A DNA stretch of 64,000 nucleotides, taken from the NCBI GenBank assembly GCA_021904315.1, contig CM038911.1, forward strand, positions 22,975,390 to 23,039,389. Reading direction: 5' to 3'. Within the stretch, counting starts at the first letter, position 1, and every line of letters starts with the position of its first letter. The notes under the pieces were generated by a model, which was not told the origin of the DNA, made no database searches, and worked only from the letters and a program-made list of their open reading frames with translations. Of the stretch, positions 1 through 64,000 are shown one piece after another. This DNA comes from Sphagnum magellanicum (taxonomy: Eukaryota > Streptophyta > Sphagnopsida > Sphagnales > Sphagnaceae). The translations under genes were made by a program, and so were the position numbers.

Positions 1-2580
1 AAACTAACGCCACAAAACTCAACAAAGCTCCTTGCCATAATGTAGGGACATAAGCTCTTCTATGGGCAAGGCTTGCTATTGACATGAAGATGGACAAATT
101 CTTTTCAAAAGATAATGTCACAAACCTCAACAAAGATCTTTGCCTTAAATTTAGAGTCTTAACCCCTGAACGTCAAGGTGGACCAATTTGGTCCACCTTC
201 ACCTTACTACACCTAGCCTTTATTCTTAGATGGGAGAAAACAACACATAAGGCGTTGAGTTGCCACACTTGCAAAATGATCTTGCATGCACAATTGACTT
301 TACATGAAAAGGTTTGGATGCTCTTGGAAGACAATTTTTGTAACAAGCTTGAAACTTTGGAGAAGCTCATTCCAAATGTGTTATAGCTACCTACAAAAAC
401 AAGAAGAGTTTTTTTTTTCTTACCCACAAAATATTTCAAGACCAACATTCCCATCAAGCTCCATTTTTTTTAAACTTGTGCACTAAGTTTCTAGGTTCTA
501 ATGATGTGGAAACATTACCAACAATAACTATTATTAGCTTGTTACGCAAACTAACAAGTTCTACAAACATGTCAAAAGTCTTAAAATCGATGGTAGAAGC
601 TTCTAGTGCTAGAGAATTATCACATTCCAAACTCCTAACAAAATTAAAATTTTGGTTCAAAGAGGACCACCACCAACAAGATATAATAGTGCAACAAATT
701 TTAGTGTTTGTTGATGATGAGTTGTGTAAGGTGAAAAAGCCCAAGGGAGTTGCCTGGCCAAAAATCCCACAACCAAAGAATTTTTTATTTTTATTTAAAA
801 GATATGTTGCATGATTGTTGGGGTGGTAGGATAGAAGAGTTGAAGAAGATGGCAACTTCTCCAATGAACTCAACTACCTTATTTTGACAAGAATGGTGGT
901 TTACAAAGCTCATTAACGAAATTGCCACCCCACCTATGCATGAATTTTTTCAACATTTTTTTTTTTCAAACGCACATGACATTAACATGGATGAAAATTT
1001 ATGTATTGGATTTTTTGTCGACCTTTACAACACACACATTTACATGTTTTGACACCCTTAACCTCCCAATTTTTTTACCAATTGCTTTGCAATGCAAGTG
1101 AATGCACCAAAATGTTTTGAGTGCCTCCCCCATGGACCCATGTTTGTCTCCCATGCACAAGACTTCTAATGGTGATGGCAATGGTGTCAAAATGGTTTCA
1201 ACTCATCACATCGTCTACTGCAACCCACAAAACCACCCCCCGCCACCCAATTGGCACATCATGTTGTTGCAACCATGTGAAGCTTGTGAAGCAAGTAATG
1301 ATGGTGGTGTGAATGAAAGAAAAAAATAGAAGTGTGATCCTAAAACACACATGTTACAACAACATCTCACTGTGCTACAACAAAGTTGTTTGGCGATGAT
1401 GGGTCCCCTACAACCTCTAAAACTTCCAAGCAAAAAAACAAAAAAAAACCTCAATGCTTGAAACTTTTTGTGATGTTATACAAGAGAACATCAAGCATGT
1501 CAACAATGGTTGCACCTCTTCCCCAACAATTGACCTTGCATGAGAGTATTGATGATGGCCCTTCCCTTAGCCAAACTTTTTTCAAAAGAAATAAGCTATA
1601 ATGAGCCTTGGTGATGGTATAAACAAACTCATAATCACTACTAAGTTATTGGGCAGTGGTGTGGCAACCTAAGGGGTTTTTTTTCAATTTTCTAAGGCAG
1701 GTCATGGGTTGGAGATCTTCCACAAAAAGACTTCCTGAAATGTGGCTACATGTTAGAAAGGGAATTGGAAAAAATTAAGATTCTTATCGTGTTTTGCTAA
1801 CTTGTTAAAAATATTTATCAAAATATGGAAAATTCTATGTTTTTTTCCTCAAAAATTTTGGCAACTTTGTAGGATTTTTTCCAAAAATATCCTTTGTAAA
1901 ATTGGCATTGCAATTTTTTTGTCACCAAGTGGCAAAATTCCACCCAAGAAAATTTGTCCTCCCCCTACATTTTCCAATTATTTCCAATGTTGTGTGGTTT
2001 GAAAAAATTGGTGAAATTTTCCAATTTTTTTATCAATTATTTATGAATTTGCAATTAAAATTTGATTTTCCCAATTCTTTTGGATTTCAAGAGTTTGTTA
2101 AGTTTTTTTCAATTATTAGTCAATTATTTTCAAATTAAGATTTAAAAACCAAACTTACCAATTTTTCCAATTTTGTAGTTTCAAAAGTTTGGCAATTATT
2201 TCCAAGTTTTGGTCACTTCTTTTAAAATTTTCAGTGAAAAAATTATTTTTTCCAATTCATTCCAATTTCATAGTTTCAAGCATTTTTTGAATATTTCCAA
2301 TTTTTAGACATTTATTTTGAATTTATAGTTTAAAAAAAACCTTCCCAATTTTTTGTTACCACATTGCCAAAATCTACCATTGAAATTTTTTTGTGATGTG
2401 GTGCTATCAAGAAGTTTTTTAAGGATTTTATCATCAAGGATTCAAGTGATTCCAATCCCTTCTCAATAGGAGAGTGTTGGTAACATTTCATCCATAAACC
2501 CTTTTCAAGTAATTGTCATATAGACCTTATTTGCATTAATGATTATATTGCACTAAAAATCAAGCTAGACAATGTGTTGG
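1..2580. other. AT-rich stretch without a recognised gene
   Basis: Strongly AT-rich sequence with many homopolymer T and A runs. Short open frames exist, for example a 112-codon frame at 476-814 on the plus strand whose translation is not obviously low-complexity, but none has a family I recognise, a splice context or balanced codon use. It may be decayed transposon sequence lying upstream of the piggyBac relic. I see no RNA gene here. Confidence 0.5.
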
Positions 2581-2584
2581 TTCC

Positions 2585-4480
2585 AATGGGGTGAAATTAG
2601 AAACTTAGACCCTATTACACAAGCTAGGTTTGATGAGTTTTGGAACAACAATGTGTCACCTCAACACAAACCAAAAATGTTGTGTAGTGATGGATGTGAA
2701 ATGATTCATACTCCAAATGTTTGATTTAGGGTTGAAAGGAAAATGTGTTATTATTCCTTGTATTGAATTACCAACATTATGCATTGATGATTCATTTGAA
2801 GTTACAAACTTAACCAAGTTTTGAGGAACCATAGTTTCAAAGTTTTATGACCCACATGAAAGTGTGGCCATGCTTATAATTTTTTTATTTGGTCCATGGG
2901 GTCATTCAATTATGCAAAAGTTGTGGTTAAATATGTAGATGAGGATGACACTTCATTTAGTGATCCAAAAGTTCAAATCTAGGGTTGTAAACTTATGTCT
3001 CCATCTCATGATTTATTATAATATAGGTTCGTTGAAGATTCCAACTATGTCCTTGATGCCTCTTCTAGAATTCCTAAATCCATTGCCAGGCTAGATATTC
3101 TGTCATTGTATCCTAACACCAAAAGGTGGTATTTGAGTTCCCAACTTCTTACCCAATAATTAGGACTTGAATTTCCTAATGTGAAAGTCATGGAGGATTT
3201 GCCATATGAGAAATTGTTTGCAAATAACATGTGAAATTCTCCCAACACTCAAATTCCATTGGTTGTATGGAAAGGTGGGGAGCAAGGGCTAAGCATTTTT
3301 TTACCCCAATATGAGACCCCACCTAACTTTTTCTTTTTGTTTGGGCCCACTAATATCTTGAAAAGGCTATGTGTCATGAACAACATTTATGCCATCCAAG
3401 AGTTGGAAGGAGGAGGTGCAAAAGGAAGGATGAATTGGGTATGATTTACCATGCATGAATTGAGGTTTTTAATTGGAAGTTTTGATTTTCACAACCATCA
3501 AGAAATTACCCCACATTAAGTTTCATGGGTTTAAATCTATTGATCTTTTTGGCACCTCTATGATTACCAATTCTATGATTAGGTCTAGGTTTGAGGACAT
3601 TTTCAAATACATCCATTTAGTTGACAACAAATCAATCATAACAAATAAGGATGATTCTATTTACAACAAAATTGCAAAGACTAGATGGTTTGTTGAGACA
3701 TGCAATCAATGTGTGTAAGCAATTTCAGAATGCATAACATTATTTGTGTGTGGATGAAATGATGGTCATCTATAATAAGAAATACTCACCCATCTAGCTA
3801 TATGTGAAAACTAAACCTTGTAAGTATAAAGTGAAGGTTTGATGTTTGGCTAATGTCAAGTACAAGTTTGTGGAAAAAATGGAAATGTATTGTGGTGTAG
3901 GTCATGAAGATGTTGAACACACAACTAAATACAAGACTGTGTATGAGTTCATGAATGAGTATAAGAACAAGAATCACAATGTCACATGTAATCATTCTTT
4001 TTTTAACCCTACATTGTTTAGGGGATCTTTTGACGGTTAAGGTGCATGCCTCATGGACTTGCAAAACTGATTGTAGGGGGTGGTTGAGTGTTTTGATTGT
4101 TGATCTAAAGAAAGGATCAAAAAGACAACTCTAGTATCACATACACGTTTTAATTAAGCTTGTTGCAGTTTTTTGGTTTGACAACAAACCAATTTCCATT
4201 TTGCCCATTGTTTTCAATATAATTGATCCTATAGGTGCCACATGTGCAACTTGGTGGCATCTAACTAATCCACTATAAATCCTTACTAACCCATTGCAAC
4301 TAGTACATTACCATGAGCTTTTGCATGGGGTTTGTGTCCAAGATCAATTTCATGGGTATTATATTTTACAAAAAAGGATCTTAGATGATGGCATCCATAT
4401 TAATTGATACCACCATTATGAATTTGTACATCATGCACAAGGTGCATATGATTCAACTTGACAAGTCAACAAAAATGATG
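2585..4480 (+). pseudogene. Decayed piggyBac-type transposase (DDE_Tnp_1_7)
   Basis: A broken piggyBac/PGBD transposase, a cut-and-paste DNA transposon enzyme that normally targets TTAA. Fragments in successive frames follow the family order. An N-terminal piece (ARFDEFWNNN) lies near 2.6 kb. A conserved helix region at 3,473-3,718 reads like MIRSRFEDIFKYIHLVDN. The first catalytic Asp block VDEMMVIYNKKYSPI lies near 3,757-3,800, followed by KPCKYKVKV. The C-terminal block at 4,157-4,380 contains LVAVFWFDNKPISILP, a downstream VFNIIDP motif, and HELLHGVCVQDQFHGYY. In the last motif the usual VDVQDQ has become VCVQDQ, so one catalytic Asp is lost. Several stops and frameshifts interrupt it, so it cannot be active. 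piggyBac relatives are uncommon in seed plants, which makes the relic useful for placing the organism. Terminal repeats were not located. Family assignment rests on remembered motif order. Confidence 0.75.
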
Positions 4481-6360
4481 TCATAATGGAAGTTCAGCAT
4501 GGTTTTGGCCATGATTAATATTGTTAACTAATGGTAATTACTATCACATGGCAAAATAATCAAAGGTCAATTCTAAAATGGAAATGTCACCTAATGGTAA
4601 TATCATCAATGAATTACTTTCAAGGGTGAAAGCATGAAATAAGGAGCCACAAAGTGTGTGGATAGTCTTTTTTAAAAAATAATTAATTTTTTGAAAAATC
4701 ACCATGGGAACACTATATATCAACAAAAGTTGTTTAATTTTTGAAATAAGTTCTTATACTTTCAAAATTACAACTACAAAGCACCATGTTTCAAGAGTAT
4801 ATGTTTAAAGCACTCAAAAAAAACATGTGGACATGTGGTTTTTTTAATTTCAAAAGTTCTTTTTCCTTACCAAATGTTCACCAAATCATTTCAATTTTTT
4901 TGTGAACTTTAATATATTCCACAAGAAAGGATCCATGTGTTCAAAACATTCCCCAAAATAAAAACATATACCCTTTTAAATTTTGATATTCAAACATCCT
5001 AAAACACTATTATAGTTTTGAATTTGTAATCATGGTGCAATATAAAGTTATAGATTTGACTATAATGTAAAGCTTGATACAAAAAAAATTGAGTTTTTAT
5101 TATGTTATATGTCATATTTGGCCTCAAACTTGATATTCAGTTTGAAAAACTATGTGAAAAATGTAATATCAACCAATAAAAATCTATCACATGGAAAATG
5201 TAGTCCTTGGAAAGGACTTTAACCTTCATGCAACTAGTTCATTTTTTCATGTTTTCATCCTCAAGGCAAAATAATCAAAAATTAATTACAAAGTAAAATT
5301 CCAATAAAAAATATTGGGTAATGGGTAAATTTTTTAATTTAACTAGCCTAAAAAGCCTCCTAGTAATTATCTAGTTATTAATGGTAGGTTCATACTTATT
5401 TACTATGGGATGAAGTCACTAAAATAATTAATTTGTAAAAAATAAAGTAGTTTGCCACTAACTAAAATATGTGTAGGATATTAGGATACAACGAGGAAAT
5501 TTAGAAAGATAAGGTTAACCCATGTGTGGTGAAGAACATTTTTTGGTTTTTTATTATCTCTTTGATTCATTCCATCATTCCTTATCATGTTATTATTCCA
5601 TGTGTGTGATTCTAAAAAGAATTGTGTGTGTGAAAATTTTGTATTTGTGTCAAAAAAAAATACATTGGATTTTGGTTGAAGGTTGTGTCACATATTTTCT
5701 TTTGTGTTTTGCCTTGATTACTTAAATGCAAAAGAGAATATTTAGTATTAATTTGATGTAAAAAAAGATAAATATTAATTTAATTAAGTTTTATCTTCAT
5801 CTTTCAATTCCTAAAATGTTTGTTGGAAATCAATCATTAGATGATAGTTGCAATGCATGTGGGTAATTACAACAAGAAAGTAGGTACAACAAAAAGGTAA
5901 TTATAACAAGAAGGTAGTCAACAGGAAGGAAACAACTACAAGGGATGAAAACAACAAGTTAATGATGTATTTTATGTGATATAAGTACCATCCATGGACT
6001 AAAAGGTTATTTTCCAACCCTTTCCAGTTCTAATTTGTTAAGGAAATGCATTTTCAAAAAAATTCTTTCATGTCTTTATTCATTTTATCCCTGACAACCT
6101 TTCCTTTATGATAACAACTAGGTCATCGATTTTATAATCTTACAAATTTCATAAAAAAATGACACCCAACAACAATAATGGTACGGGCTTTTGTACTCGA
6201 TCATCGAGGGTTTCATAATTTTATGCAATGGACATGAACATCAAGGAGAAGATGGTTGTATGTGATGTGTAAAAAGAATGTTGATTGACATTGTGATGAT
6301 ATTATATATATTTTTTGGTGTTTGCTTTGTGAAATTACATTCCACATAAGTCTTATACAT
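4481..6360. other. AT-rich stretch without a gene
   Basis: No coding signal or RNA gene seen. At about 5,855-5,945 a short unit reading roughly GGTAATTACAACAAGAAGG recurs three to four times. The stretch just after the piggyBac relic may still contain its degraded 3' flank. Confidence 0.5.
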
Positions 6361-6364
6361 AGAT

Positions 6365-6436
6365 TATAAGTTTGGTTAGTGGGGGGAGGACCCAACACCA
6401 TGTTAGGTTGGCCTTTCAAGTTCAACTCCTAAAGTT
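6365..6436 (+). repeat. tRNA-derived SINE-like head (box A / box B pair)
   Basis: A box A-like TTGGTTAGTGGGG is followed at tRNA-like spacing by a box B-like AGTTCAACTCC. No complete cloverleaf or discriminator end can be drawn. It looks like a relic of a tRNA-derived SINE or a tRNA pseudogene rather than a working tRNA. Similar pairs occur elsewhere in the window (near 7.7, 11.9, 14.4 and 15.0 kb). Confidence 0.35.
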
Positions 6437-6534
6437 AGTGGTATTGGGTGTATATATCATTTTTTTAAGGTCATGCTACTCTATGAAAATTATTCCAATC
6501 ATCCAAAAGAATATGATATGAATGTATTCAACCA

Positions 6535-6935
6535 TGGGTTTCCTAGCTTTTGTGGCATTTTGTGATGAATTTTTTGAGTCACATAATTTATTTATTTGTT
6601 TGTTTATCTTCGATTCTCTAAATTGCATGGGTGGACATATGTAGGTAGGCACATGGGATTCAATTCTCACAAAACTATAATAAAATTAGAAATATTTATG
6701 GGCAATTGTTGAACTAAGGGTTGTTAGCCTTTAGTGGCATTTTGCGATGAATATTTAGCATTTTATTCTTTATTTATTTTCAATTGTCTGAATTGCAAAG
6801 GCGGACATATTTTGGTAGTCACACGTGGTTCAATTTTCATGAAATTGTAATAAAATTAGACATATTTATGGGCAATTGTTCAACTAGGGATTTTTTTGTA
6901 GTTTGTGGCATTTTATGATCAATATTCAAAATTGT
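6535..6935. repeat. Tandem repeat, unit about 170-182 bp, 2.3 copies
   Basis: The string TGGCATTTTGTGATGAAT recurs with variations at about 6,553, 6,735 and 6,906, and the intervening text (a 'GGACATAT...GTAGTCAC' block, then 'AATAAAATTAGA..TATTTATGGGCAATTGTT') is repeated in the same order. Copies have diverged by substitutions and small indels. It is non-coding. Confidence 0.75.
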
Positions 6936-8040
6936 ATTGACAAATTTATAGTGAGTTAATAAATAATTGTCAACACTATAGACTATTTCTTGCAATTTTG
7001 GATGGGCAAAACAATATTTACCTTAACATTGTTTACACATTAAACAACAACTCATGCTTGCATATAGTTGCCTTCATTCTCACACTTCTTTTTGTACTCC
7101 TAAAGAGACCTTATCACCTCAAGCACCTATCATGAATCATGTAACAACCTTTATAACTTAGATTGTGAATGTGATAATGTAATAGGTTTCACAACTTTCA
7201 AAACATGGGCACAAATTGTGATCAACTATTTGAAACAAAATTGTTGTGAAAATTTGTAAAGTTGTGCCAAAAAATTCCCTAGTGTATTTTGTCAACACAT
7301 TATACACATATTGTTTTCACCGGCAAGAGTGAGCTTGACAATTTTAGAGTAAGCTTCACAACATATTTTTTCTTATTAAGCTTAGTAAAATTTGCCTATC
7401 ATTAAATATTTTTTTTGACAAATGTTTATGTCGAATAAAACCCATGATCAAGGGCATTATCATATTTAAGCTTATGATTAACTACGGCTTCACAATCCCT
7501 TATTTTAGTATGCCCTTGGCTTGGGCTTTATCTTACATGTAACAATGTTGGAGTTTTTTTTCTCATTAAATGAAGGCGCCTATTTAGCATAAAATCATGT
7601 TCATGATATATGAGGAAAAATATGATGTAAGGTCTTGATCAAAGGGAAAATTAGGTGTAATTTTTTATTTTTTTCAATTATTACATGGGGGAGGTCTTGC
7701 CATCATGCCCTAGACCTTGAACTTCACCCTCAAATCCCAAAGCAAAATGCCTTGACCATAGGACCTCCAACATATACATAATATGCACCACATTCAAAAT
7801 TGCAAATGTACGTAGATTTATGTAAACAACAATTCAATAATGGAAGTTCAAGAGAAGGGTTTTTTTTTACCTTGTATTTAGGCTTCTTTATAATGTTTAG
7901 ATCGTTATTACTATTGATCCTCCACCCATGCAAACATTGTTTCTAACTTCTCCACACATGTAACAAGAACCTAAGTTAATTGGTTAAGCTCACTACATAA
8001 GTTACAATTCACATTTGGTGTTAGGGACTCTAATGGTAGG
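6936..8040. other. AT-rich intergenic sequence
   Basis: No gene recognised. Apart from the tRNA-like relic listed separately near 7.7 kb, I see only AT-rich unique sequence. Confidence 0.5.
7684..7772 (-). repeat. tRNA-derived SINE-like head
   Basis: On the minus strand a box A-like CTATGGTCAAGGC is followed by a box B-like AAGTTCAAGGTC with tRNA-like spacing. Acceptor-stem pairing is not evident, so a functional tRNA is unlikely. Confidence 0.35.
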
Positions 8041-8069
8041 TCCCCTAACACCAAGCCAACATTTTTAAA

Positions 8070-8930
8070 TTGACATGTCACACATCTACTATCACAACCC
8101 CACTTTGAGGGAAGTGTGAGGTCGCCACTCACACTCCCGAAAATGGGACTTGGGGGTTCTTTGGGATTCCCGAAAACTCAGAATTTGATTAAAAACACCT
8201 TGCATTGAGGTGTTCTTTATACCGTTCGAAAGCTCTCGAAGTGTAGATGTCCAAAATGGCCTCGCATGAGCCATTTGGACATCTGCAGCACAAGTTATAA
8301 GCGAAAGAAGGGTCGGGAGTCAAATTGGCAGTTTGATTCCCGACCACTAAAAGTCGGGAATCGACCCGATCCCGGTGTGTGCAAGTGGAGTGCGACACAC
8401 TGTTGAAAAGCTCTCAAGGAGAGCTACAAGTTTGCTTCAGACCTTGTCCCAATTGGAGGTCGGAGCGAGAAGTTATGAACGCCCAAAGTCCCGAGAATCC
8501 AAACCGGGACAATTTCGGGACCCCACTTTGGGAGTCCCGGGAAAAAGTGCCATTCGGATGTAAGTGCGACGAAAAGATGCAGAGAATATTACATGGGGGA
8601 AGGTGGTGGCTTCCCCCGAATCTGGGCTATGGTGAGTCAAGTGAGTCCAAGGTTACCCGTGGCTTAATGTCCCAACACCAAGAGTGTGTAGAATGAGTTC
8701 TAACCAACTTGTTGGTTGGTTTTGGATGTAGGACTGAATAACTAAATAGCTTGTCCCTCTTCCTAGTTTAATCTCGGAGCCTTCAGCACGCCCCTCTCAC
8801 CCCCTTTAGTGCTAGAAGAAGGGAACGACACCAAGTTCCAACTATTTCTGTTCTTTAACATAATTGGACCTTTTTTGGGTCTAACAAGGAACTTGGGGGC
8901 GCGTCATCTACCCCTACCGTCAACTATGAT
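8070..8930. repeat. GC-richer insertion, possibly a solo LTR of an LTR retrotransposon (fossil)
   Basis: This block of about 0.85 kb stands out from its AT-rich surroundings by balanced base composition and by many TCCCGA/TCGGGA-type words. It opens near a TGTCACACAT and may close near a TCTAACA at about 8,891, a TG...CA arrangement typical of LTRs. No partner LTR, primer-binding site or internal coding region was recognised, so family and age cannot be set. It is listed as an unclassified inserted element, most simply a solitary LTR-like fossil. Confidence 0.3.
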
Positions 8931-9059
8931 CAAAGTTAGCTTTATAAACAACCATTCAAACATGTGATGCCAAATTATCATTAATGGTTTATATTTTTTT
9001 TAATTTCATTACCATTCACATATCCTAGTAGGATTATGTTAGGTGTCCATGTAACTAGG

Positions 9060-9200
9060 TGACAAGTCCAAAAGGCCCTAAGTAAATAGGTACATATTTC
9101 GGTAGGAAGGTGGGTAGATAAATAAGTAGGTAAATAAGCCGATTGGGAGGGGGGGGGGGGGGGGGGGGGAGGTAGTTAAGTAGGTAGATGAAACCATGGA
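9060..9200. repeat. TAGG-rich tract with a 21-base poly-G run
   Basis: GTAGG/TAGGTA words cluster around an uninterrupted G run at about 9,149-9,169. The tract resembles the CCTA/TAGG clusters near 12 kb and 60.5 kb. Confidence 0.7.
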
Positions 9201-9224
9201 AAAACATTTTGCTAATTTAACATT

Positions 9225-9365
9225 GATTTAAAACCTCCTTTTATGGGGTTGTTATTTAACATTGGGTCTTTGTTGCAAGATCTATGTCTTTTGAAGGTTT
9301 GAGGTTAAGTTAACACCAATTTAACATCCACTTAACATTGTGTACCACCTAGGATTTTCATCATT
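9225..9365 (+). repeat. Dispersed MITE-like repeat, copy 1
   Basis: Contains CTCCTTTTATGGGGTTGTTA, then ATCTATG, then GTTAACACCAATTTAACAT, then a TAACATTGTGTACCACCTAGG block. The same blocks in the same order occur at about 45,895-46,060 (direct) and about 40,640-40,770 (inverted). It is non-coding. No clear terminal inverted repeat was fixed. Confidence 0.6.
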
Positions 9366-9369
9366 AATA

Positions 9370-11690
9370 CATCATTTAAAAATGCTAAATCTCATTGTTT
9401 TTTCATTTTTCCTTCAAACTCATTTGGTTTCATTAGTTGTCCTTTACATTAATGTTTGTTGTTTGCTCCCACAAGTGTTTAGGTTTAACTAATGTGCATT
9501 CTTGTCTCCTTGTGCCTATTATTGTTGCTACTTCCCCCATCTCTTGCTCCATGGAGGTGTTCATTTTGTTGCATTTGCCTTGTTAGTGCTATTGTGGTGA
9601 TCCAACATCATCCTTTCACTAATTCAATATGTTTCATTTATTATTTCAACTTTTTTTTGTTTTGATTCCTTTTTTCTTTTGTGCAATTGAAAATTGACTA
9701 ATGTTTTATTTGTTTATTTTTATAAGATTTTGAGATATTTGAAAACTTGATAAATGATGTACAAAATTCAAATTTGCATAATAAGGAATGTATAAAAGTT
9801 TGTGCATTGTTTGTTAATTTCATTTCATCTTCAATAGTTTCATTCTTGAACCATTGTAATCTTGCATACGTGTCATGCATTTTTATTTTGCTCATGTGTG
9901 CATAGTTTACTTACGCTTGCATAATAATAGATTTTTTCATCAACTTGCATTATTGTATTGCATTATGAAAATTGGGGGGAAAACAAGTTATTTTTCTATT
10001 GATTTTCACATTCAAAAAATACTTGTGTAAATGTTTGCATTATTTGCATTGTTTCAAACCAAGCTTGAAATTTTGTAATAAGTTTCAAGTCTCAATTTCT
10101 TCAATTTTTTTGTATTTGAAAACTAACCTTAACTTAACAAATAATAATTAGTAATATAATTATTTTGAATATAAAATGAATGGTGAACTGAATCAAATCT
10201 TATGTTACCAAAAAAACTTGTATATATCATTAAAATATTTTATATTAAAATATGTTTAGAACTATTCTTACTTAATAAACATTAAAATGTGTGTATATAT
10301 ACATGGACAATTTCACTTGAGAATGGAACAATCAAATGAAAATGAAAATACATATGTCTATGAAGAAAGGTTGTTCGCTTGTTTTATTTATTTATTTTGT
10401 TTGTCACATTGAGATCTCCCAAACCATGGTGCCTCTTGTCGCACTCTTGGTACCATTGGAAAGCCTTCAATGGATAAGGGTGCGACAAGTTGGTTTCATA
10501 ATTTTTTGACTTATATTGTAAAAGTTATTGAATATTGAATAATTTTTTAATTTCATTTAAATCAAGGCTTAAAATTATAGGGGAATTTGAGTGCCTTCAA
10601 TGAGGAGGATTTAATGAAGATGATTTGGAATTTTTTTGACATAAGGTGCAAAAGTTATTGAATTTTGAATAGTTTTTATCATTGAAAATTCAACTAAATC
10701 AAACAAGGTTTTGGAATGAAAAATTAGGTGGGTAACTAGTTTACACTTGGGTGAATAACACATTCTACACTAGTGTAAATGAAACTTGGAAATTTATATG
10801 AATGAAAATTAGTTTTCAATGGAGGAGCCAATTGATAACGAAATATTTGAAAATGCCTAATTTGGAATCATATAATAATATAGTTACAAAAAGTGATGAG
10901 GATCAATTGCAAGTTTTTTTTAAATTACAATATTAAAAAATATTTGGAAATGTCAGAATGTAAGCTTGGTAACTTGGTCTTTTTTTAAGTGAATGATGAT
11001 TTTGTATCGTGAATGTGAGTAATGCAAAAATGAAGTGTTGCATGGTTTATCACAATAGTAGAATGGGTTCATGTGTTTTGGTCCAACAAACAAAATGTAA
11101 GAAAAATTTATTTTTTAATTTTAATAATAATAGTATAATAACATTGGGAAATCACATGGATGTAGAAATGTGTTAATTGCAAAGAGTTTTGAAGAAAAAT
11201 GAAAGCATCATGACAAAATGTAAAAAAATAGTTTCTCCAAGTGCAATCTCCAATTCATTTGGTGTTATAATCCTTTATTTTCACAAATAACGTGCAATAG
11301 ATCAAAGCATTTTTATAGTCCATTTTGGCTTTTTAATCTTTAGAAAACATTTGCCTAACTTTGATTTGAAAATATTATTTGGTATCAATGTTTGGTAATG
11401 TGTTCTTGTCCTCAAGGGTGGCACACAATTCCAAAACAATGTTGCAAGGGTGTGTCATTAGACTTGGTTGAAAATACACATTTGTAAATACATAATTTTA
11501 CCAATTTTGACAAAATGTTTTTTCAACCACTTCGAACTTTGATTTATGGATGTTTAAGTAGGCACTTGATGTATTCATGTTTGTAAATTTTGTAACTGTT
11601 GATTAATAGTCAAAACATCTCATTGTTGGATTATTTGAAGCAACAAAGACATTTAAGTCAAACATGGCAAATAAATTTTTTTTTAAACAA
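9370..11690. other. AT-rich intergenic sequence
   Basis: No recognisable gene, RNA or repeat array. Long A and T runs dominate. Short open frames look like chance. Confidence 0.5.
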
Positions 11691-11694
11691 CCAC

Positions 11695-12330
11695 TAATAG
11701 GTGCTTAATTTAGTAGGTTTACCTAACCTAACCTAGTTTTAACCTTTAGGATTCTTACCTACTTAGCCTACTAGGTTAGTTACCTACCTACTTACTTGGG
11801 TAAAATAATAAGTAAATATGTAATAAAATGCCTACCGTACCTTACCTAGCCTAACCTAACCTAACATACTACGCTTACCTACCTAGTTTAACTTAACTTA
11901 GTCCTTCAGGTGCAAGTATAAGGACTTGAACCTTTCACCCCTATGAGAATAAACCAAAATCCTTCACCATTGCACCACACCATTATATTGGTGATAAAAT
12001 TTGTCAATTTATTTATTTCACATCTTGTTACATACATTAAAATAATGTGGGTAAAAAGTTAAATAAAATGTAAGTAGTTTGCAAATAACTTGTAAATAGA
12101 TGGGTAGGTAGGTGGGCAAGTAGATGGCCAACCTACCTAAGTCTACTTAAACAAATGGCATACCTACCTACCTACCTAGATGACTTATGTAGCTAGTTAA
12201 GTAGATGCCTTATTTATCAAAGTAAAAAGTAATTAAATAAATAATAGGTGCCTACTATAGCCTACCATATTAGGCTTACCTAAGCTAAGTAAACTATTAA
12301 TCTACCTATTAGATATTTAGTTTTTTTCTA
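11695..12330. repeat. CCTA/TAGG-rich degenerate repeat tract
   Basis: Dense CCTAACCTAACCTA, ACCTACCTACCTA and TAGGTAGGTAGG words in both orientations across about 0.6 kb. A short CCTAACCTAACCTAAC run sits near 11,858. It is not the canonical plant telomere unit (CCCTAAA). A SINE-like head is embedded at 11,890-11,985. Confidence 0.7.
11890..11985 (-). repeat. tRNA-derived SINE-like head (best example)
   Basis: On the minus strand TGGTGCAATGGTGAAGG (box A-like) and GGTTCAAGTCC (box B, near consensus) stand about 36 bases apart, as in RNA polymerase III internal promoters. The flanks do not form an acceptor stem. This is the clearest of five such relics. Confidence 0.5.
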
Positions 12331-14414
12331 ACCTAGACTTACTAACCAACAAATGAACTTGCACACCTTAAATTGCAATAACAATTTAGATGCCATGCAT
12401 CATCTATTCACATATCCATAACTAATTGCAAATGTAATTGCAAAAACAACTTGGTTGTCAACCATCAATGGATGCCACCAATAATGGATAACATGTTCAC
12501 TTTTCATCATTTTTTCATCTAAACTTGTGGTAGTCGCAAATTGCAATCGCATGCACATCAAAAATTTGGATCCATCATAATGTAGTTGCATATGAACAAC
12601 GCTTGTAATTATGGTGACACATAAGGTTGCTCAAGTGTAATGCAAAATGATTGATTTGGACACTAGTTACATAGTAGCCACAAACATAAAGTAGAAGTGG
12701 ACAAGATTTCTTCTAGTGAACATGCATTAAGAAAAAAATTACTTACATACATGAAAAATGAAGGTTCAAATTTTAACTTTATCACAACCTGAATACAAGA
12801 TTTATTATCAATTGTGAAATCTTTTGGTTCAATTAAAGCTTTTAGGAAACTTGTTTTGGCCATTTTTTCTAAGGCATGTCAATAGGCAACTACAAAAGGG
12901 AAAGTAAGATGAATTTAAAATACGTTCTATCAAATCTACTCAAACACGTGTGAAAATGTGTAACTTGGCCTTAGAAGTCTTGGTACAATTTACAGAAATG
13001 TACTAGAGCTTGTATTGATTATGTTTACTACCCAAGAAAACTCAATGTTATTGTGAAAATAATGTAATTATTTTATTAAACCTCCAATTCATAATGTTGT
13101 TTAACGTATTTCATACTTTTATTTTGTATGCCAAAAATGTTTTAAATATCAAAATGATCTTGTCAAATTTTCTGCAATTTTGTGAGTAAAGTAATCATGT
13201 TTCAAAAAGAATTATAGTTTTGGGAGCTATTTGTTATTTGCCCATTTTAATTTTGACATTTTAAATCTTCAATCAATCATGTGGACACTAGTTATTGAAT
13301 GATGAACATGTAGCCATAATAATGAACTTGAAGGTCAAGGAAAAAGTTAGTATTTTTTTTAAAAATGTTTGAATGATACTTGAGGAATGTTGTTGAATTG
13401 GAAAGTCTTGGTTTGAACATCAAGAAGGAAGTATGTTTTGTCATTGATTCTTTCTTTTCATTTTTCAGGATGTATAATGAAAGAAAAGTCCATAATATGT
13501 TTTCATTGATGTCAGGCCCTAGATACAAAAACCTTTATCTTGTATTTTCTTTCATTGGTTGTGAATAGGGTGTGGCAATTATTTAGAAATGTATGATAGG
13601 AAATCCTTATTTTGTACATTCATGAAATGTCATCAACATTTGCATCCATTATCAAAGGTTGAAAGTAGTTTTGCAAATAGAGGAAATGATCGATATTGTA
13701 ATATAAATATTTTTTAATGAACAAAAAACACCAATGACTCAACAAAGAAATTTTGAATAGAATATAATTGAATATCAACTATATAAATGGATGTTAAATA
13801 TATTAAGCCCTTTTTATATTGATGGGGAAAACATGAGTCCATGTTTCACATTGTTAGTTTTCTTGCTCATCAAATTTAAATTGGCATTATGGATATCACA
13901 AGTTGAAATTCAAAGAATATTTTCACTTGTTGGTGTATTAAATAATTTAATGAAATTTCATTTCCAAATAGAAAGCCTTGAAATTTTAACCTTTTTGAAT
14001 AAAAATTGGCCTAATGTTTCTAGAATATTAACATTAATTAGTAATAAATATCCTTCTACCTAATTGAATTGATTGAGATTAAAGGTTGAGGAACTAGAGG
14101 AATTTGAATGTTTATTTGAATGACATGAAGTTATACATGCCATGATTATTTTATTTACTAATTATCCTAATAATTTTGAAATTTTCATTTTCCCTATTCA
14201 TCAATCAAATGGTACTCAAACAATTATTATTAATAAAAATACAATTTAATAATATTTTTAAGAAATAAAAGGCCAAAATTATATATAATCAACTAATATT
14301 TGAAAAGGGAAAAGCTTTATGTATAAATAAAAATGATTTTAATATCCTTATAAGGAATTTGTAACTTCAAAAAAATGTTCTTAATTTTTTGGAATAAAGT
14401 GGTCATTAAAACAT

Positions 14415-14510
14415 AGATAATTACCCAACACCTTTGGTTAGTCCTTGAATCTTGGGCTACTTTAGGAGTTTAGGTTCAAATCCCATGTACCCACTAGACT
14501 ATAGGGTTTA
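14415..14510 (+). repeat. tRNA-derived SINE-like head
   Basis: Box A-like TTGGTTAGTCCTTG and box B-like GGTTCAAATCCC with appropriate spacing. No closing acceptor stem, so probably a SINE fragment or tRNA pseudogene. Confidence 0.4.
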
Positions 14511-14994
14511 AAAATTATAAAAAATGGTTCTGGAACTAGACCTAGAATCACCCTTCTTGCAATTGGAATTAAACATAATTGAAACAACCTTCTTATTGAT
14601 ACTATAATTAAAACCTAGTTGCACATCTCTTTTAATGTAGGATTAGGTTTTAAGTTTCTTGAACAAGTAGATATAACTTCTTGCAAGTTTTTGGATTAGA
14701 TTACAGAATCTAAAGCATTTTTTGCTTGAACAACTAGATTGAGAATAACACATTTTGGCATTTGGTCAATTTTACAAATTGGTTATTTTGAACGAATTGT
14801 TTTAAACATATCCAACTTGATTAATGATATCTTTGTTCAATCAAATAATGGTTCTTTACTAGTCGATTTGGACAACAATTTTTGGACAAGGAATAAAAAC
14901 TATAAATTAAAAAAAAAAAAAATCAAATTTTGATGCCCAATATAATAATTATTGATACATACATACAATACATGTTGATATTTTTATATGCACA

Positions 14995-15090
14995 ATAAAT
15001 AAAATATGTTAATAATGAGAATTGAACCTTGATCTCCATGCCTTCAATCTAGTGTCTTTGTCAATCAACTGTCACATGACTATGTAACAT
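14995..15090 (-). repeat. tRNA-derived SINE-like head
   Basis: Minus-strand CAGTTGATTGACAAAGAC (box A region), an anticodon-arm-like ACTAGATTGAAGGCATGG and a box B-like GGTTCAATTCTC occur in tRNA order. The arms are imperfect, which points to a relic. Confidence 0.4.
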
Positions 15091-18000
15091 AATGTTTCAA
15101 AAATGGACATAACATGTTTACTCCAAATCAACTCACAAATCCAAATTTTGACATGATTTGTTTTTGTAATTTTCTCAAATAAAAAAATTAAATTCATTCT
15201 TGAAAGGTTTATATGTATAGATAACAAACAATCAAAGTTTAAAGTCATTTGAAGGGAAATTATTTTGAAAATTGTAAATAAATAATAACTCATATAATAT
15301 TTTTCCCAAAAAAACTAGCTTTCAAAACTTTATTTATATTTATACCTACATGTACTTACATTCCTACTACCAATTTACAAATAGGCCTATTTAAACTGAA
15401 GTTTAATGAAAATTTGTATTTTGGTTATGAAAAATATTTTATAGCTTAACATAAATAAAAATGAAACATTATGGTTCCCCATGTGTTTGAATGATTTATT
15501 TTAATTAGTTGTGTTTATATTAAATATTATTTGGTTTTACATAATGAATATTGAATTTCATATTTTTTTGGTTTTTTTTCATTCTATTATAAAGTTACAA
15601 TAAAGTTAACACTATTTCCAAAAATTATGATAGGATCTCTTATTTACTGGTAAATTTGGTTTAAACATAGTATGTCACATTGGAACTAATTGATATGTTA
15701 AAAGTTTACTATACATGACTAATAATTTATAAAGAAATGAAATATGGATTAATTTTATCCAATATTGAAATAATTTTTTTAATATTACAACTAAATGGAC
15801 CCAATGAATTTATATACTAAAAAAATTGATTGAAAAAAAAAGTTTGTGTTGTTCAAACCTACCTTTTCTAAGCCTAATTAATTACCTCATTTCATTTCCC
15901 CACCCACCTACATGGATATGAAAGACAAACAATTAACATGTGCATTTCCATGTGTAGATCATCTATATCAAATAAATTTAATAACCTATTAGTCTCATAT
16001 AATAATAAATTAGATGGCTAAAAACATGTAATCATCAATGACCAATAGCAAGCAAGAAAGAAGGTCTTTTATTATTTAATTAATTAAAAATAAGACTTTT
16101 CACTATTGACCAATGTTTGGATGTTTGGTTATGGACTTGTGAAGCATGAATCAACTAAAGTAGCTGAAACTTGCATTTTTTTTAATCATAAACATTTCCC
16201 ATACATTTGAAAATAAATGAAGGTAAATATCAAATTGTCATCAACAAATATAGATTGATTTGGGAACATTAATTTGTATGAAACAAAAGTACATTTTATA
16301 AATTGTTGTAATGAATTGTGGTCAAAATTGATACATTTCCCATTTGACTATAATCTTGCATTTTTTATTAAAGGTATCCAATTTTTGTTCTATAAGTGTT
16401 GAAGATACATTTCACATGTATAAAAAAAAAGAACCCAAAAAAACCTTAAATTTTCCAAGAATCCCAATTTGAAGCTCTTAGAAGATTTGACTTGCAAGTT
16501 GCACATTATTATTTTTTAGAGCTTGAACTACATATATAATTTCCTAAAATCTAGACACATAAAGGAATATGCTACCTACTTGCTAGAGCTTGACACCCTT
16601 TAACTTTGGGATTTCCATGGACATGGGTATTTGCCTACTTGAGAAAAAAAAGCCCCATTAGTGAAGCTTCAACAAGATATGTGCTCAACAAGATCAAGTT
16701 TGATTTTTACCACATTTGCATTTTGGACAATAATAACTTAACCTCCTTCAATGATACACAATTTTTCGTCACATCTTTGTTCGAAGAGATTGATGTTACA
16801 ATAGGTCACAAAAACAACACCAATTTTTTTTTAAGGCATAATAAACATCCACCACCATGATAAATAAGGTCTTTGACCACATATTCACCCTCTTAAGAAA
16901 ATACACTATTAGTTTTGTAAACCCTAGGGAAAATGACAACCTAATATCATCAATTATGCCATGAACATCTTTAACACATGAGCTCTTGTTAAGCACCCAA
17001 ACATTAACATCAATTATGTTTAAAAACAAAACATACAAAAGCAAAACCTTCAAAGATAGACATGTCGAATTATTGCAATTTTGTGTAGATTACAACCTTT
17101 AACATTGACCTAATAGGTGGGCCAACATTGATGATCACCATCAATGTCCTAGTAACTAGGAACATGGTCACTTCTTCTTAATGAAATGTCCCATTTCCAC
17201 AAATTTTCTTCACAATTAACACAACCAACAATTGGAACATTTGAGACTTCTAATTTTACATAAATTGGGAGCTTGTAACTCCCACCCCCCAACTTGGCTA
17301 TACCCACATCATGCCTTCCCTTCATGGATCAACAACAATTGTCAATTGACAAAGCACATCCCAATTGTTTTAAAAATGTCCCAAGCATCACTAGACCAAA
17401 GAATATATAAACAACACCTTACCTATATACCAATATTCCATCCTTTGATTTTTGCACATGTCAAATTAACCAAAGAAAGAAAGAAAATCATGCTAGGGGC
17501 CCATTTGAGCATATTGATCCTTCATGCAATTTTTAATATATTTTTCTTCCATTGTTCATCTTATGAATGATAATAAAAGGCTATTAGAACCCAATCCTCC
17601 TCTATTAACATGCATTTTGAAAATTATCACATGCATACTAAGAAAAAAAACTCATACATGGGGAGAATGAAAAATTAGTGTTATGTCAATAATAGAAATG
17701 ACAAAAAACCCTTCTGAATTCAATGTAGGTTTCTAATTTCAAAATCATTGTTTTAAATCAATTAGAAAACTTCTCTTGTTGTATAATCATCAATTTCAAA
17801 TAAATAAAAATGATGGGAAAACTACTAACAAACTTGTGGTTCTTTAAATTTTTGAGCAATTGGAGCTAGAGGTTGTTGAATTATAATTTTTTGATTAAAG
17901 AAACCAAAACCAACAAATAAAATGTATAATTCGTGCTTCAAAAATAGTTAAAAACAACTTATGAACTTTTCAATTTGAACCACACACTAATCATTCACAC

Positions 18001-19944
18001 AATGTTTTAGATCCAATTCAATTATACACAAAATTCGTCCATTACATGCCCTTACAAAGCCAACTAACTTGTTTGAATTCACCTTGCCACTAAATTTCTT
18101 CTCCAACTGTTTCACAAGCCTAATGGAAACCCTTGTACATCATCCTTACATGTGTTTTATGTGCTATCGATGATACACAAACAGATTGAATCCAAGTTTT
18201 TATGTTTATACATGAACACCTAAACATGACCAAAACATGCATACTTGATACATTGTGTTCCCAAACCAAATCTTAAACAATGTAAACACTAATCATGGTT
18301 GACACATTTCAAACATGCTTGCAACAACATTGGCAATGCAAGTTAAGGTTGTTAATTTGTTTTTTTCCAATTATGGTGTTCGACAATTGCACTATATGTT
18401 TTTATCACAATTTTTGTACTAGAGGAGATTTGCTTTATAAACTTTTATATATTTCAACTATTTACATATGTTGTTGAAGTTGTTTGTATGGTCCTACACC
18501 CATATGATAAGTTGGAAACATTAAATGTAGGTTGTGAAGGCTATGGAGGGCAAATGTAAGTGTCTTTTTTGATTGTGGAATTCATCAAGGCATAGATGTC
18601 TTCCAAGTTTCTTGCGTTAGGTGCATTTGGTGTTTTTGTAAGTGTTGATCAAAGTTTCCAATCTTCAAAGTTCCTTTAATTAAGTAGGAAAAAGAATGAC
18701 ATTTTACAACTATTCCCTTGCATTACATCAAATGTTGACATTGTTCTTGTTGCCTCTTTCATTGAATTCTAGAATCTCATCAAATATTTTGCATTTGGTG
18801 AGTAATTTTTCCAACCTTAAAAGGTTTTTCAATTTACAATTTTAGAATAAAATTTTGACTAATCATGCAATAAAGGAAAAACATTAAAAACTCAAGTCCA
18901 AATGAGTGGCACCCCACCTTGGTCAATAGTTTTAAGTCAACCATGGTTCAACCAATAGATGGGCATGTTTCGTTAGTGTACAACTTCTTGTAGATGTCTC
19001 TTCTCAATCTTTATTTGGATTTTACTTCTTTTTAGACTATTTCAATGCCTACTAGAATCTCTCAAAAGGATTTGTGTGATGTGATATAGTTGTGATTGAA
19101 CAAATTTTGCTTGATTTCTACTCCTTTTATAGGTTCCTTCAGTGCCCCTACATATTGGAATCTTTCAATAGGTTGGTTTATGTGACCTCAACCACTTGGG
19201 ATTATAAATTGTTTGCCAAAAAAACTATCATGGACGGTTGCATCATTAGAAAACAATGACATTGAATAAAATAACTTTTACAAACTAAATGTTCTTAGTA
19301 GAAATCTTGCTTTAGTCCTTCAATAGTTTACTTAGAGTAAGCCAATCAAAGCACATACATGCCTTTGGCATTATAACATGCACCAAAAGGTGCCAACCAC
19401 AAAATGTTTCGTAGTAAACTTGAATTGTTTGTGCATTGGAATTCTTGTTAAGAATTTCTTTTTTCAAATGGTTGTAGGCAAGTTGTATTTTTGTAGCTAG
19501 GTGGTCACTTTCTAGTTGGTTGTACAATTGTGATACATGCAAAATCTTTGATGTAAAGATGTGTGAAGGTAAGTGGGAGAAGACCTAGTTTTAAAAATCA
19601 CACTTTTAATTGAATTTTTATTTAAAAAGATTTAAGATTATAGGTGCTCGAATGTGAGTGTTGTGAAAGCCCTAGCTTTGGGCTCACTCGCAATCCAAGC
19701 TAAGACATGAAAATGGGAGTGAGATCCAAAAATGTATATACGATTCAAGCACATTTTCACACAAAATGTGGGAGAATGTAAAGAAATGAATTTCAAACAC
19801 TCCCAAATGAAAAAGCACTTTGAGAATTGTAGTCTTTTCAGAGTCCCAAATTTTAAGGACAATAGTGGCGATGGCAAACGATGTCAAAATTTGGCCCACT
19901 ATTGGAAAAATCTTTGAAATATATTTATTGAAAATGAGCACTCT

Positions 19945-20145
19945 CATTCTCCATTTTGAGTTGTGAGCTATAACAAGTACTTGAATTTTTTTGGACCATC
20001 ATGGTTATCAACTTTGATACCCGGAATCATACCCAGCAACTCATTCTCCATTTTGAGTTGTGAGTTATATAACACAGGTGTTTGAATTTTTTGGGGACCA
20101 TCATGATGGTTATCAGCTTTGATACCCGGAATGATACCCGGCAGG
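19945..20145. repeat. Tandem duplication, unit about 95-100 bp, two copies
   Basis: The text CATTCTCCATTTTGAGTTGTG..TTGAATTTTTT..GGACCATCATG..GGTTATCA..CTTTGATACCCGGAAT.ATACCC appears twice head to tail, with a few substitutions and small indels. It lies at the left edge of a balanced-composition block (about 19.9-20.8 kb) that differs from its AT-rich flanks. No gene was recognised in the block. Confidence 0.8.
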
Positions 20146-20535
20146 GGTGGGGGGTTGGCACGGCTTCTAATGTACAATTTTTGGGAGAAAATTGTATCTC
20201 CGACCTCTTCTGCCACACAGCTGGACAAGATGCTAAACCCACCCTAATGAACATTGTGGGTGTCAGTGCACGGTCCTGCAAGGCACTCACTGGGTTCTGC
20301 CAAAGGGTCAGATTGATGAGTTTCAGCATTTCATACTGAGATTTAATAAAATTTCCTCACTTTTGCAGATATCACTGAAATAGGGGGTGAAAGCAGGCCC
20401 AAAGACAGGGTGAAAACAGGGTGACTTTACAAATAACTCTAATAACAAGATCCTTCTTGCTTAAGTGAGTTCAAAATCCTCTGAGCTCACCCTAGAACAT
20501 GATAAACATTTTGTTTTGTGCATGAATCTCACGAT

Positions 20536-20705
20536 TCCTTGCAAAACTATGCAAGGCACAAAACAACAAGCCTCATGAAATTCGATGGGTGCAAAAACTA
20601 TGCAAGGCACAAAACCACAAGGCACAGAACAACAAGCCTCATGAAAATGGGTGGGTGCAAAACTATGCAAGGCACAAAACGACAAACCCTAGGAAGTTCG
20701 ATGGG
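20536..20705. repeat. Minisatellite, about three imperfect copies of a 50-60 bp unit
   Basis: GCAAAACTATGCAAGGCACA, then AAACAACAAGCCTCATGAAA, then a TTCGATGGG or ATGGGTGGG block, is repeated three times. The middle copy has an extra ACCACAAGGCACAG insertion. It lies in the same balanced-composition block as the preceding tandem duplication. Confidence 0.8.
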
Positions 20706-20784
20706 GTGAGTATATCCTTTGTGCACCTTGTGCTCCCTGCTGACATTGGTTGGAACCCGAAACCAACCTAAACCTCAATTAGGA

Positions 20785-22997
20785 GTTGAATGGGAACCTT
20801 TTTTTATTGCAGGTTCTGTTCTTTGAATGTTCATGCATGCAAAGTACTAAATTTTAGGATTATTTTCAACATGTAGGTTTTTTTTATTAAAAATTTTTTA
20901 AAATAATTTTTAAATTTTTAATGTTGAAAATTTATTTATATTTTTTTTAAAGGAAAAGGCCAGAATTTAAGTTGTACATTTTATTCAAGTGACCACTTTT
21001 TGGTTGTACAATTTGGATGCTTTACAAAATCTCCCAATCTTGGGGCCATGTGTAAGTAGATAGAACAGACTAAGATTCTAATGCAGACCTGCTGGATGGG
21101 TATTGTTTTTGGGGAGCACACCCACTGGCCCATTGGTGACTGGAAGTTTAGGAATGTTAAAGAATTGGGTCTTGAACCTGGCTACAACAACCTGCAGGTT
21201 CTATTATAAATAAATAAATAAATATTTAATTAAGAAAATAATATTTATATTTTAAAATAAAAATAAAAATTGGTATTGCAATTGAAGGTTTCATAAAAAG
21301 AAAAAAAAATTTTGGTAGGGTGCCATCTTGTATTGGGTGGGTACATCATTTTACCTTGCTATATACCCATGGGTATATAGCATGGTACCTGCCAGTGTTG
21401 TCCAGTTCTTACTTTTCAGGAGACTCTCTCGTGTCCCAGTTCCAACTTTTTTTTTTTAAAATTGAAAAAACCTTTGGTTCCACCGGTTCAATAATTTTTA
21501 AAAAATTTGTTAAAAAGCTTCGAGTCCAATTTTGGACATTTCAAGACTCCCAATTTTCAGATTTAAAAAAAAGAATAATAATAATCCTAGGCAAGTTGAA
21601 TTCTACTTACTTAAAGCATAGTCCAAATTTGATATTTTTTCTAGTTAAAAATAATGAAGAAAATAATTTTAAATATTAAATATTTAAAAAAATCTTAGCA
21701 TGTCTTTACCCTACCCAACTAGTACATATTTGAGTTTTACCTTTACCCAAAGGAGAGGGTAATTGTTTTGAAGTTGATAAAAAGAGGGTATTAGCCAAAC
21801 CCATTATGTAAACATGTGCATTTTCATATATGCAATGCATGTGAGTATGATGGATTTGCCCAAATTATGGTGACTAAATATTGAATGTAAAAATAATAAA
21901 ATTGGGCATTTTTATTTATGTTCATTACATTAATAATTTAAACAAAATTTTAACTATATGCTCTTGGAAACCCTTTTGTCATTATAAGAATGCTCCAAAT
22001 GTATTTTGAAGGCTATTGATTGATTTCACTATGCAAATTTGTTAAATTTTTCTAATAAGATGTTTGAAATTTCATTCATATGTCCATGTTAATAATACAA
22101 GCACAAGTGATTGTCTTTCTCCACTTTGAAATGTGCCATACTTGTCTAAATATTTTCATGTACATTATTTTTACCCAATGTGCTATGAAAATGTGTGTAA
22201 AATGAAAACAAAAGGGATGTTTGTTTAACTTGCTCTTTTGTTATATCAACATATGGCACAACTAGGGGTGTGTTGGCCTTGCCTACCAAGGCAAGGATAT
22301 AGTGTTTAGATTCATTATAGAGTATGGTAGCTTAAGGGATTTTGGCCCCTAGGTAATAATAATAATAAAAATAATAATAATAGGTCTATTTTAATATGAA
22401 GATTTTTGAAAGATGATATTTTGGATTGTTGTCTAAACTTGAGATTAATTATAGACTTATAATATCTTGAAAATTTTTGGTTTCTTTTAGACGATTTTTT
22501 TTGAAGATAATGTTTTTGCATGGTGAAAATATTTGAATTCTCATAATTCTTCTTTTGCCTTAAGATACTTTTTTTTTTGGTGTGTAAATGGCAAGGCCAC
22601 AATGTGACACACCCCCTTATTTACAAATTTTTTATATCACCAAAGTCAAGAATTTTTTTTGGAAAAAAAAGAAAAAACCTTCCCCCTTTTTAAGACTAGA
22701 AAAAGAAAAAAAATCTCAATTTTTTTGTTTTTCAACTAGCAAAAATTTGCCACAAAAAACTCTCACTATGTAGACATTATTACATCAAGGGTATAATAAT
22801 ACACCATGAACTTACTCCTTATAGAATGCTTGATAACAAAGTCGGTGCTATTGTCAAAAGCCTTAGTTGAGATTCTTATGTACTAAATTTGGGTTGTTGG
22901 TTGTAACCCCAACTATGACTATATGTGATGTGCAACTCTAGCACCATAAAATATCTAAACAAGGAAAAATAAACAAATAAATTAAAATTTTCTTTAA

Positions 22998-23059
<62 letters not shown>

Positions 23060-23640
23060 ACACTTTTCATTGGGTATATTATTGTTGAAATTAGTTAATT
23101 AGATTAAACCCCCAAAATTTTGGGAAATTTTAACACCAAAATCAAATTTAGTCCATTATTTTGATATAGTAGATGAGTACACACCATAGCCCACTCAATT
23201 ATTGGAGAAGTATGTAAATATTAGGCATAAATTGGTTATCTTGGTGTCCAAATGCAACCAAGCAAACTAACCAAAAATTGTTTGAAGGTCATCATGGAGT
23301 TATCTATGGTGGAAAAAATAGTGTAAAAACCAAGTTGGACCAAAGTGAGGACCATTCACAAAAGTGGTTAGTGCATAATCCAAAGAACTCGTAATCACTT
23401 TCCAACTAAATAGCAATTTGAGTCTTTAGCCTAATAGTTACACGAAAGAAGGGTTTATTATTGATTCGAAAGAACACAATTAATTGAAAAAAACCCAACT
23501 TGAATTTTAAACTACTAAAAAGTGCAAGAATAAAATACCTAATTTGATGATCACAATTCAAAAGGAAAAAAATATGCCTTATTAAGATGAGGACCCTATT
23601 TGCTATAATATTTAGTTTTCAAATTGTCCCCCAAAAAAAA
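20785..23640. other. AT-rich intergenic sequence upstream of the kinase gene
   Basis: No gene seen. Holds an ATA/AAT-rich microsatellite at about 22,353-22,382 and a pure (AT)n run at about 23,003-23,057. A moderately balanced patch at about 21.0-21.4 kb carries no recognisable coding signal. Confidence 0.5.
23003..23057. repeat. (AT)n microsatellite
   Basis: An uninterrupted AT dinucleotide run of about 55 bases. Confidence 0.95.
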
Positions 23641-23739
23641 AGAAAATCAAAAATTTAAAGTGGAACAATAAGGAATGCATATAAATCCACATGCCCATTG
23701 TGGGCTAAAAAGCATTCACAATTAAAAGACCTAAACCCA

Positions 23740-24437
23740 CAAAGAAAGGGACAAAAAAGAGAGAGAGAGAGAGAGGTGGGGGGAGGGGGGGGGGTTTGCC
23801 AGGAGATAATAAAATGGCAGGAATTAATTAAGTTTGGGTGGCGCCGGGGGGGGGGTGTCAGGGGCACGTAAGTTGAGCGCCATTCGCTGTTGGGACAGGA
23901 TTAGACCCACCGCGTTTTGCTGCCGCCTGTAGCAGCATGCGCTTCGACGCTGCTGCTTCTCGTCCTCTCTCGCTCCTGCTGCTTCTGCTGCTGCATGCCT
24001 GCCTGCCTGCCAGCCGATCCGTCCGTGCTTCCCATGTGGTGTTGCTTGTCTCCTTGCCGATTCGCTTCCCTTCGTTGTTGATGCATCATCTTTTCTCTGC
24101 AGGAAGGAAGCAGAAGAAGTTCATCATCATCAGCTTAGCATAGCATAGCATAGCGGAGCAGAGAGGAGAGAAAAACCAGTTGTCGTTTCTCCCCCCTCCC
24201 CCCTCCCCCCCTTTTTTTTTCCAGCTTCAGTGGAGAGAGAAACTAAAAACCAAGCGGCAGCTAATATTACACTAACATCAGCAAATTGTGTGTCGTTTGG
24301 GTTTTCTCCTTGTTTGGTTTGGTTTTTTTTTTTGGTTTTGGCTTTGGTGGTGGGTTTGGGTTTCTTTTTTTCTTTTTTCAGCCATGATTTGCTGCTGCTG
24401 TAGCAGCATTGGGAACGAGGCGTAAGTTGAGCCAGAG
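23740..24437 (+). promoter_or_regulatory. Probable promoter and 5' leader of the receptor-like kinase
   Basis: Base composition changes sharply from AT-rich to balanced. The region holds a (GA)n run near 23,758-23,775, several G runs, a CATAG repeat near 24,138-24,153 and C/T-rich stretches before the chosen ATG at 24,438. Open frames here on either strand are microsatellite-driven. No transcription start can be fixed from sequence alone. Confidence 0.4.
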
Positions 24438-27400
24438 ATGAAGAAGTTGCGGCAAGGAAGCTGGGCGCAGCAGCAGCAGCAGCTGCCTTCTTCTTTATTG
24501 TTGTTGTCGCGGATCTTGCTCCTCCTCCTGCAGCTACTGCTTTTCCTGCAGCCAGCTGTTTGCCGTATTGCTCCTCTTGGGACAGTAGTAGTTGCAGCGA
24601 GGAGGAGTCCGGGTACTAGTAGTCGTAGTAGTAGTAGTAGTAGTTCGTCGGCCGGTTCAAACCCAATTGACGTTTTCTTTGTGTGTGGCGGCGGCGGTGA
24701 TGGTGATGTCGTTGTTGCTCCAGACGCGGCGGATTTTCTCGAGAAGCTGAATGTCAGCTTACTATTGGGGATTGATAGTAGAAGTAGTAGTCTTTGTAGG
24801 AGGAGACGGAGCGGCGACGGCGGCGGCGGTCGCAGAAGCAGTTTGGATTCTGTTTTGGGTGGAGAGCGAGAGAACAATGGAGCAGCAATGCAGTGTTGGA
24901 GCGACCACTACATACGTGGGTTTCCGATGGAAAAGCGATCCGTGGACTACTTCGGCGCCGGCGCTGCTTCTGCGGCGCTATCAGTAAAAGCAACCACACA
25001 AGGAGGAGAGAAGAAGCAGCAGCAGCAGCAGCAGGAGTTTCCATCAGCCACGACTTTGCAGAAAAATCCCAGTATTATTCTAACTCCTTGCTGCGACAGC
25101 ATTCACGCTTCTTCTTCACCGGCAACCGAATTTCCTTTAAGCCGCAGATCCTTACAGGCAAGTACCCACACTGTCCAGAGGGACCTTCTCCCCCTACTGT
25201 ATCTGAATTCCAAAGGAAGAAGGAAAGGCTATAATCAATCCAGTCTGCACTGCTATGGATTTTTCCAGGAGAAACATAAAGAAAAGTAAAGCCTGTTTGA
25301 GAAATTAGGGCTGAATCCATTCAAATGAGCAATTGCAAGAAGAGAAGCGGATTGAAGCCAGGACTTGATGGATGGTTTCACAAAATTGCAGGCACAGACT
25401 GGACAAGCCACTGCTGTCACCATATCTTATTTGGAGTGCAGACGAGGGCATCTATGGCTTGGCTGTGTGAGACTTGCACTAATTTTCCCCTTGCCTCCTG
25501 CAATGTCTCCTAGTTTCCACTGTAGAGCAGCTCCACCCATCTTCAGTTATGGGGCCTGCTGCAACACTATTTCTCACATGCATGATTAGTTATTTTCTGT
25601 TTCTCAACCTCACCCATAAAACTGAAACTGGGACTGCAAAAGATGGGGATACTACTAATAGCAAACCACCTGGACCAATCAAACCATCTAGCCAATCAAC
25701 AGCAGGTATTAGGCTTTGCTGTGCCTTTCGCCAGCCTCCTCAGCATCCTGTGCAAAAGTGCTGAGCCAAACCAACATGTTTTGACTTTTCTTCATCCAAT
25801 ATTTGCTGTATGGTGCACTGGGTTGGAGTAGCTCTTAGTCTGCAGGATGATAACTATCTCACTGTTATCCAGAATCTTCCAAAATGTATCAATTCTGAAA
25901 GATGGTGGACTGGGTTCATGATGAATTCTAGACTAATGTTGTCAATAGGAACCAGCTTTGTTGAGATGCAAGTGTGCATGTGGTGTGCAGGATTGGTGGG
26001 AAAATCAAGTGGTGGGTGCACTTGTGTGCATTGCTGGGGTCCTAATGGTGGTCATTGCATGCGCACACTCAGCCAAAGACAATGCCACTCATGCTGACTT
26101 TTTGGAATCCATTGCAAGCTTACCGCCACGGTTTTCTTACACAAAGCTGCAAAAGTCCACCAAGAATTTCAGCCGGAAGCTGGGTGATGGTGCCTTTGGT
26201 TCTGTTTATGAGGGGTTTCTTCCCAATGGCTTGAGGGTAGCTGTTAAAATGCTTGATAAGACGTCTGTTCAAGGGGAGAAGCAGTTTAGGGCCGAGGTAG
26301 CATCAATGGGTGCCATACGGCATCTCAACTTGGTGCGCTTGCATGGGTTCTGTTCTGAAGGCTCACACCGCCTGCTTGTGTATGAGTTCATGGCAAATGG
26401 CAGTCTTGACAGTTGGCTCTTTGGGAAGAAACATGGGGAGAAGCTACTAGACTGGGAGCAGCGCCTCAACATTGCACTGGGCACAGCTAGAGCCCTTGCA
26501 TATCTGCATGAGGAGTGCAGTGACCATATCATCCATTTGGACGTCAAGCCTGAGAATATCCTTCTTGATCACCAATTTTGTCCCAAGGTTAGTGACCACT
26601 GGACAAGCAAGATTGTATGTGGTCCTGGTTTGTTTGACCATCATGAGTGCCTTTTCAGCTGTGAAGCTGTACAGAGCTCTTGAATCTGGTACTCTTTGGG
26701 GGTTGCTGCAATATTTTGTGACCTTCTAGATTGCTTGTTATGCAGTGCAAGCTATCCTTTAATCTTCCTATGCCACCTGTGTGATGTGCAAGTGCTCCAA
26801 ATTAAGCAAATCTATACAGTCACATCTTCTTTTGAGTTCTGGGTCCTTTTGCTTCGAAAATCAGTAACCATAGTTGTTGGTCTGCCAGCAGTATTCATTT
26901 GACATGGCCCACCTTTGTAGAAGATCAGGAAACAAATCTTGCATCAGTGTTTGTCTGGAATAGGCAGATCTTACTCCAGAGATACTGACAAGGGGTTCTG
27001 ACATGATTCTCACAGCTATCAGATTTTGGGCTTGCCAAGTTGATGGATAAAGAACAGAGCAGGGTGGTGACAAGCATGCGGGGCACACCTGGGTATCTAG
27101 CTCCAGAGTGGTTACTGCCACAAGCTGCAGTCACGGCCAAGACAGATGTTTACAGTTTTGGCATGGTATTGCTAGAGCTAATTAGTGGACGTGAAAACAC
27201 CAACTTCTCACTGGGGAAAGAGCAGTGGTATTTTCCAGCTTGGGCTTTTAAGCTTGTGGGTGAAGGGCGTACTATGGAACTCTTGGACAAGCGACTGCAT
27301 GTTGAGGAGGTGGAGTACTTTCACAAGGACAATGCCTTACGTGCAATTCATACAGCACTGCTTTGCATACAGGATGATCCAGTGTTGAGGCCCTCCATGA

Positions 27401-28056
27401 GTCGTGTAGTACACATGCTGCAGGGCCATGTGGAGCCAGAGCCCCTGAATGCTCGGCAAGCAGCTATCCACCCCCCAAGGCGCTTACTTAGTGCATTCAC
27501 TGCAAGCAGGAGTGACATGAAAGCTGAGGATGTACGGTATGAGCCTGCAGCACCTATAGTCCCTTCTTCTGGACCAATTGTACTCCCCCAGCCTGCTCCA
27601 GTCAAGCTTGAACCTTCGACCCCACAAGAGATGGATGCGGGAACTAATCAGGGAGCAGATAAGATGTCGCCTCTGCCACCAGCAGCACTATCATCATATC
27701 AAGGACATCAGTCATCTGGCAATAAGCAGACAAGAATGGTTCAAGCCCATGCTGTAGACACAGGTCAAAATTCTATTCCTCCTTGGCCAGTCAAAGGGGA
27801 TGTGATATTGTTACGAGGGCCTGGGGGGGACTTATATGGAGTGGTGAGAGAAGTGAGAGTGCAAACAAAGCAAATGAGACTGGCACTGCTACACAGAATT
27901 GGCTCAGAGTTGAGGTGGAGTGTTTGGGAGGAAGAAACTTTGTGGAGGCACTGGAATGAATCTGTCAAGACGCTTGACTTCTGGGTTGTTGTGCGTTGGT
28001 CCACCATCCCAGGACGTGGGATTGAAAAATTTCCTGTGGAATGGATGGCGAGATAA
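24438..28056 (+). CDS. Receptor-like serine/threonine kinase (SD2-5/lectin-RLK-type kinase domain), three-exon model
   Basis: Model: exon 1 24,438-25,157, exon 2 25,991-26,587, exon 3 27,016-28,056 (785 aa). Exon 1 begins with a signal peptide (Leu-rich residues about 17-38, then AVC), followed by a Ser/Gln/Gly-rich ectodomain of about 200 residues with no recognised lectin, S-locus or PAN domain. Intron 1 would use a GC donor (CAG|GCAAGT). Exon 2 encodes a membrane span (VVGALVCIAGVLMVVIAC, residues 247-264) and the kinase N-lobe: Gly loop GDGAFGSV (305-312), Lys326 in AVKM, then HLDVKPEN (422-429), which is non-RD. Exon 3 starts LSDFGLAK with APEW downstream. After the kinase come a Pro-rich linker and an 88-residue unrecognised tail (VKGDVILLRGPGG to the end). 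The second intron and kinase are secure. Joining exon 1 to exon 2 is inference, and an ectodomain exon could be missing. A plasma-membrane signalling kinase is inferred; the ligand is unknown. Confidence 0.75.
25540..25830. repeat. Sequence shared with 63.5-63.8 kb (copy 1)
   Basis: Lies in intron 1 of the kinase model. Blocks such as TTAGTTATT, AACTG.GA.TGCAAA, ACTACTAATAGCAAACCA and CATGTTTTGA..TCATCCAAT recur in the same order near 63,530-63,755. It may be a dispersed repeat or the remains of duplicated kinase-gene DNA. Confidence 0.6.
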
Positions 28057-29150
28057 TAAGAGCTGAGAGTAGCCCTGGGGTTTTTTGACACTTATGTTGA
28101 GAAAGTTGATGACTACACAAAATGTGCGGTCGTTGTTTACCTCCCAGAAGTGGGTGTGGTGATTACAATATGTTTGGCAGCTTATATCAGAAGACTCTGC
28201 TGATTCCTATAATCAAATAGGTCAATCAATAGTTTTGACCAGGCATTGCTTTGAATTATCCTTCAACCAGCCAAGAGAGATTTATAAGGGATGATGAACC
28301 AACATCAGCTTCCACTTTGGGTCTAGTGTAGCATACTTCATTATTGCAAAGCTGTGCTTCATCGCCACTGTTTGTTCATCCCCACATTCAGTACTGTTGG
28401 TTGCAGAAGCTGGAAATAAATTCTGCATAAAGCAGCTGTGGATCTGTATGGATGGTCTATTGTTTCACAGGACCGCATTTTATATTGCCCATCTTTCCGA
28501 AGGCAATGGTGATATTTTGCAGTAGAGATGGAATTACCCCCTGCTGCTAGCTGGTGCTGTTGTATTCTGTTATTCCTCATCAATCCGTATAGTGAGGACA
28601 TAGGTCTTTGTGTGGAAGTCTCTACGGTCACTGGGCGATTAGCTAAGAGTTCTTTAGCACTATCATCCATAGATGTTTCACTCAAGGAGCCAACAATGGG
28701 TGTCGTCATCTCATCTTTGTCTTAACATTCTGTGCATCCTCTTCCTATGTGCAGCACGGTCCATAGAAAATTGCGCAGCAAACATTGCCTACAGTTTCAG
28801 TTTGTTACTCGCACAGTAGGCCAAACGAGAGAACTGAAAGAGATTTGACAGAAAGTTTAGGACCAGTGCAGGGAATTTTAGCATTCAGGAGGGCAAGAGC
28901 ATTTTTACAGATCGCACGGTCGAGGTTCCACAGGTTTTCATTCACTGGACTTTAGAGGTATGCAGTCCTTGAAAGCCCCATTTAGCTGGTGGACAAATGT
29001 TCTATGTTGGATCTAGAATTGAACCAAATTTCATGTTTTATGGTAAACATAATAACCCGACTAAGATGCATCAAGTTGTGCATCAAGCAAGCACAACAAA
29101 GTGCGTTCCTGCACTAAAACATGATTAGCAGTTTGCACTGCTTGTCTGCT
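28057..29150. other. Downstream region of the kinase gene
   Basis: Composition stays gene-like for about 0.9 kb after the stop codon, consistent with a 3' untranslated region. No other coding region was recognised. It then returns to AT-rich sequence near 29.1 kb. Confidence 0.4.
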
Positions 29151-32100
29151 TGACTAGCAATTCATCCGCATCATCAACTCATCAAGTCTTGAAGCAAGTT
29201 TGCAATACACACAACTAGTTATATCATTCAGATCATTGGTTGAATCTCTTATCCACAAGAAGCTTTGCTTGTAACAATATACCGAATTTGCATACAGAAC
29301 AAACACTTTTATTTTGTGAACCTTGCAACTAATGACCAATGCAATGTGGTCAAAAAACATTTGGGTGCAATTTATTTTTCACCTTGAACAAGTGTAAGAA
29401 TGATACATGCAAAATGTTGACGAATGTTGTAAAGAACAACCAATTTTAAGGTTAGATAGCAATGTTAGTTGGCCAACTTAAAATGCCTTTGAAAAGTTGC
29501 ATGAAACCCACTTATGATAGTCAAGCAAACCCAAGGTTGATCATCATGGAATTTGTTTGCTAAAAAAAAATGATGCCACGTAACAAATCACATTCACAAT
29601 CCCAACATAGATCATATATTAAGTACTTCAAAACTAATTTATAGAATAAATAAAATATCTCATAATATAGTTCATGTAACATAGCTCTTCATTCAAACAT
29701 GATGTTTGCCCATGATTGTTTCACCTTTCATCAATAACATGGATAAGTTATTCATCATCATCTAATGTGTTGTTAGATAAATTCATTTATGAATGCTTCA
29801 TTTTAATGAATGAATTTCATCCAATAGCTTGTCGTTCACAAATGAAGTTTGTACATCATTATCTAATTTATATTAGATTACATTCACTTGGAATGCCCAA
29901 ATTTCATCCATCATGGATGAGATTTATTCATGATTGTTCACTTTTCATCAAATAAAATCTATTCATAATCATTCATCTTTTTATCCATAATAGAAATTCA
30001 AAAAGGTGTTTTAGAAAATTCCTTGGGGGCTTATGGAGGGTTTATTTAATTATCATCAAACACAAACAAATAAATGTAGTCCCCTCATAATTATTTTAAT
30101 TTATTTAACATCAATTTGATATACATGACCTTACACCATAGTTATACTTCACACTTATTCATACCTTGTGTTTTTAATTTGTAAAACACACTTCTTCTTC
30201 CCACCAATTTCAAGTTCTCACAAAAGTTGGACATGAATAAGTTGTTCATGGTGTTTAATGCACTTTTGACCTCCACTTTGATTGGGCATTTTTACATATT
30301 AATGTGGCAAAAGTATTCAACTTGATGTTAAAAGACATTATGTTTTACAAACTATATGCAACAAAGAAGTGACATTGTTGAACTCGTCCCTTTTGTTCAC
30401 ATGTTGTATGCATTTGAATTTCCTTTCAAAAAATTTCATTGTGATCATGATGGTGATGTCACTATCATTCCATTGACCAAGGGGTAATGTTTGAGACAAT
30501 TGTTTCAATAAACCATTATTATCATAGTTCATTTTAAGCATTATGATTTATAATTATTTGTTATTTTTAACCATCCCCAATTACATTCGCTTTTAAAAAC
30601 TATCCTTACTCATTCTTGACAACATTAAAGTCCCTACTTTCCCAATTTAGAATGATAAGTCTCACCGTGCAACTTCACAAATGTGTCATGTGGTCTCCTT
30701 GTAGCTTGAGTATTAATTTTGTTGTACCATTTTTGTTAACACTCCTTAATTGATTTTATGATATTGGGTGTTCAAATAGGATCTATGTTATGCGTGTCAT
30801 CCTTTATCAAAGATTTCTCATGAAAAGATATTAGACACATTATCTCCCTATGATGGGCAACATCCAAACAACTTTTGGGATTTTAACTTGTTTTGCTCAA
30901 CATGCACCAAAGCTTTCTATGATGTTTTTCCACTCTTTCCAAATTTGACAATTTTTTTACAACAATTGATTTTTTTCCTTTTTAGGTTTTTAGGCATCTT
31001 TTAGGTCTAGGGTAATTCAATAGTCCACGTGGGGTTTCAACCCATCAACAAGATTTGTTCTCCATTTCTATTGTTGACATTAGTTTCATTTCAACAACTA
31101 TCATCACCCCAACAACCACTATGAAAAATCATGTATCTAAAAACCTAACCATCATGCAACTATATGTCCTTTTGCAATCGATGTGCAACCAAGTGACATA
31201 TTTTTCATAAAAACATGGTGTATTTGTAAATTAAATGACACTTTTGATATTCATGAAAGTTCCATATTAATCACATAGTAGTTGCATGGGATATCCCTTT
31301 ATGATTAGAATATGCATTGTATATATGATTTTCGTCAATGTATATTTACTTTATTTGCACATCGCACAAAAGTTATTATAGGCTAGTATGGTGCAACAAG
31401 CATATGGCCCTAAACTATACATTCATGCCACATTAGTGCCTTGTCACCATGGCAAATTCAAATTGGCATGTTCATTGCCATCTCATCCATGAGGTCATTA
31501 TAAGCAATTCTTTTACAATTGGGTTTTGACTACATAGTTATATGTGGGCCAACAACCAATATGCAACTAAATTTCAACTTGAAATTTGAAATTTGGGTGT
31601 GACATGTAAAAGCAAGTGACATGTTAACATAAGTTAATAGAATTTCCCCTTTGCACCAATAACCCTCATGTGCATATATTTGTTATTAAGAAATTCAAGA
31701 TGAACTAAAAAGGAATGATTTTTTTAAAAAAACATTTTGTGCACATTTTGGTTGTTTGAAGATGTTAGTGTCATATTTGTAAATAATTAAGATTAATTTT
31801 TCCTTCTTTGCATTCAATTTCAAATTAGAGATAAGAGGTTAAATTATTATTATTATTATTATTATGTGTTTTTCTTGTGTGGGAAACAAATGAAGACATT
31901 AAAAAAAAAACAAATGTCAAAACAACTTAGTGAAACAAAAGACCAAATATGGTGAAGTCTAATGTCAATATTCTAAGTATGTGTTATGGTCTATTTTGAA
32001 AATCATCATTGTGTGCAAATGTAGGTTGTAGTTTAGTTTGTATCAAGGCACTACAATCATAGAATAATTTTATTTAGGTTGAAAATATATCCATATTCTT

Positions 32101-32740
32101 TTGGACTACAATGTTATCTATATGTTATTGATTTCATTTCACAAATGACATTAAATATCATAATATGGTATATTTCAAAAGCAAACAAAGTGGAATGAAT
32201 AATTTGCTTTCACATCATTTCTCCTTTCTACCCAACCAAACAACGATGTTATGTAATGATGAAAAGGATGAAAATTTCTTGGGCTTGGATTTGGATTAGA
32301 TTATTTGGCCACAACTCCTTTGGACTTATTGAATTTGAACAAATGAGCTTTGTCAATGAATAATAAAATTGATGCTACAATTAGATCTAGCTAGTGTTGG
32401 TCATCCTTTAACCAACGTTCAAGCTTTTTCAACAATTGAGAGCAATGGCACTTATTGGAACCGTTGGTTGTAATTCTCACCTCACCATCAATGGTAGTGT
32501 CACTTAGTTGTTCACCTACTAAGTAAGTCATTGCCTAATGAGACTACTTGCATGTTTTCCTATCCTATGCACATTGAGCTTCATATTTAGGAACATAGCT
32601 TTGTCACACAAAGGCAATAGGGAGATCTTTCTCTCCCCCAAAGCTTTTTTTCAAGCTCCACACCCTCTTCTCACATTGCAAAACACAAGATAAACATTGT
32701 GTTTGCATGAGGTACAAAATCCCATGATATTTAAAGGAGT
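29151..32740. other. AT-rich gene desert
   Basis: No coding or RNA feature supported. An ATT/TTA trinucleotide run lies near 31,844-31,866. The remainder is unique AT-rich sequence with words such as TTCATCC/GGATGAA recurring loosely around 29.7-30.0 kb. Confidence 0.5.
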
Positions 32741-34477
32741 CTAGTTAGTTTTCAGCCTCGGGTATTGTAGGTAGGTGTACAAGTAGTCAATTTGCAAGGC
32801 TGATATCTTTTCTGGCCTCGTTGTCTTGTATTTTAACATGTGAAAGCAAAAAGGACAAGATATTCTTGCATGGTTTCTTGTCATGTCAATTCCTGGTGAT
32901 ATGTAAATAGAATACATTGCAACTACGAACTTTAATGTGGAACCTGAAACTTCTATTGTGTAGCCACAGCAATCAAGCATCTTCGTTGCCATAGGCAGGT
33001 GGGATCTTAGAGCAATTGTCCAGCATATGTATGAGAGATTGCAGAAAAACCCAAAATAGTACTTTGAAGGTGACCATCGTGTCAGTTGAAGCAAAACCAA
33101 CTGACATAAGAGGAATGAGAGCAGTGATAACCTTATGCATGTCACTTAACGAAGTCTCTCACCATCACCTCCTATTGTTCAACAACAGAAAAAGCAAAAG
33201 GGGTTTAGTAGTAAGTAAAACCTGGATTGAGGTGAACAGAGAGGTCCGTGAGTTTGTGGCAGATGATGAACAATGAAAGAATTTGTGCAGAACTGTGATG
33301 AATCATACTGAATAAGCTCACAAGTCAAGACTTGTCCTGCATCACGTAGAGAAATAAGAAAAAGTTGTTTTCACCATAGCATTAAACCTGCTGTTTGCAT
33401 TTCAGCTCATCAGCACATCTCCTGGTACTGTGTCGCATTACAAAAAACAAAGCATACACACCGATCTACCAAATGTTGGTGGCATACACATTGCAAGGAG
33501 ATCAGTGGGCCCATCCTTCAGTGGTGGCTTCTATCCCATAACATAAAAGATAGCTTTGGAAGTTTCAGCAAAGTTAGACCACTCACAATAGAAACTCAGT
33601 TTTGACTTGCAAACAGCATCACAGATGTCATCAAAACTTGCTTCAGATGAGTACACCCAGAGTTATTTAAGAAAACCACAGCTGTTTTATAAAAGAGCAT
33701 CTGTATTACACAAGTGTCACAAGTTCTAGTTGACAGATTCAAAAACTTCTGCGCAACAGAAATTCATTAACCCTACCAACTAACAGCAGTGTAACCTCTC
33801 TAGAAAAATCCTAGGGAGAGAAACATTGGATTGAGCAAACTAAAATCCTTCAAACTACAACTACCTAGTCAGCCACCAGACTTACCTGCACAAATTCAAA
33901 AAGAGCCTTCATCAGTCAACAGACATCATACTAATCACACATCAGACATGGCAATTGCTTGTGCAAGACTCAACAGATTTGTGCTTGTACACCAATACTG
34001 AGCCCGCAGCCTACAGGCCCTGCCATTAGGACCAATTGCCACCTGCTAGGTGGCTATGGGTTGGAACAACCAGTAGTCATTTTGACTCATACACCCCTTG
34101 GTGGTCAAACCCAGCCAGTAATCAGAACTAAATCTCAGCAGGCTTTGGCACTCTTCCAGTTTTCAGCATGCAGGTGTTCTACAAGTGGTTCAGTAGTTTG
34201 AGAAGATGCAACAAACAAGTCCACCCAGCAGGTCAATGTTACACCTAGCCTAGCCCCACATTTTGCTAGACACAAGAAGATGCCCACCTCTAATAATGAA
34301 CATCCAGCAGCTTGAGGATCAGAGATCAAGCTATGCAAAACTTGGTTCTGTTGGAGGTAGAGATGTCAGAGACTGTATCTTCAACAGCTCTTGTTCCTTC
34401 GCCTGCAAACCAAGCCCCTTCCTTCATTGAATACCCAGCCAGAGGATGTATACTACATTCAGATGCTGAACACCAAG
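32740..34477. other. Gene-like but uncoded block downstream of the SRO gene
   Basis: Balanced composition unlike the neighbouring desert. A 134-codon minus-strand frame at 32,741-33,145 has no family resemblance. The block most likely carries 3' untranslated exons of the SRO gene (minus strand) or a decayed gene. Confidence 0.35.
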
Positions 34478-36882
34478 TCAACCCAATCTCAAACCACACA
34501 TCTGACAAAAAACTAATACCTTCTGACACTTGTTAAGATGTCGAATAGCCTGGACCAATCGTGCATCTCCAGCAACATCTCGACAAACTTTAATGAGTTG
34601 TTCCCGTGGCAACCTCCCAGTCTGGAACCAAAGAAACCTCATCAAACACTTTCATATGTCAATTCCGAATTAGTGACACTTCCAAGGAGAACTGTTTTAT
34701 TAACTTGAACTTTCAAACAGTTGTGACCCACCTTGAATGAAACATATTGCTGCTGCAGAAAATAAAGGTCTCCTGGTAACAGTTGCTGCCGCAAAATTTG
34801 AAACAGGCAAGGGAATGAGACACAAGGGGATGTTGGACCTAGCACATGCTGTTGAATTCCACCCACATGGTCATTCCATTCTTCTGATGGCCTTTGTGTC
34901 TGCACAACAGGAACTATATTGAGGCTCACAAACAGCTTCCATCCCAACCAAGGAGCCAAACTAACTAGCTAAAATATCTCCTATGGAAGCAAAAGCAAGC
35001 AGGAAGCACTGTAATCCAGAGCACAACTCAACCAACTGGTATGAGAACGTGTTAGAAAACTATTGAGCACGTGTTGAGCATCACTCTTGCACAGAGATGT
35101 CCCTGTAAGACCCTGTAAAAGATCCTACAGCCACCCAACAGACTGACAACAAGGATAGATGCTCAGACCTCATGCTAGAAGGATAAAGAGCCTTGCCCAT
35201 TACAAATCATTCACTGACAAAAGTGCAACAGGAAGTGACTTCGCAGAAGAGATAAACTCAAAGACAGACCTTAACGTAAAGACATGAAGAGGTTACTGGA
35301 ACTTCATTCCAAGTTCTGGAAATTCCTCTCTGGTTCCCCTTGACTTCTGCCATCAAATCTGCCAGCAGCCCGCTACAGTTAGCCAGGTGTTTCTGTATGA
35401 AACTTAACAGGATAGATGCAGGCACAACAGCTACCTTGCATGAGTACCTCAATTCAACAACAGGTGCTAGGTCTGACATCCGAAACAGCATGAGATTTCA
35501 TAGATTCCTAATTCAAGCACAGTCCCGTGAAAGTAAACAACCACCAAACTATACGATGATGGAAAAATCAGAAAGCTAGTTCCCTCATCAAGAACTGTCA
35601 TATACAAATGCAGAAACTTACTGTGCCATTTAGGGGACAACTTGAAACTGACCACATAAAGTGGGAGAATGTGAGTGTTCATGTGAGTACTCCATATAAT
35701 TAGTCGCTTAGGATCAGACAGGTCATCTACACCTGTGTCAAAGTTTTCACTGCTTGGGTGGAACCGATCAGAGCCTTGTAAAACAAGCTCTGCAGTCCCC
35801 AATATGACCCTACACAGCAACATGTGTTGCTCCCCATTTTCATCATTATCTGCATACACAGCACTATACATAGACAATTCACAGATCAGTCTCATTACAT
35901 CAGGAGCCCCCACAAAATGCCACTCAATGAACCTCACTTAACAAAGAGCTAATCCACCAAACAGACGTAAGACCCAGCTCAACTGAACAAACAGTAAGTG
36001 GCAATATGTCTTGAGTGCATAAGGAATATGTTTTCACCTGACTTCAGCATGATTTTCTGGGGCGAGATACACTCCAACACCATAAGCTGAGCCATTCCTT
36101 GGTGTCCTAGGCTGTCCAAAGCCATGAAGAATGATCCCTGAAACACCTGCCTTTGAACTACCATGCCATGCATATTGCACATTAGCATTACCTCTGTTCT
36201 CTCTTGTTAGCTGTTCCTGTCTTTCAAAGGCTTCCTGCCGTGCTTGTCCTTTGGAACTTGTATCTCTGTAGATCCCTGTTATCAGGACATCTGACCCAAA
36301 CTCACCTAGTCCTTTGATAAGCTTGCCCTTCACATCCATAAATTCCTCCTCGTTTTCTAGGGAAGGCCATGCAAACTGCACATTAGCATGTCCTTGGGAC
36401 TGTCTTATCAGTTGTTCTTGTCTTTCAAAGGATTGCCACTGTGCTTCTCCAGTTATACCAGAGTCTCGATAGATCCCTGGTATTACAGAGTCCGAATTAA
36501 ACAAACCAAGACCTTTCAAAAGCTTGGCCTTGGCCTCTGCAACTTCCTCCTCACTTTCCAGGGCAGGCTGTTGCTCAGAGATTGCATTCTCCCAAGATAG
36601 TGGCAACACCTCTCTTTGACTAGAATGATTTCCTCTGGTGAATACTCTCTTGGCAAACCTGCCGTGCAGACAAGTTGGCTTTGTGGAGTCCAGGCTGCTG
36701 AGGTCCTCAACTCTGGTTCGTTTAATAATTTCCTGTATGCATTGATCTCCATTTGCTGGTGCAACTGCAGATAGAGTGGTAACAACCTTGCAACCTTGCT
36801 TCCGTTTTCGGCCGTGTTCAGAACTAGTAAAACTATGAGGAGTGGTATTGCTGGCTGAATTTCCATTGGAACTAACTTCCAT
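34478..36882 (-). CDS. SRO-family protein: PARP-like domain plus RST domain, with duplicated PARP start
   Basis: Model (minus): exon 1 36,882-36,038, exon 2 35,863-35,622, exon 3 35,430-35,345, exon 4 34,621-34,478, 438 aa, phases consistent. Residues 1-105 are polar with a basic patch (GRKRKQG). The PARP-like domain includes NANVQYAWHGSSKAGVSGI, NGSAYGVGVYLAPE, then DENGEQHMLLCRVILG and STHMNTHILPLYVVSFK. The C-terminus reads as an RST domain (ILLSFIQKHLANCSGLLADL, then REQLIKVCRDVAGDARLVQA), which in RCD1/SRO proteins binds transcription factors. No WWE domain is seen, so it resembles the short SRO class. Residues about 110-173 and 177-241 are a tandem duplicate of the PARP N-terminal segment. 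The exon 3 donor is uncertain (an alternative lies further downstream), and an in-frame ATG at 36,945 would add a hydrophobic leader that I judge to be non-coding. Likely a nuclear stress-signalling adaptor with doubtful ADP-ribosyl transferase activity. Confidence 0.85.
36037..36600 (-). repeat. Tandem duplication of about 200 bp inside exon 1 of the SRO gene
   Basis: The string GCACATTAGCAT occurs at about 36,178 and 36,379, a period of about 201 bases (67 codons), and the downstream text matches through the ..TTCCTCCTC..TTTC..GGG block. Because the period is a multiple of three, the frame is kept and both copies are translated. Confidence 0.85.
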
Positions 36883-38800
36883 TATCATATACAAGTCGAC
36901 TAATTTCAAAAGCAGAACAGCTAATACCAATATATTTACAAGCATCTACCAGTTGCCAATGTAAAGCCTGCAGAGCAGACCAACAAATCATGTTAGAATA
37001 CATCAAATTAACACTAAGGTATGGCAAAGTATGACAGCACAAAAGAGTGTGCCATATATATGTGTGAACAAGTGCCTAAACAGACAGTACCTCTTCATTA
37101 AGAGTACTTCATAGAAAGCCCCAAAAAAAAAAACATACCCAATGCACTGGCATGCTGTAGGAACTAGTTTACTCTAAATCATCATTATATGCAAATTAGT
37201 GGAGAAAAAACTTACACAAGCTCAGAAAGTGAGAGCAGGAAGATCCTCCTTCACATAGAGGCACCTAAATGCACAAGACAACATACTATGAGACTTGAAA
37301 TCTGTACCTCATTGTTAAAAAACTAAATAGAAAACAAAAACCAAAAGAAAGAATTGTCAGAAAGACTGCAAAGAGCCCAGGTCCATATTCACTAACATAA
37401 CTTTGTTGTTGGTTACCAACATGGAGATAGTGAAACTGATAGCAAACTGCCCACACTTTGCTCTAGTTTTTTCAGTTGCCACATGCATGACAAACTGCCA
37501 AATTGGACTCTACGGTAAACAGCATATTCCCCAAGTAAAAGGCCCAGGCATCAGTGATGCAACAAAGCAACCAGACCCTGCCAAGTTGTGAGCCAGGCAG
37601 CTAGATATGTACCCTACAGTAAAAAAACTGCAGAAAGACAAACCCTGATGAAGTCTCTTCCTCTTCCTGGTTACCAGCACAGGGAGGGGGAGGAGGAGCA
37701 GCAGAGGCCCTTCGTCACATCTCAGCAGTCATCAAGAGCATACCCATCACATCGCTGGGTCATCAACAGCATACCTTCTCATAGAAAAAAGAGCGAAAGA
37801 CTTGTGTAAGACAACATGTAAGTCGTTTCTTCTCTCCCTACAATGCTTGTGCCGATGCTACTACTATCTTTCCTTCTTTCTTCTCGCCAACAAATAACCA
37901 ACTCTTCCCTACAGCAAATCTGCAACAACAACAAGTCCTCCCATGATTTCTTGTCTGCAATAAGTTCTTCTTCTATCACTACGTCCTTCCCCAGCGAGTT
38001 ACTGCCACAACCCCTTAGGGTTTGAGGAAGAAGAATAATAATAATAATAATAAGAAAGAGGGATGCAAACTCATGTGTTTTCCCGTTTTATTCACCACAT
38101 CTGCTTCATCTTCTTCCTCATCATAGTTTCTAGACACAACGAGCTGAGCATGCGGGGGGCCATTAAACAAGCGCCCCGTTTCTGCGCTTCTCTACTGTCT
38201 CCCGAACTTGACAACGACACCAAGATTCTTCTTCTTCTTTGTTTCTTTGTTTATTTCTTCTTCTTCTTCTTCTTCGCTCATTACCTACCCTGAAACCAAA
38301 CCCTGAACCCGCCGAAACCCTGAACCGACCAAAACAAGAGCGCGAGCCGAGGTGGAAGAACGCAACAGTGGACACAGCACACTCTTTGGCAGCCAAGCAC
38401 ACGAGACAGCGGAACAGGAGGCGACGGTAACGGCCTATTGGGTTCCTACAGAAGATGAAGAAGAAGCAACGAGGAGGAGGTGTAGACCAAGGGACGCCAT
38501 CGCCATCGCGGCCGCTGCAAGCAAAGCTTCCGGGAGGCAACGGGGGTGGAAGCGCACTAACGTGGGCGGCAAGGCAGCCAAAACGGTGCGGTGCGTGGGA
38601 GAGAATAGAACCGACCGGTCTCGAACCGGGCGAACAGGCGGCCCTTGAGAGCGGCCGTTTTGATTGGCTATGTGAAACCGTGCGGACGCTGTTTGTTTGG
38701 CGTGCGTGCAACGCCAAGTCTTTTGCGGCACATGTTCCACGTCCCGAATTAACTCCGCGGCAAACTCCGGACCCACCAAAACCCCACTTGGTCCCGTGTT
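36883..38800 (-). promoter_or_regulatory. Probable 5' leader (with intron or introns) and promoter of the SRO gene
   Basis: Balanced composition continues for about 1.9 kb upstream of the start, with a (TTC)n/(GAA)n run at about 38,228-38,276, an (AAT)n run at about 38,033-38,054 and a TTAGGGTTT telo-box-like word near 38,016. The frames here on both strands are low-complexity. Exact exon limits and start site are not determinable. Confidence 0.4.
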
Positions 38801-41800
38801 CGAGGTCCTAATTTTTTAAGTCCTGCTTTCAAGGTCCCAACTTTTAGGTCCCGATTTCGGGACCTCAATCGTGGCTTAACTTCCAACCCATGTGACGAGG
38901 GAAAGCCAGAATACAAGGGGGGAAAAAACATACAGTAAACTATTAACTACGGTTAACCCTACCAAAAAGGTATTTACCCTAACCCCCCCCCCCCCCGCCC
39001 CCCCCCTATTTCCAATATCTTCCCAACCATCATAGTCTAGGGTCAGTTTCCAAATGGACAAAATGAATAATTAAAATTTTAAAGAAATTAATTAGAAATT
39101 AGAATTTTTTTTCCTTTTTTTTTTTTTCCATGATCGACTATGATTTACTCATATTCTCCCTTACCTTAGGTTTTAAATTACAAAAACCACCTCCAATAAA
39201 TCGCATCCTCAATAAATACCAACAGCTCCTCCAGTTTCCCTAAAATGTTTAGTTTTTATTTTGTAGAATTTTCTTTGACAATTTTCTTTTTCTTTTGACA
39301 CTCATGAATCATTTCGATGGAAATTTTCACCAATTTTTTTATCTCAAAAAATTTGAAAACAAAAAAATAATCCCAATATATTTTTTTTCATTCATGGTGG
39401 TATCCTCACCATTTGGCCCTATTCCACCTTGTAAAGGTGCCATATTTATAATAAAAAAACATTTCAAAATCATTATGTAATTTAAAATATCATATCATGA
39501 GTAGATGACTTTGATCATTCTTTCAACATCAAAAAAGAAATAAGATTCTAGATAACCAAAACCATGAAAGCAATATGAAAACGTAAGCATGACAAGCACC
39601 ACAACAAAGTGACAAAGTTTGAAACCTTTTTTTTGTTGGGTTATTATTAAGTACGTATTAATTTACATAACAAGCTTAAAGTAACCATTTTATTGGAAAT
39701 GAAAAAGATAAATAGATATGACTTCAAATGCAAATGAGAGTTAGTTGCATTTATTGTTTTTGTCAAGCATAAGGCTAGGAAATAGCATAAGAAGGATTCC
39801 ACAAGTGTTGGAGGAAGCTTGGGAAGGCATCAAGTTTGTTTCATAAATATGTCAAATTTGATAACATATCATCTAATAAAAAAACCCAACATAGAAGAAT
39901 ATATAAAACAAAATGAAATCAAAAAATAGTTGAGCAAACACATGCATGTTTTAAAATCCTTCAACATCAATGATTGTGATCAACTATCATAATACTATTA
40001 CACCAAATTTTTTAGCTTTCAATGATTCATGGAGTTAGTGTCATGTAAACAAACAATTTTGGTCACAAAACAATGAAAAGATTCAATCATGTATGTATTT
40101 ATAGGTTAAAACCTCACCAAAAAGAAAGATAAGACTAATGAAATGAAGAAGAAAAAGGAATAAATGGAAAGAAATAAGAAACCAAACTAAAGAAAATTAA
40201 AACAAAACAAAACAAACAACTTTACGAACATGATATTTTGAATAGAAAAATACAAAACAATACTAGAACCACAAAAGTGAGGGAAGGAGAGGAAAGCAAA
40301 AGGTTCCACCTAGTGCAACAAGCTTTAAGATACAAAACACCAAAATAAATTTTAAAATGTGTGATTTTGAGGAAGAATGAAAATTTTTAATTTATTTCCA
40401 AGTGAATAAACAATTGGTTAACATTATCACTTGCATTCTCCATGATTTAAAAATAATAATTTCATAATTCCATTTGCATATTAAAAGGAATGCATGTGAA
40501 GAACCAAAAAAATGCAAGAAAAAAATGTAATCTCCTAATTTAAAACTGTAATCACATTTAATGTTCAATGAGTGCTAAATCAATTTAGGAGATGCAAGTT
40601 TTTGTTGCATTCAAACCAAAAATGTTAATTGATATCAAATTCTAGGTCAAATCTTACATGGCACACAATGTTAAGGTGGTGTTAATTTAACCTAAATTTT
40701 TTAATACAAAACATATATTTATATCAAAACACAATGTTTGGTGGCAATCCATAAAATGGGGCTTTAAATCATTGTTAACATAAATGATTTCCCATGGCTT
40801 TCCTAGGTTTTGTTCTTATGCCCCAACTTATCATCCCCACACATTCATTAGCATTCATCATGATGGTGTGAATCCATCATGAAAAAGGTAGGTTACTTTT
40901 TTTTTTAAACCTTGATTAAGGTGAACATTAAGTTAGGGTCCTTAAGCATGGTAAAGTGGACTAGAAAGTACATTTGTCCAAATCCAAAATTTTAAATATG
41001 ACAGTTTTTCAATATAAACATAAGAAAGTAGGTTTAATTTTTTTTTTAAATCTCATTATGGAAGACTCCATGCATTGAGTTTTGATGAATTGGATACAAA
41101 ATTTGAAAAACTTTAATACAATAAAAGTAGGTAACAAGTAGGAATGAAATTAATAGGTTAATATTGTGTTCATTCTTACTTTTACATTAGATGTTAAATA
41201 TATTTTGATTTTACTATGAAAAATTTCAAAGTCCATTAGTAAATAGTTATAGCAAAGTCAAAGAACTTCATATAATTAAAAATTAAAAAACATATTTATT
41301 TTAAAATTCAATATACCAAGGCCTACTTGATGGCCATTTTCCATTTATGATGTAAGGTAATTCTTTGGTCTACATTACCATGTTTTCACCCATTAGATGT
41401 TAATGGAAAACAAAAAAATCAACTAGCATTTAAGTTAATGCTACCTAACATATATGATCATTTAGTTTTACGATTTTATCTAAATATTAGGTTAACACCA
41501 TAAGCTTTAAGATTAGGTGTGATTGCAACTTTAGAAGGCATAAAGACATTTAGGGTTTAGGTGTTGAGTATTGTGAAAGCAAATTATACCACTTGATAGC
41601 CATCTTACATGGCAAAATTGGGTCCTTATTGAAAGAAATATCAATTTTAAAGGACATGCCAATTTTTTTCAAAAGATTTAAAAGTGTTAGTTTTCACAAA
41701 CTTTACCCTTCAAAACCTTTATGTCCAAAAAACAATCCTTGTTAAACAACATTATGCACCTTAAACTATAATCACACCTAATATTAAATAGATTAATGTT

Positions 41801-42059
41801 AAGTAAGCTAACACTAAGCTAACATTAGTTGTGAATTTTCATAACCATGTTACTTAATATTAACATGATTGTTAATTTTAGTTTTTTTCAATTCACAATC
41901 GTTAGTGTTAAAGGTGTAGGTATGTACTTTTGTGATGGTGGATTCACACCATCATCATGCTTATTAGTGAGTCATGGCCATCTTTCATGTTCCCTTTTGG
42001 TTGTTTAGGTGCTCTTTTCGTTTTTTTAATCATCACATTTATGAGGTGCAGTAAGCTTC
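38801..42059. other. AT-rich gene desert
   Basis: Opens with a GGTCCCGA-rich stretch (to about 38,880) whose words recall the GC-richer insertion near 8.1-8.9 kb, then a C run at about 38,983-39,006 broken by one G. The rest is AT-rich with no gene. A dispersed repeat copy lies at 40.64-40.77 kb. Confidence 0.5.
40640..40770 (-). repeat. Dispersed MITE-like repeat, inverted copy
   Basis: Read on the minus strand it gives GCCCCATTTTATGG, then a TTAACACCACCTTAACATTG block, then TGTGCCATGTAAGATT, matching the copies at 9.2 kb and 45.9 kb in order. Confidence 0.55.
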
Positions 42060-42074
42060 TTCATCAACATGCTT

Positions 42075-42335
42075 TGCATTCTTCACATTCATGTTCATTT
42101 GTTACAAGTTTCTAACTCACGTTTTGTGTTCCTTTCATTTGCACTTTGTGTTATTGTTTTCAAAAGCTTTGCTCACACCATTGCCTCCATGTTATGTTTT
42201 AGTATCTACAAAAGTTTTGTTCATATGATCACCCTTGCACTCTATGTTCTTGTTTTCAAAAGCTTTGTGTGCACCATCTACATCATGCCTTGTGTTCTTC
42301 TTTATAGAAATTATGTTTGCACCATTGCCTTTTAG
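42075..42335. repeat. Tandem repeat, unit about 54 bp, about four copies
   Basis: Blocks of the form TTTGTGTT.TTGTTTTCAAAAGCTTTGC.CACACCATTGCC recur about every 54 bases. Because the period is a multiple of three, one frame stays open and reads as a repeated motif like VFKSFAHTI, but there is no other sign of a gene. Confidence 0.7.
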
Positions 42336-42689
42336 TTTTTTTTCTAAATTTTAAAAAAAAAATCTCACCCACACCATCATTCTGCATCTTTTTCAAACAT
42401 GTCATCCACACCATTGCTTATAGTTGCAATGACATTTCTTTGTTTTGCTTTATTTTTATGATTCTATGTTTTTGTATCAACTGTTTTGATTCTTTTACAC
42501 AATGTTGTTTATGCAAGTTTTGTGTTTTTTCTTGTTCACACCTTTGTTTGTTGTTGTGGAGTTGTGTTGCAACCATTCACAAGGAACCCTTTCCTTTGGC
42601 CATCAATTGTTGAAGCTACCATTCAATTTTTAGTTATTGTAACTACTTTACACAATTTTCATTTGTCCAATTACTTTTGTTTTATCCTA

Positions 42690-43815
42690 GAATCAAGGTC
42701 AATGGGTTAAACTTAAAAGCATTGTGTGATTTTCTTGATTTCATTAAATATGATGATGACAAATGGGTTGAAAATTTTAGAATGACAAAGTCATTTTTTC
42801 GACATTGCTAACCAATTGTAATGTGTGTTGTTGAAACAAAACATCCATTCTTAGAAAATTATCCCTATTAAAATATATATGTTGTGTGATTTATAAATTG
42901 GCCATGGTGCTAATTTTTTTTTGTGTATAGTGAATTTTTTACAATTAGCAAGTTAATTTCCAAAGTGTTTCATGATTTGTGACAATTGTAAACCTTGTTT
43001 TTAGGAATTTGATTAAATGACCAATGGGAATAGAAATGTGTAGTGTGATGGAAAACTTCAAGCAATGGTGTGGGTTACTTAACATGCATAGAGTAGCTGA
43101 TGACACCCACATCATAATTTTTAAATCAATTGCCCCTTTTTTTGAAGATTATTATTACCATAAAATGGGCAGATATTCCATTGTTGTTCAATTAGTTGAT
43201 TGAAACAAAAGGTTTTTGATATTTGTGTTGGATTACTTGGGAATGCCAATGATTTTAAAATATTACTTTGTATCATCATGCTCAATATCAAAATTTGTTT
43301 GATCTTGGCAAAAGTACGAATGGTATTCCTCCATATTTGATGGGGGGACAAGAATACCCACTAATCATATGGATAATGATGTCATTCAAATAAGATGGAC
43401 AACATCCTATCTTGGAATTACTCTACAATAAAAAAACAAGTTTGTAGTGGAAAATGTTTTTTTAGTATCTTGAATTTTTTTTTAATAAAGCTAAAAATAT
43501 ATGAATTACATGTTAGATTCATTCTTGACATGTTTACTTGTTGTTTGATGCATAATATTTTTAGGTCTAAAGATGAGGAGAACATTAATAGGCTATTTCA
43601 CATAATTGAACTAGAAGCAAACACCTGTGAAGAAGGACAAAACAACAAAGTTGATGTTATTACATGTGATGACAATGTGAACCAATCACAAATTGAAGGA
43701 CTAGAACAGTTTAGAGATGCAATTAGGAGGGAGTTAATTCAATACCTTGGTAGACAAATAACATTATTTGATTTGGTAATTCAAAACATTCCTCCCATGT
43801 GTTTTTTTGTCTTTT
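42690..43815 (+). pseudogene. Decayed PIF/Harbinger transposase (DDE_Tnp_4, ALP1-like)
   Basis: Fragments in shifting frames follow a PIF/Harbinger transposase: WVENFRMTKSFF near 42.76 kb, the first Asp block DDTHIIIFKS near 43.1 kb, EDYYYHKMGRYSIVVQLVD, FLDICVGLLGNANDF (second Asp), GIPPYLMGG..YPLI near 43.33 kb, then a C-terminal part CLMHNIFRSKDEENINRLFHIIELEAN at about 43.54-43.62 kb. The third acidic residue, normally in a VVENAFG-like motif, is not seen (GKCFFSILNFF instead). Many stops and frameshifts make it non-functional. With the Myb-like relic at 44.7-45.2 kb on the other strand it forms the two-gene layout usual for PIF/Harbinger elements. Confidence 0.75.
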
Positions 43816-44719
43816 GAAAGTGAATTTCCATCAAAAAAATTAGTTATTTCATGGCTTTAAAAACTTTTTAAGGTAAATGTTTTATAGTCCAAAAATCTAC
43901 AATTACAAGTGTATTCTAATAGTGACTATTTCATATGATGTTGATTATTGGAAGTAACAACTTTTGTGACAACTTTAAAGATATGAAAAAATTCATCACT
44001 TAAGTTTTGTTTTCATGGTAAATTTGCCACCCATCATTTTCAATTTTTTTTCAATCATTCATCGTTGAATTAAATCTATTTGGATGCACATGTTACCATT
44101 TCTTACATTCATTCATCGATGGGTTTGTTAATGTTGTTTTGTTGTTTATTCGTTGTTGTTAGCAACACCCCGTGTGAAAGTCATAGTCATTACTTGTGTT
44201 AGATTATTCATTGCTCAAACCATGTCCATGTATGTGTGGTTGGTGTTTCATCCCTAGTTTTGAAATATTGAAGTTGTTTTTCAAAAATCTTGTCTTAAGT
44301 TTTTGTTGATTTTTCCTCCAACACAAAATTTGTGGCATTGATATGATCAATGGAATCCACCAACATTTTACTTCCCTTTCTATATTGCTTATGCCATGAT
44401 TTTATGAGCTGAAAAGTAAGTTCTTTTCACCCATGTGCTTCCAATAGAACAACCACTTCCACTTTTTTGAAATTCTCTACATTTATTAGCTGAATGTGGT
44501 ATTGTGGGGTTTTGACATGGCATGGGATATGGTTGAGTGGGCAATGGTGCAATTGACACATTTGCATTTAATATAATGAACAATAGTGTAATTAGTGTAA
44601 TTGCATTTGGTCGAATCAACATTAATGAAATTGCATCCATGTCAATGGGAACTATGGAATCACCAATTATTTCTTACATTAAATCTATGATACTCTTGGG
44701 TGTTGCACAAGGTTGGAGA

Positions 44720-45165
44720 AATGAAGTTGAATGTTAGGTCAAATGGCCTACATATGTGATATGTTTAACCCATGGTGTTTCGCATATGAGGTGGATTGAA
44801 AATGGGTCTTATGCCCAAGAATTTTGTCATCATACCATAAAGGCCTTGCCTAAAATTCCTTGGCAACCTAAGTTCAACTTTTTCACAATGGTCATGAACC
44901 AATAATCTTAGTTGTTCCCAATGCCTACCTTGTAATCACATATCTTTTTGAAATTTCTTACAAGAGAACCCACTTGTCTTTGCAAGTTGCCCTATTCTTC
45001 AGTTGACTTGAACACCCAACATTCACCACTTGTATTGTGATTTTATTCCACTTTGTGACTATTTTTTCAAACTTGTCTTGCCCATCAATTATGTTCAAAT
45101 TTGTAATGTGCTCATCTTTTCTGGCCTTGAAAAATGTTAGAATCTCGCCATGTTCAATTAGTGGA
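44720..45165 (-). pseudogene. Decayed Myb/trihelix-like ORF1 of the PIF/Harbinger element
   Basis: Minus-strand pieces read VTKWNKI, then NRATCKDKWVLL, then (after a frameshift) KKICDYKVGIGNN followed by DYWFMT, and finally MMTKFLGIRPIFNPPHMRNTMG. This is the order of the Myb/trihelix-like DNA-binding protein that accompanies PIF/Harbinger transposases in plants. Stops and frameshifts show it is dead. The two relics point toward each other, with about 0.9 kb between them. Confidence 0.65.
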
Positions 45166-45894
45166 TTTTCTTGGCTTAGATTTGGGTGCTACAATTTGTT
45201 TGTTTGATTGAAAACTGGCTTTTTACCCTTTCTTTTTTTTCTTGTTGGCGCAACTAATTCATTGATAAGGTATGAACTAGTGTTAAAAACTTCTAGACTT
45301 TGAGGCAATGTAGCTATGCTAATCATTACAAAAGACTTATGAAATCAATAGATTAGTTTCAAACATGTACATGTAAATATTATCATGAAGTATGCAATCC
45401 ATAAACTGGAACTTGTGTTTGTTTTTTTGTGCATAAATGTTCAAGACATTGTTGGCCAAGATTTTTTTGTGAACAAGGATTTTGTTATTCAAAACAAACA
45501 ACAACTTCCACTGCCCAAAAATACTGCTATTCGACTTTGCACACAAATTTGTAAACAAATGTATACATATGGTAAGACATTTTGGCAAGCAATTCAAAAC
45601 ATTGCTTTACTTTCTTTGTTTTGTTCATCATCAAAACTAGAGAAACTCCCATAAAAACTATCCATGGCATTTGAATCCTTGATGATGAAGAACCTGCTAC
45701 TAGTTTTTAACAATTTTTGATGTTTCTTTGGTTTTTGCAAGATCAACAAGAAAAGTGTGCAACAAAAAGAAGAAGAAAACATATGAGAAGGTAGAAAAGG
45801 GGGCTAGTTGAGAAGTGGAAGGGAATATGGAAGCAAAATAGGAGGAGAACAAAAGGAAATTATAAGGAACATGAACAAAACATTATGGCAACTT

Positions 45895-46060
45895 ACCATG
45901 GACTTATTGCCTCCTTATTGGGGTTGTTAGCTAACATTGCATTTTTATGTTAAAATCTATGTTTTTTTTATAGATTTGGTGGTAGTTAACACAAAGTTAC
46001 CACCACCTTAACATTTCATTAACATTTTGTGCCACCTAGGATTCCACATAGGATTTAGGT
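45895..46060 (+). repeat. Dispersed MITE-like repeat, copy 3
   Basis: GCCTCCTTATTGGGGTTGTTA, then ATCTATG, then AGTTAACACAAAGTTACCACC, then TTAACATTTTGTGCCACCTAGG. It is collinear with the copy at 9.2 kb. A further shared word (ATTAGGTGTGATTGCAAC) follows at 46.13 kb and also occurs at 41.51 kb. Confidence 0.6.
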
Positions 46061-46199
46061 AACTTTTTTTGGTATGAATCCCACAATTTTTCTTGCTCCT
46101 TTAACATTGAGATAACAATGCCTTACCATTAGGTGTGATTGCAACATTAGTACATGTTTAAGGCCATTAGGTGCACTAGGGGGTCGGTTACCTTCTCAT

Positions 46200-47203
46200 C
46201 TACATTAAGAGGTTTGGGGTGATTAGATTATGGCATTTTCTTGATCACACTACATGACATGATCTTTCTGGTGGTGATCATTACATATAGTAAAGGATAT
46301 CGTGAAGCATCATTTCATCCATCTGTCCATCCGTCCCATCATGGTCTGTTTACTCCGACGAGGTGAAGAAAGAGTGGAATATAGATGCGGTGTGGATACA
46401 TGCAAAATTTCGTATATAAAGAGGTTTTGGAAATGTAGTTTGTAATTGTAATTTTGTAATATGTACCGTCAAATACACACACACCTATGCATTAGGCATG
46501 GGGTTCAAACTAGTATACTTGTAATAGTGACCAAAATGTGTCCAATGAACATGAATGTTATTAAAAAAATCATTGAATATGCCACCCCAGACCTTTAATG
46601 TCATGTAATGCTCATCATACCCATAATGTTGCCTAGGTTGCTGTAAGGGGCCCACTTTGCGCGTTGCCAAAGTGAACCAGCACCCACCAGCGCACCATCC
46701 ATCCACTGGATGACCGTTATTACTCAGTTGTGGATGAACCTCATTAATAGTTAATATTTGGTTTAACCTTGGTAACCAATTCTGTAAGAAATAGGTCTCA
46801 TATATATAGGTAGACTACACATATTTTTCATCCATTTGACCCTCTTTTCAGTTCATCTACACCAATTTTCCATCCAGTTTTTTTTACCACTCTTTTCTCT
46901 CCACCACCAGATGCTGCTGCTGCTGCTGCTGAATGCCAAAAGGTCTGAAGCTGCTGGTTTGCTTTGAGCAGCTGCAAATCGTGGTGGTTCCTGGCCATGT
47001 GCCAGCAATTGCTGCAGCAGCAAAACCACCCGTTTCATCATGCCTTTTGTTTTCATGAGCCAAAACAGAATTGCATCACAGAAGAATTCTCGCAAAGGAA
47101 AAACTCAAAGAAATTTTGAATTGGAGTTCTGTTCCTGAACAAGCTCATTTTATTGAGCTGAGGTTTTAGGGTTTGAGCTTGGGTTTAGGGTTTACTCAAT
47201 CCT

Positions 47204-47251
<48 letters not shown>
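46200..47251 (+). promoter_or_regulatory. Promoter and 5' leader of LHCB7
   Basis: A TATA-like CATATATATAGG lies near 46,799-46,810. The leader carries two telo-box words (TTTTAGGGTTT near 47,164 and TTTAGGGTTT near 47,184) and a (GA)n run at about 47,205-47,250 that ends one base before the ATG at 47,252. Telo-boxes and GA tracts are common in plant 5' regions. The start site is inferred only. Confidence 0.5.
47205..47250. repeat. (GA)n microsatellite next to the LHCB7 start codon
   Basis: About 23 uninterrupted GA units directly upstream of ATGGCA. In plants GA tracts are binding sites for BPC/GAGA factors. Here the tract would lie in the transcribed leader. Confidence 0.95.
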
Positions 47252-50030
47252 ATGGCAACCTCGACATCAGGGTCGTTGTTAGCCTATTCTGGTGGATGTG
47301 GACTGACAAGATCTTCACCTCTGGTACCTGACAAAATTCTCCCAAACTGTTTTTTTTTACTTAGCAGTGGATGCTCGTTCGGTGCGTGTGTGCAACTGTG
47401 TGCAGGGCATCATCATCATCATCTTCATCATCATCAACATCCCCCTGTTGTTGGGTGCTTCTTTTCTTTTGATTTTCTGTACGTGGTTTTGGTGATACCT
47501 AGAATCTGCGTCGAGGAGGTAACTGGTGCAAGTCTGGAGGTGTGAAAGTGAGGAGGTATGAAAATGCAATGATTCCTGGTTGCACAGCAGCTTGGCAGGA
47601 GGTAGGTACGATTTCCTGCAGTCTTGAACCATCTCCTTTGTTGATTGTTCCCTTTTTTTTGTGTTGCGGAAGCTTTTTCTGGAGCGAGACGCTTTCACGA
47701 AAATGGGCAGCCATTTTTCTTCTCTGTACTGAAATTCATGGGTAGAGGAGAAAGCTTCTTAAGCTTGGATTTCAAAAGCCTTCTATAACTGATGGTGTAT
47801 GGCCCTAAAGAATCAAACCCTAATTTCACGTTTCCAGGATATGGAATTAGGGTTTGACAGCAGTGGTGAATTTCTGTTGATGGAAACTATTGGTCTCAGA
47901 AGCCTGTAATTTTGAAGACAGAAAAAATAAAATTCTGAGGATTAGAAGTATTGTTGTGGTGTGGGGAGTGTGCAGCTGGCAGGGGTGGTTGTGTTTTCAG
48001 CATTCCCATTTACCATAGTGAAGGCCATTGCTAACAGCTCCATTGGTGAGCAACTTCAGCAGCGTATGCTGGAGACTAAAGCAGTTGCAAAACAAGAGGC
48101 TGGAGCTGCCCGTGCAGCAGAAAGCAATGCTAGAGATACCAGGTTTTTCCTGCCTCCCATCATGCCTCTAGCCAAATCCCATCTTACAAAAATCCACAAA
48201 GATGATGACTTGGAACATTGGTAGGCATATGCTTTTGAGGTCAATCATCTTTCGGTTGGTTGGTCAGTCTCTCAGAGGAATCCATGGTTGTTGAACACAC
48301 ATTCTTTATTGTTTTTCATATGGATGTCTTGGTTGTGATCACAACTTGTATATTATGCTGGCTCCATGCTTGAATGCAGTATGTGGTATGGTGAAGGTCG
48401 CCCAAAATGGTTGGGGCCTATACCTTACAAGTATCCAGAGCATCTTCAAGGGGAGGCTCCAGGAGACTATGGATTTGACATTCTGGGTCTGGCACGTGAC
48501 CCAGTGGCTTTCAACAAGTACTTCAAGTTTGTGCCTGCTCCTTTGCATGCATTCAAAGTGGATTTTTTTGGCTTTGCTGGTTTAGGATGAACTTTTGTTT
48601 GTCCTTGGATTTGAAAGTGTTCCTTCTGTATCCCTGTGCATGGTGTACAGCCAGAAAGCATAAAAGCATGGATGATTGTCAAGTGCAGTTGCACCTTGTC
48701 AATTGCATCCATAGTGCTTTTGGGTGTATCAGCTTCTGTAATGTTGATAAATTCTGTCTGACATGCAAGCGAACAATGAGCAGCTTTGAAATCCTACATG
48801 CACGATGGGCCATGTTGGCAGCACTGGGTGTGGTGATCCCAGAATTACTTGACCACTTTGGCGGTGTTAAGTTTTCTGAGCCAGTATGGTGGCGTGTTGG
48901 CTATGCAAAACTCCAGGTACTCTCATGTGTGCCCTACTGGTTCCTCAACATCACGACCCCAATTCTTCCTATTTTGTAAGTGGAGTAAAACTGTAACCAG
49001 CCAGTGTTGTTGTACATATTGGATCCTTCATTTGCTTTGGCAACTGTGAAAAGGCCCAACCTACTGGTAAAATTTTCAAATTCAAGACTCTTAGAATTTA
49101 CTGCACCTGTTGGAACTTTGAATCAGATTAAGTGATCTTCAGCAATCTCTCTCAAAATTTGTTTACCAGTAACTCTGACACTAGAAAGTTTCACATTTCA
49201 TCTTCACAATTGGATGAAGTGTTTTAACATTGTAGCACACTGCCCAGAGGCACATTCTGATTAATCAAGCAACATGCCTGATGACACACAAACATTGCTG
49301 TAGTGGTAGTCAGTACATTACAGATTCTGACACTCAATTGGTCCAGTCACTGCACTGAAATTTTTTAAGAGATGTAAAAATGATAACAAGATGTTTCACT
49401 GGGTGTTGCAGGGTGACACACTTGACTACCTTGGCATACCTGGACTTCACATAGCTGGAGCACAGGGAGTTGTTGTGATTGCCTTTTGTCAAGTCATTCT
49501 CATGGTAAGCCACCTCTAGCATGACCACATAAATGGTACTGACTGAGCACAGTTTTACCTTACATGAAGCTCTGTGGCTATAGAATTTGTAACTTGGATG
49601 TATTTGTGTTTCTGGCATCTATCTCTATTTCAGTTCAACTTGTAATTTTGACTCTGCTGGCGATATCTCAGTTCTTAACTGGAAAAGTGGAAAATATTGT
49701 GATGAATGAGTGTCGTGTGTACAGGTTGGGCCTGAATATGCAAGGTACTGTGGTATAGAAGCACTTGAGCCCTTAGGCATATTCCTTCCAGGTTGTATAA
49801 ACTATCCAGGAGGTGCACTGTTTGACCCTCTAGGGCTATCAAAAGACCCAGCAGCCTTTGAGGACCTGAAAGTGAAGGAGATGAAGAATGGGCGGTTGGC
49901 AATGGTGGCTTGGCTGGGTTTCTATGTTCAAGCTATTGTCACTCAAAAGGGTCCTATTGATAACCTCTTTGACTTCATTGCTGACCCCATACACAACAAT
50001 TTGCTGGCTTCAGCAATTGCTCCCACTTGA
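47252..50030 (+). CDS. LHCB7: Chlorophyll a/b-binding protein LHCB7 (CP26-related), seven exons
   Basis: Exons 47,252-47,323; 47,503-47,601; 47,976-48,142; 48,380-48,526; 48,784-48,916; 49,412-49,504; 49,725-50,030. All have GT-AG borders and sum to 338 aa in one frame. Residues 1 to about 57 form a Ser/basic transit-like leader. [20 protein letters not shown] is the extra hydrophobic N-terminal segment that sets LHCB7 apart from CP26. The LHC core follows: [25 protein letters not shown], helix [16 protein letters not shown] (chlorophyll and salt-bridge E..H.R), [22 protein letters not shown], and the last helix [18 protein letters not shown] (E..NGR). It should insert in the thylakoid membrane and bind chlorophyll at photosystem II. 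Angiosperm LHCB7 is of similar length (about 330 aa). Exons 1-2 are least certain, but WQE|LAG joins exactly as in the family. Downstream AATAAA at 50,430 is a plausible polyadenylation signal. Confidence 0.9.
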
Positions 50031-50429
50031 GGCATTTGGTTAAGGTGGCATAGTGGACGTGGAAATGTATGAATATTGGGATATTGTTGTGCAATGGCAA
50101 GTGTGTTGTTATTGCTCAATGCTCTGCTCATTTCTGGGATTTCTGTCATCATGCCAACTTATGGGTGATGTTGAAATATTGAAGTATTGCCATGGTTGAT
50201 GGCACCAACACAGATTATGTACAAAAGTCCTCAAAGTTCAAGCAAACAAGTATGAAATTGTCGTCACCCAAAGTCTAGTGCTTGCACAGGTTTTTGAAGT
50301 TTTGGACGGATTGAAAGAATCTGTTGCAGAGGTAATGAAAATTCACCCAAGTGTAAATTAATGAATGACCTCTAATTAAGGCAATATTGTGTCATTTCAT
50401 TTTCCCTTTCAAATCCTATTTGTTGTTGC

Positions 50430-50435
50430 AATAAA
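50430..50435 (+). terminator. Putative polyadenylation signal for LHCB7
   Basis: AATAAA about 400 bases after the LHCB7 stop codon, near the point where composition falls back to AT-rich. Such hexamers are frequent by chance in AT-rich DNA. Confidence 0.35.
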
Positions 50436-50794
50436 GTTTGACATGGTTATGTCGTGTTTTGCTTTTATTTGTGAATTAACCTTCAATTTCTTTTTGGGGC
50501 TAAGGCAAGAGATAAAAATTTTACCTATCTTTTTTTAATCATAAATTGATAATTTTGAACTTGAAAATGAATTGGTAATTTAGTAATGGCAACTCCAATT
50601 GCAAGACGCCAAGTATTAATATTAGGTTTAAATGGCAATTGGAAGGATTTGACCAAGCAATAAGTGGCCATGAACCATGTTTCATCACTAGGCTTTATTT
50701 GACATAATGGAGGATCAAAAATGATGTTAGCCATATCGTTTGGAACTTGTAAACTATTTGTTAAAAACTTCACAATGTTGTATGAGTTGGTTAG

Positions 50795-51300
50795 GTGCAT
50801 TTGAAAAAACAATTGACCTTAAGAAGGTTAGGGTTAAAGGTAATATGTCACAAACATTGAAAAGAATAATTATGTAATTGATCCTAAGAAGCTTAAGGTA
50901 AAGGGAGAATCTTACATGCATTTGAAGTAATAGTTGAACATTTGAACCCGAAAACTTCAATAATGTAAATGGGGGAATTCACATGCATTTGAAGTAATAG
51001 TTGAACATTTGAACCCGAAAACTTCAATAATGTAAATGGGGGGATTTCACATGCATTTGAAGTAATGGTTGAACATTTGAACCCGAAAACTTCAATAATG
51101 TAAATGGGGGAATTTCACATGCATTTGAAAAAATAATTGAACAATTAACCCTACAAAGTTCAAAATAAAAGGCAAAATCTCACATGCATTTGAAAGAGGA
51201 GTTGAATAATTAACCCAAAGAAGTTTAGGGTCAAGTTGAAATCTCATATGCATTTTAAAAGAGTTGTTGAATGATGGACCCTAAGAAGGTTACAAGTGTT
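50795..51300. repeat. Minisatellite with a 64-68 bp unit, about eight copies
   Basis: Units starting ACATGCATTTGAA occur at about 50,914, 50,981, 51,049, 51,117, 51,182 and 51,246, with two more degenerate ones upstream from 50,795. The central three are nearly identical (TTGAACCCGAAAACTTCAAT core). The outer ones have diverged, with the core reading more like TAACCCTAAGAAG. Confidence 0.85.
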
Positions 51301-53148
51301 TTGCATGGTATAATGTAGATACAAAGGAGTTACAATTTGATAATTTTCACTATAATTCATTTTTAATGTGGTTTTTTAATACATGGAAAATATTTTATGA
51401 TGAGATTATGCAACTAAAAGTGGATAACATCTTAAATTCTTAATATGTTGTGAAATTAATGCGTAGACAAATAATTCAATTTTCAATTGGAGTACATTCT
51501 CAATTTGTTTTAAAACCATGAAATTCAAATTAGATGATATGTAAATTTTTGGTACTTAGGCATTAATTAATTATTTTTGGAATTGCCAAAAAAAATTTGA
51601 AAAATACATGCCTACCATGCCAAAGAATGGAATGAAGCTTTCAAGCACAATAATTGAATTGTCTAATGTCAAATTGTAAATTATTATTAGTTTTATTGCC
51701 AAACGTAACTAATAATTTTTATAAAAAACTTAAGACACTTTGTTGTTAAACCAACCTCTGTATATTAGGATAGTACATTATGTTATGATAAATGTTGATG
51801 AGTACAATTTTTTAAAATTGTAAAATGCTTTCTCATTGCAATTGTAGCTAGACTAAGTTTTTACTGTAACTTAATTACAACTCTCCATAAGATCAATTAC
51901 TCAATTGTTATTCTTAATGCATGTGAGATTTGCATTTTCAGCCTAAGTTTATTATTGTGACTTCATCACTATTTTCACTCTTGCTATAACTATAGGTAAT
52001 TCTTTTGAGTAATCATGTGCAACAAGTGGCTTATTACATAATGACTTTGCCCTTTAAATGACATCAACAAGGATGATAAATATTTGATGTACTAAATTGG
52101 AAGAAAATGATGACTAGCATGGTGAAACCCAAGTGGATCCTTTGGTTATGCTAGAAGTGTTCCATGGTGAAGGGGGGAACTTTAAATGACCTTGGAATGT
52201 TGAACGGGAGGTTTCAACATGAGTGTGTTCTTTTGAAGGAGGGGCACCTGAGGGTGTTCCCAAACCTCAAGAAAATGCACAAGTGCTGGAACCTACCCTT
52301 AAGTAAAAAGAAGAAAAGCTCTTTACATAAAAATCAAGTATGGGAACCCATTTATCAAAAGTACAAAGCGAATGAGAACGTAAGTAAACACAACCCAAAG
52401 AAAAAACAAAAGCAAACAATTAATAGGTAAAGATTCCATGCAACAAGGATTCATGATTTTGAAATGATAATCAACGCTAACAAAGAAGACCTAAGATGAA
52501 AGAATTGTCATTTGCAACAAATTGGTCAGCGATGGAGGTGCATTAGTTATGATGTGTGCAAGAGATAATGAATCTTGACCAAGTGTAGTAACCCACTGAA
52601 AAATTGTTATGATTTTGACCAAGTGCAATATAAAATTGTTATGACTTTGATCAAGTGCAATAGTCCACTGAAAAATGGTTATGGCTTCGACCAAGTGCAA
52701 TAGCTCACCCCAGAATCGTTATGACTTGCATATGTTACAAGGCTATGGACATGCACTATTGATAATAAGAAATAAACATCGAATTTTTAAATTTTTTTTG
52801 TTGATAATGCATGATAGTGATTTGTGCACAATCGATAAAAAATGAATTAAAACGAGAATGAAAACACCCATATATCTCAATAGCAAGAAAAAATAAAGTC
52901 ATCGTGTTAGATAAAGGGCTCTCTTTTTATTTCCTTGCTTTTTTCCTGTTTCGTAGTAAAGAAATATTTCTATGGAAACATGGGAACATATAAAATTGTG
53001 GAAGCTCCCCTGACATAACTGCCTTGAGTTCTTCTGCTTGCGGAGATCCCTCAAAATACACACAGAAATAAAAAGGGAGTTGTTTATGGTGTGGTAGAGC
53101 TGCATGTGAAGTGAAGGGGGAGTGGGGGGGGGGGAGCTTTGAGCTTGA
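51301..53148. other. AT-rich intergenic sequence between LHCB7 and the HAD gene
   Basis: No gene supported. An 88-codon frame at 52,164-52,430 is lysine-rich and looks like chance. A short tandem repeat at 52.57-52.74 kb is listed separately. The last few hundred bases should contain the HAD gene promoter, but I see no diagnostic element. Confidence 0.45.
52572..52735. repeat. Short tandem repeat, unit about 35-47 bp, four copies
   Basis: TTGACCAAGTGCAATA, then a GTCCACTGAAAAATTGTTATGA-type block, recurs four times with substitutions and one internal deletion. Confidence 0.75.
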
Positions 53149-56100
53149 ATGGCAGGTATGTCGTCAAGGGTCATGCTTCTTTCAATTCCTTCACTTGGTA
53201 TGCATCGAGTAACTGGCATCTCCTCAAAGCTACTCTCTCGTCTACCCTTCCAACCATGCCATGCACAACGAGCATTCAACTCAGGTATGTGTGTGTGTAT
53301 GGGCCATCTTTACCACGTGTTGTGTGTGTCCAATATTTTTTAGGGTTAACAGGGGACCGTGTTTTTCTCTCCGGAAATTAAGTGTGTGGGTGAAGTTGTC
53401 AAAAATGGATATGAAGATGAAGAAAGTATTGATGCGACCTCCTTCTTTTAGTCAGCCAGTTTCCACAATCACAGCTGCCAGATTAGGTTCGCCAGAATTA
53501 GGTTACCTGGTTGATCGATTGTTTACCAAGTGTCCACAATTTCTTCTCTCTGGATTGATTAGTATGTATAACACTGTGTATTGCAGATTGAGGCAATGAT
53601 CACTTGCAAGGTATTCTTCGTGTTTAGGGTTGATTCTTTTGATCTTTTAAAAAAAAAATCGCAGCCCACAAAAAGCTATGCTCTGCGGCCTTACTCGAAT
53701 TCAACCTCAAATCCAATTCAGGCTTGCAGATTATGCAATTACTATGGTGATGGGTTGCAAGTAGTCATTTACAACTTTAATGGGTTGTAAGTGCACTGCA
53801 CACTTGAGAGACATATTAAGGTTTGGTTTTTAGGGTTAGAGCAATGCATTGATTGTCCTGTGGTTTATGTTTAGTGAAGAAGATGATGGCCTCATGATGT
53901 TTTCGTCATAACTGACTCCACATTTTTGTAGGTATAGAGTTGTTAGGGTACACTCCGTGATTGTGGTGCAGTGAGTGATGGGAATGACATTGTTTTGGTA
54001 ATTATTGAAGGTGAATCTGAGATGGGCAAGCCATATGGAGCCCTGTTGTTGGATGTGGGAGGAACACTGCTAGAGACATCTCAACCTGTGCCAGATGTTT
54101 ATGCAGCATTTGGTGCCAAATATGGTGGGCTATTTGTGGGGCACATAATTGCTCATGGTTCAAATGGTCTTGCTTTCTTGTGTGGTAACTGGGCAATTTT
54201 TTTTCCCCCTTGCAATAGCAAGCTGCTTTGTTATGTAAGTAGTAGGATTCCTGTTTTCTTCCCCCATCAGATCTACCATTATTTGTCATACAGGTTGTTA
54301 GGGGAACAGGAAGCTGTTCTTTACTTGATTAAGGTTTGTGTGGACAAGGAGTACAGGAGTCATAAAGCCCTCCAAGACCCCCCATACTTGTCGAGAAGGG
54401 AAACCTTTGTACTTCTTCCTGAATGATCATTTCAAACCTACTGAGAGTGAGAGCTCTTTGAATGCTGCAGGTGTGAAAACAACACCGGCTGATATTAAAA
54501 AGGGTTTCAAGAGAGCTTTTGCAGAGCCATGGCCAGAAAGGCTGCGTTATGAGGTTTGTTTGTGTACTCTTCTAGCTTGTCTGCATTATTTTCTCCTTCA
54601 AATTTCCATCTTGTTTCATTGTAGTGCATTTTTTGGGTCTCCTCCTCATGAGTATTGTCTGGTATGTTGTGTGGTGATGCAAAGAGTGTTGGTGTTTTTG
54701 GCAGGGAGATGGCAGGCCTTTCTGGAGATATGCAGTAGCAACAGCTACAGGTTGTGCTGATGAAGCTTACTTTGAAGAATTGTATCAAGTGAGAATCTCT
54801 TCTGAAGCACCCATTTTCAAAACACTATTATTCTTTTCTTCTGAGTAACTTTGCTACTTTGAATTACATGGTCATGATTTGCCATAACTGGACATATGGT
54901 GCATATGGTGTGATCTTGATTGAAGCCCAGCATTTTGCAAAGGGTGATGCTTGGAAGGTTGCTGATGGAGCAGTTGATGCTCTTGAACATCTCCGTACAG
55001 CTGGAGGTTAATAACTCTGCTGTTTCTTCCTTTTCTGGGTTGGTTCTCCCGTATCTCAACATTGACAGATTGCTCCATAGGTGCTGTTTTGCACTTTTAC
55101 TGCACTAATTCTCAAAAACTCCACCTTTGCCTGTGTACTCACCTCTGTGAATGGGTTGATATTGTGCAGTGAAGCTGGCGGTTGTGTCCAACTTTGACTC
55201 CAGGTTGCGCCCAGTCTTACAAGATCTGCAGGTGTATACTTTGTAAGGCTTGCTGGTGTCCTTTTCTTTCCATGTAGAAGTTCCATTCATTTTCCGTAGT
55301 TGATCTTACAGGACTGCCTACAAAGAGAATTATTCAGAAGGACTAATGACAAGTACTTGTCATTGGGGAATCATGGATTTGGGCTTTCTAGTGTAGTGAT
55401 ATGTTTCATGGACATGGCTTTGCAGTTTCCAGAAGTAAATGTACATGGAAGTTATATTGATTGGACATTGCTCTGAAATTGTTGTGGAAGTCCAGGTTTG
55501 ATGCAGTCATAATTTCTGCAGAGGTCGGTTATGAGAAACCTGCTCAAGAGATTTTTGAAGCTGCTTTGAGTAAGTATTTCTATGGTACTTTTGTCAACTG
55601 CTGCAGGCCATATTGCATTCTTCTATGCTGTTGTTTCTGTAAGAAGTATGTTTTTGTTGAGTTTTGTGTTAGAGAAAGCCAATGTACCAAGAGAAATTTG
55701 GGGTGGGAAGTAAGAAAAAATCTTTGTATTTGACCATGAAGTCAAGTATCCTGCTCCTTCTCTGTGATGTCTGCCAACAACTTCATTATGTTTTTATTCC
55801 AGATCAATTGGGTGCTGAGGCAATGGATGCAGTGCATGTGGGAGATGACCTGGTAAATGACAAGCAAGGTGCAAACAGAGCTGGTATTGATGCTTGGTAA
55901 GACTTCTGGGTGAGGTCAGTTGTCTTGTTGGGCATCTGTACACTGTGATTGACATGCAGCAGCAGTTGTACCTCTGGCAATTCAACTTGCCCACTCATAG
56001 TGTTGACTTTGGACTTAGCTGTTTAGGGACAGGGTTGCCTTATTGTTGGTGAATTGCACTCTGTTTCTAAGATGTTTCATTGTTATTCATGGATATCTTC

Positions 56101-56182
56101 CAGGCTTTGGAAGAAGGACGTCAAATCTTTTGAAGAGCTGACCAACTTGGTTCTACGGCCTGTGACCCGCCCAGCCCACTAG
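53149..56182 (+). CDS. HAD-superfamily hydrolase, HDHD3-like, with organelle-type leader
   Basis: Exons 53,149-53,284; 54,011-54,124; 54,471-54,553; 54,705-54,788; 54,931-55,006; 55,170-55,231; 55,491-55,569; 55,803-55,896; 56,104-56,182, for 268 aa. Intron phases agree throughout. Residues 1-45 ([15 protein letters not shown]..) are Ser/Arg-rich and suit a plastid or mitochondrial presequence. HAD motif I is [11 protein letters not shown], with the nucleophile Asp but Gly where the usual second Asp would be. [20 protein letters not shown] and [11 protein letters not shown] are HDHD3-type cap signatures. Motif II is VVSNFD, the motif III Lys is in EVGYEKP, and motif IV is [18 protein letters not shown]. 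The protein should be a Mg-dependent phosphatase-like enzyme of unknown substrate. The exon 6-7 junction (DLQ|SRFDAV) is two or three residues shorter than relatives, so a micro-exon near 55,427-55,435 (9 bases, in frame) or a shifted border is possible. Confidence 0.85.
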
Positions 56183-57000
56183 CTGAGGTCTGGGTCTGTT
56201 TTTGGTCAATCAAAGACCTCAAAAGTGCTGGTATGGCTGGTATCTCCAATCACATGGCCAGCACCAGTTCTACAGCACTGTAAGCTCTTCAGAAGTTATT
56301 TTTCAACCTCAGAATTTTCCCCCATCAGATCTCTTTGAGGATTTCAAAAACAGCCACATAACCATGTTGGGTGAAAAATGAGATGACATCGCATTAGACT
56401 AGAGCAAGCTAGGAAAAGAAAATGGAGCTCAGGTGAGCTATTGTAGGTGGCAGAGTTTATTTCTTGAGGTGATTTGGGATGACACTTTGTACAAATTGGT
56501 GAAAATTAATTTGTGGCAGGCAGGTGGTTTTTGTGAGGTGAAGGGTTATCACAAGAGTAGTAGCAAAGCAAGTGCAAGCTATGGGAGGCAAGGATCTTGG
56601 ACTGTATGGTCACAAAGGAGAATAAGTTCCCTACTATTAACTGACAGGGTCCATAATCCCAAACTGGGGCATAAGAAAGAAAAGAACTTCATCCTGATAA
56701 CTGATGTCGGAAAAGTGCAGCAATATGTGCAATTACAGCCAAATTGCACATACAAATTGAGGCCCACTATGAAGTTCTTGGCCCTCAAGCCATGTTTATC
56801 ATGTGGCTTGAACTGCACTAGCCAAATTGAAATGAGCATCTGGTGTGATGTGCAGCCCAACATGGTGCTGATATGCACTATTTGATTCTGCCACTACAGA
56901 AAATCAAAACAACTTAAGCAGAAGCTTGTACTACCTTCTTCTCAATACCTGTTCACAATCTGTATGACAAATCTGTTGGAACTACCATGCTTTCCTTCCC
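56183..57000. other. 3' region of the HAD gene
   Basis: Gene-like composition without a recognisable second gene. A 150-codon plus-strand frame at 56,433-56,885 has no family resemblance. A perfect 9-base hairpin (TGTGCAATT..AATTGCACA) lies near 56,726-56,750. Probably 3' untranslated and intergenic sequence. Confidence 0.4.
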
Positions 57001-57467
57001 CCGTGTTGTTAAAAATGATCGTCACAGATTTAGGAAACGCTTAAATGGTGTTTAAACGTTTAAACGGTTTTTTTTACGTTTAAACGTAATTTTTTCCATT
57101 TAGTATGAGTCAGGAAGGTCTACACCTTCAAATAGGACCCCCAAAGGCACTTTCGTGCCACGCAAGCTGGTGAGCTTGGCCGCAGGCTATGATATTCGAT
57201 CTTCTCCTCATTCAGAATAGGAGCCGGACAATACTTGAGGATTGGCTGTTGGCGTGCTCGCTTGGAGCTGTTGTGGTTGGTCGACGTCTGCGACGAAGTC
57301 GGTGGCCCAGCCCCGGGCCCGGGATGTTGAGCTTGAGAGGTGCTGGGCTCCGGATCAGACATCTGCATGTCCTGCATTTCGTAGAACTTCCACTGACGCA
57401 GGTGTGACTCCATGGCGTTCTTTTCCCCTCGCACATCGACGGCCTCATGAGCACCAGGAACACCCTT

Positions 57468-57557
57468 CTCGAACCCATCAGTGCAATGGACGCAGCAAAC
57501 GAAATGTTGCAAGACTCGAACCCACCAGTGCAATGGACGCAGCAAACGAAATGTTGC
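57468..57557. repeat. Internal direct duplication in the hAT-like element (43 bp, period 47)
   Basis: CTCGAACCCAYCAGTGCAAT followed by GGACGCAGCAAACGAAATGT occurs twice, differing at one base. Confidence 0.9.
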
Positions 57558-57687
57558 GTCTTGTTGGCCATGTGATCAGTTTGGATAAAGTGCTGATGCG
57601 CATTGCAAGGCTTGCGCCCGGTTCCATGCTTGTCGGTGTCCGCACTCATCAACAAAGGACACAAACGAGTGACATGTCATTTGGCAC

Positions 57688-57837
57688 AACGAACCGTAAT
57701 GCTGAGTGCAACTGGCACTGCAGCAGGGCACTCCACCGTTTTTTTATATGCACAACAACGTTTGAGGCGACGCCAACGAACCGCACTCCGCAGTGCAACT
57801 GGCACTGCTGCAGGGCACTCCACTGTTTCTTTATATG
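57688..57837. repeat. Second internal direct duplication in the hAT-like element (period 87)
   Basis: CAACGAACCG..., then GTGCAACTGGCACTGC.GCAG, then GGCACTCCAC.GTTT, then TTTATATG occurs twice with a few mismatches. Confidence 0.85.
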
Positions 57838-57933
57838 GGCGTTTTTTTGGTACCGAAGGAAAACGTTTAAACCCCGTCGGTGTTTAAACGACAAAAAAAC
57901 GTTTTTTCGTTTAAACGGTACCTAACAACACTG

Positions 57934-58910
57934 TTCCCCCAAGCCTTTAAGCAACCAAGGATGTGCAAATCCAATCAAGAAACATGTAAAAAAGCACATG
58001 AGGAGGATAATCACAAAAGGGGAGAGGAGAATTTGATAGGTCACCATCTGCCACCAGTCCACGTGCTTTGTCAGTTTCTTCAGCTTGAAAAAAATGTATC
58101 CATTACATTCAGTAAAACCAGAAATTAAAACCAAGTCTTGCATATTCCTCACAGGTCACACATATCTGGCCAACAGATAACCATGACAGCTACAGTGACT
58201 TCTGTAATTTCCACAGCAATAGAAAACCTCCTTCTGCAAACAACCTGAAAGAATCTCTGGAAACTCCTGCCCTTATAAAACCAGAGGTTTCCATCTGAAT
58301 TAACCATACATTCTATCTTCGAAAGGACCAAATAAGGAACAACACACACAGACTTTAGACACAACCTTTTGATATTCTAGTTCAGTTTGGAATTATGATC
58401 CTTCTCAATCTAAGCACATTTGGAAAAAGTATGATGTTTCTGAGAGCAATTTCTGCTAAATAGTATTGGAAGCTTTGCTCACTTACAGATTCATGGCAAC
58501 TTGAGACCTCAAATACATCTCCAGTGGAGTGTGGGCATCTTGTAGATTTGGTTATGAAGAAATTATGGCAGCTGAGATTCACATTGTGCCAGTGTATTAC
58601 TGGAGCTTTTGGATCTCTTAGCAGCAGCAACCAGACACAAACAAGACACCTAATTGCCTAAAAGCTGACATGTACTGTGAAATTTGTCAAACTGGAAAAC
58701 ATATCAAAGCTTACAACAACAAAACCTGTGAAATTCAAAACTGTAGAATTTCCAAATTCTTTGTCCAGGGTTACAAATCTCAAGTAAAAAAATCACAAAC
58801 TTTGTTTAGAGAGAATCGCTCCATGAATGAGAGAACACACAGCAGGAATCTTTGTGTGCCAAATTCATTCACCTTTAAATGGACATTCAAGAAAACTGAT
58901 AGAGAAAAAA
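57934..58910. other. Region downstream of the uL29 gene
   Basis: No gene recognised. Moderately balanced composition is consistent with a 3' untranslated region of the minus-strand uL29 gene and intergenic DNA. Confidence 0.4.
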
Positions 58911-59675
58911 CTATGCCTTCACTGCAAACTTCCTCAAGGGGAAATAAGCCTCTTTCTTCTGCTGCCGCTCTGTCTTGATGGATAACTGTGTGTGCACAAC
59001 ACACCAGCACAAAATAAATGATTGTACAAGGCAAGTTTGACTATGAAAAATGAACAAGCTTACGAAAATGAATTTGCTAAAACACTGAAGAAGAGGGTGA
59101 GAATATAACCTGGTGCTTGGTGAGCCGTCTTCGAATGGCCCGAGTCTTTTTGGGGCGCAAATCCAAGGGCAGGTATTTCTTCTTGCTGTAGGCTTCGCGC
59201 AAACTGGCCTTCTGTGTCTGACTGATGACCGTCAGCACTTGAGCGATGGACAGCCTCACCACCTTGATCTTGGAAAGCTTATTGGGAGCACCGCCTGTCA
59301 CCTTAGCTACTCTCAAAAGTGCCAGCTCCGCCTTCAACTCCTTCAACTACAACCGTTGCAAAAAAAACGATCCAAAGCTTTATTGCCTTCCTCAAGTACT
59401 TGAGCATTCAAGTTAATGATATCCTTGCAGACCTAACTTGCCATGCGCCATCTCCTTGCAGAGAGGGACAGAAAAAACGAAAAACTTTCTAAGTTTCCTC
59501 ATCAGGATAAGAGAGGACACAAACCCTAAGAACACAACCACCTACAATCCACTCCAAAATATGCAAATATCCCCCAAAAAATTGCTGAGGAAAAAGCTCG
59601 AATCGAATCACTCACTTGATTCAGAAGTTCGGTCTTGCTTCTGGTCCGAAGCTCGTGAACCTTGAACTTCGCCAT
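58911..59675 (-). CDS. RPL35: 60S ribosomal protein uL29 (L35)
   Basis: Exons on the minus strand 59,675-59,616, 59,346-59,110 and 58,985-58,911, 123 aa, the usual length of eukaryotic L35. The start is [20 protein letters not shown]. Exon 2 holds [19 protein letters not shown] and [14 protein letters not shown], then [19 protein letters not shown], and exon 3 gives [20 protein letters not shown]. It is a component of the cytosolic large ribosomal subunit near the nascent-peptide exit tunnel. All introns are phase 0 with GT-AG borders. The first ATG lies in a good GCCATGGCG context. The gene runs head to head with psaL about 1.9 kb away. Assignment is essentially certain, and nothing in the coding sequence looks damaged. 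Confidence 0.96.
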
Positions 59676-59789
59676 GGCGAAAAGCTGCAGAGGAGCTGCT
59701 GCGGGTGCAATGCCGAGAGCGACTGCGACGCCGTGAACGCGACCGAACGGGAAAGAAAGAAAGAAAGAAACAGGTTGGCTTCTTCTGTG

Positions 59790-59840
59790 CTGTCTAACCC
59801 TAAATCTAAACCTCCTCTCACCGTCCGATCAAAGCCCTAA
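59790..59840 (-). promoter_or_regulatory. Telo-box cluster in the uL29 promoter
   Basis: AACCCTAAA at about 59,796-59,804 and GCCCTAAC near 59,832, 120-160 bases upstream of the start codon. A third ACAAACCCTAAG lies in intron 1 near 59,520. Telo-boxes are established promoter elements of plant ribosomal protein genes. Confidence 0.6.
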
Positions 59841-61330
59841 CTATGTGAGAAAAAGTTTGGCGTGGGTTAGCGTGGTCTGGCGTTGGTTGGCGCATGAATG
59901 GCAATCGAGGCTCGAAAGGAAATATCCAAAAATTTATTTTTTATTTTTGGGGATAGTTTTTGTGTTTTTTGACCTGAGAAAATGTGATTTTGACACATAC
60001 AAAGGATTTTGTGAAAAAAATGGAAAATTTGCCAGATTTTTAGAAAATAAAATTATTTGCCATATTTGTACAATAGGTTCCAGCAGGTAGCCCAGATACA
60101 TAAAAGGATTATTTAGTTTTTGAAAACCTTCATATCTTGTCTATAGCCAGATTTGGCTAAATATTCTTGTGGATGATGGCCAGTTTGGCTGCATCACAAA
60201 ATTGAAAAAAAAGTTCCCCTGGTTTGAAAATCCACTCAATACCTCCGTTTCTGAAACTCTTCATGAAGTCCGTGAAAAGTGTAGGGTAAAGGAGTAGGTG
60301 TAAAGAACCCTCTATTGGTAGGTGTAAGACCCCTCCTACTCTTAAAGTCGTGGGTGTAAAGAACCCTCTATTAGTAGGTGTAAGACCCCTCCCACTCCTA
60401 AAGGAGTAAGTGTCAAGAACCAATTTAGACAATAAATGGCATATTCCATTTTGTAGACCCTAACCCCTATAATCAAGTTGGTAGGTGGTAGGTAGGTGTG
60501 GAGGGCTCAATAAGGTAGTAGGTATGTAGCCTATGGAAAAACCAGCTAGGTACTTAGCCTATATTATTAGGCGGTAGGTACGTAGGTGTGGAGACTCCAT
60601 AAGTAGTAGTAGGTATGTAGCCTATTGGAAACCTAGGTACCTACCAGCCTTATTTTATTGGCGAAATTTCGCCAAGAAAAAGTAATTCAAAATTCAAAAA
60701 TTCAAAAATGAATTAATTTTGGAGGTTTCTAATCACCAAAAAGTGACGGAGGGGGGAAAATAGTTAGTAAAAAATTGCCAAATTTCAATATTTCATTTTC
60801 ATTTTATAGCCAAAAATATACAAGGATGATTAAGGATTTCTTATTCACAGCCAGATTTTGGCTAAATCTTTGATAACCACTTTTTCTACACCTTCCCATC
60901 AGTGGCTTTTTTTGGGTTAATTTTATGTTGTAGCCAAAGTGGTGATGATCCACTGGAAGATTTAACCAGATTTGGCTACAAGATAAATATAAAAGCAATT
61001 TTCTTAATATCCTTCTATATTGTTGGCTGTGTACTTGCAGAATTATGACGATTTTCCTTGAAGAAAAATTATGCTAATTATGGCTACTAAAATCTCAAAA
61101 AGCACTTGATTTTAGCACTTTAATTTTGGCTATTCACATAGCCAGCCAAAAAAACAGGGCAGATTCCCAATTGCCCACTTTTTCGCTAGCCACAAACCCA
61201 AAAAACAAATTCCTAAAAAGAACACTGGTAAGTAAATAGGTCCCTACTTACTAGGTACCTACTAGTCTATGTAGGTACCTACCTAGTCCTTTGCCCCCCA
61301 CCCCCAAGTCTTACTCCGTGATATACTTAT
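59841..61330. repeat. Repeat-rich spacer between the divergent uL29 and psaL genes
   Basis: The region contains AGCCAgatTTGGCT-type near-palindromes at about 60,144, 60,848 and 60,964, plus single TAGCCA/TGGCTA words between them. A 65-bp unit (TAGGTGTAAGACCCCTCC..TAAAGAACCCTCTATT) lies at 60,285-60,420. A TAGG-rich unit of about 105 bp occurs twice at 60,470-60,660 (GGTAGGTGTGGAG..GTAGGTATGTAGCCTAT). A short TAGGTACCTACC tract lies near 61,215-61,290. No gene lies in it. Confidence 0.75.
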
Positions 61331-61359
61331 CATGTGGAAATTCGGAAGAATACAGAAGA

Positions 61360-61420
61360 GCAATCACGTGATGACACGTAGCAGGTGACGTTATCCTGTT
61401 CCCAATCTTCTTCTTGCACA
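61360..61420 (+). promoter_or_regulatory. Likely light-responsive promoter elements of psaL
   Basis: TCACGTGA (G-box, CACGTG at 61,365-61,370), a nearby ACACGTAG, TGACGTTA at about 61,386, and TTATCC (inverted I-box core GGATAA) at about 61,391 lie within 35 bases, about 150-180 bases upstream of the psaL start. This G-box plus I-box arrangement is typical of plant photosynthesis gene promoters. Function is inferred. Confidence 0.55.
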
Positions 61421-61545
61421 AATTGGTGAGTTACTAATCGCACGGGACCGTTACCATTTGTGCACTGCACTCGTTCCGTTGCGTTTTGCGTGCGTTTTGT
61501 GTTTGGAAGCTGTTTTCATTTGCAGTAGCAGCAGCAGCAGCAGCG

Positions 61546-62250
61546 ATGGCGGCAGCGGCCATGACCAGAGCCGGGGGTTTGATCGCCATGGAGCGTGCGC
61601 ACAGAATGGTAATGAGCAAGGCGCAGACGTCGTCGTCGTCGTCGTCTTCGGTGGCTAATCGAGCTTTCTTTGGCAACGTCAGTGGTTTTCGGGCCGCTTC
61701 GCGGCCTCTTGTGCGGGTTTCGACGTCGAATGCTCCTGCAGTGAGTGTCCGTGCAGCAGAGAAATATCAAGTGATAGAGCCACTGAATGGTGATCCTTTC
61801 GTGGGGGGATTTGAGACTCCAGTGACTAGTAGTCCTCTCATTGCTTGGTATCTTTCCAACTTGCCTGCTTATCGTACTGCAGTGTCGCCTTTGCTGCGGG
61901 GAGTAGAAGTCGGACTCGCTCACGGTTATCTTCTAGTCGGACCTTTTGTGGTTACGGGACCGTTACGTAACACGGAAGTTCGAGCGGAGGCGGGAGCGCT
62001 TGGCGCGGCGGGACTTGTCGTCATTCTCACCTTGGCATTGACGATCTACGGCATTGCTACTTTCAAGGAAGGTGCTCCGTCCTTGGCACCTGGTCTCACC
62101 TTGACTGGAAGGAAGAAAGAAGCCGATAAGTTGCAGACCGCTGAGGGATGGGCCGGCTTTGCCGGCGGCTTCTTCTTCGGTGGACTGTCTGGTGTTTACT
62201 GGGCTTATCTTCTTGCATACGTCCTCAACTTGCCATACCCCGTGAAATAG
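61546..62250 (+). CDS. psaL: Photosystem I reaction centre subunit XI (PsaL), intronless
   Basis: 234-aa precursor. Residues 1 to about 65 (Ala/Ser/Arg-rich, with [12 protein letters not shown]) are a chloroplast transit peptide ending near VRAAEKYQV. The mature protein reads [20 protein letters not shown], then [25 protein letters not shown] (helix with chlorophyll-binding His), GPLRNTE, a hydrophobic [16 protein letters not shown] segment, [10 protein letters not shown]-like [15 protein letters not shown], and [20 protein letters not shown], all classic PsaL blocks. It sits in the thylakoid PSI core, where PsaL provides the docking face for LHCII and PsaH/PsaI. I chose ATG 61,546 (after CAGCAGCG) rather than the in-frame ATG at 61,486, which would add a hydrophobic non-plastid start. 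The whole reading frame is uninterrupted, unlike its intron-split neighbours. The base composition is GC-richer than the flanks. Confidence 0.96.
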
Positions 62251-64000
62251 GTACCTAGTTGTTCCTTTTCTACGGAGCAGGGGTATTCCTTTGTGCACTA
62301 GTAGTATAAGAGTGGTGAATGAATGAATGACTTCCTTCGCTCGCAGGAAGAAAAAAATTGTATCCACGCATGGTTTGTATCCTTTGTCTCGAGCCTGAAT
62401 TTCTGTTTTCCATCAACAATTATGAAGCTTAATGTACATCGCACGTTTTGTATATTTTCTCGGATTTTTATTATTTATTTTTTACTCACACATGAGAATG
62501 GCATTGCACTGCTATCCCACTTTTCTGCCGCAGCAAGAAGACTCATCATGGTGGAACACTGTGATCATCAATCAAACCCAGTGCTCTCTCTTTCTGCAGT
62601 GATTTGGACTGGAAATTGAAGCAAAGAATGCATGATCCATACAGTGATGTAGATCTGTCACATACAAATTGCTACAAGAAAAGTTTCTTGTAGCTATTTG
62701 CTGTAAAGGCTGTATAGTACAATTGACGGACAATTGCTAACTCGAATGGGATCTGCAATCTGTGAATTTATGTTGCTAGAGATGCAGAGAGATTGAATAC
62801 CTGACTCACTTTTGGAGATGATATTCAGAACAGGGGTACCACTTAGTACATGTTGAAACTTTTTGTCATTTGTTTTTGCAGGATTCAGATCCTTGGGTCC
62901 ACATGAATCTTGCAATAACTATTTGACAAAATGATAAACTTTCAAAGGGATTGAAGTCTGTGAAGTTTCTGCAGGCATATAGCTACTGCAGAATATGAGT
63001 GTTGCTGTTGCAAAGTACAAATGACTACTATAATCTCTGCATGCCAATTGTTTCGTGTAACAATCAAAGTTCAATTGTTGCAGGAATGAAACCAGCTCTT
63101 GGGACAGGTTGTGTAGAATTTTCAAACACTGGTGCTTATCATCTTAATGAAATGGGGGAAGAGAAAAATGCCCAAGGGGCGTTTGACATTAAACTTTACT
63201 TTTCTTATGAGTTTCCTGCAGAGAAACAAAAGAGTACAAGTTGCGCCGAGACTTTTCAATTCATGTCAAGTTGGCACGTAACAAACGAATTCATTTTTGT
63301 ATTGATACATGCCGTAGTCATCTTTTTTTACATTATTGGTATTCTTGATCACCATAATGTACATTGATTATCAACAAAAAAAATACAAACAACTAAAATA
63401 ATTCTTCAGCATCGGGTAGGTGGGAAGAAAGGTATTGAATCGCTGGGTGGGTAAGAAACATAAAGCACAGTTTGGCAAGTGAAATGCCTTGCTTTTTTCT
63501 CTAAGAGCATCTTCAGTGATGTTCTCACATCCAAGTTTAGTTATTATACTATTTTCCAACCTGGCCAGAAAACTAAAACTAAAACTGAGATTGCAAATAG
63601 GTGGTAGACTACTAGTAGCAAACCATCTAGTCGATCAGAAACAGTGAGCAGCAATCAAATCATATTCATTACACTCCTCTCTCACAAGTGTGTGCGCTGT
63701 GCTGCCAATTTTGATTTTGTTCAGGCATGTTTTGAGCGTCCTCATCCAATTTTAATTTGCAGGGTCACATACTGATCATCGGTGGAGTTGCCTGGTGATG
63801 TAATTTAGTCTTTGAAGCCAAAGCACACTTCTGAAATGATATATGCTGGGAGCACAACAAAGTTTCGTACTCCTGATGCTTTTGCAAATTTGGATGGAAT
63901 TGTCACTCATGCAGGAGAGATTCTAGCCTTAACTGCTCTTTGAAATGCATGTGATAAGCACATAGAACATTGTGAGGTCTAGCAAATGGTCTACAAATTT
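62251..64000. other. Region downstream of psaL
   Basis: Gene-like composition to the window end but no coding region that I can support. A 122-codon frame at 62,999-63,367 has no family resemblance. From about 63,530 the sequence matches intron 1 of the kinase gene (next entry), so the start of a related gene or pseudogene may lie across the right edge. Confidence 0.4.
63530..63760. repeat. Sequence shared with 25.54-25.83 kb (copy 2)
   Basis: TTAGTTATTATACTATTTTCC, then AAACTGAGATTGCAAA, then ACTACTAGTAGCAAACCATC, then CATGTTTTGAGCGTCCTCAT match the kinase-intron copy in order, with about one change in four or five bases by eye. Confidence 0.6.

Follow-up and report, generated by a model that had tools for sequence, protein, structure and literature searches.

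An old tandem duplication that repeats the N-terminal part of the PARP-like domain in frame in four SRO genes of Sphagnum magellanicum

Introduction

Proteins of the SRO family of plant stress regulators (RCD1 and SRO1-5) carry a PARP-like domain followed by an RST domain. In RCD1, the residues L333, H365 and N428 stand in place of the H-Y-E triad, and the PARP-like domain has been suggested to be a scaffold rather than an enzyme (PMC6175486). The triads of the SROs of Physcomitrium patens are described as more conserved and potentially active; no WWE domain was detected in PpSRO1c, and PpSRO1a and PpSRO1b were called likely incomplete (PMC2848248, Jaspers 2010). The gene described here shares the order of PARP-like domain and RST domain with the family, and like PpSRO1c it has no detected WWE domain. 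Unlike in the SRO family, however, the first 67 residues of its PARP-like domain are present twice, and the first two triad positions, L and H in RCD1, are occupied by H and Y.

Exon-internal in-frame tandem duplications are arranged head-to-tail and preserve the reading frame within one exon. The duplication reported here has the same properties, but a partial fold was copied instead of a whole domain, and it can be dated by a quartet of genes from genome duplications.

Chromosomes 1, 2, 5 and 8 of Sphagnum are regarded as the four descendants of an ancestral chromosome A, formed by two genome duplications with Ks peaks at 0.643 and 0.406 (PMC9946827, Healey et al. 2023). An earlier study cited there placed these duplications at 189-247 and 102-122 Ma, and the paper itself puts the divergence of Sphagnopsida at 391 Ma. 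A repeated PARP segment does not appear to be mentioned in four publications on the SRO family (PMC2848248, PMC2964712, PMC6908617 and PMC8490783). Literature searches combining Sphagnum with SIMILAR TO RCD returned nothing, and searches on partial or tandem PARP domains, bryophyte SRO or RST proteins and partial domain duplication yielded no description of the repeat among the matches listed.

Here, we analyzed an SRO gene with a duplicated segment in a window of 64,000 nucleotides (C5:22975390-23039389), compared it with its paralogues in the same genome, and asked what became of the two copies.

Materials and Methods

The genome searched comprised 438,994,042 bases in 31 contigs, here numbered with the prefix C. 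Since the genome search scored the best candidates only, all counts of matches are lower bounds and further copies are possible. Positions refer to the window unless a contig is given, and residues were counted from the ATG conserved among the paralogues. Ratios of replacement to synonymous substitution rates (omega) were obtained by counting, pooled over the six paralogue pairs, and by codon likelihood on the four paralogues.

Results and Discussion

Gene structure and domains

The gene lies on the minus strand and was modelled with five phase-consistent GT-AG exons encoding about 520 residues, the 3′ end being uncertain. The coding part of exon 1 (36038..36882) is an open frame, whose start is conserved as MEVSS or MEISF in the four paralogues and whose donor site (AG followed by gtg) is found in 4/4. 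It encodes an N-terminal region (residues 1-105), two repeat units named U1 and U2, and the 42 PARP-like domain residues that follow them (36040..36165). Exon 2 (35622..35863), bounded by phase-consistent GT-AG junctions, encodes the remainder of this domain and is 79-88% identical to the paralogues on C1, C2 and C8 and to partial copies on C6 and C19. A further exon between the PARP-like and RST parts is predicted at 35270..35472 from protein-level similarity of the paralogues and from phases fitting on both sides. The RST domain exceeded the Pfam cut-off (PF12174, 22.7 bits) in two adjacent exons, with 24.5 bits for its first half (34732..34899) and 23.8 bits for its second half (34520..34621), both with matching junctions.

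The part of the PARP domain encoded by exon 1 alone reached 38.8 bits (PF00644, cut-off 26.7), and a Pfam search of exon 1 gave no match besides PARP. With U2 and the downstream exons as query, the best matches were the solved PARP-like domains of SRO1 (7plq, E 8e-42) and RCD1 (5ngo, E 7e-37), covering 173 and 167 query residues, respectively. Judged by its PARP-like and RST domains, the gene is a member of the SRO family. No WWE domain (PF02825) over the cut-off was found at the SRO genes, although a diverged WWE could escape the model, and the gene is therefore not a structural type A SRO. Two WWE matches lying close together at C18:345136-346324, outside the SRO genes, were the only ones over the cut-off in the genome.

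By ungapped alignment to L333, H365 and N428 of RCD1, the triad positions in this protein are H240, Y272 and R335. Hence, the H and Y of the H-Y-E triad of active PARP/ART domains are present and E is replaced. The H-Y-R triad, encoded at 36040-36165 and 35622-35863, is identical in all four paralogues; an arginine at the third position seems unusual. The presence of H and Y in the triad and the undetected WWE domain fit a moss SRO, as more conserved triads and, for PpSRO1c, no detected WWE domain were reported for P. patens (PMC2848248).

Two adjoining units of 201 nucleotides in one exon

The first-pass annotation had reported an in-frame tandem duplication at 36037..36600 with a period of about 201 bases. 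This was confirmed. U1, the extra copy (36367..36567, residues 106-172), and U2, the PARP-like domain's own copy (36166..36366, residues 173-239), are adjoining 201-nt units on the minus strand with boundaries between codons in the same exon. In the region 35500-38500, a repeat finder detected one long family of direct repeats, consisting of two copies (36165-36365 and 36366-36566) that were 71% identical with a period of exactly 201, and the remaining nine repeat families did not exceed 20 nt. U1 and U2 align without gaps, with 142 of 201 nucleotides and 39 of 67 amino acids identical (BLASTP E 5e-30), close to the 38 of 66 estimated by eye. The four shared blocks named before (KGLG.F.SD, GIYRD, FERQEQL and ANVQ.AW) are all present, and only the residue ranges given at first pass (110-173 and 177-241) had to be shifted by a few positions. 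Because the similarity at lag 201 declines to either side of the pair, there are two copies and no third.

A chance similarity was rejected, as the best pair of 201-nt segments elsewhere in the exon (lag of at least 30) had 81 matches and the best pair in 200 codon shuffles (codon lags 60-420) had 86, compared to the 142 observed. An assembly artefact was excluded by three further genes on other contigs with both units in frame.

U2 runs on as YAWHG into the PARP-like domain and aligns to SRO1 (7plq) and RCD1 (5ngo), while U1 leads directly into the next unit (WPSL), as had been noted from the sequence at first pass. U1 stops just short of the first catalytic position: its last residue directly precedes the place of the triad H, which is taken in 4/4 genes by a proline, the first residue of U2. 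The arrangement is not a tandem repeat of a complete domain, since U1 ends before the first triad position and had no Pfam match when searched alone. From the alignment to RCD1 and SRO1 and general knowledge of the fold, U1 would correspond to the strand-helix-strand segment ahead of this position. A single-sequence AlphaFold2 model of residues 96-281 drew helix-strand-helix-strand in both units, with a mean pLDDT of 37.7, which is too low to be weighed.

SRO genes and fragments in the genome

A query of 175 residues covering both units matched at least six places, namely the window gene and loci on C2, C8, C1, C9 and C19. The matches on C2, C8 and C1 had near-full coverage and 73-74% identity. 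As to whether all SRO orthologues share the two-unit segment, a question raised by the first-pass annotation, both units were found in frame in 4/4 SRO genes with an intact first exon, within the scope of this one genome. The four intact genes are located one each on C1, C2, C5 and C8.

Several incomplete copies were also observed. A decayed SRO exon 1 lies in C9:13225001-13233000 at approximately positions 3400-3850; it retains both units and is interrupted by a frameshift and four stops. A partial copy in C19:17355001-17363000 resembles the C1 gene, starts inside U2 and covers query residues 125-175. Another one in C6:13105001-13113000 resembles the C8 gene and has no exon-1 match. No match to the RST exons was found within the 8 kb examined for each of the C19 and C6 copies, which are probably gene fragments. 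A search for the PARP family gave two additional loci (C18:5.49 Mb and C2:27.79 Mb), which we take to be canonical PARPs, and a search for RST gave an additional locus at C15:7.245 Mb, presumably a TAF4-like gene, as well as weaker places.

With exon 2 as query, at least six good matches were obtained (the four genes and the copies on C19 and C6), together with at least 15 short ones. The latter are of a dispersed type: a dispersed repeat family carries an SRO fragment of about 330 bp that corresponds to window positions 35401-35731, i.e. the last part of exon 2, the intron behind it and the beginning of the exon that follows. This fragment is 78-85% identical to the C5 gene and about 70-80% identical over shorter stretches to other SRO copies. 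For the eight dispersed copies read, the longest common stretch per pair was 1.2-4.3 kb with 80-89% identity, and the one copy checked for ORFs >90 aa contained none. The pattern looks like capture of a gene fragment by a non-autonomous element.

The duplication preceded the split of the four genes

In a tree of the eight units, the U1s were split from the U2s with support of 100/100 (DNA) and 98.5/96 (protein), and in the protein tree RCD1 and SRO1 attached to the U2 side. The pooled synonymous distance between U1 and U2 was 0.64, compared to 0.48 among the U1s and 0.37 among the U2s. These unit trees, and a U1-U2 synonymous distance above the distances within either set of units, indicate that a single duplication of the unit preceded the split of the four genes. 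In these sequences, we see no sign of later homogenisation of the units. The branching order of the paralogues had weak support (68.8/73), and the two genome duplications are not separable by the synonymous distances among them (0.33-0.39).

Neighboring genes were compared for further hints on the origin of the quartet. The neighbor at 61.7-62.2 kb of the window, which we take to be the photosystem I subunit PsaL, was matched at one other place alone, which lies on C1 at a distance of 15 kb from the SRO gene of that contig (70% over 49 residues). For a receptor-kinase gene at 27.3-28.1 kb, a match in two pieces (66% and 63%) was located on C8, at a distance of 26 kb from the SRO gene there; this C5-C8 link is the weaker one, since the longest matches of the receptor-kinase gene were found on C11 and C4 (60% and 58% over the whole query). 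None of the 18 matches of an antenna-protein query lay within about 0.5 Mb of the C1, C2 or C8 paralogue, none of the three window neighbors tested had a match near the C2 SRO gene, and a query from the C1 locus searched against the genome matched itself only. Overall, the neighbors shared between C5 and C1 and between C5 and C8 lend some support to a common origin of the SRO quartet.

The contig numbers C1, C2, C5 and C8 appear to be the chromosome numbers of the quartet descending from ancestral chromosome A. If the dates for Sphagnum divinum in PMC9946827 apply, the unit duplication would have occurred about 190 million years ago or more. The divergence of Sphagnopsida at 391 Ma is an upper bound on it only if other mosses are without the repeat. 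The two-unit segment might instead be common to the SROs of mosses or bryophytes and not a change of the Sphagnum lineage, which we regard as possible, though on the unlikely side. A duplication older than the split of the four Sphagnum genes would fit such a wider distribution, as would the fact that PpSRO1c is likewise without a detected WWE domain (PMC2848248); against it, the accounts on P. patens (PMC2848248 and PMC6908617) do not appear to mention a repeated PARP segment. The annotation at first pass of an extra half-domain foreign to the RCD1/SRO architecture agrees with the texts of PMC2848248, PMC2964712 (Citarelli 2010) and PMC6908617 (moss RCD1), in which none appears to be described.

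Unequal constraint on the two units

U2 is under purifying selection, and U1 evolves near neutrality, residual constraint being at best hinted at. The counting estimates of omega were 0.98 (N-terminal region), 0.58 (U1), 0.33 (U2) and 0.13 (rest of exon 1), and the codon-likelihood estimates were, in the same order, 1.08, 0.74, 0.35 and 0.12. An omega of 1 was rejected for U2 (2dlnL 13.4) and the rest of exon 1 (29.9), and was not rejected on the four paralogues for U1 (1.44) and the N-terminal region (0.15). The omega values of U1 and U2 differed (2dlnL 4.09, with the shared omega taken from a grid of eight values), their order being reversed in 5.6% of bootstraps. In 0 of 2000 bootstraps was the replacement rate of U1 as low as that of U2, and in 39% it reached that of the N-terminal region. 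Two residues were lost from U1 in the C2 gene, one in the C8 gene and four in the C1 gene, and none from U2. In neutral simulations, U1 kept 191 residues compared to 192.4 expected (reached in 0.65 of runs), and U2 kept 235 compared to 225.1 (0.006). By omega, residue losses and neutral simulation, U1 thus resembles the fast-evolving N-terminal region more than U2. The N-terminal 105 residues themselves (36568-36882) have an omega of about 1 (0.98-1.08) despite basic clusters shared by paralogues, of which RKRK occurs in 3/4 and KRxRV in 4/4.

The first copy had been described at first pass as an added module. That U1 is added and derived was borne out by the tree with RCD1 and SRO1; a clearly working module was not, U1 being indistinguishable from neutral across the four paralogues by codon likelihood and simulation, with weak constraint left by counting. 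As the main alternative, it is conceivable, but in our judgement unlikely, that U1 is a functional add-on, i.e. a partial ADP-ribosyltransferase lobe serving as a protein-protein surface or as a regulator that replaces WWE. Such a role would agree with the retention of U1 in 4/4 paralogues and with point estimates of its omega below 1 (0.58-0.74); by counting, the bootstrap 95% interval was 0.37-0.92 and 0.85% of bootstraps reached 1. Also, VQFxW, the motif that closes U1, does not vary among the four genes, and hydrophobic columns tend mildly and non-significantly to be retained (12 of 16 compared to 8.9 expected, p 0.09 in the neutral simulation with variants up to 0.17; with columns defined by RCD1 and SRO1, 7 of 15 compared to 5.0, p 0.15). 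The absence of a WWE over the cut-off near the SRO genes and the scaffold role suggested for the RCD1 domain (PMC6175486) point in the same direction. On the other hand, the likelihood test leaves neutrality of U1 unrejected, its replacements equal the neutral expectation in number and in placement (17 of 70 within hydrophobic core columns, compared to 17.0 expected), and its in-frame losses include the four residues in C1, which fall within a presumed helix.

A special form of this idea, in which the partial PARP lobe acts as an intramolecular regulator, docking on or swapping with the true N-terminal half and thereby controlling the H-Y pocket, appears improbable to us. If it were true, the lobe would have remained a fixed feature of the Sphagnum SROs over some 200 million years or longer, and the H-Y-containing pocket may still bind NAD in mosses. 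Even less probable is that one downstream PARP-like half pairs with either U1 or U2, the two units competing as its N-terminal partner and giving two conformers. U1 does end exactly where U2 enters the common remainder, and the units before the split were still alike, their majority versions differing at 14 of 67 positions (a lower estimate, as ties in U1 were broken towards U2); but since then U1 has diverged and lost residues whereas U2 lost none, and U1 is separated from the downstream half by U2, which would need to be looped out. That splicing removes one unit and leaves a single-copy protein is most improbable, as all indels in U1 have lengths divisible by three, which agrees with its being translated, and no intron is required in exon 1 because both units stand in an uninterrupted frame in four genes.

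A probable eroding relic in a variable linker

We consider it fairly probable that a 201-nt duplication in an SRO gene of the Sphagnum ancestor left U1 as a linker relic that is now eroding. At a time before both genome duplications, 201 nt of exon 1 would have been doubled head to tail, possibly by unequal exchange or slippage, and the frame stayed open because 201 is a multiple of three. The downstream U2 would still have completed the PARP-like domain with all that follows. The upstream U1 would form a partial fold leading up to, and lacking, the first catalytic position; with no pocket residues of its own, it presumably could not build an NAD pocket alone. It may have been tolerated because its place is a variable stretch that follows the basic N-terminal region and precedes the PARP-like domain, and in which type A SROs carry their WWE domain and linker. 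U1 would now be chiefly extra linker, eroding slowly under weak or no selection in all four genes. Some points speak for caution towards this reading of an eroding relic: the counting method puts the omega of U1 below 1, its VQFxW end is unchanged and its hydrophobic columns are kept somewhat better than expected, and its retention in all four copies through two genome duplications may hint at a use. Still, U1 is most likely a tolerated relic in the variable N-terminal linker.

Conclusions

The repeat is real, old and clean, and its direct functional weight is probably modest to small. Its value lies in being a clean, datable, exon-internal duplication of part of a domain that can be traced through two genome duplications. 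As all four resulting genes carry the same repeat, the decay of a spare piece of a fold can be measured beside its working twin. Moreover, with the H and Y of the triad present, the SROs of peat mosses lend themselves to the question whether NAD binding was retained in early-diverging members of the family.
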